Assembly: GCA_030739735.1 (NCBI GenBank)
Contig: JASLYQ010000026.1
Location: 1 to 35,274, forward strand
Direction: 5' to 3'
Length of the DNA stretch: 35,274 nucleotides
DNA from: Alphaproteobacteria bacterium
GTDB lineage: Bacteria > Pseudomonadota > Alphaproteobacteria > UBA7887
The position numbers were made by a program, and so were the translations under genes. Below, in pieces: positions 1 through 35,274 of the stretch (the stretch's first letter is position 1; each line of letters starts with the position of its first letter). Below the pieces are notes generated by a model, which was not told the DNA's origin, did no database searches, and saw only the letters and a program-made list of their open reading frames with translations.

Positions 1-141
1 GAGGTGGATCCTGGCGATATATGTTATTTTCCTCCCGATATGTCCCATTCTTTTTTTGCAATAAGTGAAAATCCGGTAAAATGCCTTGTGATTTATTCCC
101 CTCCGTATCAGGAGTGTTCTGAACGAGGCGTTGCGCAATAA
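1..141 (+). CDS. Cupin-domain protein, C-terminal fragment (cut by window edge)
   Basis: The frame is open from the first base and ends with TAA at 139-141, giving the last 46 residues of a protein that begins outside the window. The segment has the closing beta-strand pattern of a small cupin barrel: a Gly-Asp turn, then PPDMSHSF (a Pro-Pro turn with the usual final metal-ligand His), then two hydrophobic strands. Bacterial cupins of this kind are often sugar epimerases or small metal enzymes, but this part does not fix a function. Codon use is AT-rich, unlike every other gene here, which suggests acquired DNA. Cupin assignment is fairly safe; the specific role is unknown. Confidence 0.6.
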   Translation, partial: EVDPGDICYFPPDMSHSFFAISENPVKCLVIYSPPYQECSERGVAQ

Positions 142-367
142 AGAGGCAGAGGTTGTTTTTCACTAAATGAATATAGTTTGATGACAAATCTTAAGATATG
201 GATTGGTATAGTAGAAACAGAAATGCGAAGAGGGGAGCTATTATCTTTTAGTAATGGAATTGAATAAATAAAGACCTTTATCCTGCTACTGACGTGCCAC
301 TAACCTTGCTACTAACGTTAGTAGAAAAGCACTAAGATTTACTTTATTACTGATAGGTTATTGATAC
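142..367. other. AT-rich intergenic stretch next to the tRNA 3' end
   Basis: This 226-base stretch between the cupin tail and tRNA-Gln is visibly AT-rich and has no convincing gene. It contains a perfect 16-base palindrome at 309-324. A related motif, GCTACTGACG, precedes it near 284, so the area holds short imperfect direct repeats as well. The composition break falls at the 3' end of the tRNA gene, which is where site-specific integrases usually act. No integrase gene is visible in the window. Confidence 0.6.
309..324. repeat. Perfect 16-bp palindrome
   Basis: CTACTAACGTTAGTAG reads the same on both strands with no spacer. It lies 44 bases from the tRNA 3' end. It could be a protein-binding dyad or part of an attachment region. 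With no loop it would be a poor RNA hairpin, and no T-tract follows. Its core TAACGTTA recurs in the AT-rich gap at 4987-4994. Confidence 0.6.
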
Positions 368-441
368 TGGCTGGGGGACCTGGATTCGAACCAGGACTGG
401 TCGGGTCAGAGCCGACAGTTCTACCGTTAAACTATCCCCCA
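368..441 (-). tRNA. tRNA-Gln (anticodon CTG)
   Basis: Read on the minus strand this gives a 74-nt cloverleaf with encoded CCA. The acceptor arm TGGGGGA (from 441) pairs with TCCCCCA. The anticodon stem GTCGG/CCGAC encloses loop CTCTGAC, so the anticodon is CTG. The T-arm is the standard CCTGG-TTCGAAT-CCAGG. A U1-A72 acceptor pair and the overall sequence resemble bacterial tRNA-Gln. The gene lies between AT-rich DNA on its 3' side and rlmE on its 5' side, transcribed away from rlmE. Confidence 0.95.
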
Positions 442-518
442 GTGTGCTCTATTATACGAGGGGGTGGAAATTAGGAGCGGTCCGGCGGCGTGTCAAGCTG
501 CGGGCGGGTGGATTTGAT

Positions 519-1208
519 ATGGCGAGATTTTCGCGGAGCAAGCGCGGCCCGGGGCGGGCGCCGCCCAAGCAGAAGCTGCGCACGGCAAAGGGGCGCTCGA
601 TATCCTCCTCGCGCTGGCTGCAGCGTCAGCTTGATGATCCTTATGTCGCGCGCGCTCGGGTCGAGGGCTATCGCAGCCGCGCCGCCTTTAAACTGCTGGA
701 GATGGACGAGCGCTTCCGCTTTCTCAAGCGTGGCGCGACGGTGGTCGATCTGGGTGCCGCGCCCGGCGGCTGGACGCAGGTCGCGGTGGCGGGCGGCAGC
801 CGCGTTCTGGCGGTAGACCTGGCGGAATTTGAGCCGGTGGCGGGCGCTGAGCATCTCACCCTCGATTTTCTCGATGCAGGCGCCGACGACGCTATCCGTG
901 CGGCGCTCGGTAGGCCAGCTGACGTGGTGCTAAGCGACATGGCTGCACCCGCTACGGGCACGCGCAATGTCGATCACCTGCGCATCATGGCGTTATGCGA
1001 GGCGGTGGCCGAGTTTGCCGAGAGCGTGCTGGTGCCGGAGGGGTGTTTTCTGGCTAAAGTTCTGCGGGGCGGCGGCGAGGCTGCTCTGGTGGCGCATCTC
1101 AAACAGCGTTTTCGCTCAATCCGCCACGTCAAGCCGCCGGCCAGCCGGGCCGACTCTACCGAGTTCTATCTGCTGGCGATGGGCTTTCGTGGCCCGCAAA
1201 AGGATTAG
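519..1208 (+). CDS. rlmE: 23S rRNA (uridine-2'-O)-methyltransferase RlmE (FtsJ/RrmJ)
   Basis: RlmE methylates the 2'-OH of U2552 in the A-loop of 23S rRNA (E. coli numbering) using S-adenosylmethionine. The 229 aa product has the SAM-binding motif VVDLGAAPGGW at about residues 75-85. It also has the full K-D-K-E catalytic tetrad: K58, D140 (LSDMAAP), K180 and E215 (STEFYLL). The basic N-terminal tail of about 30 residues is typical of the alphaproteobacterial form. I chose ATG 519 rather than an in-frame ATG at 444 because 444 abuts the tRNA and the added residues look non-coding; a GGGTGGA ribosome site precedes 519. It probably has its own promoter and lies upstream of guaB on the same strand. 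Confidence 0.93.
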   Translation: MARFSRSKRGPGRAPPKQKLRTAKGRSISSSRWLQRQLDDPYVARARVEGYRSRAAFKLLEMDERFRFLKRGATVVDLGAAPGGWTQVAVAGGSRVLAVDLAEFEPVAGAEHLTLDFLDAGADDAIRAALGRPADVVLSDMAAPATGTRNVDHLRIMALCEAVAEFAESVLVPEGCFLAKVLRGGGEAALVAHLKQRFRSIRHVKPPASRADSTEFYLLAMGFRGPQKD

Positions 1209-3030
<1,822 letters not shown>

Positions 3031-3479
3031 CTAACGACGATCCGGCGTCGTGATTGGCGGCTTTACCTATACTGAGGCGCCGCTCGTAAATTCGAAGAAC
3101 AGTGCTAGGCTCATGATATCGGCGCTGTGGGTTCAGGATTTCGAGGTTGTGGAGTGGCTCTATGTCGAGCAGAGCGCCATGAAGCTCACGGTGGTTGAGT
3201 TCGGCTACGGGCTCGAAGTAACCCAGGACGACGCCGTGGCGCCATTCTATTGCGCCGATCACGGCGTGCAGGTGAATGGGCAGAACTATCTTAACCCAGT
3301 CAACACACGGATCAAGAACGAGGGCCATGTTGGCGTCTTTGCGGTAACCGCTATCGCGAGCGTCAGCGCATCGGCCGAAGTGATGCTAGGTAGCTAAAAT
3401 CGATGTATGGGCGTCACCTTATTGGAATGGTAGTGGGTGGGATAACGGATTTCGGAACCCCGCGGATAAAGGAGCGCGC
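3031..3479 (+). other. Gap between guaB and rsmB with an orphan ORF (3050-3397)
   Basis: The 449-base gap holds one plus-strand frame with fairly normal codon use. It starts at GTG 3050 or ATG 3113 and ends with TAA at 3395-3397 (115 or 95 residues). I do not recognise the product, see no signal peptide, and no good ribosome site precedes either start, so it may be a remnant. A minus-strand frame at 3008-3328 overlaps it and is equally unrecognised. Just after the guaB stop, ACGACG (3034-3039) and CGTCGT (3046-3051) can form a short stem without a T-tract, a weak terminator candidate at best. Confidence 0.25.
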
Positions 3480-4733
3480 ATGACCCCGGCTGGGCGTGTG
3501 CAGGCGGCGGTCGAGCTGTTGTCTCAGATCGAGGCCGAGGGCATGCCGGCTGATGCGGCGCTCAGGACCTATACGCGTGCGCGGCGCTACATGGGGTCGA
3601 AGGATCGCCGCGCCGTTGCCGACCTGGTGTTCGCGACTATCCGCAAACGTTTGGAATGGGACTGGCGCATCGCCCGGCGAGGCGGCGTGCCGAGCCCGCG
3701 CCTGCGCGTTCTCGCCGGGCTGGCGCGGAACGACTTTGATGCCATGGTCTGTCTTTGTGACGGCAGCCCCTATGGCCCCGCGTCTCTCGACAAGGCCGAG
3801 CAGGCGCTGCTTGCGGCAGTGGCCGTCGATGCCGCAGAGGCGCCCTCCAATATTCCCGAATGGCTCGTGCCGAAGATGCGCCGGCGCTTCGGTGCGGCGA
3901 TGGAAGAGGAGCTTGCCGCGCTCGATGGCGAAGCGGCGGTTGATCTGCGCTTGGCGCTTGGCTACGACCGGGATACCGTCATTGCCGAGCTGAACTCGTT
4001 CGGGATATCAGCCGAGGTGACGCCACTCTCAGCGTACGGAATTCGTGTGCATGGCCGCCCGCGACTCGACAACATACCCGCATGGCGGGATGGTGTAATC
4101 GAGATTCAGGACGAGGGCGCGCAACTGGTGGCGCTGTTATGCGAGGCGGCGAAGGCCCATTGTATCATCGACTATTGCGCCGGTGCGGGCGGCAAGACCT
4201 TGGCGCTGGCAGCGCTGGCGCCGGACGCTCGGCTGATCGCCTGTGATAGCGATGCTCGGCGTCTTGCTCGTCTTGAGCCAAGGCTCACCCGCATGGGCAT
4301 CGCCGGGGTCGAGAGCCATGTCATCGGCCTTGATGATGCGCTGCCAGAAGGCTTGGCCGAGCGGGTTCTTGTGGATGTGCCGTGTAGCGGCACGGGCGCT
4401 TGGCGACGCAATCCCGACGATCGCCACAGGCTGACTCCCGACTCTCTCGCTACGTATACGGCGCGGCAGGACGAAATTCTCGCCGCCGCCGCCGCGCTGG
4501 TCATACCTGGCGGGCGCCTGATCTATGCGACGTGCTCGCTGCTGATGTGTGAGAACGAGGACCGCGTTGAGACATTTCTCAGTTCACGAAGAGATTTTCG
4601 CCGTCTCGATATCCGAGACATCTGGAGCCGGGTTATAGAGGCGCCCGCGCCGGATGGCGGGCCAGACCTGTTGCTCACGCCACAGCGCCACGGTACGGAC
4701 GGCTTCTATATCGCGATTCTCGAGTGCGTTTAA
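3480..4733 (+). CDS. RsmB/NOP-family RNA (cytosine-5-)-methyltransferase
   Basis: This 417 aa protein is a SAM-dependent m5C RNA methyltransferase of the RsmB/Nop2 family, most likely acting on 16S rRNA. The N-terminal ~150 residues form a NusB/RsmB-like helical region. The Rossmann domain starts near 210 with QDEGAQLV, followed by SAM motif DYCAGAGGKT (231-240). The two cysteines needed for the reaction are present: C302 in DVPCSGTG (motif IV) and C352 in ATCSLL (motif VI). ATG 3480 follows AAAGGAG at the expected distance. The pairing guaB-rsmB is common in alphaproteobacteria, often with guaA next; here guaA is replaced by unrelated genes. Confidence 0.9.
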   Translation: MTPAGRVQAAVELLSQIEAEGMPADAALRTYTRARRYMGSKDRRAVADLVFATIRKRLEWDWRIARRGGVPSPRLRVLAGLARNDFDAMVCLCDGSPYGPASLDKAEQALLAAVAVDAAEAPSNIPEWLVPKMRRRFGAAMEEELAALDGEAAVDLRLALGYDRDTVIAELNSFGISAEVTPLSAYGIRVHGRPRLDNIPAWRDGVIEIQDEGAQLVALLCEAAKAHCIIDYCAGAGGKTLALAALAPDARLIACDSDARRLARLEPRLTRMGIAGVESHVIGLDDALPEGLAERVLVDVPCSGTGAWRRNPDDRHRLTPDSLATYTARQDEILAAAAALVIPGGRLIYATCSLLMCENEDRVETFLSSRRDFRRLDIRDIWSRVIEAPAPDGGPDLLLTPQRHGTDGFYIAILECV

Positions 4734-5044
4734 CGGGGTTGAGCGATTTCGATGCCGCCTTGATTGTGGCAATCTGTCGTCGAGATGAGAGAATTCGAGA
4801 CGAGGGCATGGTTCATTTATGAGAAACGATGGCGTGGCTTGCTTTGGTTGTGTGCTTGGGTGTCGGCGGCGCGACAACAAACGAATGCGGTAGCTTTTTT
4901 TATTCCGCGAAGCCGCGTTACAGTAACCATGTTAAGGCTATAGATAGTGATGGTGCGGCCATGCGAGGCAATTAAGGGCGACCTATTAACGTTAACGACT
5001 AACTTTATCGATTGCTTTGTCTACACCTACAAGAGCTAAGTCGT
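4734..5044. other. Gap between convergent genes; no gene supported
   Basis: These 311 bases separate the rsmB stop from the stop of the minus-strand racemase-like gene. The second half (about 4870-5030) is AT-rich. It contains a run of seven T at about 4894-4901, but I find no good stem before it, so a terminator is not demonstrated. A 10-bp palindrome TTAACGTTAA is at 4986-4995 and shares the core TAACGTTA with the dyad at 309-324. Minus-strand frames here have unlikely codon use. Confidence 0.4.
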
Positions 5045-6184
5045 CTAAACGTAGCCCGGTCCGTCGATCAGTGGAAAATCCGCGAGCATCGCCTCGTCAA
5101 TCTGAACGCCTAGGCCAGGGTTCTCTGGCGGGCGCACATGGCCCGTCTCATCGACTTCAGCGCGCCAGCTGCAGAGCTGGTCTCGGAAAGGGTTGTGCGC
5201 CGCCAGATCGGCCTCGAAATAACCCGCATTGTCGATGCTACAGAGATAATGGATGCTGGCCGCGACGTTGAGGCTGGTGAGCGAGGTGTGCGGATTGATG
5301 CCGAGCTTCCAGGCCGAGGCCAGCGCCGCGATACGCATGCCCTCGGTGACACCACCGGTCTTCGAGAGGTCAGGTTGTAGGATCGTGATCACGCCATCCT
5401 CGATGAGGCGGTGGAATTCGAAGCGTGTGAAATGGTTCTCGCCGGCGGCGAGCGGGGTGATCCCGAAGCCCTTGGCCTCGCGATAGCGGCGGTGGTCATG
5501 CGGCGCGAACGGCTCTTCCAGCCAGCCCGCATTGACGTCGTCCAGCACTGGCATGACGCGGCGCGCATCGTCGAGCGTATAGGCGGTGTTTGCGTCGGTC
5601 AGGATGGCGATGTCGTCGCCGATACGCTCGCGTACCGCCACGATGCGCGCGATGTCCGCTTGGGCGCTGTCACCGAGCCGCAGCTTCAGCGCGCGGTAGC
5701 CGCTTGCCACCACGCTCGCTGCCTCGTCCGTCAGCTCGGCCGGCGGCTGGTAGCCGAGAGAGACGCCGCCAGCATAGGCCGGAATCGCTTTCGCCGCACC
5801 GCCGAGCAACCGGTATAGTGGCCAACCCACAGCCTTGGCGCGAATGTCCCAGAGCGCGATGTCGATGCCACTCAGCGCTAGGCTTGATGCGGTACCCATA
5901 CCGTGGCTGGCGAGCTGCATCTTGTAGACCCGATCCCAGACGCCGACGACATCGTCTGCGCCCATGTCCTGGATAAGCGTAGTCAGTGTGGTGTTGATGA
6001 GCTGGGCAATTGATCCTGGCGCACGGCCCGCATGGGCCTCGCCCCAGCCGACGATACCGTCGTCGGTCTCGATGCGCACCAATACAGCATCGCGTTTGAC
6101 CGCTAGGCCAATACCGAGCCTCACCTGATGCTCAGCAGGGACGGAAAAGGAGATTGGGAAGGCTTTGATAGTAGCAATTTTCAT
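5045..6184 (-). CDS. Mandelate racemase/muconate-lactonizing family enzyme (enolase superfamily)
   Basis: The 379 aa product has the capping domain plus barrel of the enolase superfamily, which abstracts a proton alpha to a carboxylate and stabilises an enolate on Mg2+. Metal ligands are visible: D197 (LTDAN), E223 (WLEEP) and E249 (AGENH). The general bases are K167 in KLR and H299 (NPHTS) paired with D272 (QPD). The His/Asp dyad places it in the mandelate racemase subgroup, which includes sugar-acid dehydratases. The usual K-x-K is K-x-R here. The start at 6184 gives MKIATIKAF, a typical N-terminus, and lies 2 bases after the stop of the NHL gene, so the two are cotranscribed. Substrate unknown. 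Confidence 0.85.
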   Translation of the reverse strand: MKIATIKAFPISFSVPAEHQVRLGIGLAVKRDAVLVRIETDDGIVGWGEAHAGRAPGSIAQLINTTLTTLIQDMGADDVVGVWDRVYKMQLASHGMGTASSLALSGIDIALWDIRAKAVGWPLYRLLGGAAKAIPAYAGGVSLGYQPPAELTDEAASVVASGYRALKLRLGDSAQADIARIVAVRERIGDDIAILTDANTAYTLDDARRVMPVLDDVNAGWLEEPFAPHDHRRYREAKGFGITPLAAGENHFTRFEFHRLIEDGVITILQPDLSKTGGVTEGMRIAALASAWKLGINPHTSLTSLNVAASIHYLCSIDNAGYFEADLAAHNPFRDQLCSWRAEVDETGHVRPPENPGLGVQIDEAMLADFPLIDGPGYV

Positions 6185-6186
6185 GG

Positions 6187-7185
6187 TTAACCCGCGCGAA
6201 TGAATTTCTGAAAGGCATGGCAAGTGAGCGGTGCGAAGTGGTCTATCGAGCCTGAGGCCTTGATCACCTCGCCAACGTAGAAATCGCCGCGCGAATCTGC
6301 CCAAATACCATGCGGCACGATGAAGTTGCCAGGCAGCAGTGAATCCGCGCCGCCGAGCTGGGTCTGGATATTGCCGTCAAGGTCGCAAATGGTAACCCGT
6401 GCGATCGGTGCGTGCCCCATGGGCGGGTGGTCCATGAGCCGGAATTCTGGCCTGTGGGGAAAGGGTATGTTCCAGCCTAGCTCGGCGATATAGAGGTTCT
6501 CCTGCTCGTCGAGGAAGAGATCGTCCGGGCGGTTTACCCAATCCCAGCTATTCAGATACTCGCCATCCTTGGAGAAGAACTGGATGCGCGAGTTCTCGCG
6601 ATCGGCGACCAGAACCCGGCCCGAGCGGTCGACGACGATGCCGTGCGGCAGATTGAACTGACCCGGCCCGTTGCCGGGCCCACCCCAAGAGGCGAGCAAC
6701 TTTCCGCCGGCACTGAAGCGGTGCACGCGAGCATTGCCGTAACCGTCTGAGATGAATAGCTCGCCGTCCTCCGCCACGGCAACGTTGGTCACCATGTTGA
6801 AGGGTCCGCCGGCATATTGCACTGGCGTCCTCCCCAGCATGAAGCCAGTGTCTGCCGGTTGATCGGCTTTGCCGAGGGTCATCAGCAACTCACCCGACGT
6901 GGTGAATTTGCGCACCGTGTGGTCCAAATTGTCCGCGCACCAGACATGGTCGTTGCGGTCGATGAAGATGCCGTGCGCCGAAGAGAAGATGCCTTCGCCC
7001 CAGGCGTTGAGGAACTTTCCCTCCTTGTCGAACACGATGACCGGGTGGGCACCGCGATTAAAGACGTAGACCCGGTCGTGGGAATCCACCGCCACCCCGG
7101 CCACCTCGACGAACGACCAGCCTTCGGGAAGCTGCTCCCAGCCCTCCAACACCTGATAGTCGAGATTGTATGCGTTGGTCGCCAT
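6187..7185 (-). CDS. NHL-repeat beta-propeller protein (peptidyl-alpha-hydroxyglycine lyase-like)
   Basis: The 332 aa product is built of repeated NHL units of the type PHGIVVDRSGRVLVAD and GIFIDRNDHVWCAD, recurring about every 45-60 residues, consistent with a six-bladed propeller. Its closest recognisable relatives are bacterial proteins annotated as peptidyl-alpha-hydroxyglycine alpha-amidating lyase family or SMP-30-like lactonases. No signal peptide is visible, so it is probably cytoplasmic. I chose ATG 7185 because a GAGGGAGC site precedes it; a longer frame to 7359 would run into the divergent gene. It is the first gene of a pair with the racemase-like enzyme, which suggests it may hydrolyse a lactone made in the same pathway (inference). 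Confidence 0.75.
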   Translation of the reverse strand: MATNAYNLDYQVLEGWEQLPEGWSFVEVAGVAVDSHDRVYVFNRGAHPVIVFDKEGKFLNAWGEGIFSSAHGIFIDRNDHVWCADNLDHTVRKFTTSGELLMTLGKADQPADTGFMLGRTPVQYAGGPFNMVTNVAVAEDGELFISDGYGNARVHRFSAGGKLLASWGGPGNGPGQFNLPHGIVVDRSGRVLVADRENSRIQFFSKDGEYLNSWDWVNRPDDLFLDEQENLYIAELGWNIPFPHRPEFRLMDHPPMGHAPIARVTICDLDGNIQTQLGGADSLLPGNFIVPHGIWADSRGDFYVGEVIKASGSIDHFAPLTCHAFQKFIRAG

Positions 7186-7251
7186 AGCGCTCCCTCGTAT
7201 GCAATGGCGACAGCCTAGCGTCGGATCGACACGAATGCGATAGTTCTGGCT

Positions 7252-7875
7252 ATGTACAGACCAGCCACTTTTGACGAGTCTGACCCAAGTATCTTGCATC
7301 GCTTGATTGCAGAGATCGGCATGGGCGTGCTCGTCACGCCCGATCTCGAGGCGACGCATATACCGTGGCTCTACGAACCCGAGCCGTCACCGCTCGGATG
7401 CCTGGTTGGGCATGTTGCACGTGCGAATTCGCATTGGCAGGCCTTGCCCACGGACAGCGAGGTGCTGGTGGTTTTTTCGGGCGCCAACGCCTATGTCTCG
7501 CCGAGTTGGTATCCCACGAAGCAGCGCACGGCCAAAGTGGTGCCGACCTGGAACTATGTCGCCGTGCACGCTTACGGCATCGCGGAGACATTTGACGACC
7601 CGGCGAGCTTGCGCCGCGTGGTCGCTCACCTGACGGAGGCGCAGGAGGCACGCTTTGCCGAGCCCTGGTCCCTCGACGATGCGCCGGCGGATTTCACCGC
7701 GGCGCTGCTACGCCAGATTGTTGGCATCCGCCTTTGTCTTACTCGCTTCGAAGGCAAGCGCAAGCTCAGCCAGAACCGCCCGCAGGAAGATCGCGCGGGC
7801 GTTCTGGAGACGCTTGGACGCTCCTCTCGCCCCATGGACCAGGCGCTCGCCGATTCCATGCGAAAGGACATGTGA
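7252..7875 (+). CDS. PaiB-family FMN-binding protein
   Basis: This 207 aa protein belongs to the PaiB family, small flavin-binding split-barrel proteins named after a B. subtilis negative regulator of sporulation and protease genes. The opening MYRPATF, the middle segment (GHVARANSHW, then SGANAYVSPSWY) and the later TWNYVAVHAYG are characteristic, and the length matches the family. Family members bind FMN, but whether they regulate transcription directly is uncertain. It is divergent from the NHL gene across only 66 bases. No strong ribosome site precedes ATG 7252. Confidence 0.85.
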   Translation: MYRPATFDESDPSILHRLIAEIGMGVLVTPDLEATHIPWLYEPEPSPLGCLVGHVARANSHWQALPTDSEVLVVFSGANAYVSPSWYPTKQRTAKVVPTWNYVAVHAYGIAETFDDPASLRRVVAHLTEAQEARFAEPWSLDDAPADFTAALLRQIVGIRLCLTRFEGKRKLSQNRPQEDRAGVLETLGRSSRPMDQALADSMRKDM

Positions 7876-8121
7876 CGGCGATCTCTTCAGCTTCACCTGA
7901 GATAGCTATGTCAGTGGAAGCTGGGCCACGGGCATCGGCACAGGAAAATATGCGGAGGGTGCCCAGGCAATGGCACTTGGAAGTCCGTACCCCTGAGGGA
8001 TCCTGCCGTGGCCAAGGTAAAGTAGCAGAACACCATCACTATGAAGCAACAGACGATAAACCCAACTCATGAACGAACTACCGAGCCCACGGTCATTGCG
8101 TGCTCGTTTTTATTGGGTATT

Positions 8122-8481
8122 TCACTCGTCCTTTGGCGGCACAGTAATCACCAGAAAGACTAGGTCGTCGAGGCCGGTGTTGCTGATTAGGTGTTCGATG
8201 CCGGGCGGGATGAAGATGACATCATGGCGACGTACCACTTGCCGCTTGCCCTCGAACTCCATGACGCCTTCGCCTTCCAATACGTGGTAGATCTGCTCCT
8301 GCACCCGGTGTGTGTGCCGGGCGACATAGCCCTTGGGCTGATAAGACGAGATGCGGTAATCGATGTGTCCGCCTTGTCCGGTCTCGGGGCCGAACAGCAG
8401 CTTGGAATACGCACCGTCATAGTGCCCGGGCATCAATTGCCAGTCGATCTCGGCGATATTGATAATCTTGGCGTCGGCCAT
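8122..8481 (-). CDS. Single-domain cupin protein
   Basis: The 119 aa product is a compact cupin_2 barrel. Motif 1 is seen as HTHRVQEQIYHVLEGEG (metal-ligand pattern H-x-H with downstream acidic or amide residue) and motif 2 as IPPGIEHLI. Such proteins can be dioxygenases, isomerases or sensors, and the sequence alone does not decide. The start at 8481 (MADAKIIN) has a strong GAGGAG site; the longer frame to 8880 is an overlap with the gene upstream. It begins 13 bases after the ThDP-enzyme stop and is the last gene of the demethylase operon, so a role on the pathway's substrate or product is plausible. Confidence 0.8.
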   Translation of the reverse strand: MADAKIINIAEIDWQLMPGHYDGAYSKLLFGPETGQGGHIDYRISSYQPKGYVARHTHRVQEQIYHVLEGEGVMEFEGKRQVVRRHDVIFIPPGIEHLISNTGLDDLVFLVITVPPKDE

Positions 8482-8494
8482 TGCTCTGCTCCTC

Positions 8495-10279
8495 TCAGTC
8501 GCCGGGCACCCAGGGGGTGCCGTAGATGGGTTCTTTGTGGGGCATCGGTGGTAGCGCCCAGGTGCCGGTGGCGGGCGGGCGCACTTCAGCGTCCACGTGC
8601 ACGTCGAGTAACGCCGGCTTGCCCGACGCCAGCGCCTGCTCCAGCGCGCCTTCGAGATCGCCGGGGTCGGTGACTGTAGTGCCATCCACGCCGCAGGCGC
8701 GGGCCAGCGCTGCGAAGTCCGGGTTGTAGGGCTCGCGATTGTCACCACGATAAAAACCGGTGCCGATCTCGCGACCCTCGAACAGGCCGTACTGGATGTC
8801 GCGGATGGCTGACCAGGCGAAGTTGTTCCAGACCACCCAGATGGCCGGGATGTTGTACTCGACCGCGGTGCAGAGCACATGCGGGGTCATGGTGAAGCCG
8901 CCGTCGCCCACCACCGAGATGCAGGCGCTTTCGGGCGCTGCTAGCTTGGCGCCGAGAATTCCAGAGGGCCCAAAGCCCATGGCTGAAAACCCCCAGGTGT
9001 TGAGCATGGTCTGGGGCATCCGCGCGTCCCAGAACTGCATGAACCAGTTGTGGTGGACACCGGAATCGAGCGACAGGATGCCATCGTCTGGCATCAGCTT
9101 GCGCAATGTTGTGACGACCTGCTCGGGCCGTAGCGGGCTTGTGCGCGCGTCCATGTTGGGGGCGGTGAAGTCATCCCATTCCTGTTGCCAGGCGGCGATT
9201 TCGTCGCGCCAGACAGCGAGCCGCGGGGCGCCACTTTCGCCCCGCCGTTCGATCTCACCGAGTAGCTGCCGCAGCACGGTTCGCGCGTCCGCCACGATGC
9301 CAAGGTCTGGCGCATAATTGCGGCCGATCTCGACCGGGTCCACATCCACATGGATAAGCTTGGTGTGCGGAAAGTTCCACGAATAGCCAGGCAGCCATGA
9401 GGACGACGAGCGATCGTCAAAGCGGGCACCGATTGCCAGAACCAGGTCCGCATGGCGACCCGCTTGGTTTGCCGGGTAGACGCCGTTGCGGCCAATGAAG
9501 CCGAGCGACAAGTCGTGGGTCATGTCGAGACAACCCATGCCGTTCGGCGAGCTGATGACGGGGACAGAGAGTTTCTCGGCAAGCGCCGTGAGCTCCGCGG
9601 ATGCTTCGGAGAGCGTCACGCCGTGGCCGATGAACAGCACTGGGCACTCCGCTGCCAGCAGCATATCGACGGCGCCACTCACGTCCTCGGGCGAGGCGGC
9701 AGAGCGTCGGCTGATGCGCTCGCCGGCAGCGGTCGGTACTTCGACGTCGGCGCTTTCCTGGAAGACATTGAAAGGCACGTCGAGCTGTACCGGGCCGGGG
9801 CGCCCTTGGGTCATCGTGGTCCAAGCGTGGTCGAGCGCCAGCGGCAACATCTCGACACGGGTCGGCTGCAAGCTGCGCTTGACGACAGGGCGCACGACGG
9901 AGGGAAAATCAGCCGCGCCATGGCGGTTGATCTCCTGGAAGGGCCCGCGGTCGAATTGCTGGGTTGGCACGTTGGCGGTAATTGCCAGAAAGGCGGATGA
10001 ATCGCTCAGCGCACAGGTCAGCGCCATGACCAGATTGGCCGAACCTGGGCCGCACGAGGTCAGTGTAGCCACCGGCTCGTGCTTCACCCGGTAATAGGCG
10101 TCGGCCATGTGTCCCGCGGTCTGCTCGTGGCGAGGTGAGACCAGTGTGATGTCGTCTTGCGCCGCGTGCAGCGCATCGAGGATGCCGACCGTGCCATGGC
10201 CGCAAAGGCCGAACACGTACGGCATCTTTTCCTTGATCAGGAACTCGACGATAAGTTCGCCGCCCTTCATCTCCGGCAT
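8495..10279 (-). CDS. Thiamine diphosphate-dependent enzyme, acetolactate synthase-like
   Basis: The 594 aa product has the three-domain layout of the IlvB/POX family. The N-terminal Pyr domain carries catalytic Glu52 (SPRHEQTAGHMADAYYR). The middle domain spans about 200-340. The C-terminal PP domain has the ThDP/Mg motif GDGGFTM (458) ending at WNN (484-486). True acetolactate synthase is unlikely: no small subunit gene is present, and the context is C1 metabolism. Oxalyl-CoA decarboxylase, sulfoacetaldehyde acetyltransferase or a 2-oxoacid decarboxylase are alternatives that the sequence does not settle. ATG 10279 follows AGGGAGCTGAC. It starts 32 bases after the COG0523 GTPase gene and 13 bases before the cupin gene, so it is probably in the demethylase operon. 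Confidence 0.8.
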   Translation of the reverse strand: MPEMKGGELIVEFLIKEKMPYVFGLCGHGTVGILDALHAAQDDITLVSPRHEQTAGHMADAYYRVKHEPVATLTSCGPGSANLVMALTCALSDSSAFLAITANVPTQQFDRGPFQEINRHGAADFPSVVRPVVKRSLQPTRVEMLPLALDHAWTTMTQGRPGPVQLDVPFNVFQESADVEVPTAAGERISRRSAASPEDVSGAVDMLLAAECPVLFIGHGVTLSEASAELTALAEKLSVPVISSPNGMGCLDMTHDLSLGFIGRNGVYPANQAGRHADLVLAIGARFDDRSSSSWLPGYSWNFPHTKLIHVDVDPVEIGRNYAPDLGIVADARTVLRQLLGEIERRGESGAPRLAVWRDEIAAWQQEWDDFTAPNMDARTSPLRPEQVVTTLRKLMPDDGILSLDSGVHHNWFMQFWDARMPQTMLNTWGFSAMGFGPSGILGAKLAAPESACISVVGDGGFTMTPHVLCTAVEYNIPAIWVVWNNFAWSAIRDIQYGLFEGREIGTGFYRGDNREPYNPDFAALARACGVDGTTVTDPGDLEGALEQALASGKPALLDVHVDAEVRPPATGTWALPPMPHKEPIYGTPWVPGD

Positions 10280-10311
10280 GTCAGCTCCCTAGTTTTGTTG
10301 GTGGGTGCAAT

Positions 10312-11181
10312 TTAGGCGCTGTCGGCGCGATCCGCAAAAACGAAGTGGGCGGCCAGCGCGTCGGGGTCGAGGTCTGGCCCGATCAGCACCAGGTGCCTGT
10401 GCGGGCCGGCAGCAGGGGTGATCTCCAGTGCGTCCGGAACGTACTGGATAAGCGACGGCACGCCGTCCACCTCCATGAAGCCTTTGGCGCGCCATAGGGG
10501 GCAGCGCAGGGTGGCGAAAGTTTGACGTAGCGTCTCGCTGTCGATGGCTTTGTCGCAGGTTAGGGTGATGGCATCGGTGTGAATATGGCTGCCGCCGCCA
10601 CCGCTTTTGCGGCTAGTGCCTTCAAACAGAGGCGTGCCGTCGATATCGCCGTGCTCGGCGGGAATTACTGTAGCCTCCGAGTTCAGACTGGCGACGGTAG
10701 CGAGCGTCGCCGCGAGTTGCTCGGGTGTCGCGAGATCGGTCTTGTTCACGACCACGATGTCGGCTGCCGTCACCTGTTCGCCATAGAACAGCCCGAGGCT
10801 GCTATGCAGGCGTGTGAAACGCGCCGCATCGACGACCGTGACCAGAGGCGCGAGGGTGAGCCACGACGATTCCTTGCCGAGAGCCGCGACAAGCTCGTCC
10901 GGCTGGGCGACGCCGCTCGCCTCGACGATCACCTGAGCATAATCTTGCAGGTCTTCCAGCGCCTCCACCAGCGGCCCCTGCAAGGTACAACAGACGCAGC
11001 CCGAGGGCAGCTCGACCGTTGTCTCGGCGATGTCCTCGAGCAGTGCACCGTCGATGCCGACATCGCCAAACTCGTTTACGATTACGGCGAGCGCGCCGTC
11101 GGGCGCTGGGGCGTTGAGGATACGCCGCAGCAGTGTTGTCTTGCCGGCGCCGAGAAAGCCGAACAGGAAGACGACTTTCAT
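10312..11181 (-). CDS. CobW/COG0523-family GTPase (metallochaperone-like)
   Basis: The 289 aa protein is a G3E-family GTPase of the CobW/YjiA type. It has Walker A GFLGAGKTTLLRR (8-20), the metal-binding CxCC motif GCVCC (61-65), EASG near 87, and NKTD for guanine specificity. A glycine- and His-containing linker (GGGGSHIHTD) leads to a CobW C-terminal domain. Members insert or traffic Zn2+, Co2+ or nickel, and CobW itself is tied to cobalamin synthesis. ATG 11181 overlaps the stop of the pterin methyltransferase gene (ATGA at 11178-11181), showing translational coupling. Placement in a corrinoid operon suggests delivery of Zn to the methyltransferase or service to the cobamide (inference). 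Confidence 0.88.
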   Translation of the reverse strand: MKVVFLFGFLGAGKTTLLRRILNAPAPDGALAVIVNEFGDVGIDGALLEDIAETTVELPSGCVCCTLQGPLVEALEDLQDYAQVIVEASGVAQPDELVAALGKESSWLTLAPLVTVVDAARFTRLHSSLGLFYGEQVTAADIVVVNKTDLATPEQLAATLATVASLNSEATVIPAEHGDIDGTPLFEGTSRKSGGGGSHIHTDAITLTCDKAIDSETLRQTFATLRCPLWRAKGFMEVDGVPSLIQYVPDALEITPAAGPHRHLVLIGPDLDPDALAAHFVFADRADSA

Positions 11182-12233
11182 CGTGCGGCGCGCTTGGTCT
11201 CCCGCTGCTTGGTCCGCCAAGCCTTGATATAGGTACGGCAGCCCTCGTCGCGGCCAAGGATGACGTTCTCGGCGAGCCGGTAGTCGTCTCTCTCGCGATC
11301 CATGGCGAAAACCTCGGACGGCGGGCTTAGGTTGGGATCGATGATGCCGCTGTCCAGCCCCACTTCGGTGCCGAGAATCATGAACACGTCGTTGATGGTC
11401 TTGCGCGAGGGGATGCCGAAGGAAACGTTGCTGACGCCACCGGTGATATGGATTTCCGGCCCCCAGCACTCGCGCAGGCCCTTGATGGCATCGAGCCCAT
11501 GCATCCCGAATGCGGGATTGACCGAGACCGGGAAGAACAGTGGATCGACGAACATGTCGCTGCGCGCGATGCCTTTGGCCTCGGCGGTTTTGATCATGCG
11601 TCCGGCATTGGTCAGGCGCTGCTCGACGCCATCTGGCATGCCTGACTCACCTGCCGCCGTAAGCACTACGCGGGCATTGTGCTTGACGGCGAGATCAACC
11701 GCATCGCTGCGCTCCAGCGAAGCGGAATTGAGCATGGGCCGCGCGGCCGATCCGGCACAGGCATCGAGGCCCGTAGCAATGACTTCCATGTCCGAGGAAT
11801 CCACGGCGATCGGCAGCTTGCTCATGCCGCGCAGGGCGGTGACGGCCCAGGCCATAGCCTCCTGGCGCTCGGACATGTGGATCGAGATCTCGTCCACATT
11901 GATGTCGAGATAGGTGCTGCCGTTCTTTTCCTGGTTGGCGACGAGCGCGCGCAGGTAGGCTACAGCGATCTCGGCATCGTCGCCACCCGCCATCGCGGTC
12001 CTGACCGCGATCATCACGTGCTTGATGCGGCCCGCCTCGTATTCTTGGGTCTTGCTGGCCCAATCGGGTATGGGCAGCAGGCCGGCATTGCCGTTATTAT
12101 CCGTAAAGGTGATGCCCTCGCTGCCACCGTCCTCGCCCGAGATATAACGCTTGCCGCGCTTCAAAAGTACGCGGGTCGTGTGAACGTTCTCGCCGATAAC
12201 GACAAAGTTGGCTCTGCGGATCTCGGTGCTCAT
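11178..12233 (-). CDS. Methyl-corrinoid:tetrahydrofolate methyltransferase (pterin-binding, AcsE/MtrH/MT-II type)
   Basis: The 351 aa product folds as a pterin-binding TIM barrel. Recognisable signatures are GENVHTTR (14-21), YLDINVDE (108-115), AVDSSD (143-148), MLNSAS (167-172), FVDPLFFP (228-235) and GGVSNVSFGIP (265-275). The Asn in the last motif aligns with the Asn that contacts N5 of the pterin in MeTr. In this context it should move the methyl group from the corrinoid protein to tetrahydrofolate, the MT-II step of O-demethylases and the CmuB step of chloromethane use. Its start and stop both overlap neighbours by ATGA, the hallmark of a tightly coupled operon. Direction of transfer is inferred. 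Confidence 0.88.
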   Translation of the reverse strand: MSTEIRRANFVVIGENVHTTRVLLKRGKRYISGEDGGSEGITFTDNNGNAGLLPIPDWASKTQEYEAGRIKHVMIAVRTAMAGGDDAEIAVAYLRALVANQEKNGSTYLDINVDEISIHMSERQEAMAWAVTALRGMSKLPIAVDSSDMEVIATGLDACAGSAARPMLNSASLERSDAVDLAVKHNARVVLTAAGESGMPDGVEQRLTNAGRMIKTAEAKGIARSDMFVDPLFFPVSVNPAFGMHGLDAIKGLRECWGPEIHITGGVSNVSFGIPSRKTINDVFMILGTEVGLDSGIIDPNLSPPSEVFAMDRERDDYRLAENVILGRDEGCRTYIKAWRTKQRETKRAAR

Positions 12234-13882
12234 CCGGCGCTCCTTTTCAGCGATGGTCGTGGCGGGTCCATCATGGGCTTGAATTGGCAGCCTTCGACGA
12301 AAAGGTCGAAGAAATCAGGTTCAGTTTCGAGCTCAATATGATCGATGCGGGGGACAGCCCTTTCCAACGCGCGCCGTGCCGTGACAGACAGCAGCACTTT
12401 GCGCGCGCCGTGCAGCGCGGCGTTGCCGACTTTCGCGACGCGCGCGGGATCGATCGGTGCTAAAAGACCGATGGCGATGGCGTTCTCGATATCGAGGGTA
12501 TTGGCGAAGCCGCCGGCCAGGGTCACGCGCTCAACCTCGCCAGGCCCGATGCCGAGGCTGCGCAACACGATCTGCTGGCCGCAGCTGTTTGCTGCCTTGG
12601 CCTGGGCGAGGTGGCTAGCGTCGGCGCGGGAAAATGTGATGCCGTGCTCCGGTACGACGGTGATCTGCATTTGCTTGCGCCCGCCCGAGAAGACGCCGAG
12701 CGGGTTCATAAGCTCCTGGCGGCGCAGTACGGCGACAAGATCGACTAGGCCCGAGCCGCACAAGCCTTCCGGCGGCGCGTCACCGATGGTTTGCCAGGAA
12801 AAGTCTTCACCCCGCCAATCGAGGGACTCGATGGCACCGTCAAAGGCCCTCATGGCCCAGGTCACGAGGCCGCCTTCGAAGGCCGGGCCGGCCGGGCATG
12901 AGGCGGCCAGCATCCGGCCGTGGGCACGCACCACTACCTCGGTATTGGTGCCGATGTCGATCAGCATCTCTGGCGCGTCGCCTTCGGGATCGAGTCCGGT
13001 GGCAGCAAGACAAGCTGCCGTGTCGCCGCCGACATGGCTGGCGATTAACGGTAGGCCGTAAAGCCGCGTCCGGCGGTTGGCGCGAAAGCCGAGATCCCAG
13101 GCATTGGCGGTCAATGCTGTGCTGTCGCGCTTTCCCGCGCGCCACTCGGCTTCGACGAGCGAGCGGTACGGCTTTTGCCCGATGCTGGCGACATCGAGGC
13201 CGAAGATCAGTTCGCGCATGGTGGTGTTGCCGGCCACGACGATCTCATAGATTGCGCGGCGGGCAAAACCGTGGCGCTTGGCGGCAGCGCGGATCTCGCG
13301 GTTCACCGCGCTTACCACAGCTTTCTGCAGCTCGCCCGGGTTGGTACCATCGTAGGAGATGCGGTGCATCACGTCCGAGCCGCCGAAGCCTTGCGGGTTG
13401 GCGAAGGCGCAAGTCTCGACGCTGTCGCCGGTCTCAAGATCGACGATATCCATGACCACCGTCGTGGTGCCGAGGTCGAGTGCAATACCGAGCATGCGCT
13501 TACGCGCCTGGTCGATCACCTGGCCGTCGAGCAGGATCTCGTCGCCGTGGCGGCTGGCGGCTGGATCGCGCGCCAAGCTCTCGTCGAAATGGGTATCAGT
13601 CAGGATGCGCGGGCGCCGTCGTAGCGGTGCGAAGCGGATGTCGCGCTCGGCGACAATCTCGGCTTGGCAGGCAAGGCGGTAGGGGTCCTTAAGAAAGCCT
13701 TCGACCCCGCTGCGCGGGCCCAAGGCGTCCAGCCCTTCGCTGATCTCGACGACGCATTCGTGGCAGGTGCCCGAGCGCCCGCAGGAGGTCGCGACTTCCA
13801 GTGCTAGGTCGTCAGCGTAGTCAAACAGTGTACGCCCGGCGATCAGCTCACGGCTCTCGCCGCCATGGGAGACGCGGCTCAC
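12230..13882 (-). CDS. RACo-type reductive activator of corrinoid proteins (2Fe-2S plus ASKHA ATPase)
   Basis: When a corrinoid protein is oxidised to Co(II) it must be reduced back to Co(I); RACo proteins couple this to ATP hydrolysis. The 550 aa product starts with a ferredoxin-like domain holding C34, C40, C43 and C72 (C-x5-C-x2-C-x28-C), as in plant-type 2Fe-2S sites. A linker leads to the ASKHA ATPase region: LGIALDLGTTTV near 131-142, DIGTNTE, GLCGSGLVD, and LAGGFANTLDIENAIAIG. This is the DUF4445 architecture. The start is GTG at 13882, overlapping the preceding stop as GTGA; no better start exists because the ferredoxin domain begins at once. Confidence 0.9.
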   Translation of the reverse strand: MSRVSHGGESRELIAGRTLFDYADDLALEVATSCGRSGTCHECVVEISEGLDALGPRSGVEGFLKDPYRLACQAEIVAERDIRFAPLRRRPRILTDTHFDESLARDPAASRHGDEILLDGQVIDQARKRMLGIALDLGTTTVVMDIVDLETGDSVETCAFANPQGFGGSDVMHRISYDGTNPGELQKAVVSAVNREIRAAAKRHGFARRAIYEIVVAGNTTMRELIFGLDVASIGQKPYRSLVEAEWRAGKRDSTALTANAWDLGFRANRRTRLYGLPLIASHVGGDTAACLAATGLDPEGDAPEMLIDIGTNTEVVVRAHGRMLAASCPAGPAFEGGLVTWAMRAFDGAIESLDWRGEDFSWQTIGDAPPEGLCGSGLVDLVAVLRRQELMNPLGVFSGGRKQMQITVVPEHGITFSRADASHLAQAKAANSCGQQIVLRSLGIGPGEVERVTLAGGFANTLDIENAIAIGLLAPIDPARVAKVGNAALHGARKVLLSVTARRALERAVPRIDHIELETEPDFFDLFVEGCQFKPMMDPPRPSLKRSAG

Positions 13883-14220
13883 GAGTCCGGGTCGTCCTCA
13901 TCGCGGCGCGCGCGCGCCGCGCGCTTGATACGGGAGATCTTTTTTTTGGCCCGATCATAATGGGCCGGCTCGCTGTCCCAGGCGACACGGTAGTCCAAGG
14001 TGCCGTCATGGGTACAGATGGGCAAAGTCTCGCTGTCGTCGAGCCGCAACTGCATGCGGCAGCGGGCCAACCCGGTACAGCGGTCGTGGCGGTCGCGATA
14101 GGGGCAGCGCACGGAAGCCTGCTTGTCAGCGTGGCGGACCATGTCCGCGAACAGCTCGGTAATGCGATCGAGCCGTTGCTGATAGGCTTCCTTATCTGTC
14201 TTTGGCGGCTTGTCAGGCAT
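13879..14220 (-). CDS. Small 4-cysteine protein of unknown function in the corrinoid operon
   Basis: I do not recognise this 113 aa protein. It begins with a helical, charged segment (EAYQQRLDRITELFADM). Then four cysteines follow at C39, C48, C54 and C69 (C-x8-C-x5-C-x14-C), which could bind Zn2+ or an Fe-S cluster. It ends in a strongly basic then acidic tail (AKKKISRIKRAARARR, then DEDDPDS). ATG 14220 overlaps the corrinoid protein stop by 8 bases, and its stop overlaps the RACo start, so it is made together with both. Its fixed place between the corrinoid protein and its activator suggests an electron-transfer or assembly partner (inference). Confidence 0.75.
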   Translation of the reverse strand: MPDKPPKTDKEAYQQRLDRITELFADMVRHADKQASVRCPYRDRHDRCTGLARCRMQLRLDDSETLPICTHDGTLDYRVAWDSEPAHYDRAKKKISRIKRAARARRDEDDPDS

Positions 14221-14968
14221 CGGCCCCGGCTGCCACGAGGTCCTTGGCCAGTCCGACGCAGGCCAGTGCATCCTTGCCATAGCTATCGGCGCCCATATCG
14301 TCGGCGAATTCCTGGGTTACCGGCGCACCGCCGACCATGATGCGCACGTCGTCGCGCAGGTCTGCATCGATGAGGGCCTCGATAGTCTTGCCCATGTTCG
14401 GCATGGTCGTGGTCAGAAGTGCCGACATGCCGAGTACAGGCGCGCCGTGCTCCTCGACGGCATCGATGAACTCGTCATCGGAGGTATCGACACCGAGATC
14501 GATGACGGTGAAGCCGGCGCCGCGCAGCATCATGATGCAGAGGTTCTTACCGATGTCATGCAGGTCGCCCTTGACCGTGCCCATGATCACTGTGCCGATG
14601 GGCTTGACGCCCGAGGCTGACAGGATCGGTTCGATATATGTCATGCCAGCCTTCATGGCGCGGGCGCAGGAGAGCACCTCGGGCACGAAGATGAAGTTCT
14701 CCCGGAACTTGATCCCGACTATGCCCATGCCGCCGATCAGCCCGTCGTCCATAACCTCTGTGGCCTTGATGCCTTCGGCTAGCGCTTGCTTAGTCAGTTT
14801 GTCAGCTGCAGAATCGTTACCCTCAATGATGGCTACCGCAATGTCTTGCGTCAATGGCCGAGCCTTGGCGAAAAGGTCTACGGCGCGCGATATCTCCTCG
14901 GGGCGCTCGATGAACTCCTCGATCTCGTCGCGTAAAATCTCGTTGGCAATATCGGATAGGTTAGCCAT
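14213..14968 (-). CDS. Corrinoid (B12-binding) methyl-carrier protein, MtbC/MtvC-like
   Basis: The 251 aa protein carries a cobamide that alternates between Co(I) and methyl-Co(III), shuttling the methyl group between the two methyltransferases. Residues 1-115 form the helical cap typical of methyl-corrinoid proteins. The B12 domain follows, with GTVKGDLHDIGKN holding the D135-x-H137-x-x-G140 motif whose His is the lower axial ligand. SALLTTTM (182-189) and GGAPVT (213-218) complete the nucleotide-tail pocket. ATG 14968 lies 18 bases after the methyltransferase stop. The neighbours on both sides are its expected partners. Well supported. Confidence 0.93.
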   Translation of the reverse strand: MANLSDIANEILRDEIEEFIERPEEISRAVDLFAKARPLTQDIAVAIIEGNDSAADKLTKQALAEGIKATEVMDDGLIGGMGIVGIKFRENFIFVPEVLSCARAMKAGMTYIEPILSASGVKPIGTVIMGTVKGDLHDIGKNLCIMMLRGAGFTVIDLGVDTSDDEFIDAVEEHGAPVLGMSALLTTTMPNMGKTIEALIDADLRDDVRIMVGGAPVTQEFADDMGADSYGKDALACVGLAKDLVAAGADA

Positions 14969-14986
14969 AGCAATCGGTCTCGCGGT

Positions 14987-16030
14987 CTAATGCACTTGCG
15001 GGTGATTTGCGTGCCAGTCGCGCACGGCCTTGGGGATCTCGAGCAGGTTCTCGATCGAGGTTTGCAAGGGAATCGCGCATTCCGGGGCAATCAGCTGCAC
15101 GCCGGCATCAAGGTTAGCATAAACCTCCTCGCGCACGGCGTCCGTCCCCTTGGCAAATAGGGTTTCGGGATTGTTAATGTTGCCCACCAGCCGGATGCCA
15201 CCGTGAACCGCTTCCATGGACTCGCCCGGCTCGTTCTTGGAATCGTAATGAAAGGCGGCCATGCCGGTCTCGGCAATGAAGGGCATGCGATCGACCGTAC
15301 GTCCACATATGTGAAGAATTAATGGAATATCAAGACGTTCTGAGAATTCTTTATGTATATTCTTTAGGTAACGCTCGTAATACTCACCGCTGACGAGATC
15401 GCCGGTGGCATGGTCGGGCAAGGTGAGGGCATCGACGCCGACATCGATTTGCGCCTGACCGAATTGGATGGTCGCCTCCTTGAGGCGGTCGAGCACCAGC
15501 TTGGTCTTGCCCGGATCGTCCAACGAGAGCAGCAGGAAAGGCTCGACCCCGAAGCAGTGATAAGCTAGCGACCAGGGCCCCATGGTCTTGCCGACGATCG
15601 CCACCTCGTCGCCAAATTCCTTGCGCAAGCCGCGAATAGCGTCGAGCACGCAGATCGTGTCCTGGTGGGTGAGGAAGTCGTTGGGGATGCGGATGTCGTC
15701 GGCGGTGCGCCAAATCGGTTCTTTCATGCGCACGGTCGGCCAGTTGTCTTTCTGCTCCCACTGCATCTTGCAGCCGAGCGCTGAGGATTCTTGGATGATT
15801 GAGAAGACCGGCATGATGGCGTCGAAATCGAGCTCGGTGTAGCTCGTCGCAGCCAGGCGTGCCATCAGCTCGCCCTCGCGGTTGGCGTTGGGAAACGGTG
15901 CGTCGACCAGATCCATCAACTCGACTGTGGCGACCGAGGTCGGGTTGCACACCGGCGTTCTGTCGACGGGCTCGCCGGCGAGTGCTGCCAACACCCTCTC
16001 ACGGCTCGTCATGGGGGCTATGCCTGTCAT
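14987..16030 (-). CDS. UroD-family cobamide-dependent methyltransferase (MtaA/CmuA/MtvB-like, MT-I)
   Basis: This 347 aa protein has the uroporphyrinogen decarboxylase fold shared by MtaA/MtbA, CmuA and the substrate-specific MT-I of acetogen O-demethylases. The Zn ligands used by this group are present: H240 and C242 in LILHICGRT and C318 in APECAIP. The opening MTSRERVLAALAGEPVDRTPV is the family N-terminus. No CoM-based metabolism is expected in a bacterium of this type, so it most likely takes the methyl from the growth substrate to the corrinoid. The substrate (methoxy, methyl-halide, methyl-sulfur or other) cannot be read from sequence. A GAGGGAGG site precedes ATG 16030, 18 bases after the upstream gene. 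Confidence 0.88.
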   Translation of the reverse strand: MTGIAPMTSRERVLAALAGEPVDRTPVCNPTSVATVELMDLVDAPFPNANREGELMARLAATSYTELDFDAIMPVFSIIQESSALGCKMQWEQKDNWPTVRMKEPIWRTADDIRIPNDFLTHQDTICVLDAIRGLRKEFGDEVAIVGKTMGPWSLAYHCFGVEPFLLLSLDDPGKTKLVLDRLKEATIQFGQAQIDVGVDALTLPDHATGDLVSGEYYERYLKNIHKEFSERLDIPLILHICGRTVDRMPFIAETGMAAFHYDSKNEPGESMEAVHGGIRLVGNINNPETLFAKGTDAVREEVYANLDAGVQLIAPECAIPLQTSIENLLEIPKAVRDWHANHPQVH

Positions 16031-16048
16031 TCGTGCCTCCCTCTCTCG

Positions 16049-16675
16049 TTATTCCTGCGTGCTCGGCGCTGCGAGCACACCCCGACCCGCCGTCTCCGCC
16101 TGCTCTCGCATGGCGACGCGAACATTGAGCGCCCGAGTCAGCAGTAGGCCAATAAGTGCATCGTGCGCGTGGCCGCAGAAAAATGCCACTGTATCGTCGC
16201 TCTCCGCTTCCATCTCGGCCAACTTCACGAGACCGCCTGCCACGGTAGCGATGCGCCGGGTATTGGCCGGATCGTCAGCGGAGACCCGGTAGCGGCCGGC
16301 GCCGAGGCTGGTGACGATAATATTGGCGTCCGCTTTTTTATCGAAAACCGTGAGTGGCTTGGCCGTGAACTTGTTCGCCGGATCGAGCTTGCAGACTTCC
16401 AGAAAAAGGCGGCGAACGCCCATGCTGTGCTCGGCGCCACACGGAAACCGCTCGCTGTGCTCGCTCTCGGGAACCATGTCGCCCAGCGTTTGCATTGCCT
16501 CGCCTAGCCACGCCATGCGGGCCTCGGCTCCCTCGTGGCCGCTGTATGTATGCACCCGGAATGCCGCCGCGCCATTGCTGCCCGGTCGCTCGTACAGCGC
16601 CAAAGTGACGTCGTGGAAGTGGCGGTCCATCGGCAACAACTCGATGCGCTTGCCCAGATCGACGATATGCCCCAT
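16049..16675 (-). CDS. Unknown 208 aa protein, first gene of the corrinoid operon
   Basis: I do not recognise this protein. It is soluble, with no signal peptide or membrane segment. Features that can be seen are an early DRHFHDV, a central FPCGAEHSMGVRR, LEVCKLDP, and a His/Cys-containing FFCGHAHDALIG near residues 165-176. The recurrence of Cys and His near each other could mean metal binding. ATG 16675 has a GAGGGCC site and lies about 37 bases from the predicted start of transcription, so it is the leading gene. Position next to the UroD-type methyltransferase suggests it serves substrate entry or the methyltransferase itself (inference). Confidence 0.8.
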   Translation of the reverse strand: MGHIVDLGKRIELLPMDRHFHDVTLALYERPGSNGAAAFRVHTYSGHEGAEARMAWLGEAMQTLGDMVPESEHSERFPCGAEHSMGVRRLFLEVCKLDPANKFTAKPLTVFDKKADANIIVTSLGAGRYRVSADDPANTRRIATVAGGLVKLAEMEAESDDTVAFFCGHAHDALIGLLLTRALNVRVAMREQAETAGRGVLAAPSTQE

Positions 16676-16695
16676 GCGGCCCTCGGAAGAAATGC

Positions 16696-16749
16696 TTGCG
16701 ACACGGCATCGCTAGTTGCAATATACGTCTGGTATACCACTGATGTCCA
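16696..16749. promoter_or_regulatory. Divergent promoter pair with TGGTATACCA operator
   Basis: For the minus-strand operon, -35 TGGACA (16749-16744) and -10 TATATT (16725-16720) are 18 bases apart. For the plus strand, TTGCGA (16696-16701) and AATATA (16720-16725) are also 18 apart, so both use the same -10 hexamer in opposite directions. A perfect 10-bp dyad TGGTATACCA at 16730-16739 lies in the minus-strand spacer and at the plus-strand start point. The half-site resembles operators of GntR/FCD regulators, and such a gene lies downstream at 18225. Promoters are read by eye. Confidence 0.55.
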
Positions 16750-16766
16750 GCAAGGACCACGCTGTG

Positions 16767-17222
16767 ATGGTGATGCGACATTGGGCCAGCCGGCATCCCC
16801 GTCCTTTGATGGCGGCGTACCGTCTCGCGCGCCGCCTGTTCCTGGGTCTGGCGCCGCTCTGGTGGCTGATCGGCAATCGCCGCCTGGAAAGGCCGCTGGC
16901 GTTTCTTGAGCGCGCGCTCAAGGGGCCGCTGTTCGATTGCCGCATGTGCGGCACCTGCGTGCTTTCCGAGACCGGCATGACCTGTCCGATGAATTGCCCC
17001 AAGGCGTTGCGCAACGGCCCTTGCGGCGGTGTGCGCAGCGACGGGCATTGCGAGACAAAGCCCGAGATGCGCTGCGTCTGGGTGGTCGCGAGTGAGGGTA
17101 GCCGCCTGCTCGGAGAGCCGTCGCCATTGGCCCTGGTGTTGCCGCCGGTCAACCATGCCCGCAGCGGCAAGTCTTCGTGGTTGTCGCTGCTTGAAGAGGC
17201 GCAGAGGGAACGGGCGGCTTGA
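16767..17222 (+). CDS. MetV-like zinc/Fe-S partner of methylenetetrahydrofolate reductase (MTHFR C-terminal-type domain)
   Basis: The 151 aa product carries eight cysteines in a compact block: C58, C61, C64, C73, C77, C86, C95 and C103, including CRMCGTC, TCPMNCPK and NGPCGG. This is the signature of the MTHFR_C/MetV family, the small partner that pairs with MetF in acetogens and in C1-oxidising bacteria. An N-terminal basic and hydrophobic stretch (residues about 10-40) may be a membrane-proximal helix. I prefer ATG 16767, preceded by AAGGA; ATG 16743 is in frame but overlaps the promoter and has no ribosome site. Its stop overlaps the metF-like start. Confidence 0.82.
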   Translation: MVMRHWASRHPRPLMAAYRLARRLFLGLAPLWWLIGNRRLERPLAFLERALKGPLFDCRMCGTCVLSETGMTCPMNCPKALRNGPCGGVRSDGHCETKPEMRCVWVVASEGSRLLGEPSPLALVLPPVNHARSGKSSWLSLLEEAQRERAA

Positions 17223-18187
17223 GCGTGCCGTCCACAGCCTACGATGCTGAAGGTCGCTTCGAGCGCGCGCTGCGGGCGGGGCGTTTCGTGGTCACAGCCG
17301 AACTCAACCCACCCGATTCCGCCGATCCGGACGACGTGTTCGACCGTGCTATGGTGCTCTCACAAGTCTGCGATGCGATCAACGCGACGGATGCCTCAGG
17401 CGCCAACTGCCACATGTCGAGCTTGGGTATTTGCGCCCTTCTGCGGCGTGCCGGCTATGCCACGATCATGCAAATCTCTTGTCGCGATCGCAATCGCATT
17501 GCCATCCAGGGTGACGTGCTCGGTGCCGCGGCGATGGGAGTGCGCAACATCCTCTGCCTCAGTGGCGATTCTGTCGCCGTGGGCGATCACCCCGAGGCTA
17601 AGCCGGTCTTCGATCTCGATTCGATCACGTTGCTCGAGACCATTCGCGGCATGTGCGAAGAGGGCAGGTTCCTCTCCGGGCGCGAGATCACCGCGCTGCC
17701 GCGGGTCTTTCGCGGCGCTGCTGCCAATCCCTTTGTGCCGCCATTCGAGCAACGCCCTTTGCGGCTGGCCAAAAAGATCGCTGCCGGTGCCCAGTTCGTG
17801 CAAACTCAGTACTGCTACGATGCGCCGGTGCTGGAGCGTTACATGGCGAGCGTGCGCGAGCTCGGCCTGCATGAGAAGTGCTATATCATCCCCGGGGTCG
17901 GGCCGCTGACCTCGGCTTCCGCGGCGCGTTGGATCCGCTCGAAAGTGCCCGGCGTACACATTCCCGACACGGTCATTTCTCGCCTTGAAAGTGCGTCCGA
18001 CCAGAAGGCCGAGGGCCGCAGAATCTGCATCGAGCTGATCCAGCAGATCTCTGAGATTGCAGGCGTCGCCGGCATTCACATGATGGCCTATCGCCAGGAA
18101 GAGGCGGTAACCGAGATCGTCATGGAGTCCGGCATCCTCGCCCGCCGTCGCCCCAAGCGTGCGCGCAGCGCCGTCAAAGCCGGTTAG
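17219..18187 (+). CDS. 5,10-methylenetetrahydrofolate reductase (MetF family)
   Basis: MetF-type flavoproteins interconvert methyl- and methylene-tetrahydrofolate. The 322 aa product is a flavin TIM barrel with AELNPPDSADPDD near 27-39, whose Glu28 matches the catalytic Glu of E. coli MetF. ATIMQISCRDRN follows, then NILCLSGD near 114, and QFVQTQYCYD in the second half. The start is probably TTG 17219, overlapping the metV stop as TTGA; GTG 17225 is an alternative. With a demethylase operon opposite, it should run in the oxidative direction, turning methyl-H4folate into methylene-H4folate, like the MetF2 linked to chloromethane use. This copy is likely specialised rather than the methionine-synthesis one. 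Confidence 0.88.
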   Translation: MSVPSTAYDAEGRFERALRAGRFVVTAELNPPDSADPDDVFDRAMVLSQVCDAINATDASGANCHMSSLGICALLRRAGYATIMQISCRDRNRIAIQGDVLGAAAMGVRNILCLSGDSVAVGDHPEAKPVFDLDSITLLETIRGMCEEGRFLSGREITALPRVFRGAAANPFVPPFEQRPLRLAKKIAAGAQFVQTQYCYDAPVLERYMASVRELGLHEKCYIIPGVGPLTSASAARWIRSKVPGVHIPDTVISRLESASDQKAEGRRICIELIQQISEIAGVAGIHMMAYRQEEAVTEIVMESGILARRRPKRARSAVKAG

Positions 18188-18193
18188 GCGACC

Positions 18194-18206
18194 TGGTACA
18201 GTACTA
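18194..18206. promoter_or_regulatory. Imperfect dyad upstream of the GntR gene
   Basis: TGGTACAGTACTA is a near-palindrome (TGGTAC / GTACTA around a central A) with one mismatch, 18 bases before the regulator ATG. It shares the TGGTA half-site with the perfect dyad at 16730-16739 but has a different spacing. It could serve for autoregulation. Weak evidence. Confidence 0.3.
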
Positions 18207-18224
18207 ACTATGGCAAGGTAGTCC

Positions 18225-18884
18225 ATGAGTGAGCAGCCGCAGCGAACCGAGGCCTCGGAGAGCCTGACCCGGCGGGCCTACGAACGGATCGAGGAGATGA
18301 TCGTCACGCTTGACTTGGCGCCGGGCGAGACGGTTTCGGAGGCCGCCCTTGCGCAAAGTCTCGGCATGAGCCGCACGCCAGTGCGCGAGGCCTTACAGAG
18401 GCTTGCGCGTGAAGGTCTGGTGCGGGTGATGCCGCGGCGCGGGTTGCTGATCACCGAGTTCGATGTTGGCCGCCAGCTGCGCATGCTCGATGTGCGCCGC
18501 CAGATCGACCGCTTGCTAGCCATGCGCGCTGCGACGCGGCGTAGCGCGCAGCAGGCCGATCGCTTTCGCGAGGTCGCGGCCCAGTTTGCCGAAGCTGCCG
18601 AGCAGAACGACGATACCCTATTCACCCGTGCCGACCGCGCTTTCAATGAGCTTATCACCGCTGCCGCCGCCAACGAGTTCGCCACCGAGGCCGCCTCGCT
18701 CACCCAGGGCTTGTCGCGGCGCTTCTGGTACGCCTACCATGAGCGCTTCTCCGAGATTGGGCAAGCCGCCGACCTCCACCGCGCCATCGCGCTTACCATC
18801 GCCGACGGAAACGAGGCCGCGGCAGGCGCCGCTAGCAACACCCTACTCGATCACGTCGAGGCGTTTACGCGGGCCACTTTATAG
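18225..18884 (+). CDS. GntR-family transcriptional regulator, FCD subgroup
   Basis: The 219 aa protein has a winged helix at about residues 14-77 (SEAALAQSLGMSRTPVREAL, then EGLVRVMPRRGLLI), followed by an all-helical FCD ligand domain at about 85-215. FCD domains bind small carboxylates, often with a metal held by Asp and three His; here the usual D-x-x-F-H is D-R-A-F-N, so one ligand appears to be replaced, while H184 is kept. It follows metF by 37 bases and is probably in the same transcript. The obvious target is the divergent promoter at 16696-16749, with the demethylation substrate or product as effector (inference). Confidence 0.9.
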   Translation: MSEQPQRTEASESLTRRAYERIEEMIVTLDLAPGETVSEAALAQSLGMSRTPVREALQRLAREGLVRVMPRRGLLITEFDVGRQLRMLDVRRQIDRLLAMRAATRRSAQQADRFREVAAQFAEAAEQNDDTLFTRADRAFNELITAAAANEFATEAASLTQGLSRRFWYAYHERFSEIGQAADLHRAIALTIADGNEAAAGAASNTLLDHVEAFTRATL

Positions 18885-18886
18885 CC

Positions 18887-21280
18887 CTACATAGAATAGT
18901 GACCGTAGAGTGAGAGTTGGGCGGCTTCGAACTCGACGCCTTCGCCGACGTCCTCGTCGTGCATGAAGTCGAACTCGCCGGGCAGGGCTTTGGATTTTAG
19001 CACCTTACCTTCGGGGCCGCGCGGCAGGTCTGTGGTGGGGCCGTATTCGGCTTCCAATGCCTCGATTTCCGTCGTGCTCAGTTTGGTGACGGCACAAGGC
19101 GCGCCCTTGAGATGCGGCACGCCCTGCTCGGCGTCAACCAATGCGAGATCCTCATCCTCCGCTAGCTGTGCCTCGTTAAAGTTCCACATGCCCGACAGGT
19201 GAGCACCACCCCGGCGCGATTCTGGCTTCCACCAGCCGTGTGGGATGCGCACCAGTCCCTGCGGCATGCTAGTGCGACCGTAAACGCGACCGAGCATGGC
19301 GCCGGTGCGCGTCTCGACGCGCCCCCAATCGCCGTCCGCCATGCCAAGTTCCACGATATCCGCTGGATTGAGGAAGAACATCGGGTCCTCAGCGCGCTGG
19401 CGCAGCTCGGGCACATGGCGATGGCCCGAGCGGAAGAACTCGTCGTCCGGCAGACCGACGAAGGAGGCAAAGGGGTATTTATCGTCGGGCCGCGTCGCCT
19501 CGCGGTAATAGGGCAGGGGATCGAAGCCGAGCTTTTCCAGCACCTCGGAATAGAGCTCGACCTTACCGGTTGGCGTAGCGAAACCCGTCTTCAGGTACTT
19601 GCGCTCGCTGTCGCCTTCCGCCTGACCCTTGTTCAGGTTCGGCGAGCGGCCGGCCGAGACTACTTCCGCCCAGGTCTTGCCGCCGGGCTCCAGGCGATAG
19701 TCGAACATTTCCTCAACCGTGGCCCAGGGGAACTGCTCGGCCAATCCCATGCGCTTGGCAAGCTCGTGCCAGAATGTGACCACGTTGCGGCACTGGCCGG
19801 GTGGTGGCATGGCCTGTTCGCTAATTCCCGCATGCATGCTCGGACGCTCCAGCCAACTATCGCCAGGTAGCACATAGTCGGCGATCTGCGCGGTCGGCGA
19901 CAATACATGCTCGAAGGCCACGATGAGGTCCTGCTTCATCAGCGCCTCATAGGCTCGTTTGGTATTGGCGAAGGCCGCTAAAGTGTTGTTAGCCATGGCA
20001 AAGAAGGCGCGTACGGGATAGGGGTCGCTTTCCGCCATCGCCTTGAACACGGCCATGGGGTGAGCCATGTAGCAGCCGCCCACGAGGTTCGCCCAGCGGA
20101 TGCCCCAAACTTTCTCCGAGGCATCGCAAAACACACTCGTGCCGCGATAGGTGAAGGCAGGGAATGTGTCGGCGCCGAGTTGCTTAGCCTTCTGTTCGGG
20201 TGTCAGCATCTCGTGCATCTCAATCTCCGAATCCGAGCGCACTGCGGGACTGAAACCGATGAGTTGGTCGCCGCCGGTGACGTCGAGATGACCGCAAATC
20301 GCCCGTAGCATGCATTGCAGACGGATGGCCGAAGTGCTCGAAACCTGCTGATCTGTGATCGGCGTCCAGGGGATACAGGCCGGGCCGTTGGTCGCGTACA
20401 TGCGCGCGCCCTCGGCGATGAGTTCCGCATCGACGCCGGTGATCTCTGAGACCCGCTCGAGCGGATATTCGCGCACGCGTGCTGCCAGTGCATCGAAGCC
20501 CACCGTCCAGTCGCGCACGAAGTCCTTGTCGTAAAGCTCTTCATCGATGATCACATTGAGCCAGCCGAGCAGCAGGGCGGCATCTGTGCCCGAACGTAGT
20601 GGCAGCCAGATCTCGGCGCGCTCAGCGTTTTCGCTCTTGCGCGGATCGATGACTATGAGCTTGGCACCGTTCGCCTGAGCCATGCGGATGGCCTTGTACT
20701 CCATGGTCCAGCTGTGCCGACGTGGGTCGTGGCCGATTAGCACAATGCACTTGGTATTGAAAATGTCGGCGCGCGGAAACCAGCCGTAGACATAGCGATT
20801 GATGGCAGCGGTGTTGCCAGCGCAATAAGAGACTCCGCCGATCCAGTTTGGCGTCCCTATATGGTTCATGAAGCGTCGGCACAGACCATTGTCGCCGAGT
20901 CCGGTGGCGCCGCTTTGCGAAACTGCGAAGGCCTCCGGGCCGTGCCGGTTAATGACTTTTTGCAGGCGTTCGGCGATGTCGTCCAACGCCTGGTTCCAGG
21001 TCACGCGCTGCCATTCTCCGCTGCCGCGCTCGCCCACCCGCTTGAGGGGGTGGAGTACGCGGTCCGGGTGCGAGTAGTGCTTCGGCGAATAGGCGCCTTT
21101 CATGCACAAGACGCCCTTGAACAGCGGATGGTCGCGCGTGCTGATCTTGACCACGCGGCCGTCCTCAAGCTTGGCAGAGACGGGGCAAAACCCATCGCAA
21201 CTCGTGCATACGACCTGCTTGACGGACTCTTCAGCCGCAGTCTCCACTGCGCCGGATTCGGATCGGCTATACTCATCCAT
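18887..21280 (-). CDS. Molybdopterin-dependent oxidoreductase, cytoplasmic, [4Fe-4S]
   Basis: The 797 aa product is a DMSO-reductase-superfamily catalytic subunit. C25, C28, C32 and C59 (C-x2-C-x3-C-x26-C) bind a [4Fe-4S] cluster. The bis-MGD pocket follows, with GATGLGDN and SYCAGNTAAI, where C153 is the probable Mo ligand. Later motifs are LIGHDPRRHSW, IDPRKSENA, and the C-terminal molydop-binding domain from about 630. No Tat signal is present, so it is cytoplasmic. The residue after the ligand Cys is Ala rather than the His of formate dehydrogenases, so I do not call it one. No electron-transfer subunit lies beside it. It converges on gntR with 2 bases between the stops. Confidence 0.85.
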   Translation of the reverse strand: MDEYSRSESGAVETAAEESVKQVVCTSCDGFCPVSAKLEDGRVVKISTRDHPLFKGVLCMKGAYSPKHYSHPDRVLHPLKRVGERGSGEWQRVTWNQALDDIAERLQKVINRHGPEAFAVSQSGATGLGDNGLCRRFMNHIGTPNWIGGVSYCAGNTAAINRYVYGWFPRADIFNTKCIVLIGHDPRRHSWTMEYKAIRMAQANGAKLIVIDPRKSENAERAEIWLPLRSGTDAALLLGWLNVIIDEELYDKDFVRDWTVGFDALAARVREYPLERVSEITGVDAELIAEGARMYATNGPACIPWTPITDQQVSSTSAIRLQCMLRAICGHLDVTGGDQLIGFSPAVRSDSEIEMHEMLTPEQKAKQLGADTFPAFTYRGTSVFCDASEKVWGIRWANLVGGCYMAHPMAVFKAMAESDPYPVRAFFAMANNTLAAFANTKRAYEALMKQDLIVAFEHVLSPTAQIADYVLPGDSWLERPSMHAGISEQAMPPPGQCRNVVTFWHELAKRMGLAEQFPWATVEEMFDYRLEPGGKTWAEVVSAGRSPNLNKGQAEGDSERKYLKTGFATPTGKVELYSEVLEKLGFDPLPYYREATRPDDKYPFASFVGLPDDEFFRSGHRHVPELRQRAEDPMFFLNPADIVELGMADGDWGRVETRTGAMLGRVYGRTSMPQGLVRIPHGWWKPESRRGGAHLSGMWNFNEAQLAEDEDLALVDAEQGVPHLKGAPCAVTKLSTTEIEALEAEYGPTTDLPRGPEGKVLKSKALPGEFDFMHDEDVGEGVEFEAAQLSLYGHYSM

Positions 21281-21356
21281 GGTGCACGCTGTCTCCTATT
21301 AAGTCGGCCCAAATCGAGTAGACCAAACTTTAGCGGGATGGTCGAATAAGCGCTAC

Positions 21357-21740
21357 GCGCCCTTTTGCAGAGGTGCTGTGCATTCGTCGCGGGGCTGCGC
21401 CCACGCCTTTTGCTTCTCCAGGTCGCGCGCAAAATCGTTGAGGGTGATCCGGCGACTCACTGCACGGTTGGCGCCCGTGCCCTCGTCGTGAATCTCGTTA
21501 TCCGGACTGCTCGTATAGGTGCTGGGCCGCTTGACCTTCGGTGTTTCGGGGTCAGGGTCGTTCCGGTACCGACCATATGCTTGGCTTCCATGACCAGCGT
21601 TCCGGTCGGACCGTTATTGTTATTCCTGACGCAGCGAGCATCGGGGGCAAATTTCACGAGCTTGTCAATCGAATGGACGGCGTCGTCCGTGTTCGAAATA
21701 TGATCCCGAAGATCACCGAAGCTGGTGAATAATGATCAGT
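21357..21740 (-). pseudogene. Unidentified frameshifted gene remnant
   Basis: Two minus-strand frames with good codon use meet here. The first, from just after a TGA near 21737 to about 21560, reads SFGDLRDHISNTDDAVHSI, then NNGPTGTLVMEAKHMVG, and has no proper start codon. It then degrades into rare codons. A second frame takes over near 21560 and runs to TAG at 21357-21359 with NDPDPETPKVKRPS, SPDNEIHDEG and ITLNDFARDLEKQKAW. The switch, the absence of a start and the lack of stops in the good segments suggest a decayed gene with a frameshift. I cannot name the family. The surrounding gap 21281-21773 holds nothing else I can support. Confidence 0.4.
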
Positions 21741-21773
21741 CTATGTTCCTATCGTCAAACTTAAAAGGTCGGT

Positions 21774-22679
21774 TCATTCTGCCGCTTGCAAGCTGTTCTC
21801 ATCCTGCTGTGCTGCGAAGATGGAGGTGTAGCCCCCGGACCAATCCGGTGGCATCCGGCATTCCTCGAGGTCGAAGTGCGCCACGTTGGCCGGCCTACCG
21901 CGCACCATGGTCCCGTTCTGCGGGCAGATCTCTTTCGGGAAGTGCGTCAGCGGGATCGCGTCCGCGGCGCCGTAAGCGTTGAGCAGCAGCGGGCGCATGC
22001 GCGGCGAGGTGTTGGGTAGCGAGCCGTGTAGGGTGCAGACATTGTGTACCGTGACGGTGCCCGCCTTGCCCTTGAGCCACTGCACGGTCTCTAGTGGCAG
22101 GGTCATGATATCGACATCCCTGAGGGCACCCGCCCACTCGCCATCCTCTCCATAATGGTCGTAGATACGGCCCTTCTGGCTGCCGGGGATGGCCCCGAGC
22201 GGTCCCATCTCGCCGTCGACGTCGCTGAGGCAGAGCCCGATGGCGAGATGGGCGCGATTGCTGTGGGGATAGAAGGGGAAGTCCTGGTGCCACTTGACCT
22301 CCTCGCCGCCGCCCGACCACTTGAAGTTCAGCTTCGAGTGATGGAACACCACGTCCGGGCCGAGCAGATCCTCGGCTACGTCGACAATGGGGCTGTGACT
22401 GGCAAATTCCCAGTAGATCTCGTGCTGCGTGACCGGCCAGCTCAGCCGCCGCAGGCGCGGCTTTTCAGACGTGTGGTCCGGTTCTAAATCGAACTTGCCA
22501 TTCGATTCCGTGACCGTCCGGCTTTCCTCGATGAAGTCCTGTGTGACCTGCCAAAGCCGATCGAGCCAGACCTGTTCGACGAAGCTGTCCAGAGCGAGGA
22601 AGCCGTCTTCGAAAAAGGCTTCACGCTGCTTCTGGCTGAGCGCCTTGGGCTTGCAGGCGAGGATGGCGTCGGGAGTCAT
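21774..22679 (-). CDS. Phytanoyl-CoA dioxygenase (PhyH) family Fe(II)/2-oxoglutarate oxygenase
   Basis: The 301 aa product is a non-heme iron, 2-oxoglutarate-dependent hydroxylase of the PhyH family. The iron-binding triad is visible as H131-x-D133 (KWHQDFPF) and H218 (CTLHGSLPN). R229 (RMRPLLLNAYG) is positioned to bind the 2-oxoglutarate carboxylate. The N-terminal QREAFFEDGFLAL is a common family opening. The substrate is unknown; relatives act on acyl-CoAs, osmolytes and secondary metabolites. ATG 22679 begins MTPDAIL, preceded by AGGAGAGCCG. It stands alone, with long gaps on both sides, so it probably has its own promoter. Confidence 0.88.
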   Translation of the reverse strand: MTPDAILACKPKALSQKQREAFFEDGFLALDSFVEQVWLDRLWQVTQDFIEESRTVTESNGKFDLEPDHTSEKPRLRRLSWPVTQHEIYWEFASHSPIVDVAEDLLGPDVVFHHSKLNFKWSGGGEEVKWHQDFPFYPHSNRAHLAIGLCLSDVDGEMGPLGAIPGSQKGRIYDHYGEDGEWAGALRDVDIMTLPLETVQWLKGKAGTVTVHNVCTLHGSLPNTSPRMRPLLLNAYGAADAIPLTHFPKEICPQNGTMVRGRPANVAHFDLEECRMPPDWSGGYTSIFAAQQDENSLQAAE

Positions 22680-23155
22680 TCGGCTCTCCTAGTCTCGAAA
22701 GTTTCTCTCTGCTGAGTTGATAATTTAGTCCTGCCAAGCCTTGTCTACCAGCACGTCAATTGCATTACTGCCTTGCGGGCCGCTGCGATGTCGTTGCGCA
22801 AAGACTGGCGGCCTGCCCGGCGAGAGCGACCGGTGGCTGCTTGAGGCGCCGACGTGCGATCCACGATGGTGTCACCACCTCGCGCTGTCAAACGGAGACC
22901 GCCTTGCAGAGATGTCTATAATCGTCGCTCGCCAGCGGTCCGCTACCGCTGGCGCTGATCCAGCGGCAGAACTGCAGCATGTTGACGTCGGTGTCGCACG
23001 CACGTACCGCGAGAAAAAGATTCCAGAATGCTGTTCCTCCCATGGCGACGCCTCGTGTGGTCAGGACTCTCCTGAATGTTCCCTTACTTAAGCCTGTTTG
23101 CTATAGTGTTGGTGCTTTCGTGTGCGTTTGCCAGCATGTGCGCCAAGGGAGATAG
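22680..23155. other. 476-base gap: weak 51-codon ORF, no recognised gene
   Basis: Between the PhyH start and the DUF465 gene there is no gene I can recognise. A minus-strand ORF at 22888-23043 (ATG at 23043, 51 residues starting MGGTAFWNLFLAVR) has reasonable codon use and an ACGAGG site 7 bases upstream. The minus strand continues beyond its stop in other frames that also look codon-like, ending near SNAIDVLVDKAWQD, which hints at a decayed gene. For the plus-strand DUF465 gene a possible promoter is TTCCCT (23079-23084) and TATAGT (23102-23107), 17 apart. Confidence 0.3.
22930..22954. repeat. Perfect 10-bp GC-rich inverted repeat (hairpin)
   Basis: CGCCAGCGGT (22930-22939) and ACCGCTGGCG (22945-22954) are exact complements around the 5-base loop CCGCT. 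The stem is strong in RNA on either strand. No T-tract follows in either direction, so it is not a standard intrinsic terminator. It could be part of a remnant mobile element or a small structured RNA. Confidence 0.6.
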
Positions 23156-23353
23156 ATGAATCAGAATAGCTTGATCGAGCAGTTGGAGAGTCTACAGGTT
23201 GAGCATGAGGTTCTGGACCGAGAGATCACCGAATTGACTGCTGGTGGGGTGTATGATGACATCCGCATAAGCCGCCTTAAAAAGCGGAAATTGGCGCTGA
23301 AGGATCAGATGGGCCGTTTGCGAGACGACTTGGTTCCCGACATTATTGCCTAG
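23156..23353 (+). CDS. YdcH-like DUF465 small coiled-coil protein
   Basis: The 65 aa product is a charged helical hairpin. LIEQLESLQVEHEVLDREITEL and ISRLKKRKLALKDQMGRL flank a Gly-Gly turn, as in the DUF465/YdcH family that is common in alphaproteobacteria. Its molecular role is not known. ATG 23156 has a good AAGGGAGA site. It precedes purE by 51 bases on the same strand, and this DUF465-purE-purK order may be one transcript. Confidence 0.85.
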   Translation: MNQNSLIEQLESLQVEHEVLDREITELTAGGVYDDIRISRLKKRKLALKDQMGRLRDDLVPDIIA

Positions 23354-23404
23354 GCGTTGCGACACCCCGCAGCACACCCGACATAGTTTTGAGGATCGGC
23401 AGTC

Positions 23405-23899
23405 ATGAGCGAATCGACGCCGCGCGTCGGCATCATCATGGGTTCCCAATCGGATTGGGAGACGGTACGGCACGCTGCCGAAATTTTAGAAAAGCTCAGT
23501 GTCGCACATGAGACGTGCATCGTCTCGGCCCACCGCACGCCCGACCGTCTCTATGCCTATGCCAAAGAGGCGCGCGGGCGCGGCCTGCGGGTAATCATTG
23601 CCGGTGCCGGCGGGGCGGCGCATCTGCCTGGTATGTGTGCGGCCATGACGCCGCTGCCTGTGATCGGTGTGCCCGTGCAAAGCAGAGCCCTGAACGGTCT
23701 CGACAGCCTGCTGTCCATTGTGCAGATGCCGGCGGGCGTGCCTGTGGCAACAGTGGCGATTGGGCGCGCCGGGGCGGTCAACGCTGGCCTTCTCGCAGTG
23801 TCCATCGTCGCGCTCGACGATGCTACCGTCGCCGAGGCCCTTGATGCTTGGCGCGCGGCGCAGACAGAGGCAGTTGCCAAAGAACCCAGCGGTTCATGA
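23405..23899 (+). CDS. purE: N5-carboxyaminoimidazole ribonucleotide mutase
   Basis: PurE converts N5-CAIR to CAIR in purine synthesis. The 164 aa product has the N-terminal MGSQSDWET phosphate/CO2-binding segment and the SAHRTPDRL motif with the catalytic His, then [12 protein letters not shown] and GVPVQS, all standard for class I PurE. It acts with PurK, whose gene overlaps by 4 bases (ATGA at 23896-23899), so the pair is translationally coupled. ATG 23405 follows a GGATCGGC stretch with only a weak ribosome site. Confidence 0.96.
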
Positions 23900-24975
23900 C
23901 CCAGGCCATCGCTCCCGGCGCGACCGTCGGCATACTCGGCGGCGGTCAACTGGGGCGCATGATCGCGCTTGCTGCTGCGCGGCTCGGTTATCGCTGCCAC
24001 GTCTACTGCCCGGAGCAGAATTCTCCCGCCAGTCAGGTTTGTGCGGCGGCGACCGTCGCGGCCTATGACGACTCGGCGGCGCTTGCGCGATTCGCGGCTG
24101 CGGTGGATGTGGTGACGCTGGAGTTTGAAAACCTGCCTCTTGTCGCTGTCGAGACGCTCTCCAAACAGGTGCCGGTGCGGCCGGGCGCGCGGGTGTTGGA
24201 AGTGACCCAAGACCGTCTGGCCGAGAAGACCTTCCTCAACGGTATCGGCGTGCCGACCACCGGGTTTCGTCGCGCCGAGGGACCCGAGGACGTGGTTGCC
24301 GCGGTGGCGGCACTGGGTGTGCCCTGTGTGCTCAAAACCAACCGCATGGGCTATGACGGCAAGGGACAGGTGCGGATCGACGATGCGGCGCTGGCCGCCG
24401 CGGCCTGGCACGACATGGGCGGACCGCTCGGCATCGTAGAGGCGTTTGTTAACTTCGAGCGCGAGATATCGGTCATTGTGGCGCGCGGCGTGGATGGCGC
24501 CGTGGTGCCCTATTGCGCAGTTGAGAACAGCCACGCCAATCACATTCTCGATGTCACTACCGCACCGGCATCAATCGCAGATTCCGTGGCACGGGACGCC
24601 AACCAATGTGCGATCCATATTTCTGAGGCGTTGGAGGTTATCGGACTGGTGGCCGCGGAAATGTTCGTCACGCCCGGCGGTGGAGTGCTTGTCAACGAGA
24701 TCGCGCCACGGCCGCATAATTCTGGGCACTGGACAATAGATGCATGCCTAACCAGTCAGTTCGAGCAGGTGGTGAGAGCCGTTTGCGGTCTACCGCTCGG
24801 TTCGCCCGAGCGCCTCGCCGATGCGGAGATGAAAAACTTGCTTGGCGATGCCGTACATGGCTGGTCCGAAATTTTTGCCGATCCCGATGTCAAGCTGCAT
24901 CTCTACGGCAAAACCCAGACTCGCGAAGGCCGCAAGATGGGTCATATGACTCGTCTCAAGTCTCTGTCCTCGTGA
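23896..24975 (+). CDS. purK: N5-carboxyaminoimidazole ribonucleotide synthetase
   Basis: PurK uses ATP and bicarbonate to carboxylate AIR to N5-CAIR. The 359 aa product is an ATP-grasp enzyme: [11 protein letters not shown] near the N-terminus, [28 protein letters not shown] for ATP binding, and the metal-binding [15 protein letters not shown] chose ATG 23896, which overlaps the purE stop, instead of the longer frame from 23848. The last ~20 bases overlap the degraded 3' end of an FkbM-type remnant on the other strand. Confidence 0.96.
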
Positions 24976-25340
24976 TGCGATCGAGATAGGATGCCGCTAG
25001 GTCGCCGCTACGTTTTCTGTCATGTAACAGTAGGCAGAGTTTTACGAGGTCGACGAAGCCGTAGGCGAGCAGCTTATGCAATACGAAGTCTTGTCGACGA
25101 AGCGCCTAATAGATTTTCGTGAACAGCGGTTGACCACTCGCAGAGTGGAACAAACTCGACCACTGTCTCAACGACCACGGCATGCGATGGCGGTTCCATG
25201 GTATTTTCGATGATCACCAACTCGGCGCCCTGCATATCGAGCTTGAGAACATCGGTGCCCGCGGCTTCTGCGATCTCATCGGGGCGGTAGCCCTCGATGA
25301 GTAAGGCACTGACATCGACAACCTTTATGTTGATTGGGCA
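24956..25340 (-). pseudogene. FkbM-family methyltransferase remnant (frameshift, internal stop, 5' truncated)
   Basis: On the minus strand, GTDVLKLDMQGAELVIIEN followed by VVVETVVEFVPL is the conserved core of FkbM-type SAM methyltransferases. Near 25133-25139 the frame breaks. The expected continuation, QPLFTKIY then ALRRQDFVLHKLLAYGF, is found in the next frame from 25132 downward, interrupted by TAG at 25108-25106 and ending with TGA at 24958-24956. The N-terminal half of the family is absent because the COQ9-family gene begins to overlap there. Three lesions together make this a clear pseudogene. It also covers most of the gap between purK and the COQ9 gene. Confidence 0.7.
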
Positions 25341-25378
25341 GCGCTGCGTCGACGAGCTTGCGGAAACGGAACGCGCCC

Positions 25379-26044
25379 TCAGGTCTGCCAATCTCGCACG
25401 GCTCTCGGGCCGTGCCGGGCAAGTGCGGCAGCAATGGGCACCGTGGCCTTGGCAATCACGCTGTCGAGCTGGTTGCGCGTTTTCTGGATACGCATGACAT
25501 CGCTGATGCGGCGATGGAGAAAGGCCCAGGTGGCGGCTTGGTTCGGCGTGTCGTCGTCAAGCCAATGGAGCAGCGCAGCACCGTAGACGACGGCAAGCAG
25601 CGCCCGCTTAGTGTAGTAGTTGAAGTCTGTCGCACTGTCGCCCGCCACGCGCCACATGGCATCGACCGTGTGCGCCACGTTGGCCGGCAAGGCCAAGGCA
25701 TAGGCGGGCGTCATCTGCAAGGCGAGTGCTCGGCGCACCGCCTCGCGGTGCGGTGTCGCCTGTTCAAGGCGCACGCGCACGGCGGTGGCGATGCGTTGAC
25801 GGACCGGCATTGCTTCGAGGTCGATTTCGGCCAGGGCTTCGAGCATGCGCCGGTCTGCCTCGGCCAGGAAGAACGACAGCACGCCGCGGAGGCCACCGGG
25901 AAAGGCGCGCCCGGCGGTCTCGGGAGCCTTACCTAGGTCACCGGCTGCCGTCTCCACGGTTGACCAGGTCCAGCCGTCGAATGGTACCCGCGCCAGGGTG
26001 GCGGCGAGCAGGCTGCGGGCGAGAGGGGCTAACTCAGGCGACAT
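25379..26044 (-). CDS. COQ9-family protein (rpsU-divergent type)
   Basis: COQ9 proteins bind lipids and assist ubiquinone synthesis, in eukaryotes by presenting substrate to COQ7. The 221 aa product is all-helical with a TetR-like fold. Family signatures include the N-terminal VPFDGWTWSTV, RAFPGG, a central VDAMWRVAGDSATDFNYYTKRALLA, and WAFLHRRISDVM. Alphaproteobacteria commonly have this gene divergent from rpsU, and here it lies near rpsU with two genes inserted. ATG 26044 lies inside the end of the deformylase gene (11-base overlap), so the two are coupled. Confidence 0.88.
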   Translation of the reverse strand: MSPELAPLARSLLAATLARVPFDGWTWSTVETAAGDLGKAPETAGRAFPGGLRGVLSFFLAEADRRMLEALAEIDLEAMPVRQRIATAVRVRLEQATPHREAVRRALALQMTPAYALALPANVAHTVDAMWRVAGDSATDFNYYTKRALLAVVYGAALLHWLDDDTPNQAATWAFLHRRISDVMRIQKTRNQLDSVIAKATVPIAAALARHGPRAVRDWQT

Positions 26045-26606
26045 CACGGTCCTCCGGTGGTTTGGCGACGGGGCTCTGCAGAAGCGGGTTGTTGCGGATT
26101 TCCGAGACATAATGGAGACTGGTCAGATTGGGCATGCGCATGGGGTAGAGAATGCCGTCCAGATGGTCGCATTCGTGCTGCACGATGCGGGCGCGGAGGC
26201 CATCTATCTCGCGCTCGACCGGCGCACCGTCAAGCCCCAACCCGCGATAGCGGATGCGGGCTAGTCGCGGCACGGCGCCGCGCAGGTAGGGCACCGAGAG
26301 ACAGCCCTCCCAGTCGATCGCGATCTCCTCGCTGGCGGGTTCAATCACCGGATTGATCAACACCGTCGGCGGTACGTCCGGTGTCGAATTCTCATCGGTT
26401 GTGCGCGTGCCGGGCACTTCGAATATCACCACGCGTAGGCCGACATGGACCTGGGGCGCGGCTAGACCGACACCGCCGGAATCGGTGAGCGTCGCGCGCA
26501 TATTGGCGACTAGGCAGGCGATCTCCGCGCTGCCAGGCTCCGCGACCTCTGCGGCGCGCTGCTGTAGGATCGGGTGGCCCATGCGGGCAATCTTGAGTAT
26601 TGCCAT
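26034..26606 (-). CDS. def: Peptide deformylase
   Basis: Peptide deformylase removes the formyl group from the N-terminal Met of new proteins. All three motifs are present in the 190 aa product: GVGLAAPQ (45-52), EGCLSVP (100-106) with metal ligand C102, and HECDH (144-148) with metal ligands H144 and H148 and catalytic E145. ATG 26606 gives MAILKIARMGHP, the usual opening. It overlaps the COQ9-family gene downstream and is divergent from the ABM-domain gene. Deformylase genes are often paired with fmt, but this one is not, so it may be an additional copy in the genome. Confidence 0.95.
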   Translation of the reverse strand: MAILKIARMGHPILQQRAAEVAEPGSAEIACLVANMRATLTDSGGVGLAAPQVHVGLRVVIFEVPGTRTTDENSTPDVPPTVLINPVIEPASEEIAIDWEGCLSVPYLRGAVPRLARIRYRGLGLDGAPVEREIDGLRARIVQHECDHLDGILYPMRMPNLTSLHYVSEIRNNPLLQSPVAKPPEDRDVA

Positions 26607-26665
26607 GACTGCTAATATGGGCAGACGAGCCGACGTGGTAAAGTATGACGAAAGGGATTGTGGCG

Positions 26666-27007
26666 ATGATTGCGGTGATCTTTGAGTTCACGGTGCGTGA
26701 GGGGCGCAAGGACGACTACTTCGACTGGGTTGGAAAGCTGCGTGAGGAAGTGTTGGCGGCTGACGGCTTCCTCTCGATCGAGCGCTTCGAGAGCCTGACG
26801 GCGCCGGACAGCTTCGTGTCGCTGTCGTTTTGGCGCGATGCCGAGGCCGTGCGCGCCTGGCGCGAGAATCCCAAACACGGCCAGGCCCAGGCGGCGGGGC
26901 GCGAGGGTATTTTCGACAGCTTCCGCCTGAAGACGGCGGAGGTGATGCGCGAGATCACGCTCGATGCTGCCGGTAACCGTGCGGAGCGGGACCTCAGCGG
27001 CGGCTAA
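26666..27007 (+). CDS. Antibiotic biosynthesis monooxygenase (ABM) domain protein
   Basis: The 113 aa product is a single ABM ferredoxin-like domain: MIAVIFEFTVREGR, DYFDWVGKLREEV, DGFLSIERFES, and SFVSLSFWRDAEAVRAWRENPKH. Such small dimeric proteins include heme-degrading and quinone-forming monooxygenases, but many have no known substrate. The pattern FWRD followed by W..N..H resembles the heme-degrading HmoB/IsdG-like group more than the antibiotic ones. I chose ATG 26666 because GAAAGGGA lies upstream; ATG 26645 is in frame without a ribosome site. Divergent from def across about 59 bases. Confidence 0.8.
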   Translation: MIAVIFEFTVREGRKDDYFDWVGKLREEVLAADGFLSIERFESLTAPDSFVSLSFWRDAEAVRAWRENPKHGQAQAAGREGIFDSFRLKTAEVMREITLDAAGNRAERDLSGG

Positions 27008-27011
27008 GCAT

Positions 27012-27074
27012 TTGCTTCACAAGGCGCATATGCTGTGTTAAGAGGCGCGATCTGCTGGTCATTGGGACCAGCGG
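27012..27074 (+). promoter_or_regulatory. rpsU promoter candidate and leader hairpin
   Basis: TTGCTT (27012-27017) and TGTTAA (27036-27041) are 18 bases apart and could form a sigma70-type promoter. A hairpin follows: GCTGGTC (27054-27060), loop ATTGG, GACCAGC (27066-27072), with two more pairs outside including a wobble. It lies in the untranslated leader 28 bases before the rpsU start. It has no T-tract, so it may be regulatory rather than a terminator for the ABM gene. Confidence 0.35.
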
Positions 27075-27101
27075 CCTTAATTTCTGGGAGCATTTGAACA
27101 C

Positions 27102-27302
27102 TTGCAAGTAATTGTCCGTGACAATAACGTCGACCAGGCTCTGCGTGCGCTCAAGAAGAAGATGCAGCGCGAGGGAATCTTCCGCGAGATGAAAATGCGC
27201 CGCGCTTACGAGAAACCCTCGGAGAAGCGGGCCAGAGAGAAGGCGGAAGCGATCAGACGGGCTCGCAAGCTGGCGCGCAAGCGTATGCAGCGCGACGACT
27301 AG
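27102..27302 (+). CDS. rpsU: 30S ribosomal protein S21
   Basis: S21 is a small basic protein of the 30S head/platform that helps base pairing with the anti-Shine-Dalgarno. The 66 aa product begins [30 protein letters not shown] (shown here only as the opening half, residues 1-20 being [20 protein letters not shown]) and has the basic [20 protein letters not shown] tail of the alphaproteobacterial form. The start is TTG at 27102: the same frame has a stop at 27078-27080 and no ATG or GTG between, so a TTG start is forced. A GGGAG site lies 11 bases upstream. A strong terminator follows at 27326-27360. Confidence 0.95.
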
Positions 27303-27325
27303 ACCGACGTTACGAGATGTGACCG

Positions 27326-27360
27326 CAACGGACCGTCGCCCGTCGGGCGGCGGTCCGTTG
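27326..27360 (+). terminator. Strong stem-loop terminator after rpsU
   Basis: CAACGGACCGTCGCCC (27326-27341) pairs with GGGCGGCGGTCCGTTG (27345-27360), a 16-bp stem with one G-U wobble and a 3-base loop (GTC). It begins 24 bases after the rpsU stop. The T-tract that follows is weak (CCGTTTAGG), so efficiency is uncertain. It separates rpsU from the SDR gene that starts at 27380. Confidence 0.75.
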
Positions 27361-27379
27361 CCGTTTAGGGGAGGGAAAG

Positions 27380-28186
27380 ATGGCTAATCGCTTGGAAGAC
27401 AAGGTCGCGATCGTCACTGGTGCGGGCTCGATCGGGCCCGGCTGGGGAAACGGCAAAGCAACCGCAGTGAGCTTTGCGCGCGAGGGCGCCAAGGTCTTCG
27501 CCGTCGACATCAACCCGGAGGCAGTCGAGAAGACCGCCGGCATCATCGGCGACGACGGCGGCGAATGCACCGTGCATAAGACGGATGTCTCGTCCAATGT
27601 CGACGTGGTGGAGATGGTTGAGGCCTGTCTCACCAAATACGGCCGTATTGACGTACTGCACAACAATGTTGGCATCGTCGAGCCCGGTGGGCCTGAGGAG
27701 ATTGGCGAGAACGCCTGGGACCGGCTGATCGACATCAACGTCAAGAGCATGTACCTGACTTGTCGCCACGCCCTGCCACACATGGTGGCACAAGGCGGTG
27801 GCAGTATCATCAACATCTCCTCTATCGCCTCGTTCTATGCACTCGGCTACCCCTGCGTCTCGTACTCGGCGTCGAAAGGGGCGATCAATGCGATGACCCG
27901 CAACATCGCCACGCAATATGCGGCTAAGCGGGTGCGTTGCAACGCCATCCTACCCGGCCTCATGGATACGCCGCTGATCCGCGACGCGGTCTCAGCGGCC
28001 TACGATGACATCGATGCCATGCTCAAGAAACGCGATGCCCAATGCCCCATGGGCTTTATGGGCAACGCCTGGGACGTTGCCAACGCTGCGGTCTTCCTGG
28101 CCTCCGACGAATCCCGTTACGTCACCGGCATTGAGCTGCTGGTAGACGGTGGTATCACGCTCACCATGACGCCGATGGCAGTATGA
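27380..28186 (+). CDS. Short-chain dehydrogenase/reductase (SDR), classical type
   Basis: The 268 aa product is a classical SDR. The NAD(P)-binding motif TGAGSIGPGWGNGKA is a variant of TGxxxGxG with an insertion. NNVG at about 92-95 replaces the usual NNAG. SSIAS holds the catalytic Ser and YSASK the catalytic Tyr and Lys. The C-terminal DGG (VDGGITLTMTP) is also typical. Asp at the end of beta-2 (VFAVDIN) favours NAD(H). The substrate is not evident. ATG 27380 follows GGGAGGGA. It begins right after the rpsU terminator and ends before a 324-base gap. Confidence 0.88.
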   Translation: MANRLEDKVAIVTGAGSIGPGWGNGKATAVSFAREGAKVFAVDINPEAVEKTAGIIGDDGGECTVHKTDVSSNVDVVEMVEACLTKYGRIDVLHNNVGIVEPGGPEEIGENAWDRLIDINVKSMYLTCRHALPHMVAQGGGSIINISSIASFYALGYPCVSYSASKGAINAMTRNIATQYAAKRVRCNAILPGLMDTPLIRDAVSAAYDDIDAMLKKRDAQCPMGFMGNAWDVANAAVFLASDESRYVTGIELLVDGGITLTMTPMAV

Positions 28187-28510
28187 AGGGTGAGGTTTAT
28201 CGCGGAGATCACACTGCAACCGTTGGTCGCTAACCGGCATGACCCACTCATACCGTAAGAAATTCTCGTTCGAATTTGACGAGCGGATCAGTTGCATCTC
28301 TTAAGGATACAACCCGCATACTGGATTTTCGCAGCCGATAGTGGCGCTGTTGCCATGTGCCTCCGGAAATGATGCCCTGCGCGATGGCCTCGGGTCGCGC
28401 ATAGCGATACCAAGCGTCATATTTTACAATGGTGCGAACGAGTGCGTGCGGGGAACGGTTGCGGGCTCTCGCAGCCGTTCGTGCGAGCACAAGAGGGGAT
28501 GGTATTCGAG
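28187..28510. other. Gap between two SDR genes with a possible 80-aa remnant
   Basis: This 324-base gap has no recognised gene. A minus-strand frame at 28248-28490 (start GTG, 80 residues, containing SGGTWQQRHYRL and DPLVKFEREFLTV) has plausible codon use but no known match. Its start lies only 20 bases from the oppositely oriented SDR gene, which makes a functional promoter unlikely. The plus-strand leader of the next SDR contains a strong hairpin at 28453-28480. Confidence 0.25.
28453..28480 (+). repeat. 11-bp inverted repeat in the SDR leader
   Basis: GAACGGTTGCG (28453-28463) pairs with CGCAGCCGTTC (28470-28480) with one G-U wobble around the loop GGCTCT. It ends 30 bases before the ATG at 28511. 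The absence of a T-run argues against a terminator, so it may shape the 5' leader of the SDR mRNA or mark a protein-binding site. Confidence 0.5.
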
Positions 28511-29293
28511 ATGGATCTTGGACTCGCCGGCCGTTCGGTACTGATTACTGGGAGCTCGAAAGGCATCGGGCTTGCCTGCGCCCACGGCTTCGCTGCCGAA
28601 GGCTGCGACGTGCATCTGGTGGCGCGAACCGCGGCCGATCTGGAGCGCGTCCGCACGGACATCGCCGGGCGCTACCAGGTTCAGGTCGCAACCTCGACGC
28701 TGGATCTCAGCGACAGTGCCAATGTGAGCCGGCTGCTAGAAGCCGCGGGTGACGTCGACATTCTCGTCAACAACGCGGGTGCCATTCCCGCCGGCTCCAT
28801 CGACGACGTGGACGAGCAGCGCTGGCGCGAGGCCTGGGATCTCAAAGTCTACGGTTACATCAACGTGACCCGCGCGTTTCTAGCACGCATGACAGCGCAA
28901 GGCAGCGGCGTGATCATCAACGACATTGGCACTGGCGGCGAGAAGCTCGACTACAACTACATTGCGGGCGCCGCTGGTAATGCCTCGCTAATGGCGTTCA
29001 CCCGCGCCATCGGCAGCCGTTCGATCTATGCCGGTGTGCGCGTCGTCGGCGTCAATCCGGGACCGGTGGAGACCGATCGTATCCAGACGCTGATGCGTCA
29101 GAAGGCGGTCGCGGAGTTTGGCGACGAAAGCCGGGCGGCCGCGTATTACGCCAACTGGCCGATGGAGCGGTTCGCGAGGCCGGATGAGGTTGCCGACCTG
29201 ATTGTCTTCTTGGCATCGGACCGCGCGAGCTACATTTCCGGAACCGTGGTCACTATCGATGGCGGCATGGTCAACAACAACTCGATGCTCTGA
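28511..29293 (+). CDS. SDR-family protein lacking the catalytic Ser and Lys
   Basis: The 260 aa product has the SDR Rossmann fold: TGSSKGIG (13-20), DILVNNAGAIPAG near 83-95, and the C-terminal TIDGGM. The active site is unusual. The strand that should carry Ser reads IINDIGTGGE, with Gly at the Ser position, and the Y-x-x-x-K motif is Y150-I-A-G-A154. So Tyr is kept but Ser and Lys are lost. The paralogue at 31884-32663 has the same change at the same positions, so it is not an error. It may catalyse a different reaction or have a non-catalytic role. I chose ATG 28511; ATG 28499 is in frame but too close to AGAGGGG. Confidence 0.85.
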   Translation: MDLGLAGRSVLITGSSKGIGLACAHGFAAEGCDVHLVARTAADLERVRTDIAGRYQVQVATSTLDLSDSANVSRLLEAAGDVDILVNNAGAIPAGSIDDVDEQRWREAWDLKVYGYINVTRAFLARMTAQGSGVIINDIGTGGEKLDYNYIAGAAGNASLMAFTRAIGSRSIYAGVRVVGVNPGPVETDRIQTLMRQKAVAEFGDESRAAAYYANWPMERFARPDEVADLIVFLASDRASYISGTVVTIDGGMVNNNSML

Positions 29294-29309
29294 CCTGACG
29301 ACCCTGAAA

Positions 29310-30068
29310 TTACCCGCGTCCGATGAACGGCATCTTGGTAGCCATCACGGTCATGAACTGGACATTGGCGTCGAGTGGCAGGGAGGCCATGTAGACCACG
29401 GCGCTCGCCACGTGCGCCACGTCCATGCGCGGCTCCGGCCTGATCCCGCCGTCGGCCTGGGCCACGCCGCTCGCCATTCGCGCCGTCATCTCGCTCGCTG
29501 CATTGCCGATGTCGATCTGGCAGCAGGCGATGTCATGCGCCCGGCCATCAAGCGAGGTTGACCGGGTGAGGCCGGTAATGGCGTGCTTGGTCGCCGTATA
29601 GGGCGCCGAGTTGGGCCGCGGCACGTGGGCCGAGATTGAGCCATTATTGATGATGCGTCCGCCCATCGGTTCTTGCGATTTCATCTGCCGAAAAGCCGCG
29701 CGGGTACAATAGAAGGCGCCGTTGAGGTTGGCATCGACCACGCTCAGCCATTGTTCAGGCGTCAACTCGTCCATGGGCACGGGCGGTGCGCCCGTGCCGG
29801 CATTGTTGAATAGAAGGTCTACGCGTCCGAACGCCTCCACTGCCTTAGCAAACAGAGCGTCGACAGCGTCCGCATCACCAACATCCGTCGGCACCGCGAC
29901 GGCACGCGCGCCAGCGGCCTCTACTTCCGTTGCCGCAACCTGCAACGGCAGGGCACGGCGTCCTGCCAACGCCACCGCATAACCTTTACCCGCTAGCGCC
30001 ACGGCGCAGGCCTTGCCGATCCCACTGCCGGCTCCCGTTACGATCGCGACCTTGCCAGTGTCAGCCAT
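29310..30068 (-). CDS. Short-chain dehydrogenase/reductase, classical type
   Basis: The 252 aa protein is an ordinary NAD(P)-dependent SDR. It has TGAGSGIG (11-18), NNAG at about 89-92, and the full catalytic set with NNGSISA (Ser) and [10 protein letters not shown] (Tyr and Lys). ARG-ARG (AGRR) after beta-2 suggests preference for NADP(H). The C-terminus is atypical, ending [11 protein letters not shown] without the usual DGG. AAGGAGGAT lies just before ATG 30068. It is the last gene of the minus-strand set that starts at apbE and converges on the SDR at 28511 with 16 bases between stops. Confidence 0.88.
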
Positions 30069-30093
30069 GCTTATCCTCCTTACATCCTGTTCC

Positions 30094-30180
30094 GCGCAGC
30101 GATGCCGTCGTCCACGCTATAGATCGTGCCCGTATATCATGCCCGTCGGATCGGCTGAGCGTTCAGAGGCAATAAATTGA
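30094..30180 (-). pseudogene. 3'-end fragment of another SDR gene
   Basis: The minus strand reads FIASERSADPTGMIYG, then after a frameshift [11 protein letters not shown]. This matches the C-terminus of the paralogous SDR at 31884-32663 (FLASERAAYTTGVIYSIDGGVAAR) in order, with one frame change in the middle. Upstream of this fragment nothing of the gene remains. It therefore looks like the residue of a duplicated or replaced SDR gene, in the 188-base gap between the SDR at 29310 and the FAD oxidase. Confidence 0.65.
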
Positions 30181-30256
30181 GGAGGCCCGCGACCCTTGCT
30201 CGGCGTGGCCGTCCGTACCCTCATCCGGTTCCGGTCACTCCTGACTTTGCCCGGTA

Positions 30257-31858
30257 TCAGGTCTCGACAATAACGCCGGGGTTCATGACGCCGTGGGGGT
30301 CGAGGGCCTGTTTAGCAACACGCAACACGTCGCCAAACAGTGGCGGTCTCTGTTTCAGGTACCACGGCATGTGCAGCCGGCCGATCGCATGGTGGTGGGT
30401 GATGCTGCCGCCGCTTTCGGTCATGGCGTCGTATGCAGCTGTCTTGATGGCCATAGCCTGTTCGACCATACGCGCCTTGTCGCACAGGAAATGATAGGTG
30501 AAATAGGGTGCCGGGCCGTCCGGGTAGAGGTGGGTGATGCGGCATGTGACTGTGCCGTCGCGGCCTGTAACCTCGCGGATCGCTTGTGCCGTGCGAGCTT
30601 TTACCGTTTCGTGCAGATCGTGAAATCCGCTCCATGGGATTGATGTCTCGCAGGTCTCACGACCGATGCCGCGTGAGGTTTTTACTTCTCTGTAAAACGG
30701 TTCGCGCACGAAAGCTTGGCGCCAGCGGGCGGCTGCCGATGCCGAACTATCAACAGCTGCCTTGATCATCTCGCCACCATGGTCAAGGCAGGCCTGCCTG
30801 GCGATATCGAGCCAAGGGTCAACTGGGTGATGTGCCGATTCAAAGCCGAGCACCAGGATCGCTTTGGTGCTGTCGTAGGCCCCGCTCAGCCCCGCCTCGC
30901 GCGGGTCAATGAGACGGCAGTTGGCGGGATTGAGGCCGGCCTGTGCGACCTCGCGTATCGCCTCAATGCCATCATAGAAGCCGGCGAAAGCGAACGTCGC
31001 TCCGCTACGGTAGATCGGCCGGGACGGCAGTCTCAGCCAAGCCTCGGTAATGATGCCCATGGCACCTTCGGAGCCGATGGCGAAGCGGTCTGGGCTGGGG
31101 CCGGCACCCGAGGCCGGCAGGCGTCGAGATTGCCAGTCACCGCTGGGGGTAACCATGCGCACGCTCTCAACGAAATCATCGATGTGGGTGGTGCCTGTGG
31201 CATAATGTCCTGCGGCGCGGGTGGCGATCCAGCCGCCCAGGCTGGAATAGGGATAGGCCTGCATGAAGAAGCGCAGCGACAGGCCGTGCGGCTTGAGCTG
31301 GGCGTCGAGGTCGGGACCGAACACGCCCGCTTGCACCCGCGCCGCCCGCGACGTGGTGTCAGCCTCCAATACTCGGTTCATGTGGGACATGTCGATGCTG
31401 ACGGTGCTCTCGAAGTGCTCGCCGACCACCGGATTTATGCCGTATACGGCACTGGAGCCGCCGCCGAACGGTATTGCCGCTTGTTCGGCGCCGCCGCACC
31501 AGTCGAGCACGGCGGCAACCTCGGCCTCGTTGCGAGGATAGACTACCGCGTCCGGTGCATCTGCGAAGTCGCGGGCGAAACAGCGCGCGCTTTCCATGAA
31601 AGACTTGCCATAGGTGTGCAGCGCGCGATGGTAGGGGTCGGTGTGGCAGATTGGCTGAAGGCTTGGCGGCACGGCACCGATGCGTGGCGGCTCGAGGCTG
31701 ATCTCATCCAGGGTTGGCGGCGGTGTCGCCTCGAAGCTATCGGCGCCCAAGGCGTCTCCCCAGACCCGCTCGATCGTGTGGGCTTCTTCGGCTGTCGCAC
31801 CTTCGTCTTCGCCGCCCCAGGCGTAGAATTTCCGCCGCTTGCGCCAGTTTTCCTGCAT
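30257..31858 (-). CDS. FAD-binding oxidase/dehydrogenase (GlcD/alkyl-DHAP synthase-like, VAO family)
   Basis: The 533 aa product has a PCMH-type FAD domain at about 100-290. VVYPRNEAEVAAVLDWC, IPFGGGSS and SLGGWIATRAAGHYATG can be seen, then FAIGSEGAMGIITEAWLRL. The C-terminal FAD-oxidase domain follows and contains SITHHHAIGR, an HHH motif characteristic of alkyl-DHAP synthase relatives. The closing DPHGVMNPG is the standard end of GlcD/AGPS-type enzymes. AGPS relatives in bacteria mostly oxidise 2-hydroxyacids or alcohols rather than making ether lipids. ATG 31858 follows AAGGGGCG, 25 bases after the SDR stop. Substrate unknown. Confidence 0.85.
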   Translation of the reverse strand: MQENWRKRRKFYAWGGEDEGATAEEAHTIERVWGDALGADSFEATPPPTLDEISLEPPRIGAVPPSLQPICHTDPYHRALHTYGKSFMESARCFARDFADAPDAVVYPRNEAEVAAVLDWCGGAEQAAIPFGGGSSAVYGINPVVGEHFESTVSIDMSHMNRVLEADTTSRAARVQAGVFGPDLDAQLKPHGLSLRFFMQAYPYSSLGGWIATRAAGHYATGTTHIDDFVESVRMVTPSGDWQSRRLPASGAGPSPDRFAIGSEGAMGIITEAWLRLPSRPIYRSGATFAFAGFYDGIEAIREVAQAGLNPANCRLIDPREAGLSGAYDSTKAILVLGFESAHHPVDPWLDIARQACLDHGGEMIKAAVDSSASAAARWRQAFVREPFYREVKTSRGIGRETCETSIPWSGFHDLHETVKARTAQAIREVTGRDGTVTCRITHLYPDGPAPYFTYHFLCDKARMVEQAMAIKTAAYDAMTESGGSITHHHAIGRLHMPWYLKQRPPLFGDVLRVAKQALDPHGVMNPGVIVET

Positions 31859-31883
31859 AGCTGCGCCCCTTGTCGGAATGCTA

Positions 31884-32663
31884 TTATAGGCCGTGTCTTG
31901 CCGCGACACCGCCGTCGATGCTGTAGATAACGCCCGTCGTATAGGCTGCCCGCTCGGAGGCGAGGAAGGTCACCAGGTTTGCGACTTCCTCGGGTTTGGC
32001 GGCGCGGCCGGCGGGTAGATTGGTGGTGAGGTCGCGCCAGCGTGACTTGTCGCCGAACTCTGTCTCGGCGCGCTGCTCCATCAGCGTCACCATGCGTCCG
32101 GTCTCGACGAGGCCCGGATTGATACCGACCACACGCACGCCGTCGTCAAGACTGGTCGAGCCGAGCGCGCGCGTAAACGCCATGAGGCCTGCATTGCCTG
32201 TCGAGCCCGCGATATATCCCGCGTTGAAGGCCTCGCCGGCAAGCCCGATTACATTCACGATCACCCCCTGACCGCGCGAGGCCATGCGCGCATGGAAGAT
32301 GCGGCAGAGATTGATATAGCCGAAAACCTTGAGATCCCAGGCCTCGCGCCAGCGACCCTCGTCGATACTTGCCACTGTGCCGCCGGGAATGGCGCCGGCA
32401 TTATTGACTAGAATATCAATGTCTGGGCAACGACCGGAGAGCTCCTGCTGCGCCTCGCTGTCGGAAAGGTCGAGGGCGTGGGTCTCTATCGAGACCTGGT
32501 GGTTGCGCAGGATCTTATCCTTGGTTTCCGCCAATGCTTCTTTGCCGCGGGCGGCTAGGTGAAGGTGTGCGCCTTCGGCGGCAAGCGATTCCGCACAAGC
32601 CCGGCCGATACCCTTGGAGCCACCGGTAATCAGGGCCGTGCGTCCCGCCAGTTCCAGTTCCAT
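31884..32663 (-). CDS. SDR-family protein, paralogue lacking catalytic Ser and Lys
   Basis: The 259 aa product aligns without gaps over most of its length with the SDR at 28511: TGGSKGIG (13-20), DILVNNAGAIPGG, RWREAWDLKVFGYIN. It shares the abnormal active site, with VNVIGLAGE in place of the Ser strand and Y150-I-A-G-S154 in place of YxxxK. The conserved GN after this (GSTGNAGLMAFTRALG) is common to both copies and suggests a distinct SDR subfamily. It lies between caiB (13 bases) and the FAD oxidase gene (25 bases) in the same orientation, which ties it to CoA-ester or hydroxyacid catabolism. Confidence 0.87.
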   Translation of the reverse strand: MELELAGRTALITGGSKGIGRACAESLAAEGAHLHLAARGKEALAETKDKILRNHQVSIETHALDLSDSEAQQELSGRCPDIDILVNNAGAIPGGTVASIDEGRWREAWDLKVFGYINLCRIFHARMASRGQGVIVNVIGLAGEAFNAGYIAGSTGNAGLMAFTRALGSTSLDDGVRVVGINPGLVETGRMVTLMEQRAETEFGDKSRWRDLTTNLPAGRAAKPEEVANLVTFLASERAAYTTGVIYSIDGGVAARHGL

Positions 32664-32676
32664 TTTGCTCCCTCTC

Positions 32677-33891
32677 TTATGAAGCCGGGACGGGCTTGCT
32701 AACCACGCCGCCCCGTATCATGCGCTCAATCTCGTCCTCGCCATAACCGGCCTCGGCTAGCACCTGGCGCGCATGCTCGCTGAGCCGCGGCGGCGGTCTG
32801 CCGGCGCTGCCGGGTGTGCGAGACATCTTGATCGGCGTGGCGATACCGCGATAGCTACCGCGTTCGACCAGCATGTCGCGGGCTTCCACCTGTGCGTGGG
32901 AGAGCACCTGCGGAATGTCGAGCACCGGGCCGGCAGGAATGTTCTGTGATAAAAGGTGCTCGCAAAGCTTCATGCCATCGGTTTTGGCCAGCAGGGGCTC
33001 CAGCGTCGCGCGCAGGGCATCACGGTTGACCACGCGGTCGGAATTGCTGCGAAAACGCGTATCCTCGGCCAGCTCCGGCGCACCCAACTCTTCGGCAAAG
33101 CGAACGAACTGCTTGTCGTTGCCGATGGCCGCGAAGACCATGGCGGTGCGCGTCGCGAACATGTCGTAGGGCGCGATATTGGGGTGGGCGTTGCCTGTGC
33201 GTGCCGGTGGCACGCCGCTCATCAGATAGTTGGCGCCGTGCGGGTGCAGAAGGCTGACTGAGCATTCCAGGAGCGACACCTCGACCTTCTGACCTAGCCC
33301 CGACCTCTCGCGCTCCTGCAGGGCCATCAATAAGGCGATGGCGGTGTAAAGTCCGGTCGCCAGGTCCGAAATCGGCACACCCATGCGGACCGGTGGTCCG
33401 TCGGCGGTGCCGTTAATGCTGGCGAGACCGCTCATCACCTGCGCCACCGCATCGAATCCCGGCATGCCAGCCATCGGCCCGTCGGTGCCGTAACCGGTGA
33501 TCTGGGCGTAGATCAAGCGCGGGAAGCGCTTGCGCAGGCACTGCTCGTAGCCGAGACCCCAGCGTTCCATCTGCCCGGCTTTGAAGTTCTCGATTAGCAC
33601 GTCGGCGTCTTCGAGCAGACGGAATAGCACGGCGTGTCCGTCCTTGCCGCGCAAGTTGAGCGCCAGGCTCTCCTTGTTGCGATTGACACCCGAGAAATAG
33701 GCGCTCTGGCCGTCCTTAAAAGGCGGACCCCAGCTACGCGTGCCGTCGCCGTCTGGCGGCTCGACCTTGATAACCTCGGCGCCGTGGTCGCCGAGCATCT
33801 GGGTGCAGAACGGTCCTGCCAGAATGCGCGAAAGATCGACGATCTTGAGCCCGGCTAATGCGCCAAAAGGCTGCGGTGTCTCCGCGTCCAC
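32677..33891 (-). CDS. CaiB/BaiF-family (class III) CoA-transferase
   Basis: Class III CoA-transferases move CoA between carboxylic acids through an aspartyl-CoA intermediate. The 404 aa protein has LKIVDLSRILAGPFCTQML, GAEVIKVEPPDGDGTR, and the catalytic Asp147 in GMPGFDAVAQ. The family C-terminus with RTPG and LSEHARQVLAEAGY follows. The start is GTG 33891, overlapping the apbE stop by one base (TAGTG); the next in-frame Met lies inside the conserved region. The first CoA-linked step of the cluster is likely activation of an unknown acid. Confidence 0.92.
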   Translation of the reverse strand: MDAETPQPFGALAGLKIVDLSRILAGPFCTQMLGDHGAEVIKVEPPDGDGTRSWGPPFKDGQSAYFSGVNRNKESLALNLRGKDGHAVLFRLLEDADVLIENFKAGQMERWGLGYEQCLRKRFPRLIYAQITGYGTDGPMAGMPGFDAVAQVMSGLASINGTADGPPVRMGVPISDLATGLYTAIALLMALQERERSGLGQKVEVSLLECSVSLLHPHGANYLMSGVPPARTGNAHPNIAPYDMFATRTAMVFAAIGNDKQFVRFAEELGAPELAEDTRFRSNSDRVVNRDALRATLEPLLAKTDGMKLCEHLLSQNIPAGPVLDIPQVLSHAQVEARDMLVERGSYRGIATPIKMSRTPGSAGRPPPRLSEHARQVLAEAGYGEDEIERMIRGGVVSKPVPAS

Positions 33892-34895
33892 TAGCTCACC
33901 AGACGGTGCTTGGCGCCACTTGCTTCTGTGATGCGCACCTCGATTCCGGGTAAGGCAGCGACCGCACGCTCAGTCACCGCCCGCGGCGAGACGAAAAGCC
34001 CCGTCGACAGTGCATCGGCCGTGGTGGCGTCGCCGGCCAGCACGCTGACTGAGGCGTGGTGGTTGGCGCTCTTGCCGCTTGTCGGCGAGAACAAGTGATG
34101 ATGCCGCGTATCACTGCCGAACATGGTGCCGTAGCCGCCGGAAGTAGCGACTGCGCGGTTCTTGACCTCGACAACCTCGTCATAGTTGGCGGGCGAAAAG
34201 GGATCGATCAGACCGATGCGCCAGGGTCGGCCTTCCGGGTGGCCGTCGATGGCATAGTTCTCGCCGAGGTCGAGCAGCACATTGGCAACGCCGTCGGCGC
34301 GCAGCAGTGCTGCCACCTTGTCCGTGATGTAGCCCTGGGCGATGCCGTTCAGTGTCACTGCCATATCAGGGCGGGTAAAGGCCACGCGGTGGGTCTCAAC
34401 GGTGATGCCGCGGAAATCAACAAGGGCGCTAGCCTTCTCGACCGCTTTTGCGTCCGGCGCCTTGGTGCTGCTGGGATTGGCGGCGAAATGCTCGGCATAG
34501 AGGCGCCAGAGGGGCTGCACGCTGATATCGAAGGCACCGTCCGTGAGCGCAGCGAAGCGCTCGGCCTCGGATAACAGATGTACGGTATCGAGGGCCGGTT
34601 CGTCCAGCGCGCCATCGCGATTGAGGCGTGAGATCTCGCTGTCCTCGTGGTGCAGGCTGAACAAGCCCTCTAGACGGCGGATCTCGGCCACGCAGCGCTC
34701 GAACATACGCTCTGCCGCCGCCCGATCCGGGTGGGCGAGCGTGATGCGGGCTGACGCGCCCAGCGCGCTGCCTTCCCAGGTTATCAGCGGTACGGCGGCG
34801 CGTGCGCCGAGGCTTGGCAGCAGTGGTAGGCCCGCAACGGCGCCCATGATAGTCAGCGCCCGGCGGCGCGAGATACGGGTGGCAGCTTGGCTCAT
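33891..34895 (-). CDS. apbE: FAD:protein FMN transferase, Tat-exported (ApbE)
   Basis: ApbE attaches FMN covalently to Thr of exported flavoproteins. The 334 aa product starts with a twin-arginine signal (SRRRALTIMG, then a hydrophobic core and a cleavage-like LGARA). The mature domain has GTMFGSD, the FMN-side SPTSGKSANHHASVSV and the Mg-binding ATTADALSTGLFV. The usual DLGGIAKGY is TLNGIAQGY. ATG 34895 with GGAGAG was chosen over the longer frame to 34979 because it puts the Tat motif close to the N-terminus. No FMN-accepting protein (FMN_bind domain) is visible in the window. Confidence 0.88.
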   Translation of the reverse strand: MSQAATRISRRRALTIMGAVAGLPLLPSLGARAAVPLITWEGSALGASARITLAHPDRAAAERMFERCVAEIRRLEGLFSLHHEDSEISRLNRDGALDEPALDTVHLLSEAERFAALTDGAFDISVQPLWRLYAEHFAANPSSTKAPDAKAVEKASALVDFRGITVETHRVAFTRPDMAVTLNGIAQGYITDKVAALLRADGVANVLLDLGENYAIDGHPEGRPWRIGLIDPFSPANYDEVVEVKNRAVATSGGYGTMFGSDTRHHHLFSPTSGKSANHHASVSVLAGDATTADALSTGLFVSPRAVTERAVAALPGIEVRITEASGAKHRLVS

Positions 34896-34959
34896 CAAAC
34901 TCTCCGTCGGCTCTGCGATTCGGTTCTTATAGAGCTTACATAGCCGCGAATCCCGCTTT

Positions 34960-34992
34960 TGGTCCAGGACCATGGTCAAGCGCCGCTATACT
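34960..34992. promoter_or_regulatory. Overlapping dyads in the divergent apbE / dehydrogenase promoter
   Basis: TGGTCCAGGACCA (34960-34972) is a perfect dyad around one central base, and GACCATGGTC (34968-34977) is a second perfect dyad that overlaps it. A plus-strand -10 TATACT lies at 34987-34992. On the minus strand, TGGACC and TATGTA at an 18-base interval could drive apbE. The dyads thus sit where a regulator could control both directions. The TGGT/ACCA half-sites resemble those of GntR/FCD regulators. Confidence 0.45.
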
Positions 34993-35022
34993 GCGCCCGA
35001 TTTTTAAGGGAGGGAGAGGCCT

Positions 35023-35274
35023 ATGGCACCGAAAATTCTATTCGTCAGCGAGTTTCCCGATGCTGAAGAGCCGGTTAGGGCGCTGGCGCCCAAGGGCTTC
35101 GATTTGGTGCTGGTGCCCGAGGATAGCGCCGAATACCGGGAGACCCTGGGCGAGGCCGAATATCTCGTCGGCTTCGTCGACCGGCTGGTGAACGATGCGT
35201 TATTCGCGGCGGCATCCAAGCTCAAGCTGATCCAACTTTTGAGCGCCGGCTACAACCGGGCCGATATCAACGCG
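35023..35274 (+). CDS. D-isomer-specific 2-hydroxyacid dehydrogenase, N-terminal part (cut by window edge)
   Basis: The frame runs off the window end after 84 codons. The visible part (MAPKILFVSEFPDAEEP, then LVGFVDRLVNDALFAAAS, then LKLIQLLSAGYNRADIN) is the substrate-binding half of D-2-hydroxyacid dehydrogenases such as GhrA/PGDH-like enzymes. The LIQ-LLSAGYNRADI segment before the NAD domain is distinctive. It has a strong GGGAGGGAGAG site. It faces the apbE operon, and its enzyme class fits the hydroxyacid theme of that cluster. Confidence 0.85.
   Translation, partial: MAPKILFVSEFPDAEEPVRALAPKGFDLVLVPEDSAEYRETLGEAEYLVGFVDRLVNDALFAAASKLKLIQLLSAGYNRADINA

Follow-up and report, generated by a model that had tools for sequence, protein, structure and literature searches.

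A minus-strand gene cluster of an uncultured alphaproteobacterium encodes a corrinoid methyl-transfer system in which a methanogen-like methyltransferase (MT1), a separate corrinoid protein (CP), a RACo-type activator, and a tetrahydrofolate (THF) methyltransferase (MT2) are accompanied by two helper proteins not previously described, A208 and D113. Judged from the encoded sequences, there is about an even chance that the system demethylates a methylated soft-atom compound, a thioether or methyl-thiol, in an organism with genes for respiring oxygen. Corrinoid demethylases are known mostly from anaerobes. Aerobic precedents are CmuAB and MtgBCD, the latter being the glycine betaine demethylase of Ruegeria pomeroyi (PMC12478193). 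For the turnover of methyl-sulfur (or methyl-halide) compounds by aerobes, the cluster would supply a defined set of genes.

Gene Organization

The window is a 35,274-nt stretch of JASLYQ010000026.1 (GCA_030739735.1; Alphaproteobacteria bacterium, UBA7887). The genes considered here are:

8122..8481, minus strand: cupin, traveling with the ThDP gene; outside the conserved unit
8495..10279, minus strand: ThDP enzyme, acetolactate-synthase-like; downstream of and outside the conserved unit
10312..11181, minus strand: COG0523/CobW-type GTPase, putative metal chaperone (Pfam cobW)
11178..12233, minus strand: MT2, pterin-binding methyl-CP:THF methyltransferase (Pfam Pterin_bind)
12230..13882, minus strand: RACo-type ATP-dependent corrinoid activator (Pfam Fer2, an N-terminal 2Fe-2S domain; Raco_middle; RACo_C_ter)
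13879..14220, minus strand: D113, small protein with invariant C39, C48, C54, and C69
14213..14968, minus strand: CP, cobalamin-binding protein (Pfam B12-binding and B12-binding_2)
14987..16030, minus strand: MT1, UroD-superfamily corrinoid methyltransferase of the MtaA/CmuA type (Pfam URO-D, 204.8 bits)
16049..16675, minus strand: A208, first gene of the unit, with a duplicated module and two C-G-x-x-H motifs
16716..17222, plus strand: MetV (DUF5981; Pfam PF12225), divergent neighbor
17219..18187, plus strand: MetF, methylenetetrahydrofolate reductase (Pfam PF02219)
18225..18884, plus strand: GntR/FCD regulator
18887..21280, minus strand: molybdopterin oxidoreductase, formate dehydrogenase alpha/PhsA-like, putative role only

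The first-pass annotation had described a complete four-component demethylase operon, and Pfam places its MT-I, corrinoid protein, RACo-type activator, and pterin methyltransferase exactly where it had them. The D135-x-H137-x-x-G140 motif that it gave for CP is exact, the H240/C242/C318 triad of MT1 is read from both the sequence and the alignments, and the overlaps of 4–8 bases from CP to the COG0523 gene follow from the coordinates (CP/D113, 8 bases; D113/RACo, RACo/MT2, and MT2/COG0523, 4 each). The remaining same-strand gaps in the gene run are 13–32 bases. The divergent MetV/MetF pair (16716–18187) is absent from that annotation. For the molybdopterin oxidoreductase, every NCBIfam equivalog fell below its cut-off. 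With a gene for cytochrome c oxidase (COX1) in the genome, oxygen respiration is likely, in agreement with the aerobic lifestyle that had been suggested.

MT1 and Its Zinc Site

MT1 belongs by sequence to the MtaA/CmuA type and not to the acetogen O-demethylase MT-I type. It scores 240.7 bits against the model of the MtaA/CmuA family (TIGR01463; cut-off 235.4), and two relatives score 243.2 and 247.9 bits. Its closest solved structure (PDB search, 173 bits) is MtaA, the methylcobalamin:coenzyme M methyltransferase of Methanosarcina mazei (PDB 4AY7/4AY8), with which it shares 31% identity over the full length and an identical His-Cys-Cys triad. However, MtaA transfers a methyl group to coenzyme M in methanogens, whereas MT1 is encoded alongside RACo, MT2, D113, and A208 by a genome that also has cytochrome oxidase. 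MtaA itself acts on the acceptor side, so that a reaction in reverse of demethylation is possible.

The residues H240, C242, and C318 conform to the His-x-Cys…Cys zinc triad of the family and do not vary among the 19 type 1 MT1 sequences that were aligned (74–82% identity). CmuA (sequence from L095) carries the same triad, and halides are hence compatible with it as well as soft sulfur. His-Cys-Cys has been described as the site type of S/Se-methyltransferases, while O-demethylases replace one or both cysteines (PMC10418091). In the MT1 tree, CmuA, at 22% identity, falls away from MT1, but on long branches; OdmB, VdmB, and MtvB lie outside the set used for this tree, and the O-demethylase MT-I proteins are set apart by the site described in PMC10418091. 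Other UroD proteins of the genome have H-C-H and H-D-D sites and are only 18–19% identical to MT1. Among near relatives sought in a plasmid collection, the best match reached 26% identity.

An assignment of MT1 as uroporphyrinogen decarboxylase was rejected, given a score of 63.7 bits against the hemE model TIGR01464 (cut-off 302.95). A full-length candidate for the true enzyme is encoded elsewhere in the genome (C22), matching URO-D at 376.6 bits and MT1 at 21% identity. The earlier placement of MT1 outside the true decarboxylases is thus upheld.

The Corrinoid Protein, Its Activator, and MT2

Orthologues of CP are 70–84% identical over three phyla. Identity to other alphaproteobacterial corrinoid proteins is about 50%, and an N-terminal extension is conserved. 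The best PDB matches of RACo are 3zyy/4c1n (E about 1e-66). MT2 is matched best by the chain in 4O0Q/4O1E/4O1F, presumably an O-demethylase MT-II, and then by AcsE-type MeTr.

Distribution of the Unit and Exchange of Its Ends

Comparison of loci defines the conserved unit as A208–MT1–CP–D113–RACo plus an acceptor enzyme. Of the 385 alphaproteobacterial genomes sampled, 12 have the cluster; it is also present in Gemmatimonadota and Acidimicrobiia, and its lineages include sponge- and lake-derived genomes. Within the order of the source organism, MT1 is found in eight of nine genomes, while in the ninth the contig breaks off inside CP and also carries D113, RACo, and MT2. The invariance of the triad, together with a gene order that recurs in three phyla, indicates that the gene set is not a product of chance.

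Both ends of the unit can be replaced. In three Gemmatimonadota loci (L045, L048, and L049), a PF02574 homocysteine S-methyltransferase follows RACo at the place of MT2. In Acidimicrobiia, CP is still 70–73% identical, but MT1 is only 39–42% identical and its third zinc ligand is changed from cysteine to glycine. Because the acceptor enzyme varies in one group and MT1 in the other, MT1 is most likely the donor-side demethylase. The picture that these sequences suggest is of one corrinoid core with interchangeable donor and acceptor enzymes, served here by a methanogen-like donor enzyme.

Accessory Proteins

D113 has no match in Pfam, NCBIfam, or other families. It is found in 12 of 12 cluster genomes and, apart from one marginal 21-residue match, in none of the 373 others among the 385 alphaproteobacterial genomes, making it a clean genomic marker of the system. 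In six genomes, D113 is fused to the N-terminus of RACo, a fusion that makes it a candidate for keeping cobalt reduced in air. Its AF2 model (pLDDT 68) was of too low a quality for structural use.

A208, for which Pfam, NCBIfam, and PADLOC gave no match, lies upstream of every type 1 MT1 with enough flanking sequence and is missing from all 13 type 2 loci. Its invariant residues in the alignment are C79, G80, H83, C167, and H171, and its two halves match one another (hhalign, 97% probability). The AF2 model is confident (pLDDT 89.5) and has no match in the PDB at E ≤ 0.001 (Foldseek).

Proposed Reaction and Alternatives

In the proposed mechanism, the leaving sulfur would be bound on the His-Cys-Cys zinc site of MT1 and the methyl group passed to Co(I) of CP, from which, as methyl-Co(III), MT2 would transfer it to THF. 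Whenever CP is oxidized to Co(II), RACo would reduce it again, putatively with the help of the cysteine-rich D113; such reactivation is expected often in air. The resulting methyl-THF could be used for methionine or oxidized by MetVF, with MetF as the proposed first step, and then by later THF enzymes. We infer that A208 serves MT1 specifically. The best guess for the substrate is a methylated thiol or thioether; it may instead be a selenoether or a halide.

A parallel at the level of gene clusters is offered by the type 1 mlp clusters of Kountz and Balskus (PMC10418091), which likewise combine an MtaA-like UroD protein with a His-Cys-Cys site, a CP, and a Ram/RACE activase. Methyl-S/Se chemistry has been proposed for them, and they are found in anaerobes only (PMC10418091). 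In contrast to the unit described here, which has one MtaA-like UroD protein and MT2 in the operon, type 1 mlp clusters need at least two Mlps and have no THF methylase within 20 kb.

Genomic clues to the pathway are few. FTHFS is encoded in 12 of 12 cluster genomes compared with 165 of 373 others, a difference confounded by kinship (12 genomes, four families); it is suggestive of THF-linked C1 oxidation. Methanethiol oxidase (SBP56) is not enriched (1 of 12 cluster genomes versus 28 of 373 others), the compared loci share no substrate gene alongside the unit, and a literature search returned nothing on the substrate or on the unit. In 1993, a corrinoid-dependent dimethyl sulfide (DMS) methyltransferase was postulated for aerobes; it had still not been identified in 2019 (Methylophaga work, PMC6548844), and no gene for it was found in the literature search. 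It is a speculative thought, with a slim chance of being right, that the unit is or closely resembles this proposed enzyme, acting on DMS or another methyl-sulfur compound related to it together with an activase adapted to oxygen (D113 and RACo) and a partner of unrecognized fold (A208).

The reaction may instead run in the opposite direction, with MetVF and MT2 loading CP from methyl-THF and MT1 methylating a thiol in the way that MtaA methylates coenzyme M. This is unlikely but deserves attention, given that MtaA is the nearest characterized relative of MT1 over its whole length and that MetV/MetF divergently adjoin the unit. However, the enzyme that replaces MT2 in Gemmatimonadota is normally a methyl acceptor enzyme, and the occurrence of FTHFS fits, without proving, oxidation of the C1 unit.

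Quite unlikely is a methyl-halide dehalogenase of the chloromethane type, comparable to CmuAB of aerobic Methylobacterium, which shares the TIGR01463 family (CmuA by family name), the His-Cys-Cys site, aerobic life, and a link to THF; genes for THF-linked oxidation are a Cmu theme, with folD and purU adjoining cmuA in L095. In contrast to the separate genes and histidine-bearing CP of the unit, CmuA is a fusion of methyltransferase and corrinoid protein that lacks the DxHxxG histidine, and neither D113 nor A208 accompanies it; its low identity to MT1 and, with the caveat of long branches, its position in the tree also count against this reading.

A split methionine synthase served by a dedicated activase, as in Phaeobacter and Ruegeria (MT2, CP, RamA, and a homocysteine enzyme), is very improbable. 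These systems, like MtgBCD, pair an aerobic alphaproteobacterial CP and pterin methyltransferase with a RamA-type activase, use THF and homocysteine as acceptors, and have modules matched by MT2, CP, and RACo (PMC12478193, PMC5764234); a homocysteine methyltransferase is indeed present in the Gemmatimonadota members. However, the donor of MtgBCD is of the MttB family (pfam06253) and the usual helper is DUF1638, neither of which is in the unit of the window, DUF1638 being at another corrinoid locus of the genome. The unit in the window also has no homocysteine enzyme, MT1 and A208 would be left unexplained, and a full-length MetH elsewhere in the genome makes a pure methionine-synthase role unnecessary.

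Also very improbable is an aromatic O-demethylase, although the first-pass annotation had equated the four proteins with exactly the MT-I, CP, AE, and MT-II of acetogens: the complete set of four roles stands, as does the best structural match of MT2 (4o0q/4o1e/4o1f), presumably an O-demethylase MT-II, but the identity of MT-I does not. The O-demethylases of acetogens and Desulfitobacterium (OdmB, VdmB, or MtvB with CP, MT-II, and AE) show the same division of labor among components encoded together, yet they differ in MT-I subfamily and metal site, which is reported to be carboxylate-substituted (PMC10418091), whereas MT1 has His-Cys-Cys and is nearest to MtaA and not to the distant H-C-H and H-D-D paralogues of its own genome.

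Neighboring Genes

The operon had also been described as including a ThDP enzyme, a cupin, and two unknown proteins. The latter, A208 and D113, are borne out by the conserved unit, but the ThDP enzyme and cupin were rejected as parts of the system, being an independent conserved pair found mostly in cluster-negative genomes and elsewhere in sister genomes. In sister genomes, orthologues of the ThDP gene are found at a distance from the cluster, and they also occur in genomes without it. Carriers of the ThDP gene are nevertheless enriched among cluster genomes (5 of 12 cluster genomes versus 7 of 373 others, with kinship not removed). In 9 of 10 other genomes, the cupin and ThDP genes are adjacent or close together, mostly next to an FAD dehydrogenase and sometimes with transporters nearby.

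The COG0523 gene adjoins the unit in this genome and otherwise only in a single sister genus (L033/L052, same place, 43% identity). MetF is one of three MetF paralogues in the genome, and MetV occupies the same divergent position in L033, with 59% identity.

Gene content of the unit

The corrinoid methyl-transfer unit of the window is real and conserved, and its novelty lies in the combination of genes and in its helper proteins. No description of the unit was found in open-access papers. All nine genes listed by the first-pass annotation were located in place and on the correct strand, and the motifs it named are exact (H240, C242, and C318 in the UroD-family methyltransferase, MT1; D135, H137, and G140 in the corrinoid protein, CP). 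The coordinates likewise bear out the overlaps it claimed from CP to the COG0523 gene (8, 4, 4, and 4 bases). Family scans name seven of the nine genes; the remaining two, A208 and D113, have no matches in these scans.

16049-16675, minus strand, A208
14213-14968, minus strand, CP
13879-14220, minus strand, D113
8122-10279, ThDP enzyme and cupin pair

Residues 1-40 of CP form an N-terminal extension of ~40 residues that is common to the CPs of the cluster genomes (defined below) and falls outside the aligned region of most other alphaproteobacterial CPs. Upstream of the unit lie the divergent genes for MetV, MetF, and a GntR regulator, followed on the minus strand by the gene for a molybdoprotein that resembles formate dehydrogenase. 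The host genome (2.64 Mb, 69 contigs, 98.8% complete) encodes cytochrome oxidase subunit 1 (COX1); the system is predicted to be aerobic on the basis of COX1 and MAG titles.

Distribution and gene order

Of 385 alphaproteobacterial genomes, 12 carry a CP orthologue with at least 74% identity; these cluster genomes span four families. MT1 is present in eight of the nine genomes of the window's order, while the ninth harbors CP, D113, the activase RACo, and the pterin methyltransferase MT2 on a contig whose end falls inside CP. A D113-pattern scan of ~85,000 species genomes yields 24 loci; apart from a few in unclassified MAGs, they fall in Alphaproteobacteria, Gemmatimonadota, and Acidimicrobiia. 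The relatives are mostly metagenome-assembled, and their gene calls are ORF calls scored by codon use.

Loci in which MT1 carries a His-Cys-Cys zinc triad (type 1) have the order A208-MT1-CP-D113 in 11 of 11 cases, with RACo following D113 in all except L042 (5035-5400), in which D113 leads directly to MT2 and RACo is missing. Loci with the diverged, Acidimicrobiia-type MT1 (type 2) have the order MT1-CP-D113-RACo-MT2 (13/13) and never A208. The COG0523 gene beside the unit is shared with a single sister genus. In an uncultured Rhodobacteraceae MAG (L047, 11922-13904), MT2 and a C-terminal 2-hydroxyacid dehydrogenase share one open frame, either a true fusion or an assembly joint.

The ThDP enzyme and cupin were rejected as members of the unit, as they adjoin it in no other genome seen and form a separate pair elsewhere. 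This pair (also at L096-L104) is an independent conserved module, mostly adjoining an FAD_binding_2 dehydrogenase; some copies lie close to short-chain dehydrogenases and ABC transporters of the branched-chain type. The pair is carried more often by cluster genomes than by the others (5/12 vs 7/373, kinship not removed).

Putative helper proteins

The invariant residues of D113 are four cysteines and one histidine. The protein is present in the 12 cluster genomes, and the other genomes of the 385 give one marginal 21-residue hit only. In six genomes, D113 is fused in frame to the RACo N-terminus, immediately ahead of the 2Fe-2S domain. D113 is thus probably a helper of the activase that binds a metal or cluster; its structure model is too poor for further inference.

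A208 is a duplicated module with C-G-x-x-H in either half (hhalign 97%). Its model (pLDDT 89.5) has no PDB match at E<=0.001. Since A208 occurs solely alongside the His-Cys-Cys MT1, it probably acts with MT1 or with the substrate of the latter.

Identity of MT1 and MT2

MT1 scores above the MtaA/CmuA subfamily cut-off. Assignment as HemE was rejected, its score being far under the HemE cut-off; the best UroD match of the genome is a different full-length protein (376.6 bits, contig C22) with 21% identity to MT1. The nearest relative with a solved structure is MtaA, and in an alignment with MtaA, CmuA, and the other UroD proteins of the genome, MT1 has its His-Cys-Cys site in common only with MtaA and CmuA, the paralogues having H-C-H or H-D-D sites instead. 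In a tree sampled without OdmB, VdmB, MtvB, and MtsA reference sequences, the MT1 proteins of both types group in a single clade (support 98/97) separate from the H-C-H paralogues; the several long outer branches of this tree make finer placement unsure.

The first-pass annotation had equated the gene set with acetogen O-demethylases. MT2 is consistent with this equation, its best match being the 4O0Q/4O1E/4O1F chain, which appears to be an O-demethylase MT-II. The equation fails for MT1, because His-Cys-Cys marks the S-methyltransferases of the UroD superfamily, whereas in O-methyltransferases one or both cysteines are substituted (Kountz and Balskus, PMC10418091). 4O1E and 4O1F have been used to position folate in the MT-II CdmA (PMC13222342).

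Substrate and direction

On the basis of its triad, MT1 would act on a soft-atom substrate. A cobalamin-dependent DMS methyltransferase in aerobes has been proposed, still without identification as of 2019 (PMC6548844), and aerobic corrinoid demethylation is known for glycine betaine, with an MttB-type donor (PMC12478193). The adjoining MetVF (its MetF is one of three copies in the genome) and the occurrence of FTHFS in 12/12 cluster genomes vs 165/373 others (Fisher p = 7e-5, kinship not corrected) are suggestive of C1 use through THF. SBP56 is not enriched in the cluster genomes, which makes a simple DMS-to-methanethiol-oxidase route less likely. Since the genome encodes a full-length MetH elsewhere, the unit is unlikely to serve purely as a methionine synthase.

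In three Gemmatimonadota loci, a PF02574 homocysteine S-methyltransferase directly follows RACo, replacing MT2 (assigned by Pfam scan for the L048 copy and by blast clustering for L045 and L049). Acidimicrobiia-type loci retain CP (70-73% identity) and D113 (~55%), but their MT1 has only 39-42% identity and, in all copies, a glycine in place of the third zinc ligand. The plainest reading is a constant core of CP, D113, and RACo with an exchangeable donor enzyme (MT1) and an exchangeable acceptor (MT2 or the homocysteine methyltransferase). From this exchange around a fixed core, we infer with moderate confidence that the unit operates in the direction of demethylation.

At several Acidimicrobiia-type loci, a rhodanese gene adjoins MT1, a hint of sulfur chemistry. 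The two-domain rhodanese is divergent from type 2 MT1 at L030 (6552-7790) and occupies the same place in L028, L029, L031, L034, and L039 (Acidimicrobiia).

Other corrinoid loci of the genome

A second, possibly O-demethylating, corrinoid system (L063, 3823-5820, contig C1) comprises a UroD-corrinoid fusion of CmuA-like layout with an H-D-D site replacing His-Cys-Cys, followed by genes resembling LivK/LivH-type transport. A third locus (L064, 2225-9028, contig C32) encodes a methylmalonyl-CoA-mutase-like protein, a CP, two H-C-H UroD proteins, and a DUF1638 protein.
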